In this document: positions 1 to 64,000 of the stretch, piece after piece | How positions within the stretch are numbered: the first letter of the stretch is position 1 | Layout of the letters: each line of letters opens with the position of its first letter | DNA from: Methanococcus vannielii SB | GTDB taxonomy: Archaea > AGJL01 > Methanococci > Methanococcales > Methanococcaceae | Length of the DNA stretch: 64,000 nucleotides | Reading direction: 5' to 3' | Assembly (NCBI RefSeq): GCF_000017165.1 | Contig: NC_009634.1 | Coordinates: 882,249-946,248 of the forward strand | Notes under the pieces: model-generated | What the model was told of the DNA's origin: nothing | The model's database searches: none | The model's input: only the letters and a program-made list of their open reading frames with translations | Position numbers and translations under genes: made by a program

Positions 1-558
1 CTTTAAATTTTCTGTAAAGCTTATTAAATCCCCGTGAGTTTTTTCCAGTATACTTCTTGAAACGTCTTGTTTTCTTCTTAGTCCGTCTATTAAATTATAA
101 TAGTCAAATTTCATTGTAAAATCATAAATATTTTCCATGTGGAAAAAATAACACTCTGCATTTTTAAAGTCGTCTTCTTTAATTGATTCGAGTATTTTTC
201 TCCTAAGTTCCCCAATAACATCACAAAGTCCCAATATATAATTCTCTATTGAAACATTTTTAAAGTTAGAGTAATTTAAAAACCGATTTTCAAAAACTAA
301 GTGATAATAAACCTTGGCTTCAACGTATTCCTGTTCTGGAGCTTGTAGATATTTGATAAATTCGGGATGATCCAAACATAAATTTGAAATACCTAAAAGT
401 TTATCTTCAAGTTCAAAAAAACTGACTTGTTCACGTTTCTGAATTTTTCGAATAATTATTGAAGAATCCTTAACAATATCTCTTGAAATTTTTAAAATTT
501 TTTCCCTTTTTTCGTTCTTTTTTTCAAAATATTCTATCATAAAGCTCATGTTTTCCAT
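1..558 (-). CDS. Translin-family protein, 3'-truncated by window edge
   Basis: An open reading frame runs from an ATG at 558 off the left edge (186 codons visible, no stop). The start is preceded on the minus strand by GGTGATTGA. The product is highly charged and helical, with the spaced hydrophobic and aromatic pattern of archaeal translin homologues (nucleic-acid-binding, all-alpha). Recognisable stretches are the LEDKLLGI, EYVEAKVYYH and LCDVIGELRRK segments. Family members are about 200 residues, so nearly all of it is present. Archaeal translins bind or process RNA or DNA, but the role here is not known. It is divergent from the ribosomal protein operon, and a TATA-like CTATATATC (minus strand, about 618-626) sits about 60 nt upstream. 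Family assignment is by overall resemblance. Confidence 0.7.
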   Translation of the reverse strand, partial: MENMSFMIEYFEKKNEKREKILKISRDIVKDSSIIIRKIQKREQVSFFELEDKLLGISNLCLDHPEFIKYLQAPEQEYVEAKVYYHLVFENRFLNYSNFKNVSIENYILGLCDVIGELRRKILESIKEDDFKNAECYFFHMENIYDFTMKFDYYNLIDGLRRKQDVSRSILEKTHGDLISFTENLK

Positions 559-647
559 TCAATCACCATTTTATCGTTAAAATTATATTTTATACCAATA
601 AATATCTCTTTTTTAAGATATATAGTGATTGAATTTAATTAGGGTTA

Positions 648-660
648 ACTATATATATTG
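648..660 (+). promoter_or_regulatory. TATA box for the rpl3 operon
   Basis: ACTATATATATTG lies about 170 nt before the rpl3 ATG. With the usual archaeal spacing of about 25 nt, transcription would start near 678-682, exactly at the left arm of the leader stem described next. The start site is inferred, not observed. Confidence 0.6.
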
Positions 661-675
661 TAATGATTAATGTAT

Positions 676-731
676 GTAGGCAACTATATGGAAGACCTGA
701 AAAGGCGGAACGCCATTAATAGGTTGCTTGT
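676..731 (+). promoter_or_regulatory. Structured leader upstream of rpl3
   Basis: GCAAC (680-684) pairs with GTTGC (723-727), extendable outward by G-U and A-U pairs. Inside it a perfect hairpin GGCG-GAA-CGCC occupies 704-714. A T-run (731-735) follows. The element sits at the predicted 5' end of the transcript and about 80 nt before the rpl3 ribosome binding site. A long structured leader on an S10-type operon suggests autoregulation, or a small RNA ending at the T-run. The function is inference; the pairing is visible. Confidence 0.45.
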
Positions 732-824
732 TTTTAAAAGATTAACAACTACTCTAAAAACGACTAGTTCTACACAAAAATAAAACACAAGGGGTACTAG
801 TTAACTATCAAAGGAGGTTATACT

Positions 825-1829
825 ATGGGTATGAAAAAAAATAGACCTCGTAGAGGTTCTCTAGCATTTAGCCCAAGGAAAAGAGCTAAGAAATTAGTTC
901 CTAAAATCAGATCATGGCCTGCTGATAAAAAAGTAGGACTTCAGGCATTTCCAGTATACAAAGCAGGTACTACCCATGCTTTATTAGTAGAAAACAACCC
1001 TAAAAGCCCAAACAATGGGCAGGAAGTATTTTCCCCAGTAACCGTATTGGAAACACCTGAAATTACTGTTGCAGGTATTAGGGCATACGGAAAAACGACA
1101 AAAGGCTTAAAAGCTTTAACTGAAGTTTGGGCAAAGCAACAGGACAAAGAATTAGGAAGAAAGTTAACCGTTACAAAAAAGGAAGAAATAAAAACAGTAG
1201 AATCATTAGATGCTGTTTTAGAAAAAACGGTTGATTTAAGAGTAATCGTACACACTAATCCTAAAACTACAGGAATCCCTAAGAAAAAACCTGAAGTTGT
1301 TGAAATTAGAGTTGGCGGTTCCTCAGTCGCTGAAAAATTAGCTTACGCTAAAGATATTTTAGGCAAAACGCTCTCAATCAATGATGTATTTGAAACTGGA
1401 GAATTTATCGACACTTTGGCAGTTACCAAAGGTAAAGGATTCCAAGGCCCAGTTAAAAGATGGGGCGTAAAAATACAGTTTGGAAAGCACCAAAGAAAAG
1501 GTGTAGGTAGACAGACCGGTTCAATCGGGCCATGGAGACCAAAAAGAGTTATGTGGACTGTTCCATTAGCGGGTCAAATGGGTTTCCACCAGAGAACCGA
1601 ATACAATAAGAGAATCTTAAAATTAGGCAGCGAAGGTGCTGAAATTACACCTAAAGGAGGATTCTTAAACTACGGTGCTGTTAAAAACGGTTACGTTGTA
1701 GTTAAGGGAACTGTTCAAGGCCCTGCAAAAAGATTAGTAGTTTTAAGAGGAGCTGTAAGACCTGCTGAAGATAAATTCGGATTACCGGAAGTTACTTACA
1801 TCAGCAAAGAGTCCAAACAAGGAAACTAA
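825..1829 (+). CDS. rpl3: Large ribosomal subunit protein uL3
   Basis: 334 residues, typical of archaeal L3. A basic N-terminus is followed by the L3 core, including the [13 protein letters not shown] segment (about residues 203-215) and the [16 protein letters not shown] region that reaches toward the peptidyl-transferase centre. The start at 825 follows a strong AAAGGAGGT at 811-818. It is the first gene of an S10-type ribosomal operon (L3-L4-L23-L2-S19) and is transcribed from a TATA promoter at about 650 through a leader of about 145 nt containing a hairpin. Confidence 0.97.
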
Positions 1830-1858
1830 TTACTCAAAAACACGAGCAGGTGTAACTT

Positions 1859-2617
1859 ATGAATGTTAAGGTTTACAATTTAGATGGTTCTGAAAAAGGG
1901 GCAATTGAATTACCTAGCGTATTTGAAACAGAATACCGGCCAGATGTAATTAAAAGAGCAGTAATTTCATCATTAACTGCACGATTGCAACCAAAAGGTT
2001 CCGACCCATTAGCTGGTTACAGAACTTCAGCAAAATCAATCGGAAAGGGACACGGTAAGGCAAGAGTAAGAAGAACCGCACAAGGTGCAGGTGCATTTGT
2101 ACCTCAAGCTGTTGGCGGTAGACGAGCTCACCCTCCAAAAGTTGAAAAAATATTATTCGAAAGAATAAACAGAAAAGAAAGATTAAAAGCTTTAGCAAGT
2201 GCTATTGCAGCTTCGGCAAATTCAGAAATTGTTGCAGCAAGAGGACACAAAATCGAAGGAGTTCCTTCATTACCTTTAGTTGTAAATGCTGAATTTGAGA
2301 GCCTTGTAAAAACAAAAGAAGTTTTAAGTGTATTTAAAGCTTTAAAATTAGAAGCTGACTTAGAAAGAGCTAAAGACGGCATTAAAATTAAAGCTGGAAG
2401 AGCAAAATTAAGAGGAAGAAAATACAAAAAACCAAGAAGTGTCTTGGTTGTTGTAGGCGATGCATGTGACGCAGTTGCTGCATCAAGAAACCTTGCAGGT
2501 GTTGATGTAATTACGGCTAATGATTTAAGCGCAATACACATTGCACCCGGAACAATGGCTGGAAGACTAACACTCTGGACTGAAAATGCCATTGAAAAAT
2601 TAAAGGAAAGATTTTAA
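1859..2617 (+). CDS. rpl4: Large ribosomal subunit protein uL4
   Basis: 252 residues, normal for archaeal L4. The conserved loop with [13 protein letters not shown] and GRRAHPPK (about residues 60-100) reaches the exit tunnel, and the [10 protein letters not shown] segment lies near residue 180. The start follows AGGTGTAACTT. It is the second gene of the ribosomal operon, 29 nt after rpl3. In bacteria, L4 is the autogenous regulator of the S10 operon, which makes the leader upstream of rpl3 worth testing with this protein. No regulatory role is established here. Confidence 0.97.
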
Positions 2618-2638
2618 GATTAATCTGAGGTGAATGGC

Positions 2639-2899
2639 ATGGATGCCTTTGATGTTATAAAAACACCAATCGTTAGTGAAAAAACAATGAAACTCATTGA
2701 AGAAGAAAATCGATTGGTATTTTACGTTGAAAGAAAAGCTACAAAAGAAGATATTAAAGAAGCAATTAAACAGTTATTCAATGCTGAAGTTGCTGAAGTA
2801 AACACGAACATTACTCCAAAAGGACAGAAAAAAGCATACATAAAATTAAAAGACGAATACAACGCTGGAGAAGTAGCTGCAAGCTTAGGAATCTATTAA
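2639..2899 (+). CDS. rpl23: Large ribosomal subunit protein uL23
   Basis: 86 residues beginning MDAFDVIKTPIVSEKT, with the IVSEKTM motif and the NTNITPKGQKKAYIKL strand of L23 proteins. A GTG three codons upstream (2630) is in frame, but GAGGTG at 2627-2632 is better read as the ribosome binding site for the ATG at 2639. That start also gives the family length and N-terminus. It is part of the ribosomal operon, between rpl4 and rpl2. Confidence 0.95.
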   Translation: MDAFDVIKTPIVSEKTMKLIEEENRLVFYVERKATKEDIKEAIKQLFNAEVAEVNTNITPKGQKKAYIKLKDEYNAGEVAASLGIY

Positions 2900-2938
2900 T
2901 TAATTTAAGAAAACACTATTGAGTAATATGGTGATATA

Positions 2939-3661
2939 ATGGGTAAAAGACTAATTTCCCAGAATAGAGGGAGAGGTACTCCAAAATACAGATCCCCGTC
3001 CCACAAAAGGAAAGGTGAAGTTAAGTACAGAAGTTACGACGAAATGGAAAAAGTCGGAAAAGTTCTTGGAACCGTTATTGATGTACTTCATGATCCTGGA
3101 CGATCTGCACCAGTAGCAAAAGTAAGATTTGCTAATGGAGAAGAAAGATTAGTATTAATTCCAGAAGGAATTTCAGTTGGCGAGCAGATTGAATGCGGTA
3201 TAAGCGCTGAAATAAAACCTGGAAACGTTTTACCACTTGGAGAAATTCCAGAAGGTATCCCAGTATACAATATTGAAACAATCCCTGGAGACGGCGGTAA
3301 GTTAGTAAGAGCTGGTGGGTGCTACGCACACGTTGTAGCGCATGATATCGGAAAAACTATCGTTAAATTGCCTTCAGGCTACGCAAAAGTACTAAATCCT
3401 GCATGTAGAGCAACAATTGGTGTTGTTGCAGGCGGTGGAAGAAAAGAAAAACCATTCGTTAAAGCAGGTAAAAAACACCATTCATTAAGTGCTAAAGCTG
3501 TTGCATGGCCAAAGGTAAGGGGTGTTGCAATGAACGCAGTAGATCACCCTTACGGTGGAGGTAGACACCAGCACCTAGGAAAACCATCAAGCGTTTCAAG
3601 AAATACTTCCCCAGGTAGAAAAGTAGGGCATATTGCCTCAAGAAGAACCGGTAGGAAATAA
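2939..3661 (+). CDS. rpl2: Large ribosomal subunit protein uL2
   Basis: 240 residues. The N-terminal motif GKRLISQNRGRGTPKYRSPSH and the C-terminal GVAMNAVDHPYGGGRHQHLGKP, whose histidine lies near the peptidyl-transferase centre, are diagnostic of L2. The start at 2939 follows ATGGTGATATA, where GGTGAT is the ribosome binding site. It is the fourth gene of the operon, with 39 nt after rpl23. Confidence 0.97.
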   Translation: MGKRLISQNRGRGTPKYRSPSHKRKGEVKYRSYDEMEKVGKVLGTVIDVLHDPGRSAPVAKVRFANGEERLVLIPEGISVGEQIECGISAEIKPGNVLPLGEIPEGIPVYNIETIPGDGGKLVRAGGCYAHVVAHDIGKTIVKLPSGYAKVLNPACRATIGVVAGGGRKEKPFVKAGKKHHSLSAKAVAWPKVRGVAMNAVDHPYGGGRHQHLGKPSSVSRNTSPGRKVGHIASRRTGRK

Positions 3662-3701
3662 TTAATTTAAGCCCCTTCCTAAAATTTAATAAGGTGAAAA
3701 C

Positions 3702-4184
3702 ATGGCCAGACAAAAATTTAGTGGCAAAGGCGGAAAAGGAAAGTCTAAAAAAGGACAACAAAGTACAGCCCCAAGAAGAAGAGTAGAATTTAAATACAAA
3801 GGCTTTACTTTACCCGAACTCCAAGAAATGCCCATTAAAAAATTCATTGAAATCGTTCCTGCAAGACAGAGAAGAACGATGTCAAGAGGAATTACCCCTA
3901 ACCAAAGAAAATTGGTTATGAAAATTAAAAAAGCAAGAAGATTGGTAAACAGAGGCAAAGAGCCTAGAGTTATAAGGACACATTGTAGGGACTTTGTAAT
4001 AACTCCTGAAATGATAGGCCTAACAATCAGTATTTACACAGGTAAGCAGTTTAAAGAAATAAAATTAGTTGAAGAAACCCTTGGAAGATTCTTAGGTGAA
4101 ATGGCACCAACTAGAGGAATTGTACAGCACGGTTCCCCAGGTATGGGTGCTACAAGAGGTTCAATGTTCGTTCCAATTAAATAA
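3702..4184 (+). CDS. rps19: Small ribosomal subunit protein uS19
   Basis: 160 residues, the long archaeal form of S19. The basic Gly/Lys-rich N-terminus is followed by the S19 core (about residues 95-155) with RTHCRDFVITPEMIG and a C-terminal HGSPGMGATRGSMFVPIK. The start follows AAGGTGAAAAC. The operon ends here. In many archaea rpl22, rps3 and the rest of the S10/spc clusters follow, but here the next gene is convergent and unrelated, so the cluster is split. Confidence 0.96.
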   Translation: MARQKFSGKGGKGKSKKGQQSTAPRRRVEFKYKGFTLPELQEMPIKKFIEIVPARQRRTMSRGITPNQRKLVMKIKKARRLVNRGKEPRVIRTHCRDFVITPEMIGLTISIYTGKQFKEIKLVEETLGRFLGEMAPTRGIVQHGSPGMGATRGSMFVPIK

Positions 4185-4227
4185 TTGGAATTTGAAATCT
4201 CTTTTTTTATTTTTATAAAAATTTATT

Positions 4228-4276
4228 TATTAATTTAGATTTATAAATTATTTAAAGTTATAAATCTAAATTAATA
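4228..4276. terminator. 19-bp perfect inverted repeat between convergent genes
   Basis: TATTAATTTAGATTTATAA (4228-4246) is followed after 11 nt by its exact reverse complement (4258-4276). It lies between rps19 (+) and the fumarase beta gene (-), both of which end into it, with T-rich DNA on each side. It would form the same hairpin in either transcript, which suits a bidirectional terminator. A near-identical 25-nt AT sequence occurs at 9002-9026, at another convergent junction. Confidence 0.5.
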
Positions 4277-4306
4277 TTTAAAAAATAAGTTTAAAAAACT
4301 AAAAGG

Positions 4307-4879
4307 TTAGAGCTTCCGCTTTAATGAATCTAAATTTTCCTGAACCTTTTTTTCGACTTCAAAATAAAGGCTATTTTCGTGTGAATCCATTGCAACAATT
4401 AGTGGACCAAAATTTTCAACTTTTAGTTCCCAAAATGCTTCAGGCATTCCTAAGTCTAGATGGTAAACATTTTTTACTTCTTTTATACAATTTGCCAAAA
4501 GTGCTGCACAGCCACCTGGAGCTGCAAGATAAACTACCCCTAACTCCTTAAAAGTTCTCAATAACTCTTTATTCATTCCTCCTTTTCCAACTATTGCAGA
4601 AATATTTGTAATTTTTATAAAGTCTTCTTCGATATTGTTCATTCTTGCAGAGGTTGTAGGCCCAATTGCAACGCATTTCCAAATACCATTTTCTTGCTTC
4701 ATTATCGGGCCGGCATGGTAAATTACGCCATTTTCAAGGTTTATTGGTGCTTTTTTTTCTTCAATAGTTATCAAGTGAGCTTCATCTCTTCCAGTACAGA
4801 GGTTACCGGTTAAATAAACGATATCCCCTACTTTTAACTTTTTAACGTCTTCTTTTGAAATCGGGACATTTAAATTCAA
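4307..4879 (-). CDS. fumB: Fumarate hydratase class I, beta (C-terminal) subunit
   Basis: 190 residues matching the C-terminal domain of class I [4Fe-4S] fumarase/tartrate dehydratase, which is a separate subunit in methanogens. Family landmarks are LTGNLCTGRDEAH, HAGPIM, IGPTTSARM, GKGGM and APGGCAALLA. With the alpha subunit, encoded elsewhere, it interconverts fumarate and malate in the incomplete reductive TCA branch. The start is probably TTG (4879-4877), because GGTGG lies just upstream and no in-frame ATG fits the family N-terminus. Confidence 0.88.
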   Translation of the reverse strand: MNLNVPISKEDVKKLKVGDIVYLTGNLCTGRDEAHLITIEEKKAPINLENGVIYHAGPIMKQENGIWKCVAIGPTTSARMNNIEEDFIKITNISAIVGKGGMNKELLRTFKELGVVYLAAPGGCAALLANCIKEVKNVYHLDLGMPEAFWELKVENFGPLIVAMDSHENSLYFEVEKKVQENLDSLKRKL

Positions 4880-4956
4880 ACTACCACCAGAATAAAAATA
4901 TTATTAAATACATTAAATGTTTTTATTATATTAATAGCTAAAGCGGGGAGATTCTC

Positions 4957-5763
4957 ATGAAGTTTGGAATATCATCTCTAGTATTTTTACCAGAAACTCT
5001 TCAATCATCAATGGAGAAAGTTGCAGAAAACTCTTTTGAATGTTGGGAAATCGTTTCTGAAGGAAGTCATCAGTTAAACCCAAAAAATATCAAATATTTA
5101 AGGGCTTTAAAAGAACAGTATGACGTAGATTTAGTCATTCATTCGTCTTTTTCAGATTTAAATCCTGCTTCAATGAATAGGGAAGTAAGAAATTTAACTG
5201 TAAACAGCGTTATCGAATCTATTGAAGGTGCATTTGAGCTCGATGCTAATGTTGTCACGATTCACCCTGGGTATCTACCCCCACTTTGGTCGGATTACAA
5301 AAAAGATATTTTAGATAACAATTTTTCATCACTAAATGAAATCGTTGAAATGGCAGAAAACTACGAAATAATGATAGGTTTAGAAAATATGCCTAATTAT
5401 CACGGTGTTTTAGGGGTTACTATTGAATCATTGAGTGACATTATAAAAGACATTGATTCAAAGTACCTTGGAATTACATTCGATATAGGCCATGCAAATA
5501 CTGCTGGAAATCCGGCTGAATTTGTAGGCGAGTTAAATAAAATGGGAAGAGGAATTGTACATGCCCATATCCATGATAATTTAGGAATAGAAGATGAACA
5601 TGCATTGATTGGGGCAGGAAATATCGACTTTTCAAGCGTTATCTTAAAACTCCAAGAAATAAAATACGATAAGGTACTATCATTTGAATCTAAAAGTATA
5701 CGTGATGCAGTAAAGGGAAGGGAAATCATAAAAGAACATTTTTTAAGAATCAATAATTTATAA
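4957..5763 (+). CDS. Sugar phosphate isomerase/epimerase-like TIM barrel protein
   Basis: 268 residues of the xylose-isomerase-like/AP-endonuclease-2 superfamily. Metal-ligand signatures appear in order: VIHSSFSDL, THPGYLPP, LENMPNY, FDIGHANT, HAHIHDN, and a terminal SFESK. These place His, Glu and Asp residues around a divalent-metal site. The substrate cannot be told from sequence: a sugar isomerase, epimerase or endonuclease IV-like activity are all possible. The start follows GCGGGGAG with an upstream TATA-like TTATTATATT. It is followed, after 63 nt, by npdG on the same strand. Confidence 0.75.
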   Translation: MKFGISSLVFLPETLQSSMEKVAENSFECWEIVSEGSHQLNPKNIKYLRALKEQYDVDLVIHSSFSDLNPASMNREVRNLTVNSVIESIEGAFELDANVVTIHPGYLPPLWSDYKKDILDNNFSSLNEIVEMAENYEIMIGLENMPNYHGVLGVTIESLSDIIKDIDSKYLGITFDIGHANTAGNPAEFVGELNKMGRGIVHAHIHDNLGIEDEHALIGAGNIDFSSVILKLQEIKYDKVLSFESKSIRDAVKGREIIKEHFLRINNL

Positions 5764-5826
5764 ATTATTATATAAATGAATATCTCTAATGAATTAATCG
5801 ATTATTAATATAAAAAAGGTGAATTT

Positions 5827-6498
5827 ATGAAAATTGCGATACTTGGTGGAACTGGCGACCAAGGCTTTGGTCTTGCACTTAGGTTTTCAAAAAACCATGA
5901 AATATTAATAGGGTCAAGAAAGGCTGAAAAAGCAGTTGAAGCTTCGGAAAATGCTTTAAAAATACTTTCAGAAAAAAAAATATCTACAACTATTAAGGGA
6001 CTGACAAACAGCGAGGCTTCAAAGTTAGCTGATGTCGTTATTGTATCACTCCCATTTGAATACACCATATCTACATTAAAAGAATTAAAAGAAGAATTAA
6101 AGGGAAAAATAGTTGTTTCTATAGGTGTCCCGCTTGCAACTGCGATTGGAGATAAACCAACAAGAGTTATTACCTGCCCTCAAGGCTCAGTTGCGGAATT
6201 AATTCAAGAAATACTTCCAGAATCAAAAGTAGTAAGTGGATTCCAAAACATTTGTTCAAAATGTCTTGAAGATTTAGACTGTGAGGTAAACTGTGATGTA
6301 TTAATTGCTGGAAATGATGTTGAGGCTAAAAAAACAGTTATTTCCCTTGCAAACGAAATTCCTGGTATAAGGGGGATAGATGCTGGAAAATTAGAAATTT
6401 CAAAATTTATTGAGCAGATTACGCCATTATTAATCCAATTAAATATAAAATACAAATTAAAAGGAGCAGGTATCCAAATTACTGGATTAAACCTTTAA
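5827..6498 (+). CDS. npdG: F420H2:NADP+ oxidoreductase
   Basis: 223 residues. The N-terminal Rossmann motif GGTGDQGFGLAL (about residues 8-19), followed by GSRKAEKA, is the NADP-binding signature of F420-dependent NADP reductase. The segment VVSIGVPLATAIGD and the conserved C-terminus complete the family pattern. It passes hydride between reduced F420 and NADP+, supplying NADPH for biosynthesis. The start at 5827 follows AAAAAGGTGAATTT. It converges with the SRP54 gene, leaving only 7 nt between stops. Confidence 0.9.
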   Translation: MKIAILGGTGDQGFGLALRFSKNHEILIGSRKAEKAVEASENALKILSEKKISTTIKGLTNSEASKLADVVIVSLPFEYTISTLKELKEELKGKIVVSIGVPLATAIGDKPTRVITCPQGSVAELIQEILPESKVVSGFQNICSKCLEDLDCEVNCDVLIAGNDVEAKKTVISLANEIPGIRGIDAGKLEISKFIEQITPLLIQLNIKYKLKGAGIQITGLNL

Positions 6499-6505
6499 TA
6501 TATTT

Positions 6506-7858
6506 TTACTCCTTATACATTAATTGCCTCATTATTTGGCCCATTTTACCGCCCATTTTCGGCATTTTTCCTCTTTTTAAATTACCAAATGCGTTTTTAG
6601 TTGTTGCGTAATACTTTAAGAGGTCTTTTATCTCATCTTGTTTTACACCTGCGCCCTTTGCAATTCTTTGAAGCCTAGATGTCTTGATTAACTCAGGATT
6701 TTCTTTTTCTTCCATCGTCATCGAGTCCATCATAATTTTATATCGTTTCAATTTCTGTTCCGTAAGTTGTGCAGCTTCTTTTGGCATATTTCCGCCAAAC
6801 CCCGGAATCATTCCCATTATCTGCTTCATAGGACCCATTTTTGAAATTGTTTCAAGTTGTGCATAAAGTTCCACTAGGGTAAATTTTCCTTTCAATATTG
6901 AATCGATACTTTCTTCCGTTGATTCGTCCATTACATCTTCAGTTTTCTCTAAAAGGGAATCTAAATCCCCCATTCCAAGAAGCCTTGAAATAAATTTTTT
7001 TGGGTCAAATGTTTCTAAGTTATCAACACCTTCACCAGTTCCAATAAATTTAATAGGTGCATTGATTTCTGCAACAGCACTTAATGCACCGCCGCCTTTT
7101 GCAGAACCATCAAGTTTTGTAACCAATATACTACCAATTTCTGAAACTGCGTCTTTGAATGCTTTTGCCTGATTTTTAGCCTGTTGGCCTAAGGTACCAT
7201 CAATTACAAGGATTATTTCATTTGGATTTGTAATTTCTTTCATCTGCTTCATTTCTTCTAAAAGACTTTCTTCTTCTTTGTGTCTTCCAGCTGTATCTAT
7301 AATCAAAACATCGGATTTTTTTAATTTTTCAATGCCTTCCTTTACAATTTCTACTGGAGTTTTTGTTTTTGTTTCATCACCAAAAAGAGGAACATTTATT
7401 TTCTCGGATAACTGTTTTAACTGTTGGTATGCTGCCGGCCTGTAAATATCCGCTGCAATTAAAGCAGGTTTCATTCCTTTTTTCTGAATGTACCTTGCAA
7501 GTTTTGCTGAACTTGTTGTTTTACCACTTCCTTGAATTCCAACAAGTAATATTACTGACTTTTTTGAAGGGTCAAGTTCAAGCTTTTGAGGATTTTCCCC
7601 AAGTAATTTTACAAGTTCATCATAAACAATTTTTATAATATGTTCTTTTTTAGAAAATCCTTTTGGAGGAGCTTCTTCTATTGCCTTTCTCTCAATTTCT
7701 TTACTCATGTTGAATACTAACTTTACATTAACGTCAGACTGGATTAAAGCTTTTTGAATATCCTTAATTACTTCTTTTACGAGTTTTTTATCGACAAACG
7801 TAGCATTTTTTATCTTATTCAGTGCTTCAGACAGGTTTTGCCCTAACTTATCAAGCAT
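6506..7858 (-). CDS. srp54: Signal recognition particle GTPase SRP54
   Basis: 450 residues, standard for archaeal SRP54 (Ffh). The N domain (1-95) is followed by the G domain with GIQGSGKTT (107-115), DTAGR (188-192) and TKLDG (247-251), then a Met-rich M domain ending in [10 protein letters not shown]. It binds 7S RNA and signal sequences and targets ribosomes to the membrane through FtsY. The start follows GGTGAAAAC. It precedes nothing on its strand and lies 26 nt downstream of ubiX, so the two are probably cotranscribed. Confidence 0.96.
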
Positions 7859-7884
7859 GTTTTCACCAAATTATTAGCAGATAA

Positions 7885-8442
7885 TTATTCTCCCCATCTC
7901 TTAAATATGTTATTTTCAACACCCAAATTATCAAGTATCCGGCCAACAACAAAATTTACCATATCTTCAACTGTTTTTGGATCATTATAAAATCCAGGAG
8001 CTGGCGGAATTACAGAGACCCCTAATTTTGATAGTTTTACCATGTTTTCAAGATGGATTGTACTAAAGGGCATTTCCCTTGGAACAATTAATAGTTTTCT
8101 CCTTTCTTTTAGTGCGATATCAGAGACTCTACCAATTAAGTTATCCCCATACCCATTAGCAATTGAAGAAAGTGTTTTCATTGAACATGGAACTACAATT
8201 ACAGAGCTAAATTTATGTGAACCTGATGCAACGGGAGAAAAAAAATTATCATTTTCATAGTAATTATCTGAAAGTTTCTTAAATTCGTCAAGTTCTATTC
8301 TAAGCTCGTGTTTAATTATTTTTTTTGCTGAATTTGATATAATCAATGTTGTTTTAATCGATTTTCCGTTTAATTCTTCTAAAAGCCTTTTTGCATATAT
8401 AACGCCACTTGCACCTGTGATACAGACTACTATCTCTTCCAT
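7885..8442 (-). CDS. ubiX: Flavin prenyltransferase UbiX
   Basis: 185 residues with CITGASGVIYAKRLLEEL at the N-terminus (FMN binding), PCSMKTLSSIANG in the middle, and PREMPFSTIHLENM and PPAPGFY near the C-terminus, all UbiX hallmarks. It makes prenylated FMN, the cofactor of UbiD-type decarboxylases. The start follows AAGGGATAAA, and a minus-strand TATA-like TAATATATATAAAAAG sits about 45-60 nt upstream. Probably cotranscribed with srp54. Confidence 0.9.
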   Translation of the reverse strand: MEEIVVCITGASGVIYAKRLLEELNGKSIKTTLIISNSAKKIIKHELRIELDEFKKLSDNYYENDNFFSPVASGSHKFSSVIVVPCSMKTLSSIANGYGDNLIGRVSDIALKERRKLLIVPREMPFSTIHLENMVKLSKLGVSVIPPAPGFYNDPKTVEDMVNFVVGRILDNLGVENNIFKRWGE

Positions 8443-8559
8443 TTTATCCCTTTAGTAATTATTAATAAAAATATCTATCGACTTTTTATATATATTAACA
8501 CCAAAAAATAATTAAAAATTTAGATGTACGGATATAACTTTTTAAAAAAGTTAGTTTTG

Positions 8560-8594
8560 AAAAATATGCGAAGGAAGGGATTCAAACGCAGCCC
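8560..8594 (-). repeat. Degenerate partial copy of the tRNA-Leu 3' end and its flank
   Basis: TTGAAAAATATGCGAAGGAA (from 8557) closely repeats TTGAAAAAATATGCGAGGGA, which spans the 3' end of tRNA-Leu. The similarity continues into the T-arm (GGGATTCAAAC against GGGATTTGAAC) and then stops. The copies are about 86 bp apart, and the real tRNA is intact. This may be a decayed attachment-site copy left by an integrated element, or a small tandem duplication. The origin is inference. Confidence 0.5.
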
Positions 8595-8652
8595 TTTAAA
8601 AAGTGTTGCATCCCAAATTAAAATTCGTAAAAGTTTTAGATTTGAAAAAATA

Positions 8653-8737
8653 TGCGAGGGAAGGGATTTGAACCCTCGAACTCCTACGAGACTAGACCCT
8701 CAATCTAGCGCCTTTAACCAGGCTTGGCAACCCTCGC
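8653..8737 (-). tRNA. tRNA-Leu (anticodon GAG)
   Basis: 85-nt class II tRNA on the minus strand. The acceptor is GCGAGGG/CCCTCGC with discriminator A. The anticodon stem CTAGA/TCTAG has loop TTGAGGG, giving anticodon GAG. A variable arm follows, then T-arm GAGGG-TTCAAAT-CCCTT. No intron, and no encoded CCA. A minus-strand TATA-like TTTATATAC lies about 55-65 nt upstream (about 8792-8800). Confidence 0.93.
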
Positions 8738-8812
8738 TCCATGATTTAAAATAACCTTAATATCATAAAGCATAGTTTAGTTCTGCATTTCAGTATATAA
8801 ATGTTTCTACGA

Positions 8813-8826
8813 AAGGTATATATATT
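8813..8826 (+). promoter_or_regulatory. TATA box for tRNA-Met
   Basis: GGTATATATATTTG lies about 40-50 nt before the mature 5' end of tRNA-Met, consistent with a short 5' leader removed by RNase P. The divergent tRNA-Leu promoter lies just to its left. Confidence 0.55.
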
Positions 8827-8865
8827 TGATTTACTTAGTTAAAGATGCTTAATAAAACAAGCATT

Positions 8866-8980
8866 GCCGAGGTGGCTTAGGCTGGTTATAGCGCTCGGCT
8901 CATACGGAAATTCCTAAGGGGTAATTCCCCTTGGGTCCTGGGAAACCGAGAGGTCGGGGGTTCAAGTCCCCCCCTCGGCA
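8866..8980 (+). tRNA. Elongator tRNA-Met (CAT) with a 40-nt intron
   Basis: The acceptor GCCGAGG (8866-8872) pairs with CCTCGGC, and the discriminator A is at 8980. D-arm GCTT/TAGC, anticodon stem CTCGG (8894-8898) with CCGAG (8946-8950), T-arm GGGGG-TTCAAGT-CCCCC. The loop reads CTCATA, then 40 nt (8905-8944), then A, so an intron lies at the canonical 37/38 position and the mature tRNA is 75 nt. The intron contains its own stem (AAGGGG/CCCCTT), fitting a bulge-helix-bulge substrate for the splicing endonuclease. Elongator tRNA-Met introns are known in Methanocaldococcus. CCA is not encoded. Confidence 0.93.
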
Positions 8981-9051
8981 TTTTCTTTTTTGAGTAAATT
9001 AATTTATTAATTTAAATTTATAAATTGATATTTTATAAAAAAAAATTAAAA

Positions 9052-10362
9052 TTAGATGGGATTTCCAAAAAAATTTATTTTTTCAATTAATTCTGTAAAT
9101 GCATTAATTTCAAAATTAACTGCTTCTTCTTTTGTAAATACTCCTGAAACTTCCCCATCCATTGTTAATTTATCAATTCCCCTTAAAACAAACCGTTTAA
9201 CACCATCTTTTGTTAAAATTTCTTCCGCATCTCGTTCGTGAACGAGTGCATTTTCAGGGTAAAATACGGTATCTGTCAATTTAGATAAATCGATAGTTTC
9301 TAAATCTTTTTTAGTAATTAAGTCAGATATATCCTTATTTACTGAAATTACTGTTACGGGAGTCCCGTTAAATATTTTTGATAGATACCAATATGAAACC
9401 TTTCCCGTGATAATTGTTGCTTTTGCCCTTATTTTCTTCCTTAAATCGTTCAAGATACTTTTTTCATAGTAAATTGCAAATGGAGTATTTGTTAAAGGAT
9501 CATAAACGGGCGTTCCTGAAATTCTTATTTTTTCACCAAAGAGCTCATGCATTTCTTTTACGAGTTTCCCAAACCTTTCAACGCTTGAAACATTTATTTC
9601 CTCAATTAATGGTTCATTTTCAAGTATAAGGCCATTTTCAACTTTATTTGCAAATCTCATTAGTATTACAGCATTTGCCCCCCATGAAGTGAGGTCTTTT
9701 ATTGTATTTTTTAGGTTTTCGCCATCATTTATACCTGGAACAACAATTATTGCACAGTGTGTTTCACAAGTATTACAAAAATACTTTAAACATTCAAGAG
9801 AAATTTCGGGATTCTTGTCACTCATCCATTCTTTTCTAATATTTGGATCTGTTGAAAAAACAGAAAATGTGACTTCATTAACTCCAAAATTAACAAGATT
9901 TTTAACTTGATTTAAGTTTTTAAATCCCTTGCCTGAGGTATATCCTAAATGAATTTTTAAACCCATTTGATTTATTATTTTGCAAAGGTCTTCAAGATAA
10001 GGGTAATAACTTGTATCTCCGCCACTTGTTATGTTTACTTTTTCATATTTTTGAAACATTAGCGAACTTTGAACCTGTTCAAGTGCAAATGGCAAAGGAA
10101 TAAATGAGCCATTTATTTCACGAATGGAATTTATACAGTAGTCGCACCCTATTTGAAATGTACATTGTTTACACCCTAGGGGTTCAGGATTATTAAAATT
10201 AACTTTTCTAAAATAACAAAATTTACAAAATCCCCCACAATTTTTTCCAGGTTCTCCTTTTAAGTCGATTAACAGCTGTGATTTACCACCATTATTGTCA
10301 AACGAGTTATTTTCAAAATTAAATTCCTCATCAATATTAATAAATCCAAGCTTTTGGTTCAT
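9052..10362 (-). CDS. mmp10: Mmp10, radical SAM McrA arginine C-methyltransferase (methanogenesis marker 10)
   Basis: 436 residues. The radical-SAM triad CX3CX2C is at C42, C46 and C49, with further cysteines C64, C67, C73 and C76. The core carries [12 protein letters not shown] and a domain of about 110 residues at the C-terminus. Mmp10 is the cobalamin-dependent radical SAM enzyme that installs 5-(S)-methylarginine in McrA. The neighbouring mcr operon, divergent by about 260 bp, supports the assignment. McrA here keeps the target Arg (R275). The start at 10362 follows GATGGTAAT, a weak ribosome binding site. Confidence 0.9.
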
Positions 10363-10440
10363 ATTACCATCTTATTTACTTTTATAAAAATAGTAGTAAG
10401 TAGTAATTCATTAAAAATAGAATTCCAATATTAGTTTTTG

Positions 10441-10480
10441 TCATGCTAATTACAAATTTATCTAGTATTACGTAGCATGA
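10441..10480. repeat. 8-bp inverted repeat in the mmp10/mcr intergenic region
   Basis: TCATGCTA (10441-10448) and TAGCATGA (10473-10480) are exact reverse complements separated by 24 nt. They lie between the divergent mmp10 start and the mcr TATA box. Spacing of arm centres is about three helical turns, which would suit a dimeric DNA-binding protein. No known operator is recognised. Confidence 0.4.
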
Positions 10481-10523
10481 TAAGATATAATTAACCTAAT
10501 CCAAAACTTAATCCCCGATAGAG

Positions 10524-10536
10524 ACTATATATATTT
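10524..10536 (+). promoter_or_regulatory. TATA box for the mcr operon
   Basis: ACTATATATATTT lies about 90 nt before the mcrB ATG, predicting a leader of about 65 nt. A second TATA-like stretch (about 10591-10599) is too close to the gene to be a normal promoter. Confidence 0.6.
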
Positions 10537-10621
10537 TTCTATTTGATTTTAATGAAAACTTGAATATATCTTCCTTTAATAATGTTATGATGTATATATC
10601 AAAAAAATAGGAGTGGTTCCT

Positions 10622-11953
10622 ATGGTAAAGTATGAAGACAAAATAAGTTTGTACGATGCGAAAGGAAACCTAGTAGCAGAAAATGTACCATTGGAAGCTA
10701 TTAGCCCATTATACAACCCTACCATCAAAAGCATGTTAAAGAACATTAAAAGAACCGTTGCTGTCAACTTAGCAGGTATTGAAAATACTCTGGCTACCGG
10801 TAGCATCGGTGGAAAAGGCTGTAAAGTTCCAGGTAGAACCCTAGATTTATCCGTTGTTAGCAATGCTCAAGCAATTGCTGATGAAGTAGAAAAAATCTTG
10901 AAAGTATCCAAAGATGACGATACCGCAATCAAATTGATTAACGGCGGAAAACAAATGGCCGTGCAGGTTCCATCCGAAAGGTTAGAAGTAGCGGCAGAAT
11001 ACTCAGTATCAATGCTTGCAACCGCAATGGCATTGAAAGAAGCAATCATCAAAACATTCAACGTAGACATGTTTGAAGGTTCAACAGTTCACGCTTCAAT
11101 CATGGGTAACTACCCGCAAGTTATGGACTACGCTGGAGGTAACATCGCTTCACTCTTAGGTGCACCTTCAAACTTAGAAGGTTTAGGTTACGCTTTAAGA
11201 AACATTCCAGTTAACCATGCAGTTGCTACTACCAAGAAAAACATGATGAACGCTATTGCATTCTCATCAGTTATGGAACAAACTGCAACTTTTGAAATGG
11301 GTGACGCAATCGGGTCATTCGAAAGACAGCACTTACTTGGTTTAGCTTACCAAGGATTAAACGCTGACAACTTAGTAATTGAATTCATTAAAGCAAATGG
11401 AAAAGGAACTGTTGGTACAGTTGTACAGTCAGTTGTTGAAAGAGCACTTGCTGACGGCGTAATCGTTGTTGATAAAACAATGGGCTCAGGATTTAACATG
11501 TACAAGCCAGCTGATGTAAACAAGTGGAACGCTTACGCAGCAGCAGGTTTAGTTGCAGCAGCAGCAGTAAGCTGTGGTGCGGCAAGAGCTGCACAAAACA
11601 TCGCTTCAGTTATTCTGTACTATAACGACATTTTAGAGTACGAAACTGGTTTGCCGGGTGTTGACTACGGTAGATCAATGGGTACTGCAGTAGGATTCTC
11701 ATTCTTCTCACACTCAATCTACGGTGGCGGTGGACCTGGTATCTTTAACGGAAACCACGTTGTAACCAGACACTCCAAAGGATTTGCAATTCCTCCAGTA
11801 TGTGCAGCAATGTGTGCAGATGCAGGTACGCAGATGTTCTCACCTGAACACACTTCAGCATTAGTTGGTGCCGTATACTCAGCATTTGACGAGTTTAGGG
11901 AACCGATGAAATACGTAATTGAAAGAGCATTAAACATTAAAGATAAATTATAA
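10622..11953 (+). CDS. mcrB: Methyl-coenzyme M reductase, beta subunit
   Basis: 443 residues when started at the ATG at 10622, the family length. An in-frame GTG at 10613 is rejected because AGGAGTGG there is the ribosome binding site. McrB is part of the (alpha-beta-gamma)2 enzyme that makes methane from methyl-CoM and coenzyme B. The C-terminal half carries the [28 protein letters not shown] motif region that lines the F430/CoB channel. It is the first gene of mcrBDCGA and has a strong TATA promoter. Codon use looks optimised for high expression. Confidence 0.97.
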
Positions 11954-11964
11954 GGTAGTAATCT

Positions 11965-12447
11965 ATGATCGAACTTGAAGTCTTCCCACATAGGTATTTA
12001 AAAGCAGAAACAACTGAAAACTTCCTAAATAGTGCTTATTCATTTAGCACTGTTGAAAGAGTAGTAATACATGGAGAATCACTCCCTAAAAAAGTAGGAT
12101 ACGGTCCTGCTAAAGGGTCTCCGGTAAATCATTCTGAAAAAAAGGAAATTACTGTTAAAGGAGTTCCGGTAGAACTCAATCTTCAGGTTGGAAGATTATG
12201 GGTTTTACTAAAGGATGAAAGCGAAATTGAAAAAATCGATGAACTTTGTAAAGAACTTTTCCCATTTGGATACCGGTTAACAAAGGGTAAATTCTTAAGG
12301 GATACTCCTACAGTATCAGACTTTATAAAATACGGGGAATCTGCGGTTGAAAATATCGACCCCAAATTATTAAGTGCAACTGATCCAAGAAGTAAGTTTC
12401 AAAATTCCGTAAAAATGATTCCAAAAAGTGAAAATTCGACAGAATAA
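11965..12447 (+). CDS. mcrD: Methyl-coenzyme M reductase operon protein D
   Basis: 160 residues beginning MIELEVFPHRYLKAETTE, as in McrD proteins. McrD is not part of active MCR. It binds the enzyme during assembly or cofactor loading. Conserved features include the HGESLPKKVGYGPAKGSPVNH segment (about residues 37-53), which may contact MCR. The start follows AAGGTAGTAATCT, 11 nt after the mcrB stop, so translation is likely coupled. Codon use is less biased than in the structural mcr genes. Confidence 0.95.
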   Translation: MIELEVFPHRYLKAETTENFLNSAYSFSTVERVVIHGESLPKKVGYGPAKGSPVNHSEKKEITVKGVPVELNLQVGRLWVLLKDESEIEKIDELCKELFPFGYRLTKGKFLRDTPTVSDFIKYGESAVENIDPKLLSATDPRSKFQNSVKMIPKSENSTE

Positions 12448-12456
12448 TGTGATTTT

Positions 12457-13053
12457 ATGCCCGTAGGTAGAAAAGAACAGATTGTTGACTGTAGAGCTGT
12501 TATGGGTCTTGGTGAAGGAGGTGGACTTGCTCAAAGGGGGACTTTTGCAGAAGGACTTCGTAACGACGTGGTCGTTGTTGCAATGTCGCCTGGGAGAAGG
12601 CATATTACAAAACCCGTATGCGAAATTACCTATGGAATAAGGGAAGCAGGAATTCAAACCAGCGTTCTAGTATTGGATGCAGGAGGGGGAATTCCTTCAG
12701 ATGCTCCACAGGGAAGTTTAGGCTCAACTTTTGGGCTTAAACCTGATGAAGCACGACAAGTTAATCGACATAAATTATGTGTAATTCACTTTGGAAACGT
12801 AAAAAGTCATATAATCTATAAAGCTAGGTTATTCTTAAAGTACGTGACCATTCCTACAATTATAGTTTGTCAGTCTCCAGTGGACATGGAAGACTTTGCA
12901 AAAATTGGAATTAAGACCCTAGACGTAATGCCTTTAGAACCTAAAACTGAGGGCACTATTGTCGAAATTATTACAGGCGTAGTAAGGGGGGAATCTTCCC
13001 CACAAAAAAAGATTGATGAAATCATAGAAAGCATAAAAAAACATTTAGGTTAA
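12457..13053 (+). CDS. mcrC: Methyl-coenzyme M reductase operon protein C
   Basis: 198 residues starting [32 protein letters not shown], typical of McrC. McrC is a component of the ATP-dependent complex that reductively activates MCR (Ni(II) to Ni(I)). The [29 protein letters not shown] region is conserved in the family. It begins 9 nt after mcrD with GTGATTTT before the ATG, so translation is probably coupled. Confidence 0.95.
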
Positions 13054-13062
13054 GGTGATCTT

Positions 13063-13845
13063 ATGGCATATAAGCCTCAGTTCTACCCTGGAGCAACAAA
13101 AGTTGCTGAAAACAGACGAAATCACTTAAATCCAAACTACGAATTGGAAAAATTAAGAGAAATCCCAGATGAAGACGTTGTAAAAATCATGGGACACAGG
13201 CAGCCTGGTGAAGACTACAAAACAGTTCACCCACCATTAGAAGAAATGGACATGCCAGCTGACTACGTAAGAGACTTAGTAGAGCCATTAAACGGTGCTA
13301 AGGAAGGACACAGGGTTAGATACATCCAGTTTGCTGACTCAATGTATTTTGCTCCTGCTCAACCATACGACAGGTCAAGATTGTACATGATCAGATTAAG
13401 GGGAGTAGATGCAGGTACGCTCTCAGGAAGACAAGTTGTTGAATGTAGAGAAAGTGACCTTGAAGAATTCTCCAAAAACTTGCTTATGGATACCGAACTC
13501 TTTGACCCTGCAACATCAGGAGTAAGAGGTGCAACTGTACACGGCCACTCCTTAAGATTAGATGAAAACGGAATGATGTTTGACGCATTACAAAGATGTG
13601 TGTTCGACGAAAAAACCGGACACGTAATGTATGTAAAAGACCAGGTTGGAAAGCCACTCGACCAGCCAGTTGACGTTGGAGAACCAATGCCTGAAGCAAA
13701 ATTAAGAGAAATCACAACCATCTACAGAAAAGATGGTATCGCAATGAGAACAGACCCTGAAGTTATTGAAGTTGTAAAGAGAATCCACAGAGCAAGAACT
13801 CTTGGTGGATACATCCCTACAAACGAAATATTCAAAGGATTATAA
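13063..13845 (+). CDS. mcrG: Methyl-coenzyme M reductase, gamma subunit
   Basis: 260 residues beginning MAYKPQFYPGATKVAENRR, the standard gamma-subunit N-terminus. The VRGATVHGHSLRLDENGMMFD segment (about residues 150-170) carries the conserved histidine near F430. It is the small structural subunit of MCR. The start follows AAGGTGATCTT, 9 nt after mcrC, and codon use is strongly biased, as for mcrB and mcrA. Confidence 0.97.
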   Translation: MAYKPQFYPGATKVAENRRNHLNPNYELEKLREIPDEDVVKIMGHRQPGEDYKTVHPPLEEMDMPADYVRDLVEPLNGAKEGHRVRYIQFADSMYFAPAQPYDRSRLYMIRLRGVDAGTLSGRQVVECRESDLEEFSKNLLMDTELFDPATSGVRGATVHGHSLRLDENGMMFDALQRCVFDEKTGHVMYVKDQVGKPLDQPVDVGEPMPEAKLREITTIYRKDGIAMRTDPEVIEVVKRIHRARTLGGYIPTNEIFKGL

Positions 13846-13892
13846 TTAATTCTTAAATTAAAAAAAACCTCTTAAGCCATTGAGGTGAACTT

Positions 13893-15554
13893 ATGGAAGC
13901 TGAAAAAAGATTATTCTTGAAAGCATTAAAGGAAAAATTCGAAGAAGATCCAAAGGAAAAATACACAAAATTCTATACCTACGGCGGTTGGGAACAATCT
14001 GCTAGGAAAAGAGAATTTGTTGCAGCTAACGAAAAAGTTTTAGCTGAAAAAAGACAGGGAGTTCCACTTTACAACCCTGATATTGGTGTTCCTTTAGGAC
14101 AGAGAAAGTTAATGCCTTACAAATTGTCAGGAACTGACTCATACTGTGAAGGTGACGACTTACACTTCATGAACAACGCTGCTATCCAACAGTTATGGGA
14201 CGATATCAGAAGAACAGTTGTTGTAGGTATGGACACTGCTCACTCAGTTTTAGAAAAAAGATTGGGTGTAGAAGTAACTCCTGAAACAATCAACGAATAC
14301 ATGCACACAATTAACCACGCACTTTCAGGTGGTGCAGTTGTTCAAGAACACATGGTTGAAGTTCACCCTTCCCTTGCATGGGATTCATACGCTAGAATCT
14401 TCACTGGTGACGATGAATTAGCTGCGGAATTAGACAGTAGATTCTTAATTGACATTAACAAATTGTTCCCAGCAGAACAAGCTGAAGCTTTGAAAAAAGC
14501 TATCGGTAAAAAAACATACCAAGTATCAAGGGTACCATCACTCGTAGGTAGAGTATGTGACGGCGGTACAATCTCAAGATGGTCTGCAATGCAGATTGGA
14601 ATGTCATTCATTACCGCATACAAACTTTGTGCAGGAGAAGCTGCAACAGCTGACTTCTCATATGCTTCAAAACACGCTGACGTAATTCAGATGGGTAACG
14701 CTTTACCTGGAAGAAGAGCAAGAGGTCCAAACGAGCCAGGGGGAATCCAGTTCGGTATCCTTTCAGACGTTGTACAAACTACAAGAGTTTCAGACGACCC
14801 AGTTGAGCAGTCATTAGAAGTAGTAGCAGCTGGTGCTGCATTATATGACCAAATATGGCTTGGTGCATACATGTCTGGTGGCGTAGGTTTCACACAATAC
14901 GCTACAGCAGCATACACCGACGATATCTTGGACGATTTCTCATACTATGCACTTGACTACGTAGAGAAAAAATACGGTAGAATGGGAACTAAAGCTACAA
15001 TGGACGTAGTAGAAGACATTGCAAGTGAAGTTACACTCTACTCATTAGAACAGTACGATGAATACCCCGCATTATTAGAAGACCACTTTGGTGGATCACA
15101 GAGAGCTGCAGTTGCTGCTGCTGCATCCGGTATCGGTGTATGTATGGCAACAGGTAACTCAAACGCTGGTGTAAACGGCTGGTACTTATCACAAATATTA
15201 CACAAAGAATACCACAGTAGACTTGGATTCTATGGTTACGACTTGCAGGACCAATGTGGTGCTTCAAACTCACTCGCAATCAGAAACGACGAATCTGCAC
15301 CTCTTGAATTAAGGGGGCCTAACTACCCTAACTACGCAATGAACGTAGGTCACCAGGGAGAATACGCAGGTATTGCACAAGCTGCTCACTCAGCAAGAGG
15401 AGATGCATTTGCAATGAGTGCATTAATTAAAGTTGCATTCGCTGACCCAATGCTTGTATTTGACTTTTCAAAACCAAGAAAAGAATTTGCAAGAGGAGCA
15501 TTAAGAGAATTCGACGCTGCAGGAGAAAGAGACGTTATCTTACCTGCAAAATAA
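13893..15554 (+). CDS. mcrA: Methyl-coenzyme M reductase, alpha subunit
   Basis: 553 residues, the catalytic subunit. Equivalents of the known special residues (Methanothermobacter numbering in brackets) are present: Q151 (147, Ni-F430 axial ligand), H261 (257, N-methyl-His), R275 (271, 5-methyl-Arg, the Mmp10 target), Q403 (400, sometimes 2-methyl-Gln), G448 (445, thioglycine) and C455 (452, S-methyl-Cys). Only the residues are visible; the modifications are inferred from the family. The start follows GAGGTGAACTT. It is the last gene of the mcr operon and is followed by a hairpin terminator. Confidence 0.98.
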
Positions 15555-15570
15555 TCCTATGAATATTTAA

Positions 15571-15597
15571 GGAGGCCTTTTGGCTTCCTTTTTTTAT
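15571..15597 (+). terminator. Hairpin and T-run terminator after mcrA
   Basis: GGAGGCC (15571-15577), loop TTTT, GGCTTCC (15582-15588), then a T-run. A 7-bp stem (one G-U) with a uridine tract looks like an intrinsic-type terminator. It separates mcr from mtr, which has its own promoter. Confidence 0.6.
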
Positions 15598-15704
15598 ACC
15601 TATTATATATTGTTTCGGAATCATTAACAATATTGCTAATTAAAATATACTTTAATTAAATTAAAGGAAAATTAGGCTTTGTTTTTTAAAAAAACGAATG
15701 CAAA

Positions 15705-15720
15705 GTAATATATATAGTAT
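15705..15720 (+). promoter_or_regulatory. TATA box for the mtr operon
   Basis: GTAATATATATAGTAT lies about 105-115 nt before the mtrE ATG. With normal spacing transcription would begin near 15738, so mtr can be expressed independently of mcr, with a leader of about 84 nt. Confidence 0.6.
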
Positions 15721-15738
15721 AACAAGATATTAACTGAT

Positions 15739-15795
15739 TAGCTAACGGCATAGATAACGTTCTAGGCTTTAAAGCCACTAGAAGTCATAGCTAAC
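15739..15795 (+). promoter_or_regulatory. Structured mtr leader: hairpin flanked by direct repeats
   Basis: TTCTAG (15760-15765) pairs with CTAGAA (15778-15783), and GCT pairs with AGC inside, leaving one bulged A (15777) and a TTAA loop. TAGCTAAC occurs at both 15739-15746 and 15788-15795, bracketing the stem. The whole element lies in the predicted untranslated leader of mtrE. A regulatory or stabilising role is inference. Confidence 0.45.
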
Positions 15796-15821
15796 ATTCC
15801 CGTATATTGTGAGGTGAAATA

Positions 15822-16721
15822 ATGGATCCAACATTGATTTCTCTGGGGGCATTAGCCCTTGCTGGGGCAGCAGCAACTGTTTCAGGTTGTGCTGAAGACT
15901 TGGAATCTGATGTAGGTTCACAGTCAAACCCTAACTCTCAGGTTCAATTAGGTCCCCAAATGGGCAATATTCACAGATACTTCAACAAAGCAATTTCTGG
16001 AGAGCCTGTATCGTACGGTTTGTATGTTGCAGTTGCAGGTTCAGTTGCTTGGGCACTTATTAACGCCGGATTAAACGCTGTTTTAGCATTAATCATTGGT
16101 TCAGGTGTCGCTGCAATCGTTCACGGAGCTTATTCAGTTAGTGCATTTTTAGGAAGAACTGTAGGTCAGTCCCAAAAATTCGGGCAGCCTGTTTACATGG
16201 ATGTTCTTACATCACATATTGGCCCAATTGTAGGTCATGGATTTATCGCTGTTTTCACGATGGTTCTTGCAGCTTACTTAGCAGTAACTGCTTTAGGAAA
16301 CCCATTCCCATTGCCATTAGTAGCGTTAATTTTCGGTATTACCGTAGGTGCGATTGGTTCATCAACAGGTGACGTTCATTATGGTGCTGAAAGAGAATAC
16401 CAAAAATACGCATTTGGTGGGGGCATTCCTGTTGCTAATCAGGGTGACATCGATATTTATGCAGAATACGGAATTAGAAACGGTTTAGACTCATCATACT
16501 TCTGTTCAAGACTTGGTGGTCCACTTACCGGATTATGCTTTGGTTTAATCATCTTCCTCGATGGATGGAGAAGCATCGTAGGTAACATTATTGGTGGAGA
16601 CTTAGTAACAAAAACATCAATCGCACTTGTAGTAGGTCTCTTAGTGGTGGTCGCTGCAATGATCCTCAACAGAAAAATAGAGGTATTTGCTAGAAACAAG
16701 TACGGACCATACAGAAATTAA
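15822..16721 (+). CDS. mtrE: Tetrahydromethanopterin S-methyltransferase, subunit E
   Basis: 299 residues, integral membrane protein with about six hydrophobic segments, starting [40 protein letters not shown] as in MtrE. With MtrC and MtrD it forms the membrane part of the Na+-translocating Mtr complex, which moves the methyl group from methyl-H4MPT to coenzyme M. It is the first gene of the operon. The start follows GAGGTGAAATA. Confidence 0.96.
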
Positions 16722-16746
16722 TAAAATAAGGAAGATTGGTGATATT

Positions 16747-17454
16747 ATGGATGCTACAAGCTTTATATTACCTCTTGCGGAAATAACCATTGCAGGTGCC
16801 ATTATTAATGCAAGCGTTCACTTCGTTCCAGTAGGTGGTGCTCCAGCTGCAATGGCTACATCAACAGGGGTAGGTACAGGTACAACACAGTTAGCAGCAG
16901 GTGCTGGATTTACAGGACTTTTAGCTGCGGCTACAATGGCTTCACAAGCGGGAGTTTCATTAGCTGACCCAGTTCACTTGGCATTAATCATGCTCTCTGG
17001 AGCAGTTGGTGCGATGATAATGTTAGGTCTTACGATGTTAATCGGGCAAATTATCTACGTATACGGTATTGGTATCGTCCCTGCAGCAGATAAGTGTGAA
17101 AAAGACCCAATTACAGGAGATATTCAAAAACCGTATATTACGCCAGGTACTACCGGACACGGAATTCCAACAGTATGTTTTGTTAGCGGTACAGTTGGTG
17201 CAGCACTCGGTGGTATCGGTGGTGCTCTTGCATACATTGCACTCCAACAGTTAGGATTTACTGCGCCCGTTGCTGGTGTTTTAGCAGTTGGATTCTTCTT
17301 TATGAACGCTGTTTTAGCGTCCTACAATATTGGTGGTACAATCGAAGGATTCCACGACCCTAAATTTAAGAAAATGCCAAACGGAGTTATTGCTTCATTT
17401 GTTTCATCCTTGATTACAGGAGCTGTATTAATCGGAATGGCTATGGGACTTTAA
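16747..17454 (+). CDS. mtrD: Tetrahydromethanopterin S-methyltransferase, subunit D
   Basis: 235 residues from the ATG at 16747, preceded by GGTGATATT. An upstream in-frame extension overlapping mtrE is rejected because it lacks a ribosome binding site and is hydrophilic. The protein begins [20 protein letters not shown] and has about six membrane segments. A cytoplasmic loop includes [28 protein letters not shown], conserved in MtrD. It is a membrane subunit of the Na+ pump. Confidence 0.96.
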
Positions 17455-17488
17455 GTCTGTAACTTTCAAAAAATATCGAGGTGTAATT

Positions 17489-18298
17489 ATGTCACATGGT
17501 GGCGGAGGACACGCAGCAGAACTTTTCCCTGAAAACCAAGTTTTAGTGATTGGTGCTGTATTATCACTCATTGGAATGTACATTGCACACTTTGTTCCAT
17601 CACTCGCTATGCTCTTAGGAGGATTATTAGCAGCAGGAGCATGTGTTGCAGGCGCAAATACTACAAGAAGAGTAGCCGCATACGGATTAGGTACTGGTGT
17701 TCCATCAATAGGAATGGTAAGTTTAGGAATGGGTACAATTTCAGCTTTAGCAGGAGTTTTAATACCATCAGTATTAGCTGGTTCAGTTGCATTGCCTTTT
17801 GATTTAGTTTTAGCTACGCCAATTATTGCTGCAGTCGTTGCAATTATAGTTGGATTTATTGTAGGTAAATTAACTCAAAACCCCGTAGGAATGAAAGTTC
17901 CAATTATTGTTTCAAGTATGACGAAACTTTCATTAATGGGAGCTTTAGCAATTTTGGGGTTCTGTACTGCATTTGCAGGCGGATTTTCAGCAGATTTAAT
18001 TATCAATGGTGCAATTAACAATGGAATTATTGCATTAGCATTTATTGCAGCAGGTATGTCAATTTTACACCCATTTAACGCATGTATCGGTCCAAATGAA
18101 AGTCACAAGAGAACAATAACTCTTGCTACAGCTTGCGGATTAATGGCATGGTTAGTATTCTCAATTGCAAAATTAGACATTGTTTCAATATTAGTAGCTG
18201 CAGTATTCTGGATATACACTTATGGTTCATTTGTAAGCATGTCTCTTGCTGATGCTTGCGAAGTTAAGTACGTACCAGAATTACCTAAGAAGGAGTAA
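17489..18298 (+). CDS. mtrC: Tetrahydromethanopterin S-methyltransferase, subunit C
   Basis: 269 residues with multiple membrane spans and the conserved loop [19 protein letters not shown] (about residues 192-210). It begins with a short His/Gly-rich stretch, [17 protein letters not shown]. It is a membrane subunit of the Mtr complex. The start follows CGAGGTGTAATT, 34 nt after mtrD. Confidence 0.96.
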
Positions 18299-18307
18299 GG
18301 TGGTAAA

Positions 18308-18634
18308 ATGGAGATAGTCAAAGTATGTCCTGAAATCCACGTTGTAATGGACATTGATTCAGGTTTAATAGCTGAAATGAGAAAAGACATTCTCGTTGTA
18401 GATTTACACCCTGTTGAAGAACAAATTAACAAATTAGCATACTTTGCAAAAGCATTGGAAAATTCACTTGACCCTAGAAATGCGCCAATGAAATCATACA
18501 AAGGAAGAGATGGGACCTATAAAACTGGAGGTCTATTTCAAGGAATGTTCTTTGGTTTCTGGGTAACTATGTCAATTCTTGTTCTCGTAACAATATTGAC
18601 TATTAAAATGAATTTAAGCTTAATAGGGTTGTAA
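18308..18634 (+). CDS. mtrB: Tetrahydromethanopterin S-methyltransferase, subunit B
   Basis: 108 residues. A soluble N-terminal part ([23 protein letters not shown]) is followed by one C-terminal membrane helix (about residues 78-105, [21 protein letters not shown]). It is a small stalk subunit of Mtr. The start follows AAGGTGGTAAA, 9 nt after mtrC. Confidence 0.95.
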
Positions 18635-18640
18635 TCTAAT

Positions 18641-19190
18641 AGGAGGTGCAAACAATGGCAAATAAAAAAGCCCCTGCAGCAGGATGGCCTGTTGCGAACG
18701 GTGAATATGTAGTGGGGAACCCTGAAAGTTGTGTTGCAGTTGTTACACTAGGTTCCCACGGTTTAGACCAAGCTGCTATTGACGCAGGTGCAGCTATTTC
18801 AGGGCCATGCCACACAGAAAACTTAGGAATCGAAAAAGTTGTTGCAAACTACATTTCAAACCCAAACATTAGATTTATGATAATTGCAGGATCTGAAGTT
18901 CAAGGGCATATTACAGGTCAGTGCTTAAAAGCATTATATGAAAACGGAATCGGTGACGATGGTGGTATCATCGGCGCTAAAGGTGCAATTCCATTCATGG
19001 AAAACGTAGGAAAAGAGCCTGTTGGAAGATTCCAAAAACAGATTGTTGAATGCGTCAATTTGATTGATGTTGAAGACAAGGGAAAAATTACTGAAGCAAT
19101 TAAAAACTGCATTTCAAAAGATCCTGGGGCACTTGAAGAAGATGCAATGGTTGTCGAATTAGAAGGCGGTAAAAAGGTTGCTGGCGAAGA
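18641..19190 (+). repeat. 550-bp direct repeat, copy 1 (mtrA ribosome binding site and codons 1-178)
   Basis: The sequence from AGGAGGTGCAAACA (18641) to GGCGAAGA (19190) is repeated at 19377-19926, offset 736 bp. I compared both copies base by base and found no difference. Identity begins at the ribosome binding site, covers the corrinoid-binding domain, and stops sharply before the mtrA membrane anchor. Confidence 0.9.
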
Positions 19191-19374
19191 TTCAACTACA
19201 ATAAAACCTACATCACCAGAAATGGCTTTATTGGAAGCTAGAATGAGAATTATCTCAGAAAAAATGAATGAAGCTGCAATGGTTGCTAAATTCAATTCCG
19301 GATATTATAATGGAAAAATCCAAGGTATTGCAATAGGTTTATTCCTTTCAATATTGGTATTCTCATTACTCTAA
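18655..19374 (+). CDS. mtrA: Tetrahydromethanopterin S-methyltransferase, corrinoid subunit A
   Basis: 239 residues from the ATG at 18655, which follows AGGAGGTG. A GTG at 18646 is in frame but belongs to the ribosome binding site. The cytoplasmic domain (1-175) binds the corrinoid that carries the methyl group between H4MPT and coenzyme M; H85 in [10 protein letters not shown] probably matches the conserved histidine of MtrA. A linker leads to one C-terminal membrane helix (about 220-239). The first 550 bp including the ribosome binding site are perfectly repeated in the next gene. Confidence 0.96.
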
Positions 19375-19376
19375 GG

Positions 19377-19926
19377 AGGAGGTGCAAACAATGGCAAATA
19401 AAAAAGCCCCTGCAGCAGGATGGCCTGTTGCGAACGGTGAATATGTAGTGGGGAACCCTGAAAGTTGTGTTGCAGTTGTTACACTAGGTTCCCACGGTTT
19501 AGACCAAGCTGCTATTGACGCAGGTGCAGCTATTTCAGGGCCATGCCACACAGAAAACTTAGGAATCGAAAAAGTTGTTGCAAACTACATTTCAAACCCA
19601 AACATTAGATTTATGATAATTGCAGGATCTGAAGTTCAAGGGCATATTACAGGTCAGTGCTTAAAAGCATTATATGAAAACGGAATCGGTGACGATGGTG
19701 GTATCATCGGCGCTAAAGGTGCAATTCCATTCATGGAAAACGTAGGAAAAGAGCCTGTTGGAAGATTCCAAAAACAGATTGTTGAATGCGTCAATTTGAT
19801 TGATGTTGAAGACAAGGGAAAAATTACTGAAGCAATTAAAAACTGCATTTCAAAAGATCCTGGGGCACTTGAAGAAGATGCAATGGTTGTCGAATTAGAA
19901 GGCGGTAAAAAGGTTGCTGGCGAAGA
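19377..19926 (+). repeat. 550-bp direct repeat, copy 2 (start of the mtrA-mtrF fusion)
   Basis: Exact copy of 18641-19190. The left junction is just after the mtrA stop (19372-19374), and the right junction is directly before AGAAGGTGGCCTC, which looks like the old mtrF ribosome binding site. Perfect identity means a recent duplication, ongoing gene conversion, or an assembly effect. Confidence 0.9.
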
Positions 19927-20152
19927 AGAAGGTGGCCTCATGATTGAAGGTATCCCTACTATCGCAGAACCAGATATTGAATCAATTACAAACTTGAATG
20001 AAAAACTTGAATACAAAGTGGGCTTAATGACCAGAGATATTGGTTTAGCTTCCGGTGTTCAATCTGAAACTGTTACTGGTTTAATGTACGGTGCACTATT
20101 TGCCGTAGCATTAATCGGAATCCCAATAGCATTGAAATTCCTGATGGGGTGA
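19391..20152 (+). CDS. mtrF: MtrA corrinoid domain fused in frame to MtrF
   Basis: 253 residues from the ATG at 19391. Residues 1-178 are identical to MtrA, including H85. From about residue 184 ([15 protein letters not shown]) the protein is MtrF-like: a soluble stretch with [13 protein letters not shown] and a membrane helix (about 229-250, [21 protein letters not shown]). MtrF is usually a stand-alone subunit of about 70 residues. Codon 184 is an ATG (19940) preceded by AAGGTGG, so a separate 70-residue MtrF could also be made by internal initiation. I recall MtrA-MtrF fusions being mentioned in the MtrF domain family, but could not check. Whether the fused domain carries corrinoid is unknown. 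Confidence 0.88.
19931..19942 (+). promoter_or_regulatory. Internal ribosome binding site and ATG for stand-alone MtrF
   Basis: GGTGGCCTCATG: GGTGG is a good ribosome binding site for this genome and lies 4 nt before an in-frame ATG at 19940. Initiation here would give a 70-residue protein of normal MtrF length. It begins just after the repeat boundary, suggesting that the duplication was placed in front of an intact mtrF. Confidence 0.5.
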
Positions 20153-20156
20153 TTAG

Positions 20157-20381
20157 ATGGCTGAAATTCCAACTGTAGTCACACCTACAAAAGACTACAA
20201 AAAATTACAGGAAAAACTTGATGAAATTGAAAGCACCGTTGAAAATACCAACGCAGAGATAATCCAGAGAACTGGTAAAAAAGCTGGAAGGGACGTAGGT
20301 ATTGCATACGGACTCGTAATCGGATTTATATTCGTATACGTTCTCGGAAATGTGTTACCATTATTTGAGTTAATAAAATAA
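20157..20381 (+). CDS. mtrG: Tetrahydromethanopterin S-methyltransferase, subunit G
   Basis: 74 residues. A helical, probably coiled soluble part (residues 12-45, LQEKLDEIESTVENTNAEI) precedes one membrane helix (about 52-72, IAYGLVIGFIFVYVLGNVLPL). It is a small subunit of the Mtr complex. It starts 4 nt after the preceding stop, with GGGGTGATTAG as ribosome binding site overlapping that stop, so translation is likely coupled. Confidence 0.95.
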   Translation: MAEIPTVVTPTKDYKKLQEKLDEIESTVENTNAEIIQRTGKKAGRDVGIAYGLVIGFIFVYVLGNVLPLFELIK

Positions 20382-20407
20382 AGGTATACTAAACAGAGGT
20401 GGTAATA

Positions 20408-21367
20408 ATGTTTAGATTTGATAAAGAACAAATGGTTATTGACTTCGCAGGCGCAAAATTCGGTGGACAACCAGGGGAATACCCAACCGCACTCTCAGGA
20501 ACAATTTTCTACGCAAGACACAAAATTGTAGAAGATGCAAAAAAAGGTATTTTTGACAAAAAAGCTGCCGAAGCTTTGATTAATAAACAGGCAGAAATGC
20601 AAGATATTACCGGAAACTCCGCATTAGTGCAAGTATTCGGTGGTACAGAAGAAGCATTAGTTAACTACATTGATTTCGTTTCCGAAGTATGGGAAGGTCC
20701 AATGTTACTTGACTCGACATCCGGTAAAGCTAGAATGGCAGCTGCTAAAAGAGCTACTGAAGCTGGATATGCAAAACAGTGCATTTACAACTCAATCAAC
20801 GTTTCAATTGACGAAGAAGAGTTCCAGAGCTTAGCAGAAAGTGACGTTGAAGCTTCAATCGTTTTATGTTTCGACCCAATGGATCCTTCAGTAGAAGGTA
20901 AATTAAATGTTTTAAACAACGGCGGTAAAACAAAAGATGTTGGTATGTTAGACCTTGCTGAAAAAGCAGGTATTAAATACCCACTTATCGACGTAGCAGT
21001 AACTCCAATGGGTGCTGGGGCAGGTAACGCTGTTAGAGCATCGTTTGCAGTTAAAGCAAAACTCGGTTTAGCTGTAGGTAGCGGTATTCACAACGTACCT
21101 TCAGCATGGGACTGGCTTAGAGAGTTTAGAAAAGGATTAAGGGAAGAAGGAAAAGAACAAATTGCAAAAGACGTTCACCACGTATGTGACATTGGTGCAA
21201 ACATCGTTCAGACAATGGCTTCAGGAGACTTCGTTTTATACGGCCCTATTGACAATGCTGAACTTGCATTCCCTGCAGTTGCAATGACTGACATGATCAT
21301 TGCAGAAACCGCAAAAGAATTAGGTACAACACCTGCTGCAGTACACCCATTAAACAAATTAATTTAA
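20408..21367 (+). CDS. mtrH: Tetrahydromethanopterin S-methyltransferase, subunit H
   Basis: 319 residues from the ATG at 20408. A GTG at 20399 is in frame but lies in GAGGTGGT, the ribosome binding site. MtrH is the soluble TIM-barrel subunit that transfers the methyl group from methyl-tetrahydromethanopterin to the corrinoid of MtrA. The segments SSTSG-like LLDSTSGKARMAA (about residues 100-112) and DVAVTPMGAGAGNAVRAS are typical. It is the last gene of the operon and is followed by T-rich DNA and an AT-rich inverted repeat at the convergent junction. Confidence 0.96.
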   Translation: MFRFDKEQMVIDFAGAKFGGQPGEYPTALSGTIFYARHKIVEDAKKGIFDKKAAEALINKQAEMQDITGNSALVQVFGGTEEALVNYIDFVSEVWEGPMLLDSTSGKARMAAAKRATEAGYAKQCIYNSINVSIDEEEFQSLAESDVEASIVLCFDPMDPSVEGKLNVLNNGGKTKDVGMLDLAEKAGIKYPLIDVAVTPMGAGAGNAVRASFAVKAKLGLAVGSGIHNVPSAWDWLREFRKGLREEGKEQIAKDVHHVCDIGANIVQTMASGDFVLYGPIDNAELAFPAVAMTDMIIAETAKELGTTPAAVHPLNKLI

Positions 21368-21400
21368 TTTTTATTTTTCTTTTTATTTTTTCCATATATA

Positions 21401-21432
21401 TCTATTAATTTAAATATATAGATATTATTTTT
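21401..21432. terminator. AT-rich inverted repeat at mtrH/minus-strand convergent junction
   Basis: ATATCTAT and ATAGATAT arms flank an A/T spacer between the mtrH stop and the convergent gene ending at 21451. A T-rich run precedes it, and A-rich DNA follows. The arrangement suits termination of both transcripts. Confidence 0.4.
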
Positions 21433-21450
21433 TAAAAAATAAAAATTATT

Positions 21451-21981
21451 TTAAAAAGACTTCCATAAACTCGAAAAATCTTTTAATGCATTAACTACTC
21501 TATCTTTGGGGCCCTCAATAAGAACTTTTCCGTCTTCTTCCTGACTCCACTCAAAAATTACTCCAGTATATTCACTAAATTCACCCAAAATTTCTACATG
21601 AATATTAATAGGCATATTAACCCGTATAGTTTCTGAGTCTTTTTTTCTCTTTACTTCAACGTTAAATGAAGATGTTTTTAAGGGAAATTCAACATTTAAT
21701 TCGCCCCTTAATGCTTTACCCATTTTATCTATGTATTCTTTTGCCATTTTTGAATCGCAAATTCCAAATAATATTGCCTGTAACCTTGAAATTTCCTTTT
21801 CCGCATCCCTTAATACTTCAAAATTTGCATGTTCATCTAAAAGATAGTATGTAAGAATATTGTTTGAAATCCGGAGTTTAGAGTATACTTCCTCAGGAAG
21901 TGGCCTTCCAATAGATAATTTTGATGCCAATTCATTCAGGACTACCCATTGTTTATCAATCCCCTTGGCATCCTTCATCAT
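21451..21981 (-). CDS. Conserved hypothetical protein (possibly DUF2096)
   Basis: 176 residues. The N-terminal half is helical (KGIDKQWVVLNELASKL, RLQAILFGI). The C-terminal half is beta-rich (NVEVKRKKDSETIRVNMPINIHVEILGEF) and ends FSSLWKSF. I recognise it only as a methanogen family of unknown function, and the DUF number is from memory. The double ATG start overlaps the end of the upstream gene by about 26 nt, with GAGGATGA before it, so the two are translationally coupled. There are no membrane segments or cysteine motifs. Confidence 0.65.
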   Translation of the reverse strand: MMKDAKGIDKQWVVLNELASKLSIGRPLPEEVYSKLRISNNILTYYLLDEHANFEVLRDAEKEISRLQAILFGICDSKMAKEYIDKMGKALRGELNVEFPLKTSSFNVEVKRKKDSETIRVNMPINIHVEILGEFSEYTGVIFEWSQEEDGKVLIEGPKDRVVNALKDFSSLWKSF

Positions 21982-22264
21982 TCATCCTCGCAATATATTT
22001 TTTAATAATTTCTTCTGAGTCGTGATTTAAAACGGCCCCAAATTTTTCAAGATCTTCTTTAATTTGCGTTATATCTGTATTTAAATCTAAAAAATAAGCC
22101 TGATAGCTTGTAGTTCCATGAATATTCAGTATTGCAACAGTTTGGTTAGGTTTTAAGTCCTTGTTTTCATATGACGCCCTAACACGAACAGTTCCTGCCA
22201 CTTGAGATTTTAATGCTTCTTCAACGTTTATAATCGTTATTAGTTTTGCGGTAAATTTAGTCAC
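21956..22264 (-). CDS. Conserved hypothetical protein (possibly DUF749)
   Basis: About 102 residues from a GTG at 22264, preceded by GGGGTGATG that overlaps the tatD-like stop; only 4 nt separate the genes. A longer reading into tatD is possible but lacks a ribosome binding site. The sequence FTAKLITIINVEEALKSQ, then TVRVRASYENKDLKPNQTVAILNIHGTTSYQAYFLDL, resembles small methanogen proteins of unknown function. The DUF749 label is from memory. Translation appears coupled with both neighbours. Confidence 0.6.
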   Translation of the reverse strand: MTKFTAKLITIINVEEALKSQVAGTVRVRASYENKDLKPNQTVAILNIHGTTSYQAYFLDLNTDITQIKEDLEKFGAVLNHDSEEIIKKYIARMNDEGCQGD

Positions 22265-22268
22265 TGCA

Positions 22269-23030
22269 TCACCCCTGTATACGATATAATCTTTTTGTGT
22301 TATCGTATATAATTTTAGTGATTTCATCTAAGGAATATTCATCCTTTTTTAATTCAAATATCTTTTCAATAACTTTTACAACATTGTTTGGCTCATTTTT
22401 TTCACCCTTTATCGGTGAAAGGTAAGGGCTGTCAGTTTCAACCACGATATTTTCAAGATTCAAATTTTTAACAAGTTTTTGATGATAGTTTGAAAAACAG
22501 ATGATTGTTGAAATAGAAATATAATTTCCGTTGTCAATTAGCTTTTTTGCAAGTTCAAGCGACCCGCCATAGCAGTGGTACATTAAAATAGAATCGTTTT
22601 TTGAAATATTAAAACATTTCTCTTCTAACCCCCTTGCATGAATTACAGAAGGTTTATTTAATTCTTTTGAAAGTTCCAAAAACTTTTTAAATATTATTTC
22701 CTGTTTTTCAATATTTCCCGAATTAAAATCTAGCCCAATTTCCCCAACTGCTAAAATTTCTTTTTCGTTTGACCTTATAAACTCATAAACTTCATTAATC
22801 GCTTTTTCTTCGGCATTAACCCTTCCAGGATGGTAACCAAGTGTGGCATATATTGAATACTGGTTTTTAAGTTCTAATGCTCTTTTGCATCCGCCTAAAC
22901 TTGCACCACTTGTAACAATTCCAACCTTACCATCAAAAGCCCGTTTTATGACTTCATCCCTATTTTTATTAAATGACTTATCTTCAATGTGGCAGTGGGA
23001 ATCGATATACAAAAATTTATTAAAATTCAT
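22269..23030 (-). CDS. TatD-related metal-dependent hydrolase
   Basis: 253 residues from the ATG at 23030, which follows AAAAAGGTG; an in-frame GTG at 23039 is part of that site. Metal-binding motifs of the TatD/amidohydrolase barrel are visible: YIDSHCHIEDKSF (HxH near the N-terminus), GEIGLDF (metal-ligand Glu), VIHARG, YHCYGG and ETDSPYLSP. The usual role is a 3'-5' DNase or phosphodiesterase. It is the first of a three-gene coupled unit with two small unknown proteins. Confidence 0.85.
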   Translation of the reverse strand: MNFNKFLYIDSHCHIEDKSFNKNRDEVIKRAFDGKVGIVTSGASLGGCKRALELKNQYSIYATLGYHPGRVNAEEKAINEVYEFIRSNEKEILAVGEIGLDFNSGNIEKQEIIFKKFLELSKELNKPSVIHARGLEEKCFNISKNDSILMYHCYGGSLELAKKLIDNGNYISISTIICFSNYHQKLVKNLNLENIVVETDSPYLSPIKGEKNEPNNVVKVIEKIFELKKDEYSLDEITKIIYDNTKRLYRIQG

Positions 23031-23048
23031 TAAAAACACCTTTTTAAA

Positions 23049-24002
23049 TTACATATAAATTATCAAAAATGAAATTATAAAAATATCCAATATAATTGTA
23101 AGACTTGCATTTAATAAAATTACCTTTGAGCCCCTTTTTGGGCCAAAAAGTGAAAAATGGAGGGGTATTGAGTGTTTTACCGATCGAGTTGAAAATGCAA
23201 CGATATTTCCTAGGAGTAAACCAATAATTACTTCGTTTGGAGTTAAAGAACTACTTTTAAGAAACGTTCCCGCCATAACCATTGCTGCAGATACATTTAT
23301 TACCCCAGTTATTGCTAAAATCCCGGTATTTGGATTTAAATTAAAAAAAGAAGTTATGGGTAAAATTAAAATTGAAAAATGTTCAAAAAATCCCATTTTA
23401 GATAAATAAATTACTCCAAACATCGATAAGAACATTAATGGAATAAACCGTTTTGAAAAATCAAATGTTTTATTAAAAGGACTTTTTTCAAATTTTTTAT
23501 TGATATTTTTTGGTTTTTCAATTTTTAAATTTTCTTTTAAATATTTTTCACCACCAGATGTCGCCTTAATTAATAATATGCCAATTATACTTTTTACAAA
23601 TGCGATAAATAGCCTTAAAATTACATATATTATTCCAGTATATCCTAAAATAGGAATAACTACTGGGACATAGTATGTTAAAGCGTGTGAAAAAACCGCA
23701 GGAAACGAATTTGCAAGGCTTCCAAAAAGAACCTCTTTTTCAGTTAGTTTATTATCTTTTATACCGTCTGAAAGTAGCGTATAACCAACTGTAGGGCTAA
23801 GAAAGGATACCATTATTGAAGATATTAAAAAGCTATTTAATTTAAGTTTTTCTGTAATTGGGGCAAGAAAATTTGAAATTTTTTCTAGGAGGCCCTTATT
23901 TAAAAAATAATTTACGATATATATCGTTGAAAGCACAACTAAAGATATTTTTAAAGTACTAATTAGCGATGTATAAAATATCTCTAAAATCATACCTTTC
24001 AA
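23049..24002 (-). CDS. Gate-domain (nucleoside recognition) membrane protein
   Basis: About 317 residues with roughly eight hydrophobic segments and the repeated SFLSPTVGYTLLSDGI and LLGNIVAFSTRSVKHSIPLHFSLFG motifs of Gate (nucleoside-recognition) proteins. These are predicted transporters of unknown substrate. The start is ambiguous: TTG at 24002 has GGTGAT at a good distance, whereas the ATG at 23993 is 14 nt from it. It sits directly after bioD (15 nt), so transport linked to biotin or its precursor is possible but unproven. Confidence 0.7.
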   Translation of the reverse strand: MKGMILEIFYTSLISTLKISLVVLSTIYIVNYFLNKGLLEKISNFLAPITEKLKLNSFLISSIMVSFLSPTVGYTLLSDGIKDNKLTEKEVLFGSLANSFPAVFSHALTYYVPVVIPILGYTGIIYVILRLFIAFVKSIIGILLIKATSGGEKYLKENLKIEKPKNINKKFEKSPFNKTFDFSKRFIPLMFLSMFGVIYLSKMGFFEHFSILILPITSFFNLNPNTGILAITGVINVSAAMVMAGTFLKSSSLTPNEVIIGLLLGNIVAFSTRSVKHSIPLHFSLFGPKRGSKVILLNASLTIILDIFIISFLIIYM

Positions 24003-24017
24003 AAAATCACCGTATTA

Positions 24018-24653
24018 TTAAGGTAAATTTAGTTTTTTTAAGTCTATATAAAAATCTTTTTTATCATTGACAATACCAATAATTTCAACATTTCCAAATT
24101 CTTCAATCGATTTGAAGGTTTCTTCATAATATGGCACTTTTGAAACATCTGTAATACAGTTTATTATTACTCCTAAAACAGTTATTCCCTTTTTCCGCAA
24201 AAAATCAACAGTTAAAATTGTGTGATTTATCGTTCCAAGATTTGGTCTTGAAACAACTATGCACGTCAAATCTAGGTATTTTATCAAATCTGCGATTAAA
24301 AAGTCTTTTTTTATAGGGACTGCAACTCCACCTGCACCTTCGACAATTAAAAATTCGTATTCTTCTTTTAATTTTTCAAAAGCAGCTTTTATTTTCAAAA
24401 TATCTATTTCTTTTTCTTCAATTTTTGCAGAAATATTTGGTGAAAGTGGTTTTTTTAGGTTTACTGGATTTAATTCCTCGAAAGAATTATTAAGTCCAAG
24501 TTCAGACCTAACATAAGCAGTATCTTCAATACCTCCAGATTCAACTGGCTTCATGTAACCTACATTTATTCCTTTTTCTTTTAAAATTTTCCCTAAAATG
24601 GCTGAAACGTATGTTTTTCCAATTCCCGTATCAGTTCCAGTAACAAATATCAT
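24018..24653 (-). CDS. bioD: Dethiobiotin synthetase
   Basis: 211 residues starting MIFVTGTDTGIGKTYVSAILG, with the Walker A variant GTDTGIGKT (6-14), then KPVESGG and the LIVEGAGGVAVPI motif. It closes the ureido ring of dethiobiotin using CO2 and ATP. It lies in a unit read bioW-bioF-bioD. bioA and bioB are not in this window. Confidence 0.93.
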   Translation of the reverse strand: MIFVTGTDTGIGKTYVSAILGKILKEKGINVGYMKPVESGGIEDTAYVRSELGLNNSFEELNPVNLKKPLSPNISAKIEEKEIDILKIKAAFEKLKEEYEFLIVEGAGGVAVPIKKDFLIADLIKYLDLTCIVVSRPNLGTINHTILTVDFLRKKGITVLGVIINCITDVSKVPYYEETFKSIEEFGNVEIIGIVNDKKDFYIDLKKLNLP

Positions 24654-24678
24654 TTTAACCCTCGAAAATTTGCCATAT

Positions 24679-25791
24679 TTAAATTGTTAATTTGTCTATT
24701 TTTTCGCAAAGGTATTTAAAATCGTTTTTTTCGTGTTTTGAAGTTATACTAATTCGTATTCTCTCCATGCCTTTTTTTACCGTGGGATACCTTATTGGGA
24801 CCCCAAATATTCCATGATTTATAAGACCTTTTGATATATCTATTGACTTTTCACCGAATACAAATGGATATATTGGAGTAATACTTTCACATTTAATAAA
24901 TCCATGGTTTTTAAAAAGTTTATTTGCACAAATTATATTTTTTTCAAGGTTTTTAGAAAGTCTTTCTTTTTCAACTAATTCAAATGATTTTATGCTTGCA
25001 GAAATTACGGCCGGTGGAAGTGATGTTGAATATATAAAACTTCGAGAATTATTTATTAAGTAATCAATTAATTCTTCAATTCCAGATACAAATCCACCTG
25101 AAGTTCCAATAGCTTTTGAAAGGGTTCCAATTTGTATAATATTGTCACTTGCCTTTACCTTAAAATGTTTTAGGGTACCTTTTCCCTGCCCTAAAACTCC
25201 GGTACCGTGTGCATCATCAATAATTAAAACTGCGTTATATTCATCAATAATCTTTGCAATTTTATCAATTGGAGATACATCACCATCCATACTAAAAACC
25301 GAGTCCGTAACTACAATTATATTTTCATAGTACTTATTTTTTTCAAGAATTTCAATCAAGTTTTGTACATCAGAATGTCGATAAATTAATTTATCCGCTC
25401 TTGAAAGTCGTATCCCATCAATAATTGATGCATGATTTAATTCATCGCTTAAAACAAGGTCTCCTTTTTTAGCAAGTGCACTTATTACGCCAACGTTTGC
25501 AGCATAACCTGAGGAATAAACTAGTGATTTTTCAGTTTCTTTAAATTCTGAAATAACTCCTTCTAATTTTTCATGAAGTTTAAAGTTTCCAGAAGTAAGT
25601 CTTGAACCGGTTGAACCAGCGCCATCTTTTAAACCTTCATTATATGCTAAAATTACTTCTTCATTTTTTGAAAGGCCTAAGTAGTCATTTGTAGAAAAAT
25701 TTAAAATAAAATCATCTTGATTTCTTAATTTCCTATATAAATTTTCATCTTTTATTCCCTGAAGTTCTCTTTTTAACTTTTCCCTAAACAT
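24679..25791 (-). CDS. bioF: 8-amino-7-oxononanoate synthase
   Basis: 370 residues. PLP-enzyme landmarks: FSTNDYLGL (32-40), STGSRLTSG, TDSVFSMDGD, DDAHGTGVLG (192-201), and the Schiff-base lysine K226 in TLSKAIGTSGG. It condenses pimeloyl-CoA with alanine. The start follows AGGTGTTTTC, 8 nt after the bioW stop. Confidence 0.94.
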   Translation of the reverse strand: MFREKLKRELQGIKDENLYRKLRNQDDFILNFSTNDYLGLSKNEEVILAYNEGLKDGAGSTGSRLTSGNFKLHEKLEGVISEFKETEKSLVYSSGYAANVGVISALAKKGDLVLSDELNHASIIDGIRLSRADKLIYRHSDVQNLIEILEKNKYYENIIVVTDSVFSMDGDVSPIDKIAKIIDEYNAVLIIDDAHGTGVLGQGKGTLKHFKVKASDNIIQIGTLSKAIGTSGGFVSGIEELIDYLINNSRSFIYSTSLPPAVISASIKSFELVEKERLSKNLEKNIICANKLFKNHGFIKCESITPIYPFVFGEKSIDISKGLINHGIFGVPIRYPTVKKGMERIRISITSKHEKNDFKYLCEKIDKLTI

Positions 25792-25799
25792 GAAAACAC

Positions 25800-26537
25800 C
25801 TAATAAACAATTACTGGAGTTTTTTCGATTTTTTCAAAAATTTCTTCAATATTTGCTGAATTTTCTATAAAAAACACCCTTCCACCAAATTCGCCCTCAT
25901 TTTTGAGATTTGGTATCCTGAAATACCCCGATTTCGTTGCCACGTATCCTATATTGTAAGAATAGTTATCTGACGTGCAAATTTCTGCAATAAACCCGAA
26001 ATTCAAAACCTTTGTTGCAATTGCTATCGCATCAATTGTTCTATCAGTTAATTTTGAATCAGCTAATATTTTACTTTTTAATTCCTCAGATGTATCAATA
26101 TTTTTTACACGAACTCCTTTTTCAGTATCTTCTTCGAGCCTATTTCCATCTAAATCCAAAACTGCAGCCCCCCTCATATTTCCTTTATCAATAATTTCAA
26201 AAGCAGTATCAATCAAAATATCAATTTTTCCAAAATCTTTACCATTTTTTAAAAAGTACACTTCAAGTTCTTTTCTTAAAATATTCCTTGAAATATTCCT
26301 TGAAGTTTCTTTGTTATTTGAAATAAGCGTTTTTATGGGAATATGTTTTAAATAAGTTATTTCACTAGTAATTTTTTCCAGTTTTAAGTTTATAGTATCC
26401 GGAGTTCCGTTTTCATGAAATAATGCTCTTTTTATTAGGCTATTTGCTATTTCTTCAATTTTATTTTCGGTAGATATTCGTTCTGCACCCGAAACATGGA
26501 CTCCATCTTTTGAAGCTCGCATTTTCAAACTAAACAT
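25800..26537 (-). CDS. bioW: 6-carboxyhexanoate-CoA ligase (pimeloyl-CoA synthetase)
   Basis: 245 residues from the ATG at 26537, preceded by GTGATTAAA. The N-terminal [21 protein letters not shown] and the [17 protein letters not shown] and [23 protein letters not shown] segments match BioW. It activates pimelate to pimeloyl-CoA, so this organism uses the pimelate route into biotin. It is the promoter-proximal gene of the bio unit. Confidence 0.9.
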
Positions 26538-26670
26538 TTTAATCACATATTTCTCGTTTTTTAAATGTTGTATTTTTTATTATTTATCATTATTGATAAT
26601 TACAATAAATACGGAGAATCTATCATTATTTTTCATTAAAAACTTCTATCACGATTTATAATGAACAAAT

Positions 26671-26683
26671 AGCTATATATATT
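26671..26683 (+). promoter_or_regulatory. TATA box for the 50-residue ORF
   Basis: AGCTATATATATT ends about 38 nt before the ATG at 26721, giving a predicted leader of only about 15 nt that contains the ribosome binding site. Confidence 0.5.
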
Positions 26684-26720
26684 CGATATTTTACACTAAT
26701 ATCTAACAAAAGGTGAAATT

Positions 26721-26873
26721 ATGAAAAATACCAAATATAATATAGAAAGTTATGAATTAAAAGAACTTGAAGATATTTCAAACGACCTAAAAAGACCCTA
26801 TAGGGGAAATAATTTTATTAAATATTTGGCATACGCATTTGATGCAGTTATCTTGGCATCTTTGGTATTATAA
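26721..26873 (+). CDS. Small hypothetical protein, 50 residues, possible membrane anchor
   Basis: A complete short gene with TATA box, AAAGGTGAAATT ribosome binding site, ATG and TAA stop. Residues 1-33 are charged (MKNTKYNIESYELKELEDIS, then NDLKRPYRGNN), and residues 34-50 are hydrophobic (FIKYLAYAFDAVILASLVL), so the C-terminus may sit in the membrane. It is convergent with elp3, 23 nt away, and divergent from bioW. No homologue is recognised. Promoter, site and ORF together make it likely to be real. Confidence 0.6.
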   Translation: MKNTKYNIESYELKELEDISNDLKRPYRGNNFIKYLAYAFDAVILASLVL

Positions 26874-26896
26874 TGTTCGCCGATTAAAAATAAAAA

Positions 26897-28522
26897 TTAT
26901 TTAAGAATTTTTCCCATGTATGGGCCAACTTTTTTATATCCTAGTTTTTTGTAGTACTCAATAACCCCTATTCCGCTGTTAATCAATATTTGATTTTTAC
27001 CAAATTCTTCTTTTGAAATTTTTTCAGCTTCCTCAATTAAAAGCCGGCCATATCCTTTGTGTTGCCATGAAGATTCAATTGAACTTGCATCAAGTTCTTT
27101 TTGTTGACCGCATACATGAACCTGTCGTATAATTGAAGTATTATCTGTTATTTCCGGCCTAAACGGTTTTGAGGGAATTCTAAGCCTTAAGTATCCTATT
27201 AAAAGATCATTTTTCAAATCTTCAAATGATAAAAATACTTCTTTTCCAAAATTTGCATCATAGTCAGTCCGATATAACTTAATATTTTCAATTTCAGGAA
27301 ATATTCCCTTTTTATAGCCAACATGCCCAACTTCCCTACAACGTATACATTTGCACTTTATGCCTAGCTCTTCAAGCCTATTGTATACGAGTTCTCCTAA
27401 ATTACTTTTCCTTACCCCTTCGTTTATAACTGTTGCAGGAATGTCTCTTTGAATTCTTGAAGTTCTTATCCATTTTGGCATTATTGATTTTCCATAAACT
27501 ATCAATTCTATTGCTTTTTCATCATTCATGGGACTAAATTTTCCCTGTTTCCACAAATCATAAATTTCTGTTCCAGGAATTACTAAACACGGGTAAAATT
27601 TAATTAAATCTGGCTTATATCTATTATCTTCAAAGATAGTTTCAATCATTTTTTTATCCATTTCAAAAGTCGTATTTGGTAGCCCTGGAATAATATGGTA
27701 TGAAACTTTAAGGCCGCTATCTTTTAAAAGCCTTGTAGCATTGATTGAAGCATCTATATCATGCCCACGTTTTACAAAGTCCAAAACTTCGCCATAAGTA
27801 CTTTGAATTCCAAGTTCAACACGTGTGGCTCCTAAATTAAGCATTTGGTTTATTTCTTTTTCCCCACAGTAATCTGGCCTTGTTTCAATTGTTAATGCAA
27901 CACATCTGTGTTTTGCACTTTCATTTTTTAATTTTGCTTCGTTTAGGCTGTTTGAAATTTCCCCATTCATTGCATCGAGACATCCTTTTATAAAGCTTTC
28001 TTGATATCCTACATCCCTTGCAGGAAACGTTCCCCCCATTATAATCAATTCTACCTTGTCTGTAGGGTGTCCAACTTTTTCAAGCTGTTTTAATCGTTCA
28101 ACGGTCTGTATATACGGATTAAAGTCATACATAATTCCCCGCATTGTTGCAGGCTCTTTTCCAGTATAACTTTGGGGGACATTTCCAAAATTACTTTCTT
28201 TTCCACCGGGGCAGAATGAACATTTTCCATGGGGACACGGTTCAGGGGAGGTCATGACTGCAACTACTGAAACACCAGAAAGAGTTCGTATAGGCTTTTT
28301 TCTAAGTATTGGAACTATTTCTGTTTTTTCTTCTTCGGTTGCGTGGGCTATCACGTCAGAATTTGGGGGAAAACCAGTATTTAGACCATGTTTTCTTAAA
28401 CATTTTGCTTTGATGTCCTCAACTTTCTGTTTTTTCCGTTTTGGATCAAGTCCACGTATTTTTTCCTTTTCAGCGAGTAAATTTATGATAATGCATCGTA
28501 TAAATTTAGAATATTCACTCAA
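26897..28522 (-). CDS. elp3: Archaeal Elp3, tRNA U34 carboxymethyltransferase
   Basis: 541 residues. The radical-SAM cluster CX4CX2C is at C96, C101 and C104 (CPHGKCSFCPGG). The C-terminal GNAT acetyl-CoA domain carries QHKGYGRLLIEEAEKIS. It makes 5-carboxymethyl-uridine at the wobble position of tRNA. The start is most likely TTG (28522-28520) with AGGTGATTA upstream; family length and N-terminus agree. Confidence 0.94.
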   Translation of the reverse strand: MSEYSKFIRCIIINLLAEKEKIRGLDPKRKKQKVEDIKAKCLRKHGLNTGFPPNSDVIAHATEEEKTEIVPILRKKPIRTLSGVSVVAVMTSPEPCPHGKCSFCPGGKESNFGNVPQSYTGKEPATMRGIMYDFNPYIQTVERLKQLEKVGHPTDKVELIIMGGTFPARDVGYQESFIKGCLDAMNGEISNSLNEAKLKNESAKHRCVALTIETRPDYCGEKEINQMLNLGATRVELGIQSTYGEVLDFVKRGHDIDASINATRLLKDSGLKVSYHIIPGLPNTTFEMDKKMIETIFEDNRYKPDLIKFYPCLVIPGTEIYDLWKQGKFSPMNDEKAIELIVYGKSIMPKWIRTSRIQRDIPATVINEGVRKSNLGELVYNRLEELGIKCKCIRCREVGHVGYKKGIFPEIENIKLYRTDYDANFGKEVFLSFEDLKNDLLIGYLRLRIPSKPFRPEITDNTSIIRQVHVCGQQKELDASSIESSWQHKGYGRLLIEEAEKISKEEFGKNQILINSGIGVIEYYKKLGYKKVGPYMGKILK

Positions 28523-28616
28523 AAATAATCACCTGTCTTCTTAAAGACAATAATTGATATATAAAAACAGAATAATATTTATTTAATAGTTCTTTTAAAG
28601 TATTTCCTAATATTTT

Positions 28617-28630
28617 TCAATTATATTTAT
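28617..28630 (+). promoter_or_regulatory. TATA-like element for nadM
   Basis: TCAATTATATTTAT lies about 85 nt before the nadM ATG. It would place the transcript start around 28645-28650, at the left arm of the leader hairpin. Confidence 0.4.
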
Positions 28631-28643
28631 GTTTAATGATTTT

Positions 28644-28680
28644 TTTAGTTGGTAGCCTAGTTTCTATGTTGGCAACTAAA
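28644..28680 (+). promoter_or_regulatory. Hairpin in the nadM leader
   Basis: TTTAGTT (28644-28650) pairs with AACTAAA (28674-28680), and GCC (55-57) pairs with GGC (71-73), leaving a GGTA bulge and a 13-nt loop. The alternative pairing TTTAGTTG/CAACTAAA is also perfect, so two folds compete. It lies 30 nt before the nadM start, and could act in translation control. Inference only. Confidence 0.35.
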
Positions 28681-28709
28681 GTACCGATTTTAGTAGTTAG
28701 GTGAATTAA

Positions 28710-29228
<519 letters not shown>

Positions 29229-29321
29229 ATACCTATCTCAAAAAAATACATATTTTTCTCAAAATTTTTTTGAAATTTTTTATTTTTAATTTTACTATCT
29301 ATTTTTACCTTTTATGAATAA

Positions 29322-29336
29322 TTAAATATATATAAC
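29322..29336 (+). promoter_or_regulatory. TATA box for rps15
   Basis: TTAAATATATATAAC lies about 80-95 nt before the rps15 ATG, predicting a start near 29355, directly before the leader hairpin. Confidence 0.6.
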
Positions 29337-29359
29337 AGATATGACTTAAAAACTTTGAG

Positions 29360-29389
29360 TCAATGAATAAGTATACCCTTACTCATTGA
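29360..29389 (+). promoter_or_regulatory. Strong hairpin in the rps15 leader
   Basis: TCAATGA (29360-29366) pairs perfectly with TCATTGA (29383-29389). After one A-C mismatch, TAAG pairs with CTTA, closing loop TATACC. The hairpin sits at the predicted 5' end of the transcript, 26 nt before the ATG. Bacterial rpsO is autoregulated through leader structure; an archaeal counterpart would be new to me. Confidence 0.5.
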
Positions 29390-29415
29390 ACTGGGAATCA
29401 TCTAGAGGAGATAAA

Positions 29416-29871
29416 ATGGCAAGATTACACTCAGGAAAAAGAGGTTCCTCCGGTTCAACAAAACCTTTAAGAACAGAAGTTCCAGAATGGGTTTCAATGA
29501 GCGCTGAGGAAGTTCAGGCGAAAATAGTTGAAATGGCTAAAGACGGCAATCAGTCTGCAATTATTGGAAATATCTTAAGAGACATGTACGGTATTCCTAA
29601 TGTAAAATTAGTAACTGGAAAAAGTGTTTCTTCAATTATGAAAGATGCAGGATTCTATTCAGAAGTTCCTGAAGACTTGTTCAACTTGATGAAAAAGGCA
29701 ATTAACTTGAGAAACCACTTAGAAAACAATCCAAGAGATATCCACTCAAAAGTTGGTTTAAACTTAATCGAGTCAAAAATAAGAAGACTTGTAAAATACT
29801 ATAAGGGTACAAAAGTTTTACCTGCTACATGGAGATACTCACCACAAACTGCAAGATTGTTGGTTGAATAA
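29416..29871 (+). CDS. rps15: Small ribosomal subunit protein uS15
   Basis: 151 residues, the long archaeal form beginning [17 protein letters not shown]. The S15 core includes [40 protein letters not shown] (about residues 95-134), which binds 16S rRNA. The ATG at 29416 follows TAGAGGAG; an in-frame TTG upstream (29386) lies in the leader hairpin and is rejected. It converges with the DHPS-like gene. Confidence 0.96.
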
Positions 29872-29930
29872 TCCAATATTTTTTATTTTTAAAACAAATC
29901 AAAAATTTTTGAATTTTTTTATTTAAGTTA

Positions 29931-31502
29931 TTATTCATTCCAAAATTCGTTATAAAATAATTCAAAATCTTGGTTGTACATTTTACCAATTTTAATAGCA
30001 TTGTACGCATTTTGAAGCTCTTTTCCAAAGTATGCTGCATGATCCATTTTTGTAATTAAATTTTCACGTATTGCGGTTTCATATATTTCTTTTGGAGTGT
30101 TTCCCGAAATAATTAGTTTTGGTTCATTATATCGATAGTATGTTGCAATTATTTTATTGTTTTTCCTATCTACTTTAATTCTAAAGCTCCCCTTATCTAA
30201 AACCTGATTTTGATTTTCTTTTGCAGAAAGTATATTTAAATCCTCAACTTCAAAATCTTCATCAAATTTCTTATCTTTATAATTTATCAAATCAAATCCA
30301 ACGTCTTTTGGAAGAGAATTTCTCTTTTTAGATAGGTAAATCATTTTTGATGCTATTTTTAATTCTTTTATCGAAAATTTACATTTTGAAGAAGCTTCAG
30401 GAGTAAATAAAATATTTCCGCCAATTTCTTGGCTGATTGCAGAAAGTACTGCATTTACGCCGTTACTATCGACATCAAAAAGTTCTGTCACATTCCCAAT
30501 TCCAAAAAACATTGGAATATTATTTCTTTTTTTAAGTTCATAGCATGCAATAACACTTTGGGTAAAGTTGCATCCACTATTATTTATCGGTTCTAAAATT
30601 GGATCCATAACAACTTTTAAATCATTTTCTTTGAATTTTTCAATTATTTTTTCCAGATTAATTATTTTTTCATTGATTGTTTCTGGAACTTCATTTTTTT
30701 TGTAGTTTGTTGGGAGGACTACAGATGTAGTTTCACTTTCAATTAAATGAGGGCATATTTCTTGAAAATTTCCTGAATCTACACTTAAAACCATGTCTAC
30801 ATCGAGTTTTATGGCCTCAACTAACTCTTTAGTGTTTAATGTATCTACACTTATTGGTTTATCCGTTAAATCTTTTACATTTTTTAATATATCTTTTAAA
30901 TTTTTTGAATGATTTTCATTACTAACCATTCCTAAATCTATCATATCTACTCCAGAATCGATATAGTAGTTTATCTTTTCTTCCAGTTCTTTTTCTTTTA
31001 GCCACGGTACATGAACAATTTCCCCAAGAACCCTCATAGGATAGTTATCCCCTACTTTTAACTTTCCAATTTTTATATTTCCCTCATTTAATGGAAGTTT
31101 TTCTGCATAATCCAATTCTCTTTCAGCATTTTCTTTTACGAACTTCATAATTTTAGAGTCTGCGTACTCAGTTGTTGAAAGTTCAATATTTTTTAGGTGT
31201 TTTAGTAATATAGAAATATCTGAAGCTTCCCTTGTGGATTTAAAACACTTAATTCCTGTTTCTTGAAATACTTCTTCTAAGTCGTGCCTTATAAGCCCAG
31301 TTACAAGTACAAAATCATAAATTTCAGATAATTTTTTGTTTTTCGATTTTTCGATATTTTTTATTTCTTTTATTATCATTTTAGGCGTTAAAAATGCAGC
31401 AATTGATACATTAGCTTTGTAAACATCAACAAAATCGTACTTTTTTACCGAAAGATTTATTTTGTTTAAAGCCTGTTTTCCAGTTATAATCAGTATTTTC
31501 AT
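29931..31502 (-). CDS. Dihydropteroate synthase-related protein
   Basis: 523 residues. The central TIM-barrel part (about 165-400) resembles pterin-binding enzymes: VDMIDLGMVSNENHS, KPISVDTLNTKELVEAI, VVMDPILEPINN and MFFGIGNVTELFDVDSNGVNAV. An extra N-terminal domain (1-160) and a C-terminal domain flank it. The family is found in methanogens and is suspected to act in tetrahydromethanopterin synthesis. The exact reaction is not established, and corrinoid or methyltransferase-like roles remain possible. The start follows TTGGTGAGTTA. Confidence 0.75.
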   Translation of the reverse strand: MKILIITGKQALNKINLSVKKYDFVDVYKANVSIAAFLTPKMIIKEIKNIEKSKNKKLSEIYDFVLVTGLIRHDLEEVFQETGIKCFKSTREASDISILLKHLKNIELSTTEYADSKIMKFVKENAERELDYAEKLPLNEGNIKIGKLKVGDNYPMRVLGEIVHVPWLKEKELEEKINYYIDSGVDMIDLGMVSNENHSKNLKDILKNVKDLTDKPISVDTLNTKELVEAIKLDVDMVLSVDSGNFQEICPHLIESETTSVVLPTNYKKNEVPETINEKIINLEKIIEKFKENDLKVVMDPILEPINNSGCNFTQSVIACYELKKRNNIPMFFGIGNVTELFDVDSNGVNAVLSAISQEIGGNILFTPEASSKCKFSIKELKIASKMIYLSKKRNSLPKDVGFDLINYKDKKFDEDFEVEDLNILSAKENQNQVLDKGSFRIKVDRKNNKIIATYYRYNEPKLIISGNTPKEIYETAIRENLITKMDHAAYFGKELQNAYNAIKIGKMYNQDFELFYNEFWNE

Positions 31503-31663
31503 TAACTCACCAAAAATCAGGATTTTTTTGAGAGATTTTTAAATATAGGTCTTAAATATTTTTCAAATTACAAATAATCTTAAAAATCAGTACTTGGTAT
31601 ATCTTTTGTAGATAATAATGTTTTGGATTTAAGTTTAAGTTGATACCGTGATTTTGTGATAGA

Positions 31664-33565
31664 ATGACTTTAAAACAGATTTATGTAAATAAGTATAAGG
31701 AACTTGTTAAAAGAGAACGGGACTATGAAATAAGCTTTCATAGAGAAGAAATTAAAAAAATGGGTGAAAAACGTGAGGACATTGGGCGGGCCATTTTAAA
31801 TCTTAAAGGGAAAATTTTAAGAGAATTTTATGGGGAATTAATTGTAAGATACAGTAGAAAAGAAAAATTTAAAAAAACAGATATTTCCGTTGGAGATATC
31901 GTTTTGATAAGTAGAGAGGAGCCCCTTCAAAGCGACCTCCTTGGAACAGTAGTAGAAATTGGTTCAAACTATATAGATATTTCTTTAGAATCCATTCCAA
32001 AATGGGCATTTGTGGATATTAGAATAGACCTTTACGTAAATGACGTAACATTTAAAAGAATGATTAAAGCACTTGAAAACCTTGTTAATTTAGATAACCG
32101 CCTTATAGATATTATTCTTGAAATAGATTCGCCAACTAAATCAAAGCCTCTAAACATTGAATTAATTGATAAAACTCTAAATGATTACCAAAAAAATGCG
32201 GTTATTTCCGCACTTTCTGCAAGGGATTTGTATTTAATTCATGGACCGCCAGGAACTGGAAAAACTAAAACCATTTCTGAAATAATATTGCAAGAAGCGT
32301 TTAGAAAAAATAAGATTATTGCAACGGCTGATTCAAATATTGCTGTCGATAACATTTTATCAAATCTTTCAAAATACCCTGACTTTAAAATAGTTAGAAT
32401 AGGCCATCCTTCAAGAATTTCCAAAAAATTACTTGAGTATTCACTTTATGAACAAATTTTAAAGCATGAAAAATATGAAAAATTAAGCATTCTTAGAAAA
32501 GAACTTCATAAAAATTACGAATTTAAAAAAAATTTAAACCGCCCTGACTTAAAATGGATGCGTAAACTGTCAAATGACGATATTATTATTTTTTCAAAGT
32601 TGGACAAAGACATTAGGGGAATTCCAAAACTAGAAATTAAAAAAATGGCGGATTGGATACTTGCTACCGAAAAAATCGAAAAATTAAAGGAAAATATTGA
32701 AAAAATCGAAAAAAGCATTATTGATAGCATTATTTCGAGTAGTAGTATTATTTTAAGTACAAATTCAATGGCTGGAAGCGAAATTTTAGAAAATTACCGA
32801 TTTGACGTCTGTATAATCGATGAAGGGAGCCAGTCAATGGAGCCCTCTGCTTTAATACCTATATCTTTATCTAGAAAACTGATAATTTCAGGAGACCATA
32901 AGCAACTTCCCCCAACAGTAATCAGTAATGAAATTGAACTTAAAAAAACACTTTTTGAGCGTTTAATTTCTAAATATCCTGAATTTTCAAAAGTGTTACA
33001 AATCCAATACCGTATGAATGAGAAAATTATGGAATTTTCAAACAAAATGTTTTATGGTGAAATGATAGTATCACATAGTTCTATAAAACACCAAAATTTA
33101 ATGGAAATAGTAAAAAATATAGAAAGTTTTGATTCCGAAATTTTAAACGATATGCCTCTTCAATTTATAGATATTGATGGAAAAGAATTAAAAAACAAGT
33201 TTAAATCATATTACAACATTTTAGAAGCGGAAAAAGTTTTAGAAGTAGTTAAAAAATTCCAGAAATATAATGTACCGGTAAGTGTTATAACCCCATATGA
33301 TGCCCAAGTAAAGTATATTTCAGGACTAATTAATTCTGACGAAATAGAGGTTAAATCTATTGACGGATTTCAAGGACGGGAGAACGAAGTTATCATTCTA
33401 TCATTAGTGCGTACAAATAAATTAGGATTTTTAAAAGACCTTAGAAGGCTAAATGTAGCGATTACACGTGCTAAAAGAAAGCTAGTTGTTATAGGTTCTA
33501 AAAATTTATTGATAAAGGACGATACTTACGCAGAATTTTTAAAATGTTTCAATAATAACGAATAA
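31664..33565 (+). CDS. Superfamily 1 DNA/RNA helicase (UPF1/IGHMBP2-like)
   Basis: 633 residues. An N-terminal beta-rich domain (about 70-130, VGDIVLISREEPLQSDLLGTVVEIG) precedes SF1 motifs: Q-like LNDYQKNAV, Walker A GPPGTGKT (194-201), motif Ia ATADSNIAVDNIL, motif II DEGSQ (386-390), motif III GDHKQLPPT, motif IV QYRMNEKIMEF, motif V SIDGFQGRENEVIILSLVRTN and motif VI LNVAITRAKRKLVVIG. It is an ATP-driven helicase or translocase whose substrate is unknown. The start at 31664 follows GTGATAGA. It is divergent from the DHPS-like gene. Confidence 0.9.
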   Translation: MTLKQIYVNKYKELVKRERDYEISFHREEIKKMGEKREDIGRAILNLKGKILREFYGELIVRYSRKEKFKKTDISVGDIVLISREEPLQSDLLGTVVEIGSNYIDISLESIPKWAFVDIRIDLYVNDVTFKRMIKALENLVNLDNRLIDIILEIDSPTKSKPLNIELIDKTLNDYQKNAVISALSARDLYLIHGPPGTGKTKTISEIILQEAFRKNKIIATADSNIAVDNILSNLSKYPDFKIVRIGHPSRISKKLLEYSLYEQILKHEKYEKLSILRKELHKNYEFKKNLNRPDLKWMRKLSNDDIIIFSKLDKDIRGIPKLEIKKMADWILATEKIEKLKENIEKIEKSIIDSIISSSSIILSTNSMAGSEILENYRFDVCIIDEGSQSMEPSALIPISLSRKLIISGDHKQLPPTVISNEIELKKTLFERLISKYPEFSKVLQIQYRMNEKIMEFSNKMFYGEMIVSHSSIKHQNLMEIVKNIESFDSEILNDMPLQFIDIDGKELKNKFKSYYNILEAEKVLEVVKKFQKYNVPVSVITPYDAQVKYISGLINSDEIEVKSIDGFQGRENEVIILSLVRTNKLGFLKDLRRLNVAITRAKRKLVVIGSKNLLIKDDTYAEFLKCFNNNE

Positions 33566-33640
33566 AGAGAAGAAAAGATTAGATATTTCCCGAAATAATT
33601 AAATAAAAACGGATTATTCCTTTTATTTTTGTGACCGAAT

Positions 33641-33653
33641 GGTTTATATATGA
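33641..33653 (+). promoter_or_regulatory. TATA box for the arginine decarboxylase gene
   Basis: GGTTTATATATGA lies about 95-105 nt upstream of the ATG, predicting a leader of about 70 nt. It would start the polyamine gene block. Confidence 0.5.
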
Positions 33654-33746
33654 TAATAAGTTATTTAATTTGATAATTATTACTTTCTATTTTTTATGTC
33701 ATTTTAACAACTTAAAAACTCAAAAATACGAGAGGTGTTTTGATAT

Positions 33747-34241
33747 ATGATGAAAACAAGCGCAATACATTTCCCATTTCAGGCTCCAAACACGATATCC
33801 CTTGTTGCAGGAACAGGCGATGCTAAAAACCCCTTAAACGCTTTTGACATGGCTTTGTTAAGTTCAGGGATCGGGAACTTGAATTTAATCAGAATCAGTA
33901 GTATCATGCCGCCTAAAGCGGAAATTATCCCCCTACCAAAAATTCCACAAGGATCTCTTGTTCCTACAGCATATGGTTACGAAATTAGCAAAATAAAAGG
34001 AGAGACTGTTGCTGCAGGTATTAGCGTTGCTATTCCAAAAGATAAAGAATTATGTGGACTTATCATGGAATATGAATGTGTAGGCTCAAAAAAAGAGTGC
34101 GAAGATACAGTAAGAGAAATGGCTAAAGATGGATTTGAAATGAGAGGATGGGAAATCGACGAAATCATTTCAATAGCTTCAGAACAGACTGTTGAAAATA
34201 TTGGATGTGCATTCGCAGCTGCGGCTCTATGGTACAAATAA
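33747..34241 (+). CDS. pdaD: Pyruvoyl-dependent arginine decarboxylase
   Basis: 164 residues. The self-cleavage site is S51-S52 in [13 protein letters not shown]: cleavage turns S52 into the pyruvoyl cofactor, giving beta and alpha chains. [11 protein letters not shown], the conserved Glu in LIMEYECVG, and [12 protein letters not shown] at the C-terminus agree with the family. It makes agmatine, the first step of polyamine synthesis. The first of two tandem ATGs is taken, after GAGAGGTG. Confidence 0.94.
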
Positions 34242-34373
34242 TTAAATTAATATATTTGTAAAATAGACTAAGTATCGTAAAAATTTCACATATGTGGGAT
34301 ATTGAAACCATGGTTTTTAAAAAAAATGCCTTGAAAAACAGGAATTTTATAAAAATAAGACGAGGCGAGACCG

Positions 34374-34742
34374 TTGAAACAGTTAGGAAAACACATCATC
34401 CTCGAACTTTGGGGATGCGAGAAACAGGCCCTTGACGACCAGCCGGGCGTAGAAAAAATGCTTGTAAATGCAGTTAAAGCATGCGGTGCAACACTAATAT
34501 GTGTAAAAACGCATAAATTTTCACCACAAGGAGTTACAGGAGTTGCAGTACTTGCAGAAAGCCATATCAGCATACACACTTGGCCTGAACTAGGTTATGC
34601 TGCAATGGACGTATTTACCTGTGGCGAACACGTAATTCCTGAAGATACAATTCCAGAAATAAGAAACTTCTTAAAGCCTGATAAAGTAGAAGTAATTGAC
34701 ATTAAAAGGGGAATTGTAGATATAGAAGAGGTGTTAGCATGA
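34374..34742 (+). CDS. speD: S-adenosylmethionine decarboxylase proenzyme
   Basis: 122 residues, the small archaeal/bacterial class. It begins [22 protein letters not shown] from a TTG at 34374; GAGGCGAG lies upstream, and no ATG fits. E62-S63 in [13 protein letters not shown] is the self-processing site that makes the pyruvoyl cofactor, and H68 and C84 (DVFTCG) are expected catalytic residues. It produces decarboxylated AdoMet for spermidine synthesis. It overlaps speE by 4 nt. Confidence 0.94.
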
Positions 34743-35578
34743 AATTCGATGCATGGTATACTGAACCTCAAACTGAAAATTTAAGCCTTTCAACTAAGTT
34801 AAAAAATATTTTATACGTTGGACAGTCAAAATATCAAGAAATCCAAATTCTTGATACTTACGAGTTTGGTAAAGTATTGATTTTAGAAAACACGTACCAA
34901 ACTACCGAAAGGGACGAATTTATATATCACGAACTTATTTCACACCCTGCACTATTCACGCATGAAAACCCTAAAAAAGTTCTCGTAATTGGCGGAGGGG
35001 ATGGCGGAACAGTAAGGGAAGTAGTAAAACATGAAAGCGTTGAAAAAATTGATTTCGTTGAACTTGATGGAATGGTTGTAGAAGTTTCTAAACAATTCTT
35101 ACCTTCATTAAGCTGTGAAATCGATAACCCGAAAGTAAACACGATTATTACGGATGGAATAGAATATGTTGCTAAAACCAAGGAAAAATACGATGTAATT
35201 TTGGTAGACTGCCCAGATCCAGTTGGTCCAGCTGCAGGATTATTTGAAAAAGAGTTTTACAACAACCTATTTAAATGTCTAAATGACGACGGAATTATGG
35301 TTCAGCAGACTGAAAGCCCACTCTTGCATGAAACTTTAATAAATAAAATTAAAGGGCACTTAAAAGACGCCGGTTTTCCAGTTATAAGGCCTCTTGTATG
35401 CAGTATTCCCACATACCCAAGTGGATTTTGGAGTTTTACACTTGCTTCAAAGAAAAACGACCCATTAACATCAGATGTTAATGAAATTCAAGACAAATTG
35501 AAGAATATGCCTACAAAGTACTACGATCAAGATGTGCATAAAGGCGTATTTTTAGCGACTCCTAGATACTTAAAATAA
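34739..35578 (+). CDS. speE: Spermidine synthase
   Basis: 279 residues. The AdoMet-fold motif [16 protein letters not shown] (83-98), [23 protein letters not shown] and [18 protein letters not shown] mark polyamine aminopropyltransferases. It joins the aminopropyl group of decarboxylated AdoMet to putrescine or agmatine. The ATG overlaps the speD stop, so the two are translationally coupled. Confidence 0.95.
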
Positions 35579-35612
35579 TCCTACTTTTTTATTGTTATAT
35601 CTGGTGAAAATC

Positions 35613-36464
35613 ATGTATTTTGAAGATTATTCTAAGTTTATATCTGCTTATGAAGATTTTGAAAATTCTAAATACGTTATTTTTGGAATCCCTTTTGATG
35701 CGACAACATCCTATAAGCCAGGTGCAAGATTTGGGCCGGATGAAGTTAGGGGTGCCTCATGGGGGCTTGAAACGTTTAGCCCAATATTAAAAAAAGACTT
35801 GATTGATTTAAAGATTTGTGATAAATATAACATTTCAATTGAAGGAAATCAAGAAACAATAATTAATAGAGCGTACCTTGCTGCAAAAAATATAATGGAA
35901 AATGGAAAAGTACCTGTAATGATAGGTGGCGAACACTCAGTTACCTATCCGATGATAAAAGCAGTGAAAGACGTGTATAGTGACTTTATAATTATTCATT
36001 TTGATGCACATTGTGACCTTAGAAATTCTTACAATGGAAACGAACAATCCCATGCGAGTGTAATAAGGAGATCTTATGACTTTACAAAAGATATTTTCCA
36101 GTTCGGAATTCGAAGTGGTGATAGGGAAGAATGGGAATTTGGCTGGGAAAACACGAATATTTCAATGAATATGCCAACAAAAACAGATATTGAAAAAATT
36201 AAAGAATTAAATAAACCAATATATATCACTATCGATATTGACGTACTTGACCCTGCATTTGTACCTGGAACCGGAACTCCTGAACCGTGCGGATTTTCAC
36301 CAAAAGAATTAATTGAATCATTATACCTTTTAAAAGAACTTAAAGATAGGATAGTTGGTTTTGATGTTGTTGAAGTATCTCCGCATTATGACCTTGGTAA
36401 AATTACTTCCGTAACTGCGGCAAAAATTATCCGTGAACTTATGCTAATAATAGACAGGCAATAG
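35613..36464 (+). CDS. speB: Agmatinase
   Basis: 283 residues from the ATG at 35613, which follows TGGTGAAAA; an upstream in-frame TTG is rejected. The Mn-binding ureohydrolase motifs are intact: GGEHS (105-109), HFDAHCDLR (129-137), and SIDID-like ITIDIDVLDPAFVPGTGTPEPCG. It hydrolyses agmatine to putrescine and urea. It is 34 nt after speE on the same strand, completing a four-gene route from arginine to spermidine. Confidence 0.93.
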   Translation: MYFEDYSKFISAYEDFENSKYVIFGIPFDATTSYKPGARFGPDEVRGASWGLETFSPILKKDLIDLKICDKYNISIEGNQETIINRAYLAAKNIMENGKVPVMIGGEHSVTYPMIKAVKDVYSDFIIIHFDAHCDLRNSYNGNEQSHASVIRRSYDFTKDIFQFGIRSGDREEWEFGWENTNISMNMPTKTDIEKIKELNKPIYITIDIDVLDPAFVPGTGTPEPCGFSPKELIESLYLLKELKDRIVGFDVVEVSPHYDLGKITSVTAAKIIRELMLIIDRQ

Positions 36465-36563
36465 GAAATATTTTGTAAAAAAAGGCCACAATATAAAATC
36501 AAATGTTAAAATTTAAATATAAAAATAAACATATCTGTAGAAAGTAAGAATTGTGGTGATATT

Positions 36564-36806
36564 TTGGTATCTGAAAGCGTAATGAAAACTATTGAGGAAA
36601 TAGAAACCCAAATTTCCCAAGACAGTAGGTACATCGAACTTGTAACGACTGTCGAATATTTAATCGGGCTTGTAGACGACAGGAAAAAAGAAACATTCAA
36701 AAAAGCGTTAAACGATGCTGAAAACGTAGAAGACGTAAAAAAAGTTTTAAGTGCAATAAAGTTACAAATCGGATCCCAAGGGGCTAAAAAATACCTCGGA
36801 ATTTAA
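36564..36806 (+). CDS. Small helical hypothetical protein, 80 residues
   Basis: 80 residues, acidic and almost wholly helical (VMKTIEEIETQISQDSRYIELVTTV, then KKETFKKALNDAENVEDVKKVL). TTG at 36564 is the likely start, with TGGTGATA at a good distance; the next in-frame ATG would lose six residues and the site. No family is recognised. It follows speB by about 100 nt. The sequence ends in KKYLGI. Confidence 0.6.
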   Translation: MVSESVMKTIEEIETQISQDSRYIELVTTVEYLIGLVDDRKKETFKKALNDAENVEDVKKVLSAIKLQIGSQGAKKYLGI

Positions 36807-36845
36807 TTTATTTAACTTTTTTTACTTAATTCTATTTTTTATATA

Positions 36846-37259
36846 TTAGCTGCTTATTGAAAGTAGTATAATTCCACCTAATATCATTGCTATTCCAAAA
36901 ATCTGCTGTGATGAAAGATGCTCTTTTAAAAAAATTACTGCCAGAATTGTTGTTATTGCAGGCCCAATTGACGATATTGGTACTACAACACTTGCTTTTC
37001 CCCGATTTAACCCATAATATAGTACAAAAGTGCCTAAAATAACTAAAATCGCTGCAAGTATTCCGTAAACTAAAACTTTAGTAGGATACTCGATTAAAGT
37101 GTTAAATTTTCCCCCAAATATTAAAAAACAGAGTATAATTCCAACAATATTTACAAGTATCCACTGTAAGTAAGGATCCTCATTTGATACTATTTTTGCA
37201 AAAAAAGTTCCAACGCCATACAAAAGTGCAGCAAGTAACCCTATTAGAATGCTTTCGAT
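36846..37259 (-). CDS. EamA-family (drug/metabolite) transporter, single-domain, probable ATC start
   Basis: About 137 residues if read from ATC at 37259-37257, which lies 4-5 nt after GGTGA. No ATG, GTG or TTG sits at that position, and the first in-frame alternative, TTG at 37223, lacks a site and loses half of helix 1. Four to five membrane spans are visible, with GASVV-like GKASVVVPISSIGPAITTILAV and FLKEHLSSQQIFGIAMILGGIILL, the EamA C-terminal signature. Such short single-EamA proteins of about 140 residues usually work as dimers. The substrate is unknown. Confidence 0.65.
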   Translation of the reverse strand: MESILIGLLAALLYGVGTFFAKIVSNEDPYLQWILVNIVGIILCFLIFGGKFNTLIEYPTKVLVYGILAAILVILGTFVLYYGLNRGKASVVVPISSIGPAITTILAVIFLKEHLSSQQIFGIAMILGGIILLSISS

Positions 37260-37304
37260 AAAATCACCCTAAAATATTAAAAAATTAAGTAAAATAAAGT
37301 AAAA

Positions 37305-38876
37305 TTAAATGTTTATTGCCCTTACAGCCCTAACATTTTCAATTTTTTTAATTTCGTCCATTACTTCTTCGGGAATCATGTGATCAATATCTAAAAACAT
37401 GATACTGTGTCCACCAGGCTCTTTTCTCCCAACTTGCATTCCTGCAATGTTTATACCGTGTTCGCCAAGAATTAAGCCAACTTTTCCAACCATTCCTGGC
37501 CTATCAATATGTTTTATTATGCAAATAGTACCTTCGGGTTTTATGTCCATCCTATATCCATTAATTTCCCTAAAAACCACTTCTTTATGTTCGATACTTC
37601 CAATTAATGATATTTCATCGTTTTTACCTCTTGCAACAATTTTGATGGAATTTCCATAGTCACTTTCAGCCATTATTCCTTCTACAAGTCTAATATTCCT
37701 GTTTTTAGCAATAACGGGTGCATTTACAAGGTTTACTCCCGCAAGTAAAATGGGAGACAATATCCCTTTTAAAAATGCTCTTTTAAGCATTTCAGTCTTT
37801 TCTTTTGCAAGGTCGCCCATGTAAGTAATTTCTACGATATCTATCGAATTATCCAAGTATTGGATTGACATTGAACCCATTTTTTCAGCTAAAACCAGAT
37901 AAGGCATTAGTTTTTTCATTTTTTCGGTCGGCACCATTGGAAGATTTACAACGTTTTCTGCAGATTCACCTTTCAATATTTTAACAGTTTGTTCTGCAAC
38001 GATTGTTCCTGCACTTAATTGGGCTTCTTCTGTTGATGCACCTTGATGAGGCGTACCAATAAGCCCATTTAGCGAAATTAATGGATTTTTTGTAGGCGGC
38101 TCTTCTTCAAAGACATCTAGTCCTGCAGCTTTAACTTTTCCACAGTTTATTGCATCGTAAAGAGCGTTTTCATCGATTAAACCCCCTCTTGCACAGTTTA
38201 TAATTATGGTGTTGTTTTTCATAAGGTCAAACTGGGTTTTTCCAATCATGTGTTTTGTTTTTGTAGTTAATGGGACGTGAAGAGTTATAAATTCACTTTC
38301 TGCACATAATTCATCAACTGAAAGTAATTTAATCCCTAATTCTGATGCTACATTTTCTGGAATGTATGGATCATATGCTACAATATTCATTTCAAATGCT
38401 TGGGCCCTTTTTGCAACTTGCTGACCTATTCGTCCAAGGCCTACAATTCCAAGTGTCTTTGCGTAAACTTCCATTCCCTTAAATGACTTTCTATCCCATT
38501 CCCCCTTTTTAAGTGAAGCAGTTGCTTGAGGAATGTTTCTTGCAGCTGAAAGCATTAAACCAAACATTAATTCTGCAACTGAAATCGATGATGCATCTGG
38601 CGCATTTACAACAACTACTCCTTTTTCCGTTGCCGCATCTAGATCAACATTATCAACGCCAACACCTGCTCTCGCAATTACTTTTAAGTTCTCTGATGCA
38701 TCAATTATCTCTTTTGTAACTGTTGTACCACTCCTAACAACGAGTGCATCAGCATCTTTTATTTTTTGTTTTATCTCTTCAATACTGATTCCGGTAGCAA
38801 TTTCGACTTCCCCTGCTTCTTTTAAAATCTCAATAGCACTTTCGTGTAACGGGTCGGTTATAAGTATCTTTAACAT
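37305..38876 (-). CDS. serA: D-3-phosphoglycerate dehydrogenase
   Basis: 523 residues from the ATG at 38876, preceded by AAGGTGATTATAGAA. The NAD-binding GLGRIGQ is at 146-152, the catalytic residues are in [12 protein letters not shown] and HQGAS, an intervening domain follows, and a C-terminal ACT domain (about 450-523) carries [28 protein letters not shown]. It starts serine synthesis, and the ACT domain suggests feedback control. It is divergent from carA across 455 bp. Confidence 0.95.
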
Positions 38877-39331
38877 TTCTATAATCACCTTAAAAGACAT
38901 TCGTCTAAAATACGCTTTTAATTATTTTTATGATAGTCTTTCGTATCCATTTTATATTTACGGCCATAAATTAATAAATCAAAACAATATGTAAATCACT
39001 TGAAGTTATTATAATGACCCATATTTATGCATATTGTAATTTTTAAAGATTTTTTCCAAGCATAACATAGAGAAACATTTTTTATACATTTATAAATTTA
39101 TACATAAATTATACTGTATGATAATTAGTTGTTTAAATTTATTTAAATTATTTTCTTAAAAGTATTTAAGTTGTGTTTAGATAGGTAATTTATAAACTTA
39201 GAAATTTAAAGCTTTTTTAACGTTAAAGTTAATATTTTTTTATAATTAAAAAATAATTTAAATAATAATTGAAACTATCCTAAGTGATAAATATCATGAT
39301 AACAAACTTATAGAAAAATTACGGTGGAAAT
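38877..39331. other. 455-bp AT-rich divergent region between serA and carA
   Basis: No ORF or RNA is supported. The stretch is extremely AT-rich, with several short palindromes (TGATAAATATCA at about 39286-39297; TATACATTTATAAATTTATA near 39083). It must hold promoters for both genes. No GGAA-N6-TTCC nitrogen-regulator site is present. Confidence 0.5.
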
Positions 39332-40441
39332 GTGTATGGAATTTTAGTTTTAGAAGATGGCACCATAATAAGAGGAAAAGGATTTGGTGCTGAGGCAGAA
39401 GTCCTTGGAGAACTTGTGTTCAACACATCCATGACAGGATACGTTGAAATATTAACTGACCCATCATATAATGGACAGATTGTTACAATGACTTATCCTT
39501 TAGAAGGAAACTATGGCGTTGATAAAAGATGGTTTGAAAGCGAAGGAATTAAAGCCGAAGGATTTATTGTAAAAGATATGACAGGAATTGAACTTGATAG
39601 TTTTTTAAAAGAGTATGGCGTTCCAGGAATTTCGGATGTAGACACTAGATTCATTACAAAAAAAATAAGGTCTAAAGGAGTAGTTAAATCACTCTTAAAA
39701 ACATCTGCCACTGAAATAAGTGAGGAAGAAGAAAAAGAACTTGTAAATAAGGTAAGAAATTACGAAGATATTTCAGATATAGATCTTGTTCCAGAAGTAT
39801 CAACAAAAAAAGTAGTTAAATATCCGGCTAAAGATGAGAAAATCTCCTGTGTAGTTATAGATTGTGGAGTAAAACAGAGTATTTTAAACTGCCTTTTAGA
39901 AAGAGGATGTAGTGTAGTAAAAGTTCCATATGATACAAAAGAAGAAGAAATACTCTCATACAACCCAGACTTTGTGCTTGTTTCAAATGGGCCCGGAGAC
40001 CCTGAAAAAATGCTTGAAACAGCAAATACCGTTAAAAATTTGTTTGGAAAACTTCCAGTTACGGGAATTTGTCTAGGGCACCAGATAATCACTATTGCAC
40101 TTGGTGGAAAAACCTATAAGTTAAAATTCGGACATAGGGGCGGGAACCAGCCTGTAAAAGACAGTTCTACAGGAAAAGTCTACATAACTTCACAAAACCA
40201 TGGATTTGCCACAGATATGTCTAACGTTCCGGAAGGGTCGATATTATCCCATGTAAATTTAAATGATGATACAGTAGAAGGAATTTCAAAAATTATGGAT
40301 TCAGATAATGTTAAAGGAGTAGTTTGGAGTGTTCAACACCATCCCGAAGCAGGCCCTGGACCACATGATGCAATGTTCCTTTTTGATGATATGGTGGCTC
40401 TTGGAATGAAATTTAAACAAGAAAAAACGAGTAAACGATAA
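39332..40441 (+). CDS. carA: Carbamoyl-phosphate synthase, small (glutaminase) subunit
   Basis: 369 residues. The N-terminal CarA domain (1-160) includes [19 protein letters not shown]. The class I glutamine amidotransferase domain has nucleophile C247 in GICLGHQ and the [11 protein letters not shown] dyad. It supplies ammonia to CarB for arginine and pyrimidine synthesis. The start is GTG at 39332, with ACGGTGG upstream; ATGs nearby are out of frame. carB is not in the window. Confidence 0.95.
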
Positions 40442-40562
40442 ATTATAAATTAAATTATACTTTTTTACTACATTTATGGCTTTAAAAAATTTAAAAAAAT
40501 ATCCAAATTTAAAATTTAATATGTTTAAAAAAATTTAAAGAGTTAAATACTGGGGAAAAACT

Positions 40563-41351
40563 GTGGATGAACAAATCAAATCTTCAGGAATGAACGCATC
40601 AAAAAATGCTCTTGATGGTCTTTTTAATGACGGTAGTATTTCAAAAGAAATTTATGAAAAATTATTGGAATTACATTTTGCTAAAAATAAGTGTTTTGAT
40701 GAATTTATTCAGTACATAAAAAACAGTTTAATGAATGGAAATTATAAAAAAGAAAAAGCGCTAGTTGCATTTAGTGGTGGTGTCGATAGCACTGCCTCAT
40801 CAATTATTGGAAGTGCGATTTTTCAAATAACGAGCGTTTCTGCACATTCTCCACATATTATAACTGATGAAACTAAAAAGAATATTATAAATCTCTCTGA
40901 AAAATTAAAAATTACGCACGAGTTTTTAGATGTTGACCTTGAAGACGTTTTAAATGACACTATTTCTGCAAAGTATCACCCTTGTGGAAGATGCCATGGT
41001 GCAGTTGAAGAAGTAATTTTAAATTATGCTAAAAAAAATAACATAAAATACATAATTTATGGCGACATGCTCTCTATTGGCCATTTGTCCATTAGAAAAG
41101 TAGATGAAAAAATAGTTAGAGTTAACATTCCTTCTTTTTTAACAATGACAAAAAATGAAAGTAGAGCTGTTTTAAGTGAATTTAATATAGATATAAGGCA
41201 GTCTTACGGATGTAAACTTCTTAAAAAAGCCCATAAACATGAACACATGCAAAAATACACCATACAGAGAATTTTAAGAGAAGTTCGAGCACAAGTAATT
41301 ACTGCAGAAGAGGGCTTTAAAAATATTCTTGATGTTGTAAAAATAAATTAA
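40563..41351 (+). CDS. PP-loop ATP pyrophosphatase with CxxC plus distal Cys
   Basis: 262 residues. The PP-loop SGGVDST is at 71-77. Downstream, C141 and C144 (HPCGRCHG) and C217 (YGCKLL) give the CxxC...C pattern used by TtcA/Ncs6-type enzymes to hold a [4Fe-4S] cluster during sulfur transfer to tRNA. An N-terminal helical domain (1-62) is unusual. It could be a tRNA thiolation enzyme or another adenylating sulfurtransferase; an ExsB or GuaA relative without the cluster is the alternative. The start is GTG, with GGGGAAAA upstream. It meets cbiG tail to tail. Confidence 0.65.
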   Translation: MDEQIKSSGMNASKNALDGLFNDGSISKEIYEKLLELHFAKNKCFDEFIQYIKNSLMNGNYKKEKALVAFSGGVDSTASSIIGSAIFQITSVSAHSPHIITDETKKNIINLSEKLKITHEFLDVDLEDVLNDTISAKYHPCGRCHGAVEEVILNYAKKNNIKYIIYGDMLSIGHLSIRKVDEKIVRVNIPSFLTMTKNESRAVLSEFNIDIRQSYGCKLLKKAHKHEHMQKYTIQRILREVRAQVITAEEGFKNILDVVKIN

Positions 41352-42319
41352 ACTATTGCAATTGAAACTGAAACTCCATTTTTTTTCATTTTCTTTAGAA
41401 TTAAATCCACTTTATCGATATTTTTTTCATTTTTAAAACTTAGTGCACCTAAAATTGCACAAGGCTCTGAAACACCGTAAGCACCTATTGTATTATAGAC
41501 AAATTCGGACTTTTTAAGTGGAAATTTAGAGTAAAGTTCATTTATTTCATTATTTTCAAAAATAATGATATTTTTTTTAAATTTTTCAGTTGTTTTTAAA
41601 ATTCCATCCTCATTTTTCTTTGCATCTACTGTTGAAAATATATCTATCCTCCAAGAAGGAATATCCCTTAAATAAAGGGCTTTTTTTACTGCCCAGTATA
41701 CTTTATTTTTTTCAATATTTCGTTTTGAGCCTATTCCTATACTAACAGTTTTTTGGAACAATTCAACGTTATCAACTAAAATGCTATTTTTATCGTGAAA
41801 TGAAATGTTATAAGACTTATCCAAATTATTAATAGGTTTAAATGTGTTTGGAAGTACTAACTCAGGCTTATCAGATAGAAGTTTTTTGTTGATTAATAGT
41901 ATGTCTTTTCGTTTTGGCACTTCTAAAAAATATATCCTTGAAAGTTCGTCAACCCCGACTTTGTTATTGGAATCTGTTGCAGTCGTTTTTACGATATTCA
42001 AACCCAATGAATTTCCGATTAACTCCGAAAAATAGTTACCTTTTCCAATGTGGTTTGAAAGAAGGGGAACTATATTATTTTTAGCCTCATCCATGATAAT
42101 TACAAATGGGTCTTTTAATTTATCATTTTTTATTTCATCGATAAATTTTCTTAAAACAATTCCTGAGGCCATTATAAAGATATATCCGGATTCATTGCCG
42201 TCTTTTTTAAAATCAGATAATTTAACTAGTTTACTATCATACAAATAATAATCTAAAATAGTTTTAACATTTTCTGCAAGATTTTCAGCATTTTTAGTAA
42301 GATATACTATTTTTATCAT
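41348..42319 (-). CDS. cbiG: Cobalt-precorrin 5A hydrolase
   Basis: 323 residues from the ATG at 42319, inside a longer ORF whose upstream part lies over trpS and is rejected. The central VASGIVLRKFID-like MASGIVLRKFIDEIKN, VPLLSNHIGKGNYFSELIG, and C-terminal GIGSKRNIEKNKVYWAVKKAL and GAYGVSEPCAILGA motifs mark CbiG. It opens the delta-lactone ring in anaerobic corrin synthesis. Corrinoid made here would serve MtrA and Mmp10. The usual LSGHxGGAN motif is altered to LSNHIGKGN. Confidence 0.85.
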   Translation of the reverse strand: MIKIVYLTKNAENLAENVKTILDYYLYDSKLVKLSDFKKDGNESGYIFIMASGIVLRKFIDEIKNDKLKDPFVIIMDEAKNNIVPLLSNHIGKGNYFSELIGNSLGLNIVKTTATDSNNKVGVDELSRIYFLEVPKRKDILLINKKLLSDKPELVLPNTFKPINNLDKSYNISFHDKNSILVDNVELFQKTVSIGIGSKRNIEKNKVYWAVKKALYLRDIPSWRIDIFSTVDAKKNEDGILKTTEKFKKNIIIFENNEINELYSKFPLKKSEFVYNTIGAYGVSEPCAILGALSFKNEKNIDKVDLILKKMKKNGVSVSIAIV

Positions 42320-42341
42320 AATTTCCCGAAAAATAAAAAAA

Positions 42342-43418
42342 TTAAATGAGTTTTGATGCAATTTCTTTTGCTTGTTCACGTTTTTCATGAAGTTCTTTAA
42401 GGAATACTGACAATTTTTCAAAACATTCTTTTTTACATGTTCCACACGTTAATTCCCCACTTTTACAGCGTTCATAAAGTTTTTTAAGTTCGCTATCATC
42501 GTCTATCAGGTGGTACGTGTAAATTTCATAGACAACACATTCTTCGGGTTTTCCGCCAAATTGCTTCTGTTCTTCGAGAGTTTCCCTGCCCCCAGTTTTA
42601 CATGACATAATTTTCTTTTTAAATGATTTATTGGGTTCATCAGAAAGGTAAATTGCAGTTTCAGGCTTTGAAGAGCTCATTTTCCCACCTAAAAGCCCAG
42701 TAATAAATCGATGGTATGTTGATGAAGGAGGGATAAATCCAAAATCCTTGTATCTTCCAGATATATCTCTTGTAAGCCGTATATGTGGGTCTTGGTCAAT
42801 CCCAACTGGAACCAATACTGGAACTTTCTTTTCAAGTTGAGGATGAAGTATGTCTGCAACCTGAACTATGGGTGCAAAAACGTGTCCAATGTTTGTTTCA
42901 CCGCTAAAACCGTAAATTCCCTTCATTTCCGAAAAATTAACCTTTTTTGAAAGAAACATTGCAAGGTCTTTTACTTTTTCATTTTTTGATTGAAGATATA
43001 CGTTAATTTTTTCAGGGTCTAGCCCAAGTGCAATGTAATTTGTAATATATTCTTCGATTGCAATCTTTCTTGTCGCTTCAAAGGCCATACCTCTTGCCCA
43101 ATAAGCTTCCAAATCTGCAATAGGAATATATATATCTGCACCTAATTTCTGATAATATAAAAGCTGGTCTACAACCATTTTATGCCCAAAATGCATTTTT
43201 CCAGAAGGCATCATTCCAGAAACTACGGTAAAATCTTTTCCATTGTTTATGGCATCTAAAATCCTTTGAAAGTCCCGATGTCCAAATACTATTCCCCGAT
43301 TCATAAAATTATGAGGCTTTTTCAAATTTTTTACAACATCAAAAATGGAATTTACTCCAAATTGCTCCATTGTCTTTTTATAGTCGATGTCCTCTGAAAC
43401 TTCCCAAGGAGTAATCAA
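42342..43418 (-). CDS. trpS: Tryptophanyl-tRNA synthetase
   Basis: 358 residues, archaeal/eukaryotic-type TrpRS. HIGH motif as HFGH (76-79) and KMSSS (246-250), with GIDQDPHIRLTRDISGRY between them. It charges tRNA-Trp. The C-terminus carries CGTCKKEC, a pair of CxxC-like cysteines that may bind metal. The start follows AAGGGTGAAATATT. It lies upstream of cbiG on the same strand. Confidence 0.93.
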   Translation of the reverse strand: MITPWEVSEDIDYKKTMEQFGVNSIFDVVKNLKKPHNFMNRGIVFGHRDFQRILDAINNGKDFTVVSGMMPSGKMHFGHKMVVDQLLYYQKLGADIYIPIADLEAYWARGMAFEATRKIAIEEYITNYIALGLDPEKINVYLQSKNEKVKDLAMFLSKKVNFSEMKGIYGFSGETNIGHVFAPIVQVADILHPQLEKKVPVLVPVGIDQDPHIRLTRDISGRYKDFGFIPPSSTYHRFITGLLGGKMSSSKPETAIYLSDEPNKSFKKKIMSCKTGGRETLEEQKQFGGKPEECVVYEIYTYHLIDDDSELKKLYERCKSGELTCGTCKKECFEKLSVFLKELHEKREQAKEIASKLI

Positions 43419-43522
43419 TATTTCACCCTTATTAATTAAATTTCATTAATGATAAAATCTAGCATAAAGTTTAAAGTGTAAATAAATTAAATAAATTAAA
43501 TAAATATTAAAGGTTATTTTAA

Positions 43523-44428
43523 TTATTCAAAGCTTTCATGGAGTTTTCCAGCTATTTTGTGACATTCTGAAAAACCAAGTGCTGCAACTGCACCAATAAT
43601 TCCGCCTTCACCTGTAACTTCCATTATTTCAATATTATTTCTCATTGCAACCATTTTAGCATCGTGAATTGACACCATCTCTCTTTTAGCTTTTGAAGTG
43701 TAAATTTTCATACTCTGTGATGGAGTCAGCCCCTGATAAATTGCAATTGCCGTTTTTTTAGAAAGTGTTTTTTCTTTTAAAAGCTTTTTAATCGCTTTTC
43801 CAATTTCATATTTATATTTTGGATAAACTGCAAAGGTTAGTGCAATTGAAACGCAATTTTGTGTTTTATTCGGGTTTCCAGGGTATAACTGAGTTATAGT
43901 ATGATCAATATAATATCCCATTTTGGTTTCTTCGATTAAGTGGCCTATTTCATTAGCCAAAACCCACGTAGCCCCTTCTTCCTTTGTATCAGTATCATCA
44001 ATTCCAACGGTTATTTTTTCCATTTTTGGCGTTACAACTTTTCCTCGACCAAGTTTTGAACCGCCACCTTTTTCAAGTAATTCCACATTTAAAACGTTTT
44101 CAGCATTTCTTCTAAGTTCAATTCCAACACCTGCTCCCGCAAGTCCTGCATAAATAATACTTACATTACTTTCTTCAACATATAATTCCTCAATTCCTGC
44201 CGCAGAAAGTGAAGGAACTAGATTTAACTCGTGTTTTCCCGTTTTTAAAATAAAATGATGTTTATTTCCATTTCTCCACGCAGAAATTATTTTTGGAGAG
44301 GTTCTTTTGTACTGGTATATAAGCCATTCTGAACCGTTAGGGCACGGGTGTTCTTCAATAAGTTCAGTTAAACCAAGCTGTTCATCGACCATTGCAATAA
44401 TTTTCTTGTAGGATACGTAATCATTCAT
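43523..44428 (-). CDS. Methanogenesis marker protein 11
   Basis: 301 residues. The central KITVGIDDTDTKEEGATWVLANEIGH motif, with HTITQLYPGNPNKTQNCVSIALTF and AIYQGLTPSQSMKIYTSKAKRE, matches the methanogen-specific marker 11 family, which shares a DDT motif with TiaS (tRNA-Ile agmatidine synthase). The function is not established; ATP-dependent chemistry is plausible. TiaS itself is longer with different domains. The start follows AAGGTTTGAAAAT. Confidence 0.75.
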   Translation of the reverse strand: MNDYVSYKKIIAMVDEQLGLTELIEEHPCPNGSEWLIYQYKRTSPKIISAWRNGNKHHFILKTGKHELNLVPSLSAAGIEELYVEESNVSIIYAGLAGAGVGIELRRNAENVLNVELLEKGGGSKLGRGKVVTPKMEKITVGIDDTDTKEEGATWVLANEIGHLIEETKMGYYIDHTITQLYPGNPNKTQNCVSIALTFAVYPKYKYEIGKAIKKLLKEKTLSKKTAIAIYQGLTPSQSMKIYTSKAKREMVSIHDAKMVAMRNNIEIMEVTGEGGIIGAVAALGFSECHKIAGKLHESFE

Positions 44429-44463
44429 ATTTTCAAACCTTACTAGATTTTAACATTCTATAT

Positions 44464-45027
44464 CTATTTTAAATTTTCAGCTTTATTTTCATTTTTTATT
44501 TCAAGATAGTTAATAACTTCTTCATAAATTAAATCAAAAAGATCTTTTTCATAAGCAGATATCTTTTTATCAATTTCAGTATTTGAAAGAGCATAGTTTA
44601 GTATTATAAACTCCAAATCCCGCTCAATTCTTCTTAATTTCCTGTCAAGGCCGACCATTCTATTATAGATATCCCATTTTAGGGAATTATCAACAGAAAT
44701 ATTTAAATTTTTTAGTTTATTAATGCAATTTATAAGCTCATCATAATTCGAAATTTTTTTGTGGGAGTGTAACTTTTGAAGGCGTTTTTCAAGCTCGTTT
44801 AACTTATAAGTATAAGTTTTAAGCTCACTATCTAAAAACTGTATTTCCCTAACATTTACAAGATCCCTATCTAAGTCCTGTAGAGTATCTTCTAAAATGC
44901 ATATTTCGTTATACATTCCAACGTAGCTTTTAAAGACGTCTTTTAACTTTGAACTTTCTTCAAAGCGAGGATCTTTTAAAAGTATAAGTTCTGCAAGCTT
45001 TTTCAGTTTTTTATTAGACTCTGCCAT
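44464..45027 (-). CDS. Coiled-coil hypothetical protein
   Basis: 187 residues, nearly all helical with heptad-like patterns (ICILEDTLQDLDRDLVNVREI; YKLNELEKRLQKLHSHKKI; RKLRRIERDLEFIILNYAL). There are no catalytic motifs or membrane spans. The start follows GAGAGGTCATGAAAAA. It lies between arcS and the marker 11 gene on the same strand. Not recognised. Confidence 0.6.
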   Translation of the reverse strand: MAESNKKLKKLAELILLKDPRFEESSKLKDVFKSYVGMYNEICILEDTLQDLDRDLVNVREIQFLDSELKTYTYKLNELEKRLQKLHSHKKISNYDELINCINKLKNLNISVDNSLKWDIYNRMVGLDRKLRRIERDLEFIILNYALSNTEIDKKISAYEKDLFDLIYEEVINYLEIKNENKAENLK

Positions 45028-45106
45028 TTTTTCATGACCTCTCGATATAACGAAATATTGCTACTGCAATTTTTAATTAAGGGCACATGAATAGTACATT
45101 CTAAAT

Positions 45107-46726
45107 TTAAATAACATGCCTTATATTTACCAAAACTCCATGTTTTGCCTTTTTCATTTCGCTTCCACTCATTAATGCCCTCCCAACTCCTAAAACTTTG
45201 TTGTCTTTTAAAATAACAACTTCATCATTTACTGAAATCGAATCATCTGCATCTTTAAATCCTGGCGCAAAAAGTGAGCCTTTTTTAACATCGAAATTGA
45301 CTTCTACCCATCGTTGTTTACCTAAAAGTTCCCCCCCTTGAGAAGTTAGAACGAATAGACCATTATTTTCATTTATTGAGGCTAATTGGGTTATTTTATT
45401 TCCCTCTTTTATGAAAAATTTCACGTGCCTTCCTTTTATAGTCACGTTGTTTGGTAAAAAGTTCTTTCCAAACTGGAATTTTGCAAGTTCTTTGTAATTA
45501 TGAATCCTTTGTTCATGCCTTGAAAGGTTTAAATTAAAACGTTCATCGAGTTCTTTTAAAACTTTCCTCAAATTACTTAATGATGTATCTGAAGTAGGGT
45601 TCCCATCAGAAGTTATTATCATTTCATCTTCAATATCTAAAATTTCAAGATAATGTTTTGGAAGATGTGCTATTATCTTTACTTCTTCAAATTTAGATTT
45701 TGCGGTTTTTATGTAGTTTTTCAAGTGTTTATTTATAAACTCCATTTCTTCAAAACTCCATTCTCCAGTTACTGGAATGTCATAATCCACGGTACGTTCA
45801 AGAGATCTGGGCACTATGCCGTAAGGTGATGTAAGTACTAGTTCCTCTACAGGCATTTTTACCGTATTTATCGAATTTATAAATAGTTGGTGACTTTTTG
45901 AATAAGAATACGGCTTTTTAGACGAACAAGGCAATAAAACTATCACATTTGAGTAAGGTTCATAATTTTCGGCTCTTTCGATATATTTTTGGACTTCAGG
46001 AATTTTAGTCTCATCAATCGTAACAATAATTTTATTAACTTTTGAAATGGGCATGTTTGTAAGTTCAGGCTTAAACCTCCGGTAGTTTGACCGTAAATAT
46101 GGGTCAGAAATAGTTGTTTCAACAACAAGGTTTCTAAGTGATCCTTCTTCAATACAAAATTTTACTTCATCTAGTACTTGGGCGATTATTGACTCGTTAT
46201 ATTTTTTCAAAATTTCAAAATCTTCATTTGAATTTATTAACCGGTTTTTACTAAATTTATACCCTAAAGAAGCATAATAAGTTGCAGAAGTGTAGTCAAA
46301 ATAGTCTACCCCCATATAAACAAGTAACGGTATTTCAAAAGGCAATGCTCCTGGAACACATATTCCAGAGTTTGGAGAAACCTCTTTTCGTAACTTAGGA
46401 ATTATTTCAAGAATTTCTTTTCGTTTTATCATTCTTGTAATATCTGAAACTATGTAGATATCAATATTTTTTTCAATATCCATTAATTCAAAATATTTTC
46501 CACAATTAATTATTTGAAATTTTATTCCGTCTTTTTCAAAAATAAAATTTTTATGGTTTAAATTAACTAGTTCTTCTGAAATTTCTTTTGGACAATCAAA
46601 TGGAACTTTTAATGTAAAGGGCATTTTAAAGTCAACGTCAATTACTTTTGGCGTTAATTCTTTTAATGAAGTATCGCTTTTTTCCTTGCATATTCGTCCA
46701 ATATCATAGCATACAGGTTCTAACAT
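45107..46726 (-). CDS. arcS: Archaeosine synthase, alpha subunit
   Basis: 539 residues. An N-terminal TGT-like barrel includes GICVPGALPFEIPLLVYMGVDYFDYTSATY. The ArcS core PCSSKKPYSYSKSH (266-279), which holds the lysine-transfer site, follows, with TSPYGIVPRSLE. A C-terminal PUA domain (about 455-539) ends GVLVNIRHVI. It converts preQ0 at position 15 of tRNA toward archaeosine. The start follows AAGGTGTATTT. Confidence 0.88.
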   Translation of the reverse strand: MLEPVCYDIGRICKEKSDTSLKELTPKVIDVDFKMPFTLKVPFDCPKEISEELVNLNHKNFIFEKDGIKFQIINCGKYFELMDIEKNIDIYIVSDITRMIKRKEILEIIPKLRKEVSPNSGICVPGALPFEIPLLVYMGVDYFDYTSATYYASLGYKFSKNRLINSNEDFEILKKYNESIIAQVLDEVKFCIEEGSLRNLVVETTISDPYLRSNYRRFKPELTNMPISKVNKIIVTIDETKIPEVQKYIERAENYEPYSNVIVLLPCSSKKPYSYSKSHQLFINSINTVKMPVEELVLTSPYGIVPRSLERTVDYDIPVTGEWSFEEMEFINKHLKNYIKTAKSKFEEVKIIAHLPKHYLEILDIEDEMIITSDGNPTSDTSLSNLRKVLKELDERFNLNLSRHEQRIHNYKELAKFQFGKNFLPNNVTIKGRHVKFFIKEGNKITQLASINENNGLFVLTSQGGELLGKQRWVEVNFDVKKGSLFAPGFKDADDSISVNDEVVILKDNKVLGVGRALMSGSEMKKAKHGVLVNIRHVI

Positions 46727-46810
46727 AAATACACCTTAAAATTAAAATCAAGTTTTAATATAATCAAGTTTTAAATCTAAATTTTTTACTTTTGAATATC
46801 TATTCGCTGA

Positions 46811-47401
46811 TTATACTATATTAAGTGCAATATTGTAAGTTACTAAAACTTCAATTACCGCTGCAATTATAAATAGTAAAACTGAAACTCCAAAAATCCT
46901 GAGAGAATCTAAAAAAAACTCTTTATACCGGATATCTTTTTTAAATTTTAATATTACACTTTTAAATAGGATTATTGCGGAAGAGCCCGAAAGGATAAGT
47001 GCGGGAATTTCAAAAATTCCATGGGGTAGGATTAAAAGCCCAAATTTTAATGGTTCGGTTACATATAAAACATATGCTAAAAGATAAGAATTTAAAGCGA
47101 TATTTATAAGTGCAAAAAACATGATAACATAAGTAAATAAGGCTACAAATAAATTATTTTTCAATATTAATATAATAAGGTCTAAAGACGATTTATCAGA
47201 AATAGAAAAGTCTTCAATCTTTAATTTAAAAGCTTCATAGATAAGATTTCCAAAGTGCCTAAATTCTAAAATATTATAGTAAATAAATACGTAAGAAAGT
47301 ACAAATGTAACTAAAAATACTGCAAAAACCAAATTTATTGTGTTTTTGTGTCGTTTAAATGCGTATTCAATTTCCAAAATTTCATATGTTTTTCGACTCA
47401 T
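46811..47401 (-). CDS. SpoIIM-family membrane protein
   Basis: 196 residues from the ATG at 47401; an upstream extension would overlap the divergent gene and is rejected. About five membrane spans are present, with the family motif LLILPHGIFEIPALILSGSSAIILF (about residues 123-147). DUF95/SpoIIM relatives occur widely in archaea with no known role. The ribosome binding site is weak (TTGATAGT). Confidence 0.75.
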   Translation of the reverse strand: MSRKTYEILEIEYAFKRHKNTINLVFAVFLVTFVLSYVFIYYNILEFRHFGNLIYEAFKLKIEDFSISDKSSLDLIILILKNNLFVALFTYVIMFFALINIALNSYLLAYVLYVTEPLKFGLLILPHGIFEIPALILSGSSAIILFKSVILKFKKDIRYKEFFLDSLRIFGVSVLLFIIAAVIEVLVTYNIALNIV

Positions 47402-47465
47402 ACTATCAAGGGTGTTTTTTGTGAATGATTCCTTAAACAATAGTTGCGATTCATTAAATAAAAAT

Positions 47466-47909
47466 ATGTTGGAAAATGATGTTTTAAAACTTCTGTCCAA
47501 TAAAGGGGTTAATTTTCAAAATATGGTAAAATGTGCTATGTATATGTGCATTTGTGAAGAATCCGAAAAAAAACAAATTGAAAAAAAGGTTTTAGAAATT
47601 ATGAAGTTGCAGATTAAAAATCCAAATGTTTCAACATTATTAATTGCTGCAATTATCCTTGATGAAAGAGGAAAATTAGGGGGACTCCCATTTAATTATG
47701 AAGACGACCCTACATACGTTTATGCAGATGAAGTAATTGGAATGGCAATTGCAAATGAGATTGCTGGAACAAAAGCAACTTTCAATTTCAAATGGTACGA
47801 TGCAAAAAAACCAGGCATTATTGGAAAGCTCGATAGGGACGGGTATATGTTTTTAGACGATGCAGTTGCAGGTTTTGTAAGTGGCTGTATGTCTAAAACA
47901 TTTGAATAA
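47466..47909 (+). CDS. PgpA/CobZ-family phosphatase-like protein
   Basis: 147 residues from the ATG at 47466. The conserved features VLKLLSNKGV at the N-terminus, DPTYVYADEVIGMAIANEIAG, and a C-terminal DDAVAGFVSGCM resemble phosphatidylglycerophosphatase A and the archaeal alpha-ribazole phosphatase CobZ. If CobZ, it would fit with cbiG in corrinoid synthesis; if PgpA-like, it would act in lipid synthesis. The clear PgpA metal site is only partly visible. No ribosome binding site precedes it, so it may be leaderless or start elsewhere. Confidence 0.65.
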   Translation: MLENDVLKLLSNKGVNFQNMVKCAMYMCICEESEKKQIEKKVLEIMKLQIKNPNVSTLLIAAIILDERGKLGGLPFNYEDDPTYVYADEVIGMAIANEIAGTKATFNFKWYDAKKPGIIGKLDRDGYMFLDDAVAGFVSGCMSKTFE

Positions 47910-48003
47910 TATTTTTTTCAAATAATTATCGTAACTATTTTTAAATACGTCAATAGAATAATATTTTTAAGTATTTTAAAAGCTTAATTTAGGGGCGGGA
48001 AAA

Positions 48004-48558
48004 ATGGATATTGAAAATTTCTATGAAAAAATTCTAAAGTTAAGAAACGGGGAAATTAAGGATTATAAAGTATTATCTAGTCATGTTAAAAGTATACCTG
48101 ACGATATGTTTGACTACATTATTCAAAGGTTAATAATACAACTAAAAATCGTTCAAAAATATAATATAAGTGTAAGACCCGCAATAGACCCTTTTGTTTC
48201 ATCCGAACTTGGAATTTATAAAAGATTGGACGATTTAGAACTTGGTAAACTTTTAGATTATCCAAATTGTTGTGTAGATTCATTTTCTGAAACTGCAAGA
48301 TATGGAATAGATTCTAAACATTTGAAAGAAGTTGAAAACATGACTTTTGAAGATGAGGATTATGCAATTATTCTACCATCGGGGTTTATTCCTTGTAGTT
48401 TAAAATGCAATAAAGCTATAGAAAATAAGTTAATTGGAACTATCGATAAAGAAACTTACGAAAAGTTATTATCTTTAGAAGAAGAGCTTTTTAAAAAACT
48501 TCCTCACTACCATGGGGCTTATGACGAATATTTTGAAAAAATAATTTTAAAAAAGTAA
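48004..48558 (+). CDS. DUF483-like cysteine-containing protein
   Basis: 184 residues. The centre carries YPNCCVDSF (C89, C90) and PCSLKC (C131, C135), four conserved-looking cysteines that could hold a metal or Fe-S cluster. N- and C-terminal parts are helical, ending HYHGAYDEYF. It resembles the DUF483 family of archaeal and some bacterial proteins of unknown function. The start follows GGGGCGGGAAAA. It is followed by trkA after 27 nt, so perhaps cotranscribed. Confidence 0.6.
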   Translation: MDIENFYEKILKLRNGEIKDYKVLSSHVKSIPDDMFDYIIQRLIIQLKIVQKYNISVRPAIDPFVSSELGIYKRLDDLELGKLLDYPNCCVDSFSETARYGIDSKHLKEVENMTFEDEDYAIILPSGFIPCSLKCNKAIENKLIGTIDKETYEKLLSLEEELFKKLPHYHGAYDEYFEKIILKK

Positions 48559-48585
48559 TTTTAAAAAGATGAAAAGGTTTATAAC

Positions 48586-49251
48586 ATGTATATTATAATT
48601 GCAGGAATAGGCAGAGTAGGAATTTCTCTTGCAAAATCGCTTTCAGGTAAGGGTCACGACCTTGTGCTTTTAGATGAAAATAAAAAAACTTGTGAAGAAG
48701 TTGCAAGTGAAATAGATGCACTTGTAATAAATGGCGACTGTACAAAAATTAAATCACTTGAAAATGCAGGAATTGAAGATGCAGATATGTTTATTGCAGT
48801 TACTGGAAATCAAGAAATAAATCTAATCAGTAGCCTTATTGCAAAAAAATCTAACGTTTCAAAAACAATTGCACGTGTTAGCGAGCCAGACTATAAAGAA
48901 GTATTCGAAAGCCTTGGAGTTGGCGTAGTAATAAGTCCGGAACTTGTTGCAGCAAACTATATCGAAAAATTAATTGAACGGCCCGGTGTAGTAGACCTTG
49001 CAATAGTTGGAAGGGGGGATGCAGAAATTTTAGAACTAATAATTCCACCAAATTCAAAAGTTGCGAACAAAAAAATTCGTGAACTTAAAAACACCAAAGA
49101 TTATGTCATAATTGCAATTTATGAAGGAAACGAGTTAAAAATTCCAGATGGAAGTACTGAATTAAAAGAATACGATAGAATTATCATTCTTGCAAAAACA
49201 CCTGCTTTAGAGGAGGTTAGAAAAGTATTTTCAAATGAGTCAAATGAATAA
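48586..49251 (+). CDS. trkA: TrkA-type K+ transport regulatory protein
   Basis: 221 residues. The Rossmann domain (1-125) starts MYIIIAGIGRVGISLAKSLSGKGHDLVLLDEN, giving a GxGxxG NAD site, and the second domain (about 140-221) is TrkA-C (VVDLAIVGRGDAEILELIIP). It gates a Trk/Ktr potassium channel in response to NAD(H) or nucleotides. No channel gene is adjacent. Confidence 0.9.
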   Translation: MYIIIAGIGRVGISLAKSLSGKGHDLVLLDENKKTCEEVASEIDALVINGDCTKIKSLENAGIEDADMFIAVTGNQEINLISSLIAKKSNVSKTIARVSEPDYKEVFESLGVGVVISPELVAANYIEKLIERPGVVDLAIVGRGDAEILELIIPPNSKVANKKIRELKNTKDYVIIAIYEGNELKIPDGSTELKEYDRIIILAKTPALEEVRKVFSNESNE

Positions 49252-49284
49252 ATAAAAAATTAATTTTTTAAGTCTTTTATTTTT

Positions 49285-50100
49285 TTATTCCATTAAGTCC
49301 ATACAGTAATCGACTATTTTTCTTGAAACATTTACAAAATTCATCATTCCCCTAAACTGCGGAGTTATATTCATTTCCAAAATATAATTTTTAGTTTTTG
49401 AAACTAAAACGTCTACCCCTACAATATCTGCACCTACTTTTTTTACTGAGTCTAAAACCATATTTTTTACATCTTTTGAAAGTTCTATTTCTTTAATTTC
49501 TGCACCAAGCGAATAATTTGCCTTCCAGTTGTTTTTTGGAATTCTTTCCATTGCCCCAATTATCTCGTTATTTATTACAAAAACACGTATGTCGTGAAGA
49601 TATTCGATATATTCTTGAATAAAAATTTCACTGTTATTTTTAGTTAATTCTTTAAAAGTATTTAAAAATTCATGTTTAGAATTTATTTTCAAAACCCCTT
49701 CCCCATATCCCCCATAAATTGGTTTTAAAACAAATGGGTAGCCAAATAATTTTTTTACGTTTGAAAAAACCGTATTAAAATCTTTTGAATACGTCATTAT
49801 AGATTTAGGAGATACTTCCTTTAATTTTTGATACGTAAGGTATTTATTTTGACAGAGATTTACTGTTTCTGCACAATTTATCACTTTAAAATTATTTTGA
49901 AGTTCGGTTAATGCATAAAGCCCTTCATTTAAAAAAACCCTTTCTACACGAGATAATATCAGATCAAAGTTAAAATTTTCATTCCCGTTAATAATTTCAA
50001 GTGGGTCGATAAATTCGATTGAAACATTATTTTTTAAAAATTCCTCGTAAATCATCAAGTTTTCTGGAGTTTTTTTATGCGCAAGAATTCCTACTTTCAT
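49285..50100 (-). CDS. RimK-family ATP-grasp glutamate ligase
   Basis: 271 residues. ATP-grasp features: NKYLTYQKL, PFVLKPIYGGYGEGVLKI (about 130-147), FIQEYIEYLHDIRVFVI, VGVDVLVS and LEMNITPQFRG. RimK relatives in methanogens add alpha-linked glutamate: MptN on tetrahydromethanopterin (giving tetrahydrosarcinapterin) and CofF on F420. Which it is cannot be settled here. The start follows AAGTGAAAAA. It overlaps nothing, but follows the methyltransferase gene by 8 nt. Confidence 0.78.
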   Translation of the reverse strand: MKVGILAHKKTPENLMIYEEFLKNNVSIEFIDPLEIINGNENFNFDLILSRVERVFLNEGLYALTELQNNFKVINCAETVNLCQNKYLTYQKLKEVSPKSIMTYSKDFNTVFSNVKKLFGYPFVLKPIYGGYGEGVLKINSKHEFLNTFKELTKNNSEIFIQEYIEYLHDIRVFVINNEIIGAMERIPKNNWKANYSLGAEIKEIELSKDVKNMVLDSVKKVGADIVGVDVLVSKTKNYILEMNITPQFRGMMNFVNVSRKIVDYCMDLME

Positions 50101-50108
50101 TTTTTCAC

Positions 50109-50891
50109 TTATTTTAAAACTTGAACTTTTATTGATTCTAAATCCCCGCCCATTTTATAGGAAAGTTTTATTTTTACAGTTCCCGCATTTAAATTATTTT
50201 TTATAGGAATTACAAGGGGTGGATTTAGCATGGGGCTAGAGCCTGAAATTAATCCATCTTTTAGCAAAGTGTATGTATTTAACCTTATTGCAGGCTTTTT
50301 TACATCATTTGGTATTTCAAATTTTAGAATATATTCAACCTTTTCATCATTTACCTTGTAAAAATTTATTGTATCGTAAAGTACCTCATTCGAAGCTTTT
50401 TCTGACGTTACTTCCTCGTCATAGTAAATATGGTTCATTTTAGCCGCTACTATCTGTGCAGTATTATAAACTTCCTTTGGAATTATAATTCCGCCTTCTT
50501 TTAAAAGTCCTCGTTTTATAATTGAATTTAAAACCGGAACTTGCGGTTCGGTAATTAATCCTGTATCCAAAAGTTCGGCAATTACCAAATCTGCCTTTTC
50601 TTTAAATGGATAGTATGTAGCATCGCTTTCAATAACAATAATATTTTCAAAATTATTCGTAGTAATATTTCTCTTTGTATATTCTGTAGTTATCGGGTCA
50701 AGTTCTACTGCATATACTTTTTTAGCATCCTTTGCTGCAACCATTGCCAAAATGCCGCTTCCAGTTCCAAGGTCAAATACCGTATCTCCTTTCTTTACGC
50801 TTGTTTCAATCGCTTCTTTAAATACTGAAACTCTTTCATCGTCTAAAAGCATACTATAGTGCCATTGGGGTACCGATAATTTTAATTCCAT
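50109..50891 (-). CDS. SAM-dependent methyltransferase, PRMT-like
   Basis: 260 residues. Motif I is DLGTGSGILAM (about 40-50), followed by VYAVELDPITTEY and ADLVIAELLDTGLITEP, whose double-E-loop-like AELLDT resembles protein arginine methyltransferases. The C-terminal half is beta-rich. The substrate is unknown; a ribosomal or MCR-related protein is possible. The start follows GAGGCAAAATTT. It is upstream of and probably cotranscribed with the RimK-like gene. Confidence 0.75.
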   Translation of the reverse strand: MELKLSVPQWHYSMLLDDERVSVFKEAIETSVKKGDTVFDLGTGSGILAMVAAKDAKKVYAVELDPITTEYTKRNITTNNFENIIVIESDATYYPFKEKADLVIAELLDTGLITEPQVPVLNSIIKRGLLKEGGIIIPKEVYNTAQIVAAKMNHIYYDEEVTSEKASNEVLYDTINFYKVNDEKVEYILKFEIPNDVKKPAIRLNTYTLLKDGLISGSSPMLNPPLVIPIKNNLNAGTVKIKLSYKMGGDLESIKVQVLK

Positions 50892-51014
50892 AAATTTTGC
50901 CTCAACTACATTATATTATAAATTTTTAAACTACCAATGAATAAAAATACTTTTAAAATCAGACTAACTATTACTTTTTAGTATAAATATAAATTAGCCG
51001 TTCTGGTGTTTAAA

Positions 51015-52181
51015 ATGGAAAAAGTTGTTATTACTATTGAAGAATTAAAAAAAATGATAAGAAATAATGAAGAAAGTAAAATTGACGAAATTGATATTGT
51101 AACTTCTGGAACTTGTGGAATAATGTCTGGAACTTTAGGAATATTTCACATTCCATTTTCTGAAAAATTTAAAAAAGCTGAAAAAATCTACCTAAATGGT
51201 ATTAAAGGCCATCCTGGCCCATGTCCAAATGAATTTTTAGGAAGTGTTGATTGTACGGTGTATGGAACTTGTCACGATGGAAACTATGGCGGAGGATTTT
51301 TATTTAAAGACTTAATTTCTGGAAAAAGTATTGATGTTGTTACCGTATCTGAAAATAAAGAATATAGTAAAACATTTACTCTTGAAGAAATTCCAACTGC
51401 AAAGCTTATTGGAACTAGAACCGCCTTTAAAAATTACGTTGCAATCACGAACACGGGTAACCCCCTAAATACCATATTTCATCGAAAAATGATTAAAAGC
51501 GGTGAAGCTTCTTTTTCAGGTTGTGGGGAATTTAACCCGTTACAGAACATGAATTCTTGTGAAAAATATATTACTGGAAAAAAAATACTTGTAAACGGAG
51601 CGGAAGGTATTATACTAGGATACGGTACACGATCGTCTGAATTAAAACCTAATATAATGGTTTCTGCAAGTATGCATGAAATGGATAGTTACTATATTGG
51701 TGGATTTATAACTTCAAATGGCCCTGAAATTTTTAATACAATTGCAGTTCCAATCAGCGTTAATGAACAAAATAAAGAGTATTTAAAAACCCTTGATGAA
51801 AATATTGAATTACCCTTAACTAATGTAATTGGAAGAACCGTAATTGGAACGGGCAATTACTCTGAAGTTTGGAAAGATGCACAATTAAGGCCCAATATTG
51901 ACATAAATCGCTGTAGGGCATGTGATAGCTGTGAAGCTCAAAAAATGTGTCCAACAAACGCAATAATTAGAATGGATTCTTTTGGAAAAAGAACGCTTCC
52001 AAATGAAGACTGTTTTGGATGCGGAGTTTGTGTTGATTCATGTAACTATGGAGTATACAAAATGAATAGAAAAAGTATTTTGGATATTAAAATAACCTGT
52101 AGGCAGTCGGATAGAGTTAGGGCATTAAAACTTTCAAAAGAACTTAAAAAAAGAATTCAAAAAGAAGAATTTATATTTTAA
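51015..52181 (+). CDS. Methanogenesis marker 16 / COG1900-ferredoxin protein, sulfur metabolism
   Basis: 388 residues from the ATG at 51015; GTG at 51006 is in frame but belongs to the TGGTG site. The main part (1-295) is the COG1900 (DUF39) fold with TSGTCGIMSGT, HPGPCPNEFLG and FSGCGEFNPLQ. Two C-terminal ferredoxin motifs follow, CRACDSCEAQKMCP and CFGCGVCVDSC. Relatives take part in homocysteine formation from aspartate semialdehyde and sulfide; the marker 16 paralogue may have a related sulfur role. Its exact reaction is inferred. Confidence 0.78.
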   Translation: MEKVVITIEELKKMIRNNEESKIDEIDIVTSGTCGIMSGTLGIFHIPFSEKFKKAEKIYLNGIKGHPGPCPNEFLGSVDCTVYGTCHDGNYGGGFLFKDLISGKSIDVVTVSENKEYSKTFTLEEIPTAKLIGTRTAFKNYVAITNTGNPLNTIFHRKMIKSGEASFSGCGEFNPLQNMNSCEKYITGKKILVNGAEGIILGYGTRSSELKPNIMVSASMHEMDSYYIGGFITSNGPEIFNTIAVPISVNEQNKEYLKTLDENIELPLTNVIGRTVIGTGNYSEVWKDAQLRPNIDINRCRACDSCEAQKMCPTNAIIRMDSFGKRTLPNEDCFGCGVCVDSCNYGVYKMNRKSILDIKITCRQSDRVRALKLSKELKKRIQKEEFIF

Positions 52182-52182
52182 T

Positions 52183-53016
52183 TTAATATTTATTTTTTCT
52201 CTCAATGTAGTAATTAGTGTAACTCCTATAACCAAAAGCCGTTAAAAACATTTGTAAAAATGGCATTGTGAGTACCATGATACCCATTGCGACTGCCATT
52301 AATATGGGCGATATTATCGCACCCATAATTATTGGAATCATTGTAACCAAAATTACAGGAACCACTAATATAAATGACACGATACCGACTAAAAGTAATA
52401 CAAGTACGTATTCAAGAGATATTTTTGAAACAATTTCTTTTAAATCAAAAAATCCGCTAAATTTATCTTTGTCTACATATGTAATCATTGCAAGCGTTAA
52501 ATATAATGCTTGAAATATAGAAATTACAAAGGAAATTAAATTTAAAGCTAAATCTATTGCTATTGAGTTCATTGCAGATTCATTTAAAATGCTTAATATA
52601 ATAAATGGTGACGAAATAATAACACTTATTATTCCAAAAGCTAACTGTAAAACAAACATTCCCATTAAAAGAGTTGCACCTTTTTTAAGAAGTTCTTTAA
52701 AATCCCCCCATTCTGGAAGTTCCATTTTTCCATCAATAGTTTCTCGAATAATTTTTACATAGTATCCAGAAACTACTGCAAGTACTAAAACTCCAATTAT
52801 AGAAATTAATAGCCCTAAGACGATTCCAACTATTGATGTTATTATTGCTAAATTCATCATACCCATTATTGAAGGAATAACTCCTGCAACCATTAAAAAT
52901 AGCCCTAAAATTATTGTAAAAATTGAAACAAGTTGCAGTACTCCTCCAACAAATATTTTTTTGAAGTCTGATGAGGCGTAAATTAGTGGTTCTTTTATGT
53001 ATTTTTCAAAAAACAT
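52183..53016 (-). CDS. DUF4013-like membrane protein
   Basis: 277 residues with about six to seven membrane spans. It begins MFFEKYIKEPLIYASSDFKKIFVGGVL, the usual start of DUF4013 proteins, and contains GYYVKIIRETIDGKMELPEWGDFKELLKKG, their conserved loop. The function is unknown. The start follows AGAGTGATGAAAAA. It ends 1 nt from the convergent marker 16 stop. Confidence 0.75.
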   Translation of the reverse strand: MFFEKYIKEPLIYASSDFKKIFVGGVLQLVSIFTIILGLFLMVAGVIPSIMGMMNLAIITSIVGIVLGLLISIIGVLVLAVVSGYYVKIIRETIDGKMELPEWGDFKELLKKGATLLMGMFVLQLAFGIISVIISSPFIILSILNESAMNSIAIDLALNLISFVISIFQALYLTLAMITYVDKDKFSGFFDLKEIVSKISLEYVLVLLLVGIVSFILVVPVILVTMIPIIMGAIISPILMAVAMGIMVLTMPFLQMFLTAFGYRSYTNYYIERKNKY

Positions 53017-53127
53017 TTTTTCATCACTCTTGATAGGTTATTATATAAAAATACTGATATAATTATTAATATTATTTTGGGATATAAATTTGTTAGTTGA
53101 ATTTTTAAGTTTTTAAGGGGGAAAGAC

Positions 53128-54471
53128 ATGGAAGACATTTCAAAATACCGTAAAACTAAGATTCTTGTCACAATGGGGCCGTCCATTGAAAGGGACTTTT
53201 CAAAAATTTCTGATATTATAGATGGCGTAAGATTTAACATGTCTCATGCACCAAAAGCGGAAATTTTAGAATTTCTAGAAATTTTGAACAAAAAGAATAT
53301 TTCAAAGTTAATGGATTTAAAAGGAAACAAAATACGGATAAAAGAAGTAAATCGGGATAAGTTATTTGAAAACGAGAGAGTTATTTTTGGAAAGGATATA
53401 GTTCCAAATTACATGCCAAAGTGTATTGAAAAGGGGCATAGAATACTAATAAATGATGGAAAGGTAGTTTTAATTGTTGAAAATATAGAAAACGACCAAA
53501 TAATTGCAAAAGTAATAGTTGGTGGAATATTAATCAAAAATATGGGCGTAAATCTTCCAGAAAGCTGTTTTCCAAGTACAATTTCTAAAGAGGATATTGA
53601 AAACATTAAATTTGCAATCGAAAACGATTTTGAATATCTTGCACTTTCTTTTGTGAGGACTAAAGAGGAAATAGAAAACTTAAAAGACGTTATAAGATTT
53701 TATGGCGGAAAATGTTCGGTTATTGCAAAAATAGAAACTAAAGAAGGTTTAAAAAATATTTCAGAAATATTAGATGTTTCAGATGGGGTAATGATTGCAA
53801 GAGGGGATTTAGGTGTCGAAATACCGATAGAATACCTCCCAACGATACAAAAAGATATAATAAAACTTGCAAATGAAAAGGGAAAACTTGTAATTACTGC
53901 AACACAAATGCTTGATTCAATGGTAAATAATCCATATCCTACAAGAGCAGAAGTAACGGATATTGCAAATGCAATATTTGACGGTACAGACTGTTTAATG
54001 CTTTCAAACGAAACTACAATTGGGAAATACCCTATTGAGTCAGTAAAAACACTTGATAGAGTTTCAAGAGTTTCGGAATGCGACATTTCAAAACATAGAA
54101 AAGAATTCCATTTTGAAAAGAAAACAGTATATGCCGGAATTGCTTATGCGGTTGATGCACTTTATAGAAACTTGAATCCAAAAATAGTAATTACTCCAAC
54201 AACATCCGGCAAAACTCCTTTAAGAATTTCAAAATTCCGGTTCAATTCCCCAATTATTGCACTTGCACCAACACAAATCGTTTTTAGAAAATTGAGGTTA
54301 ATATGGGGAGTAATCCCTCATAAAATAGACGAAATAGGTGATGTTGACGAGGTATTATTGATATCACGAGAAATTGCAAAAGAACTTGTAAAAAGCGGAA
54401 TTTATATAGTAACTCTTGGCCACCCTAAAGGGGAGAAAAAAACTAACGTAATAAAGGTTGAAAATATATAA
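53128..54471 (+). CDS. pyk: Pyruvate kinase
   Basis: 447 residues. The active-site order is ILVTMGPSIE (Arg/Thr region), VRFNMSHA, LMDLKGNKIRI, IAKIETKEGLKN (catalytic Lys), MIARGDLGVEIP (metal Glu/Asp) and VITATQMLDSMVNNPYPTRAEVTDIANAIFDGTD, then a C-terminal domain with TPTTSGKTPLRIS. It makes pyruvate and ATP from PEP. The start follows AAGGGGGAAAGAC. coaBC follows 27 nt downstream. Confidence 0.95.
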   Translation: MEDISKYRKTKILVTMGPSIERDFSKISDIIDGVRFNMSHAPKAEILEFLEILNKKNISKLMDLKGNKIRIKEVNRDKLFENERVIFGKDIVPNYMPKCIEKGHRILINDGKVVLIVENIENDQIIAKVIVGGILIKNMGVNLPESCFPSTISKEDIENIKFAIENDFEYLALSFVRTKEEIENLKDVIRFYGGKCSVIAKIETKEGLKNISEILDVSDGVMIARGDLGVEIPIEYLPTIQKDIIKLANEKGKLVITATQMLDSMVNNPYPTRAEVTDIANAIFDGTDCLMLSNETTIGKYPIESVKTLDRVSRVSECDISKHRKEFHFEKKTVYAGIAYAVDALYRNLNPKIVITPTTSGKTPLRISKFRFNSPIIALAPTQIVFRKLRLIWGVIPHKIDEIGDVDEVLLISREIAKELVKSGIYIVTLGHPKGEKKTNVIKVENI

Positions 54472-54498
54472 ATAGTAAAAAAAATGGATGGAGATTAA

Positions 54499-55695
54499 AT
54501 GCACCCTACAAAATCATTAAAAGGATTGAAATCAGACCTTTTATTAAATAAAAAAATTGTTGTTGCAGTTACTTCATCGATTGCCGCAATAGAAGCACCA
54601 AAATTAATGAGGGAATTAATTAGGCATGGTGCAGAAGTTCACTGCATAATGACGGAAGAAACAAAGGATATTATTGGAAAATATGCCCTTGAATTTGGAT
54701 GCGGAAATGAAGTAATTGATAAAATAACGGGAAAAATCGAACATGTTTCTATTTATAACGAGTGCGATGGAATGATAATTTTTCCTGCAACTGCAAATAT
54801 AATAAGTAAAGTATCGCTAAATATAGCAGATAATATCGTAAATACGACTGCAATGATGTTTTTAGAGAAAAAACCAATTATTATTGCACCGTCAATGCAC
54901 CAGAATATGCTTGATACAGTTAAAGGACATTTGAAAAATCTCTCTGAAAAAAGAAATGTTCATGTAATGAATTCAAAACTTGAAGAAGAAAAAGCTAAAG
55001 CAATATCTATTGAAGAAGTAGTGAATCTTACAATTTTGGTATTTTCCGATAAAAAAGCTGAAAAAGAACGAAAAAAGGTACTCATTTTAGGCGGGGGAAC
55101 TGTTGAGCCAATTGATAAAGTAAGAGTAATTACGAATCTTTCTTCTGGAAAAACGTGTTTTTCGCTTTCAGAAAGCTTTTGTAAAGCTGGGTACCATGTA
55201 GAAGTTATAAAAGGTCTTGGAAAAGATGTTCCATACTATATAAAATCTTACGAAGTTCTAACTGCTAATTCAATGTTAAAAAAGGCACTTGAAGTTGGAA
55301 AAGATTTTGATATAATTATTTCATGTGCTGCAATTTCGGATTATACGCCAGAAATAACGATTGATGGAAAAATTGATTCTGAAATTTCAGAACAGACTTT
55401 AAAACTAGTTAAAACCCCAAAAGTATTAAATGAACTAAGAAAAAAGTTTCCCAAAAAAATTATCATAGGTTACAAAGCAGAATATGGACTAAATAATGAA
55501 GAATTAACGGAAAAAGCATTGGATAGACTTAATAAATATAATCTTAACTTAATAATCGCAAACGACCTTTCAAAGCATTATTTTGGGGACGACTCAACCG
55601 AAGTATTTTTTATAACCAAAAAAAGTATCGAACGAGAATATGGGTCAAAAAATAAAATTTCTGAAAAAATAGTTGAAATCGTGAATAAATTATAA
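54499..55695 (+). CDS. coaBC: Phosphopantothenoylcysteine decarboxylase/phosphopantothenate-cysteine ligase
   Basis: 398 residues. The FMN-dependent CoaC domain (1-185) has VAVTSSIAAIEAPKLMRELIRHGAEVHCIMTEE, PATANIISKVS and PSMHQNM. The CoaB ligase domain has LILGGGTVEPIDKVRVITNLSSGK, CAAISDYTP and IANDLSKHYFGDDSTEVF. It performs two steps of coenzyme A synthesis. The start follows GGATGGAGATTAA. Confidence 0.95.
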   Translation: MHPTKSLKGLKSDLLLNKKIVVAVTSSIAAIEAPKLMRELIRHGAEVHCIMTEETKDIIGKYALEFGCGNEVIDKITGKIEHVSIYNECDGMIIFPATANIISKVSLNIADNIVNTTAMMFLEKKPIIIAPSMHQNMLDTVKGHLKNLSEKRNVHVMNSKLEEEKAKAISIEEVVNLTILVFSDKKAEKERKKVLILGGGTVEPIDKVRVITNLSSGKTCFSLSESFCKAGYHVEVIKGLGKDVPYYIKSYEVLTANSMLKKALEVGKDFDIIISCAAISDYTPEITIDGKIDSEISEQTLKLVKTPKVLNELRKKFPKKIIIGYKAEYGLNNEELTEKALDRLNKYNLNLIIANDLSKHYFGDDSTEVFFITKKSIEREYGSKNKISEKIVEIVNKL

Positions 55696-55724
55696 TTTAG
55701 GATATTATTGGATTTTAAAGATTA

Positions 55725-56043
55725 AATTGGAGTTATTGGAATTGGCGATGCCCTATTTAATAAATTGGATAAAATAGTAGATGGCATAACGTTTAAAATA
55801 ATAGAAAAGGACGAATTTAACGGAAAAAATTATTGAAGTTGTATCTGGAAAGCATTCTGAAAAAATAGAAGTTTTGAATTCATTTTCAAAACCAGTAAGG
55901 CTTAAAAATATATACGTTCAGGTTATTGGAATAAAGTTATGTGACGTTGAAAAAATTATTGAAAAATCACGGCTAAAAAGTAAAATATCAGAGTTTTTAA
56001 GAATTTCGCATATTATAGGGAGGGGATTTTTAAATATGCGATA
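55725..56043 (+). pseudogene. Decayed ORF in two frames
   Basis: One frame reads IGVIGIGDALFNKLDKIVDG then ITFKIIEKDEFNGKNY and stops at about 55836. A +1 shift gives a second stretch, LTEKIIEVVSGKHSEKIEVL and on to a stop at 56041-56043. Both have coding-like composition and no good ribosome binding site or start. They look like the parts of one frameshifted, N-truncated gene. Neither half is recognised. It lies between coaBC and ftr on the same strand. Confidence 0.45.
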
Positions 56044-56195
56044 ATAATTTTTATTTTTTTAATTAAATAAGGTTATAATCTGTTATTTTTGTTTTGAAAA
56101 GCCACTATCTGCCTAATTTTTAGAATCAAATAACAACATATTAATAATAGTTTTTTCATATTTTTTCTGTCTATATAAGAATAAGGAGGAATAAA

Positions 56196-57104
56196 ATGGA
56201 GTTAAACGGTGTAGTAATAGAAGATACTTTCGCAGAAGGATTTTCAATTTGGGTCTCAAGAGTATTAATCACGGCTGCAACAGAAAGATTGGCAAAAGCT
56301 GCTGCAACAGAAGCAACAGGATTTGCATGTTCAGTTATCATGTGCCCTGCTGAAGCAGGAATTGAAAAATACGTATCCCCAATGGAAACCCCTGATGGAA
56401 GACCTGGATACATTATTGAAATTTGCCACCCTAAAAAAGCAGAATTAGAACACCAGTTATTAGAAAGAATTGGACAGTGTGTTTTAACAGCCCCTACAAC
56501 AGCAGTATTTGATGCAATGGGCGAAGATGCAACTGAACAGTTGAAAGTAGGATTCAAGCTAAAATTCTTTGGTGACGGTTACGAGAAAAAAGTAAATTGT
56601 GAAGAATGTGGAAAAACACTATATTCAGTTCCAATAATGGGCGGGGACTTCCTTATCGAGGGCAATTTTGGGATTAAAAAAGGAGTTGCAGGAGGTAACT
56701 TCTTTATCATGGCCGAAAATAATACGGCTGCATTAGTTGCTGCAGAAGTTGCAGTTGACGCAATTTCAATGGTTGAAAAAACAATTACTCCATTTACAGG
56801 AGGTATTGTTGCTTCAGGAAGTAAAGTAGGATATACAAATCCCAAATACAGCTTCATGGCCGCTACAACAAATGAAAAAATGTGCCCTACATTAAAAGGA
56901 AAAGTAGAAGGTTCAGAAATCCCTGAAGATGTAAATGGCGTTTATGAAATCGTTATCGATGGTGTTGACGAAGCTTCAGTTAAAGCAGCTATGAAAGCAG
57001 GTATTTCTGCTGCTGTAAAAATACCTGGAGTTAAAAAAATCACTGCAGGAAACTACGGTGGAAAATTAGGCCCATTCCAAATGAAACTTCAAGAATTATT
57101 CTAA
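56196..57104 (+). CDS. ftr: Formylmethanofuran-tetrahydromethanopterin formyltransferase
   Basis: 302 residues. The start [16 protein letters not shown], the [18 protein letters not shown] region, [27 protein letters not shown] and [13 protein letters not shown] all match Ftr. It transfers the formyl group from formyl-methanofuran to H4MPT, step two of methanogenesis. C134 and C137 (CEECGK) form an extra CxxC absent, as I recall, from the Methanothermobacter enzyme. The start follows AAGGAGGAATAAA. Confidence 0.96.
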
Positions 57105-57171
57105 TTATTTTTTATTTTTACTTTTCATTACAATTTACACTGATTTATCATTATTTAAGGGGGTTTTATTT

Positions 57172-57849
57172 TTGAAACCAAAAAAAGCACTCTGTAAGGA
57201 CGTTCTTACAGAATTTACACTGAATAAATCCTTTAATACCTATCGGGGAAAAATCGTAAAATGCGATTTTAACGGGCTTATTGAAGGAGTAGTAATGTTA
57301 AATAAAAAAAATCACCATTATTTTTATCCTTTAAATGCACTGCATATGGTAAAGCCCCTTGAGTGTATGCCTACAAATATTTTACCAAAAACATCACTTC
57401 CAACAAACCCTAAAGATATTACTTCAAAAGAGGCACTTTCAAGAATAGTTGGAAGAACTTTAAAAGTATGTTACAATAACCCAAAAACATCTTATCTTGG
57501 AAGACTTTTAGGATTTACAAGAGGAATTTTTTCTTGGACTCTCGTTCTTGAAATTTACGGAGAAGTTTTTGTTTTAATAAATCCTGATTACATTTCTTAT
57601 TACGGAACTAAATGGAAACTACCAAAAAATAATCCCCCATTTAAAAATCCTTCGCTTATGAATCTTACAAAAACAGCTATGCACCTTAAAAAGTGTCTTT
57701 TAGAAGAAGTAACTCTTGAACTCGAATATCCAAGAATAAATATTGATAATAAGGCGTTTGTTTATCCCCAAGGTATTAAATCACAGGATGAACATTTAAA
57801 AAGACAGATAAGCGGTTTTTTAAGGGAACAGGGCTTAAGATTTAGTTAA
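57172..57849 (+). CDS. Orphan basic protein after ftr
   Basis: 225 residues, basic. Two beta-rich stretches (FNTYRGKIVKCDFNGLIEGVV; RLLGFTRGIFSWTLVLEIYGEV) look like barrel strands, perhaps PRC-like. The C-terminus is helical (KSQDEHLKRQISGFLREQG). The start is probably TTG at 57172 with AAGGGGGTTTTA upstream; no ATG fits. It follows ftr by 67 nt on the same strand. Not recognised. Confidence 0.55.
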   Translation: MKPKKALCKDVLTEFTLNKSFNTYRGKIVKCDFNGLIEGVVMLNKKNHHYFYPLNALHMVKPLECMPTNILPKTSLPTNPKDITSKEALSRIVGRTLKVCYNNPKTSYLGRLLGFTRGIFSWTLVLEIYGEVFVLINPDYISYYGTKWKLPKNNPPFKNPSLMNLTKTAMHLKKCLLEEVTLELEYPRINIDNKAFVYPQGIKSQDEHLKRQISGFLREQGLRFS

Positions 57850-57884
57850 AGTCAAAAATTAAAATATTTAAAAATAATTGTAAT

Positions 57885-58640
57885 TTATCCAATGTAGCTT
57901 AAATCTTCAGTTGACTGTGAACCGGGTTGCATTCCTTCTTCATACTTTTGTACTTTTTCCAAGAACTTTTCCATTTCTTTTGCTCGTTCATCAAGTTTTT
58001 TCATATCTATTTCAAACCCTATCGATTTTGAAAGCATTTCAAGTACGTTTGCAGCAGATTTTGGGTCAACCAAATAGCCTGGAGTTTCACCCATTAGACA
58101 AATTCCCTCAATGCCTTTTAATTTTGAAAATTTAAGCATTAAACCTGCAGCTCCGATGATACTCCCCCCATCAGTCCTAAATTCTGCCCCAAATTCCTTA
58201 TGTTTTTCTGAAATTTCTTTTGAAGTTGAAGCAACGTAAACTTTTAATTGCTCCACAATTTTTCCGATTCCAAAGCCGCCAAGTGTATACGTTTTTTTAG
58301 CCCCATATTTTATTCCAATATCTATTAATCTTTCAGAAAGAGCATATTGGCCTTCAGGGGATAAAGCTTGGGTATTTCCAAGTACAATTACCATTGGAAC
58401 TGGCTCCTTTACTAAATAAAACTCATTTTTCATGTATTCAATCGTTCCATCGTCATTTACCAAAATTTGGGGTGGAAAGTCGTCGCAGTAAATTTCAAGA
58501 ATTTTTTCCCCATTAAACTCTTCAATTATATGTTCCGCTGCAACCCTTCCAACATGCCCAATTCCGGGAAGTCCCTCTATTAATACTGCATCAGTTAAGG
58601 GTTCTGCATCCTTTACTACGTTTTCAATAATTTTTACCAT
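57885..58640 (-). CDS. PAC2-family proteasome-assembly-chaperone-like protein
   Basis: 251 residues. The N-terminal AVLIEGLPGIGHVGRVAAEHIIEEF, VVLGNTQALSPEGQYAL, YTLGGFGIGK and GAAGLMLKFSKLKGIEGICLMGETPGY are typical of PAC2 (archaeal PbaB-like) proteins, which help assemble the proteasome. The C-terminus is coiled (KKLDERAKEMEKFLEKVQKY). The start follows GGCGATAAA. It is 21 nt downstream of the kinase gene. Confidence 0.82.
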   Translation of the reverse strand: MVKIIENVVKDAEPLTDAVLIEGLPGIGHVGRVAAEHIIEEFNGEKILEIYCDDFPPQILVNDDGTIEYMKNEFYLVKEPVPMVIVLGNTQALSPEGQYALSERLIDIGIKYGAKKTYTLGGFGIGKIVEQLKVYVASTSKEISEKHKEFGAEFRTDGGSIIGAAGLMLKFSKLKGIEGICLMGETPGYLVDPKSAANVLEMLSKSIGFEIDMKKLDERAKEMEKFLEKVQKYEEGMQPGSQSTEDLSYIG

Positions 58641-58661
58641 TTTATCGCCATTTTTTTCTTA

Positions 58662-59339
58662 TTACTCTTTAAATAAAATTTTATAATCTTTTGCAAGTTT
58701 TCTAAAGATTTTCATGTCATTATCGGAAATATTTAATAAATCCCTTGTTTTCTTTGATATATAGTTTTCCCCAAAAAGTAAAGACATTGCACTTGTAAAG
58801 TTTTTTGGGCTGTGTTCTCTTGCTTTGTCAAAATCTATAATGTAAACTTTGTCTTTTGAAAACATGACATGTTTTCCACCCTGTATTTCAGTGTGGTCTA
58901 TTTTATGAAGGTCAAGTTTTAAACACTGCCTTAGTGTTTCTTGAATTATATATAATAACTCATTAGGAGTTATTTCATCCATACAATCTTTTAACATTTT
59001 TCCATCAATGTATTCCATCACCAAGTGATTTTTTGAATATTCGTAAACTTTTGGCCCGACTCCAAATTTATTTGTTTTTTCAAGAATTCTACCTTCGTGA
59101 ATAATCGTATTTTTTGGGCCGTCAATTCTTGGAATTTTAACTGCTAACTGCATAAAATTTCCATTTTTATCAATATATTCCCTAGAAATTGCTTTAAAAA
59201 CTACTCCCCTATGTCCTTTACCAACATATCTTGTAAAATCCATATTTTTTGCCAGTTCTAAAACTATACTCCAGTCAAAGAGTTTGGAAGATATATTATC
59301 TAAATCAGTTATTTCAATTTCCATTTTTGAATTGGCCAT
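58662..59339 (-). CDS. Archaeal serine/threonine protein kinase-like protein
   Basis: 225 residues. The glycine-rich loop VGKGHRGVVFKA (about 39-50), a VAIK-type lysine in LAVKIPR, and DFDKAREHSP as the DFG equivalent mark a small archaeal kinase of the COG2112 type. The catalytic loop reads LHKIDHTEIQGGKH, shorter than HRD loops. The substrate is unknown. MANSKMEIE is used as the start; a second Met at residue 6 is possible. It is divergent from alba. Confidence 0.75.
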   Translation of the reverse strand: MANSKMEIEITDLDNISSKLFDWSIVLELAKNMDFTRYVGKGHRGVVFKAISREYIDKNGNFMQLAVKIPRIDGPKNTIIHEGRILEKTNKFGVGPKVYEYSKNHLVMEYIDGKMLKDCMDEITPNELLYIIQETLRQCLKLDLHKIDHTEIQGGKHVMFSKDKVYIIDFDKAREHSPKNFTSAMSLLFGENYISKKTRDLLNISDNDMKIFRKLAKDYKILFKE

Positions 59340-59408
59340 GTTTATGCACCATACTAATTATTTAAAACCCTATAATGTTTAAGTTCTTTAAATGGGGTTT
59401 AATTAACA

Positions 59409-59421
59409 AACTATATATATT
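59409..59421 (+). promoter_or_regulatory. TATA box for alba
   Basis: AAACTATATATAT lies about 35-45 nt before the ATG, predicting a short leader holding the AAGGAGGG site. Confidence 0.6.
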
Positions 59422-59454
59422 AAAATTAATATGATAAATTTAAGGAGGGATACG

Positions 59455-59724
59455 ATGGATAATATTGTTTATGTCGGCAGTAAAGGCGTAATGAATTACG
59501 TTCTTGCGGTGATTACCCAATTTAAGTCAGGGGACGTTAGTGAAGTCAGCATTAAAGCACGTGGTAAAGCAATAAGTAGGGCCGTTGACGTTGAAGAAAT
59601 GGTCAGAAATAGATTCATGCCCGAAGTTGACATTAAAAACATAATTCTTGGAACCGAACAAGTTCAAAGTGATGAAGGAAAATCCATAAACATATCCACT
59701 ATCGAAATAATTCTTAAAAAATAA
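59455..59724 (+). CDS. albA: Alba DNA/RNA-binding protein
   Basis: 89 residues from the ATG at 59455, after TAAGGAGGGATAC. The core [44 protein letters not shown] and SISTIEIIL-like [10 protein letters not shown] match Alba chromatin proteins. The lysine normally acetylated in Sulfolobus Alba is represented by K10 in GSKG. It binds DNA and RNA. It has its own TATA promoter and converges with hisS. Confidence 0.93.
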
Positions 59725-59761
59725 TTTTTAAATGCCAGTTAAAAATTATAACATTTAAAAT

Positions 59762-61018
59762 TTAACATGGGAAATTTTTAAGGTCTTTTACGTCAATTAA
59801 AACCTGTTCTCCTGTTTCCATATTTTTTAAAGGTATTTTTCCGGAAAAAATGTCGTTTTCCCCAATAATAATTACTCTTTTGATATTTTTGGAGTTTGCA
59901 TAGTTTAAAGCTTTATTCAATTTTCTGCCCATGAGATCAATTTCAACAGGGTTTCCAAAATCCCTTAAAGTTTTTGCTATTTTTAAACATTCCTTAAGTA
60001 AAAAAATGTCATTTTTGACCGGAATTATAAATATTGAATCGTCCTGAACTTCAAAATCATCGATATTTAATATAATCCTATCAAAACCATATGCAAATCC
60101 TACAGCAGGTGATTTTTCCCCTTCAAAAAGTTCTATTAGGTTGTCGTATCTTCCACCGCCACATACCTGTCGTGCACCTTCTTTTTTCCCATATATCTCA
60201 AAAACCATGCCTGTATAATAATCTAAGCCTCTTGCAATGCCAAAATTTACAACATAATCGTGTGGAACAAGTTCTAAAATTTCATCTAGGTTATTTAGCG
60301 CGTCTAACGACTTTTCAAAGTCCGTAAGTTTTTCTTTTAATTTAGAAATTACTTCCTTTCCACCTTTTAATGTAAGAACTTCAAACACTTTTTTTGAAAT
60401 TTCGATATTTTTTTCTTCCTCGATTTTCAATAAAACTTGTTTTAACCCTTCAGTATCCTCTTTATCTATTAAACGGCGAATTAAAGTTTCATCCTCCTCT
60501 GAAAGAGAATATTTCTCAAAAACACCTTTTAAAACACCCAAATGGCCAATATTAATTTCAAAGTCCATGTTAATTGATTTCAATCCTTCAATAGCCATGT
60601 TAAGTACTTCTGCATCCGAAATTGACTTGTTACTACCAATTAATTCTGCACCCATTTGCCAAAATTCTCGGTATCTACCTGCTTGGGGGTTTTCATACCT
60701 AAAACAATTCCCAAAATAATACATTTTAACCGGTTTTGGGGTATTTTTAAACTCGTTTATGTAAAATCTTGCAACTGATGATGTAAATTCTGGCCTTAAA
60801 CCCATTTCCCTATTCCCGTGGTCGTTAAACACAAACAACTGATTCCTTATTTCTTCGCCAGTTTTTTTGGAAAGGAGTTCAAAACTTTCAAATGTGGGCG
60901 TATTTATTTCAGAAAAATTGTAAGAATCAAAGATATTTCGCAATTTTTTTTCTATTAATTTTCGCTTCTTCATTTCTACAGGTAAAAAATCCCGTGTACC
61001 TTTGGGTTTTTGAAACAT
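59762..61018 (-). CDS. hisS: Histidyl-tRNA synthetase
   Basis: 418 residues from the ATG at 61018; an in-frame GTG at 61027 is part of the site. Class II motifs: [10 protein letters not shown] at the N-terminus, motif 2 [23 protein letters not shown], and the histidine loops [19 protein letters not shown] and [11 protein letters not shown]. It charges tRNA-His. 47 nt separate it from the upstream MIP18-like gene. Confidence 0.96.
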
Positions 61019-61074
61019 TTTAATCACTCTATCTATACTAAACGTGTGTAAATTTTATTAAAAAAAGTAAAAAG

Positions 61075-61374
61075 TTATTTTTTTTCAATTGGCTCATCGC
61101 CCAATATCTTGTTAATGTCATCTTCCATCATATGACCCTTAACAGTAACATTAACTTTTTTAACGCCTTCAAGTTCGGATACAACGTGTTTTGCACCGCC
61201 TGCCATATGAATTACGCTCATACATCCTGGATTTGTTGGCGTAAGGGTAAATGAAACGTTTCCGTCTTCACCCACCTCTACATCATTTATTAAACCCATA
61301 TCTACTATGCTAATGCCCATGTGGGGATCTGCAACTCTTTTTAAAGCATTTAATACGTCGTCTTTAGAAACCAT
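61075..61374 (-). CDS. MIP18-family (DUF59) Fe-S assembly protein
   Basis: 99 residues: VLNALKRVADPHMGISIVDMGLINDV and a central NPGCMSVIHMAGGAKHVV with the conserved cysteine (C51), as in SufT/MIP18 proteins. They help deliver Fe-S clusters, which suits a cell rich in Fe-S enzymes. The start follows AAGGTGACATAA. Confidence 0.85.
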   Translation of the reverse strand: MVSKDDVLNALKRVADPHMGISIVDMGLINDVEVGEDGNVSFTLTPTNPGCMSVIHMAGGAKHVVSELEGVKKVNVTVKGHMMEDDINKILGDEPIEKK

Positions 61375-61500
61375 TTATGTCACCTTTTTTATGAAATAAG
61401 ATTAGTTACATTTCTTTTTATATAAATCCGCATTGTTTAGATTTTATTAAGTTTACCAGTTTAAAAAAATGGCGCCAATAAATAATTAAAAATAAGGTAA

Positions 61501-62817
61501 TTATGGAGTTAATCTCTGTCTATCTCTTGGAAATAGCACACATTCTCGAATATTTTCTTGATTAGTTAAAATCATTGTAAATCTGTCAGCACCAAGTCCC
61601 CATCCTGCGTGTGGGGGCATCCCATATCTAAATGCTTCAAGGTATGTTTCAAAGGAATCTGGATTCATACCTCTTTTGGCAATATTTTGAACTAAACTGT
61701 CATATTTATGAATTCTTTGTGCCCCTGATGAAATTTCAAGTTCTTTATACATTAAATCAAATGCTTTACAGATTTTATTATCATTCTCATCAGGAAGTGT
61801 ATAAAATGGCCTTGTTTGTGTTGGCCATTCTGTAATAAAGTATAGGCCACCCATTTCATCACCGATTGCTTTTTCAGCAGCCCTTGATAGATCTTCTCCC
61901 CATTCTATTTCAACACCCTTTGAAACTGCAACATCAACTGCTTCAGAATAGGTTACCTTAGGGAATGTTTTTTCAGGAATTTCAAAATTTAACTCTAAAG
62001 TTTCTATTTCAGAAGGCCTATTATACTCAATATCTGTATAGCAGTTGTGAACTACTTTTTCAAGCATTGCCATTGCATCTTTTTCATTTACAAAAGACAT
62101 TTCTGTATCAATTGAAATAGCCTCGTTTAAATGTCTTCTCGTGTTGTGCTCTTCTGCCCTAAATATCTGTGCAATTTCAAATACCTTATCAAATCCACCT
62201 GCCATCATCATCTGTTTATAAAGTTGTGGACTTTGCCCTAAAAATGCTTCTTTTTCAAAGTATGATATAGGGAATAATTCAGTTCCACCTTCAGTAGCAC
62301 TTGCAACAAGTTTTGGCGTGTTTACTTCAATAAAACCTTCTTCTGAAAACGTTTTCCTAATTGATTTCAACATTTCAGACCTTATTTTAAATATTGCCTG
62401 AATTTTTGGTCGCCTAATATCTAAAAATCTCCTGTCAAGTCTTGTATCGATTTCTGCAGGTACTTTTTCTGAAGGATCTAATGGAAGAGGTGCGTCTGCT
62501 TTATTCAATATTCTAATTTCCATCGGAATTACTTCAAAGCCTTTTGGGGCCTTTTCATTTGCAACTACTTTTCCACGAATTGTAATTACATCTTCTTTTC
62601 CCAATTTTTTAGCTAGTTCAAATGTTTCTTCGTCCACCTTTTGTTTTGGAACAACCATCTGAATTAAGCCTTCCCTATCTCTTAAAATAATAAATGCAAG
62701 TTTTCCTAAAGCCCTTATTGAATGAACCCACCCCATTAATATTACTTCTTGGCCATCCATTTCTGGAATTACCTGTTCTGAATAGTGGGTTCTCCTCCAG
62801 TCTGCAATTATATACAC
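61501..62817 (-). CDS. aspS: Aspartyl-tRNA synthetase
   Basis: 438 residues, the archaeal AspRS type. The anticodon-binding OB fold (1-105) carries [25 protein letters not shown]. The class II core has [24 protein letters not shown] and [21 protein letters not shown]. The start is GTG at 62817 with AAGGTGAAAAA before it. Whether it also mis-charges tRNA-Asn cannot be told, although archaeal enzymes often do. Confidence 0.95.
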
Positions 62818-63071
62818 TTTTTCACCTTATAGCTAGTATTCTTTAATCCATTACATTCGTAAAACGGTTATCAAAACTAATAGTTTTATGGTATTTATAG
62901 TATTATAAAATGCTTTTGAAAATGCTTTTGAAAATTTAATTTTAAAGCCATACTTAAATTAGTTAAATCTTTTTTATTCACTAGTTAACTTCTAATTATG
63001 GATAAATAATCATAAAAAGTTAAACTAAAAATAAAGAACTAGACAACTTTATTTTAAAACTAAATCGCTAA

Positions 63072-63083
63072 TTATATATATTA
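63072..63083 (+). promoter_or_regulatory. TATA box for candidate ncRNA
   Basis: TTATATATATTA lies about 25 nt before the first hairpin of the candidate RNA. It lies on the plus strand, opposite to both flanking genes, so it does not serve them. Confidence 0.5.
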
Positions 63084-63100
63084 TACTAATTAGTAGATTA

Positions 63101-63206
63101 AAAGCCGGTATTTTTATTATACTGGCGAACATTGTGGGACACAATCCTCAAAAAGCTGAAAACATTCAAAAATCCATTCGGACAGGAGAAATCCTGTCCA
63201 TAAATT
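63101..63206 (+). ncRNA. Candidate structured ncRNA with three hairpins
   Basis: Three stems in a row: GCCGGTA (63104-63110) with TACTGGC (63120-63126), 9-nt loop; ATTGTG (63131-63136) with CACAAT (63140-63145), GGA loop; and GGACAGGA (63180-63187) with TCCTGTCC (63192-63199), GAAA tetraloop. A 34-nt AC-rich single strand joins the second and third. A TATA box sits at the right distance, and A/T-rich DNA follows. GC content is well above the surrounding intergenic DNA. The strand and function are inferred; the last stem may be a terminator. Confidence 0.5.
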
Positions 63207-63251
63207 TATAAATTTATTTATGAATTAGCATATTTACAAAATATTTACTAA

Positions 63252-64000
63252 TTATTTTCCCAAATTTGGATAAATTATCTCTTTTTCAGTAATTATTCCA
63301 GTAATTAATTCTGGAGGCGTACAGTCAAATGCAAAGTTGTATGCAGAAACTCCTTCTGAAACAACTCTTACGCCATCAATATAGGTTACTTCTACATCAT
63401 CTCGTTCTTCAACTACAATATCTACAAGCTTACTTTTAAAGTCAAACGTAGAATAGGGTGCTGCAACATAAAATGGAACATTGTGATATTTTGCAAGTAT
63501 TGCTAGCGAATAAGTTCCAATTTTGTTAAAAACATGATAGTCAGAAAGAATCCGGTCTGCACCAACAATTATTTTATCAATCATACCTTTACTCATCAAA
63601 TATCCTGCAGTATTATCACATATTGCTTTTACAGGGATTTTTTCATAATTTAGTTCAAAACAGGTCAATTTCGCACCCTGTAATCTTGGTCTTGTTTCAT
63701 CAGATATAACATTTATTTTTTTACCGGAATAATGTGCAAATCTAATAATACTTAATGCAGTTCCGTATGCTGATGTTGCTAGTGCTCCCGCATTGCAATG
63801 TGTTAAAATTGTATCGCCGTCTTTAATTAACGTTTCACCGATTTTTCCAATTTTTTTGCATAATTCAACATCTTCGTCATGGATTAGTTTAGCTTCATCT
63901 AAAATCGATTTTCCATTTATTTTTGCATTCATAGCCTTATCAAGGGCCCAAAATAAATTTACCGCAGTTGGCCTTGTTTCTTTCAATTCCATATATGCAT
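63252..64000 (-). CDS. mtnA: Methylthioribose-1-phosphate isomerase-like protein, 5'-truncated by window edge
   Basis: 249 codons visible; the frame is open through the right edge, so the roughly 90 N-terminal residues are outside. An internal ATG at 63992 is not the true start. TRPTAVNLFWAL, LTHCNAGALATSAYGTALS with the catalytic Cys, and KIIVGADRILSDYHVFNKIGTYSLAILAKYHNVPFYVAAP with the catalytic Asp are MtnA/aIF2B-like signatures. It isomerises methylthioribose-1-phosphate in methionine salvage, linking to AdoMet use by SpeD/SpeE. A ribose-1,5-bisphosphate isomerase is the nearest alternative. Confidence 0.88.
   Translation of the reverse strand, partial: AYMELKETRPTAVNLFWALDKAMNAKINGKSILDEAKLIHDEDVELCKKIGKIGETLIKDGDTILTHCNAGALATSAYGTALSIIRFAHYSGKKINVISDETRPRLQGAKLTCFELNYEKIPVKAICDNTAGYLMSKGMIDKIIVGADRILSDYHVFNKIGTYSLAILAKYHNVPFYVAAPYSTFDFKSKLVDIVVEERDDVEVTYIDGVRVVSEGVSAYNFAFDCTPPELITGIITEKEIIYPNLGK

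Follow-up and report, generated by a model that had tools for sequence, protein, structure and literature searches.

Organization of the mtr locus

The window considered here, a 64,000-nucleotide stretch of the Methanococcus vannielii SB genome, carries two tandem MtrA genes inside the mtr operon, between mtrB and mtrG (Table 1). A base-by-base comparison revealed a repeat of 550 bp with 0 mismatches between its copies and a period of 736 bp, the edges being sharp, with no additional matching base on the left or on the right. This agrees in every position with the tandem copies reported in a first-pass annotation of the same DNA. The repeat begins 14 nt 5' of the ATG at position 18655, with the ribosome binding site (RBS) included, and ends after 178 codons and 2 nt of mtrA. 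It constitutes the entire homologous length of mtrA-1 and the fusion gene: upstream, the homology consists of the RBS region alone, and the anchors encoded 3' of the two copies are unrelated sequences (the MtrA anchor and MtrF, respectively). Chance is ruled out as a source of this identity by its length alone. In the whole genome (one contig of 1,720,048 bp), two MtrA domains were detected, both at this locus.

Table 1. Features of the M. vannielii mtr locus, in positions of the window.
Feature	Position	Strand	Evidence
mtrB, upstream neighbour	18308..18634	+	PF05440 E 3e-35
Repeat copy 1: RBS, corrinoid domain, Connectase site and linker start of mtrA-1	18641..19190	+	identity to 19377-19926
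mtrA-1: corrinoid domain with its own stalk/transmembrane anchor, 239 aa	18655..19374	+	PF04208 E 2e-80; TIGR01111 E 8e-109; PDB 5l8x E 1.4e-91
His85 codon, copy 1, expected lower axial ligand of the corrinoid cobalt	18907..18909	+	invariant in 19/19 aligned fusions
Connectase recognition sequence, copy 1, residues 150-169, within the repeat	19102..19161	+	motif; matches MtrA peptide in PDB 6zw0
MtrA-specific linker end, stalk helix and transmembrane anchor; only the first 2 bases inside the repeat	19189..19374	+	
Repeat copy 2: the same stretch, 5' end of the mtrA-mtrF fusion	19377..19926	+	identity to 18641-19190
mtrA-2a: MtrA corrinoid domain in frame with MtrF, 253 aa	19391..20152	+	PF04208 E 2.6e-80; PF09472 E 2.1e-21; TIGR02507 E 1.3e-29
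His85 codon, copy 2, expected cobalt ligand retained in the fusion	19643..19645	+	repeat identity; 19/19 aligned fusions
Connectase recognition sequence, copy 2, identical to copy 1	19838..19897	+	repeat identity and motif
MtrF part of the fusion, outside the repeat	19949..20152	+	PF09472 across residues 187-248
mtrG, downstream neighbour	20157..20381	+	PF04210 E 6e-29

The second gene (mtrA-2a) lacks the MtrA anchor and is joined to MtrF instead, as detected with PF09472 and TIGR02507. Profile matches assign the first 173 residues of the fusion to MtrA and the sequence from residue 187 onwards to MtrF, and no separate mtrF is present between the fusion and mtrG. The first-pass annotation had proposed that the second copy runs in frame into an MtrF-like C-terminus, and that two corrinoid domains with different membrane anchors are encoded; the profile matches bear out both proposals. 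The corrinoid domain and the invariant His85, a residue which also serves as ligand in M. mazei MtrA (PMC12774963), are retained in both copies, and cobamide binding is predicted for each on the basis of sequence. An AlphaFold model of the fusion, for which 19 close homologues served as input, was of poor quality, with a mean pLDDT of 39, and was set aside. Positions 11965-15554 of the window, which adjoin the mtr operon on its upstream side, hold ORFs resembling an mcr operon, named by sequence impression only.

Published status of the gene pair

The window locus is a member of the Methanococcales mtrA-1/mtrA-2a pair, the core of which is already known. A fusion of the MtrF gene to MtrA was described for M. 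maripaludis in 2007 (PMC1852104). The study of Wang et al. (2015; PMC4632066), with M. vannielii SB in its species list, describes mtrA-1 and mtrA-2, with an A-F fusion in Methanococcales and an A-G fusion in Methanomicrobiales. Paralogue identity within Methanococcales species is given there as 99.7% on average, with clustering by species, support from GENECONV and three copies in M. maripaludis X1, and the conclusion drawn is a gene conversion lasting more than 2 billion years; the essentiality of both genes is also cited. The same gene-conversion case was found again in a 2018 genome-wide study (PMC6053082). When compared to the pair in these two studies, the operon, the fusion and the concerted evolution by conversion are all the same, and the window differs in nothing. 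The remark in the first-pass annotation that MtrA-MtrF fusions seem to be noted in the family is backed by the literature (PMC4632066, PMC1852104). Its choice of the identical DNA as the striking point stands as regards the identity itself, but not as regards novelty, since Wang et al. (2015) had already made this point in print. Within its available part, the latter work holds neither the Connectase site nor the MtrA with separate MtrF and anchor-only MtrA with fusion states seen here in the same order. The locus is a clear example of concerted evolution over a very long time, affecting the energy-conserving methyl-transfer step of hydrogenotrophic methanogenesis, and this too is in print; beyond this published core, it is the stoichiometry and the wiring of Mtr that would matter.

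Origin of the sequence identity

The first-pass annotation had left gene conversion, a recent duplication and an assembly error as options, and had proposed comparing the locus and the synonymous divergence of its copies across other genomes. The mtr loci were fetched from 31 Methanococcales genomes, 11 of which (window included) carry both genes. The corrinoid domains within a genome show 0-3 differences in their first 480 bases in 10 of these 11, with a synonymous difference of 0-0.019, versus 0.14-0.70 for most species pairs (0.35-0.40 for G000 against G015 or G017, with distant pairs reaching 0.70); between genomes, values near zero are confined to those most closely related, for example G018, G019 and G020. 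The nucleotide tree groups each genome's own copies with one another, support being weak inside the near-identical G018/G019 pair. The 736-bp spacing is common to G000, G015, G016 and G017, which indicates that both duplication and fusion took place before these genomes diverged, and an old duplication combined with present identity points to gene conversion. On these comparisons, the identity is attributed to gene conversion acting on an old duplication, and to neither a recent duplication nor an assembly error, so that only one of the three options is upheld.

A recent duplication confined to the window lineage, leaving too little time for silent changes, would account for the 0 differences over 550 bp. 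However, other Methanococcus species have the same fusion, junction and 736-bp spacing and yet show 35-40% synonymous divergence from the window in their corrinoid domains, the species have diverged from one another in both the MtrF part and the MtrA anchor, and 11 independent duplications giving the same fusion would be needed, which renders this origin very unlikely. Still less probable is an assembly error, in the form of a false duplication or of a consensus pasted into both copies. Assemblers can collapse or smooth exact repeats of this length, and the assemblies of two relatives (G001 and G034) are suspicious, but each copy in the window continues into unique sequence of its own (the MtrA anchor in one case, MtrF in the other), the same arrangement recurs in ten other independent assemblies, several of them single-contig, and the gene pair has been published for cultured species. 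The idea that selection rather than conversion holds the copies identical, the same protein being needed twice, can draw on the high conservation of the protein, with a mean column identity of 81% among 19 aligned fusions; considering that silent sites vary between species (pS up to 0.70) and are nevertheless identical within a genome, its probability is close to negligible.

Conversion on the old pair does not appear to be permanent. In G016, the copies differ at 54 of 480 bases, with a nearly identical centre, diverged ends and a large proportion of amino-acid replacements (pS 0.19, pN 0.08), and the Connectase site of mtrA-1 is broken, reading QDPDA in place of KDPGA. To judge from this pattern, G016 is a natural escape in which the mtrA-1 copy has left conversion, as expected if conversion can lapse. 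Copies with 0/480 differences were found in G167 and G211 (Methanomicrobiales-type, A + A-G) and in G279 (Methanocella-like, A + A-F), indicating that homogenization recurs in unrelated lineages, as published. Connectase was also considered as a general driver of homogenization, and this was rejected, as the copies of G279 are identical and a PF09894 match is absent from this genome.

Architectures across Methanococcales

The 31 Methanococcales loci occur in four states: MtrA together with the MtrA-MtrF fusion (11 loci, window included), MtrA with a separate MtrF (11), the fusion with an anchor-only MtrA (7) and the fusion alone (2). The corrinoid domain may thus be placed on MtrA, on MtrA and MtrF, or on MtrF alone, all inside one archaeal order. 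Both loci with the fusion alone are doubtful, G034 being a 120-contig draft and G001 having a tandem copy at the boundary. The latter, in a single-contig genome, is a perfect 898-bp tandem mtrC'-mtrB copy (L061, positions 2817-4612, reverse strand) whose end coincides with the boundary of the mtrA repeat; mtrA-1 is absent there, and the arrangement could be either a misassembly or a real unequal exchange.

The seven genomes with an anchor-only MtrA (G021, G024, G025, G026, G028, G030 and G032; loci L048, L051-L054, L056 and L057) form one clade, with a support of 100 in a tree of MtrE, D, C, H and G, and two of them (G021 and G028) are 99% complete and in few contigs. In all seven, the MtrF fusion is the sole MtrA match in the genome, from which it follows that an MtrF-borne corrinoid domain can be the sole carrier. 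The MtrA of these relatives has lost its corrinoid domain, a form which is apparently unreported. By analogy, this state suggests that the window fusion also works as a carrier, for which it constitutes the best available evidence. Within the open-access literature searched, this order-wide survey of architectures appears to be new, as does the divided Connectase site of the same clade, discussed below.

In the window's own family, G023 (L050) has a strongly diverged set of MtrB, MtrA anchor, MtrF and MtrG, of a type otherwise seen in another family (L063, L064, L067, L068 and L071); a horizontal transfer of these stalk genes is possible.

Connectase sites

Connectase is a ligase whose cleavage is reversible (PMC10154401), with a recognition site of 7+13 residues (PMC11231263). 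The enzyme cuts the KDPGA of MtrA between D and P, becomes joined to the fragment that ends in KD, and then religates this fragment onto a partner starting with PGA plus 10 residues (PMC10154401, PMC11231263). Both copies in the window hold the complete site, comprising KDPGA and the subsequent 10-residue tag and matching the peptide of PDB 6zw0, and a protein homologous to M. jannaschii Connectase over its full length is encoded elsewhere in the genome (PF09894, E 6.8e-58; PDB 6zvz, E 4.6e-75), a combination which may be a new point. Since His85 and the full site are found in both domains, Connectase could cut and rejoin either one, and an exchange of domains between the MtrA and MtrF anchors would follow from its known chemistry. 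The known Connectase-MtrA system (PDB 6zw0; PMC10154401, PMC11231263, PMC11961121) resembles the present one in the KDPGA plus 10-residue site and in the full-length Connectase homologue, the difference being that two substrates with an identical site and two anchors occur here; no report of tests of exchange between two such substrates was found in the open-access literature. KDPGA on its own was rejected as a mark of Connectase use, given its conservation in genomes that lack a PF09894 match, and the persistence of both tag and KDPGA in genomes without Connectase points to some further role for them too.

The seven anchor-only genes are open frames of 106-136 codons with an RBS-like sequence, encoding a leader of 21-43 residues followed by [FL][ED]NPGAxDE[ED]PMILDLEGG and then the anchor. 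Mean identity is 35% in the leader (20% between the two subclades) versus 94% in the tag, and pN/pS over the tag, 13 codons in one clade, is 0.045, compared to 0.19 for the fusion of the same seven genomes and 0.23-0.28 for intact MtrA. These values indicate that the PGA half of the Connectase site is under strong selection in the anchor-only genes, where P1 is Asn, not Asp, in 7/7. The fusion of this clade keeps SKDPGA (donor half SKD/PGA), its tag having decayed to PGAT..EEI, with EEI in the place where every other tag has three hydrophobic residues. A Connectase gene is present in six of the seven genomes, the seventh being a draft. In families f65 and f67 of another phylum, what comes after the fusion is a bare, tagless anchor (9/9 loci read), and PF09894 matched 0/15 genomes of these families and 0/2 Methanocella-like genomes; this contrast between phyla amounts to one comparison.

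The pattern fits a Connectase site split into a donor half, on the fusion, and an acceptor half, PGAxDE[ED]PMILDL, on the anchor gene, and a Connectase-mediated transfer is suggested. More tentatively, and with considerable doubt, it may be proposed that the corrinoid domain made on MtrF is passed on to the MtrA anchor by Connectase, with mature MtrA arising by trans-ligation from two genes, and that in the two-site organism of the window the same enzyme swaps domains between the two anchors. The comparison offers Connectase a concrete and testable candidate job, namely the transfer of corrinoid domains between anchors.

Proposed working of the complex

In the M. mazei Mtr complex, the stalk helices of A, B, F and G are nearly parallel and project into the cytosol, in three copies, and the MtrA corrinoid domain sits on a long flexible linker (PMC12774963). 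With the helices in this near-parallel arrangement, an N-terminal domain on MtrF would neighbour that of MtrA. An old duplication put a second MtrA corrinoid domain in frame with mtrF, and recurrent gene conversion has since kept the domain copies and the RBS identical in each lineage while the anchors evolve separately, as the comparison between species shows. Corrinoid domains would most likely be borne on both the MtrA and MtrF stalk helices, giving at most two per protomer, or six per trimer, and both may shuttle methyl groups from MtrH to MtrCDE and back. Having a second carrier could raise the local corrinoid concentration, and conversion could keep both copies fitted to the same partners. 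The presence of motif and enzyme suggests that Connectase could cut and rejoin either domain, exchanging them between the anchors; that it does so to swap or repair domains would be a speculative extension. Overall, an old pair homogenized by recurrent conversion, with both stalks likely carrying corrinoid domains which Connectase could exchange, is regarded as a highly probable account of the locus. Within it, a second corrinoid per protomer is made much more plausible by the seven MtrF-only relatives. No biochemical or proteomic evidence for MtrA and MtrA-MtrF together in one complex was found in the open-access literature, and a proteome paper on M. maripaludis lists MtrA (MMP1564) and is silent on the fusion.

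It could also be argued that the fusion is a dosage device, in which Connectase or a protease frees the corrinoid domain and MtrF works as usual, with no domain tethered to it. A complete Connectase site does lie between the domain and MtrF, Connectase is encoded, and 11 further genomes in the order manage with mtrA and mtrF as separate genes. However, Connectase is a ligase with reversible cleavage (PMC10154401), and genomes of another phylum without a Connectase match also fuse the domain to MtrF, with no second MtrA domain seen in the operon, which implies that tethering to MtrF can serve the enzyme. A dosage device is thus considered unlikely, and corrinoid domains carried on both stalks remain the preferred reading.

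Related systems in other lineages

The mtrA-2b gene of Methanomicrobiales also places a second MtrA domain on another stalk subunit, with homogenized copies (0-51 differences per 480 bases in four loci), but its partner is MtrG, and mtrF stands between the two genes. The [AF]F operons of TACK, Methanoliparia and ANME-1 (PMC9982363) share the fusion of the MtrA domain to MtrF and differ in having a single corrinoid domain. The published description of such operons is one of mtrA joined to a duplicate mtrF, with mtrF next in line (PMC9982363), whereas in the nine loci of another phylum read here (L080-L088; genomes G318, G331, G452, G522, G277, G285, G304, G400 and G355) the small ORF behind the fusion gives a better match to the profile of the MtrA anchor than to that of MtrF in 9/9 cases. 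The MtrF profile also matches weakly within frames of 238-243 codons beside mtrF in G079, G099, G119, G139, G037 and G059. In at least two of these genomes (G139 and G037), the weak match corresponds to the C-terminal MtrA anchor, which points to a distant homology between MtrF and this anchor.
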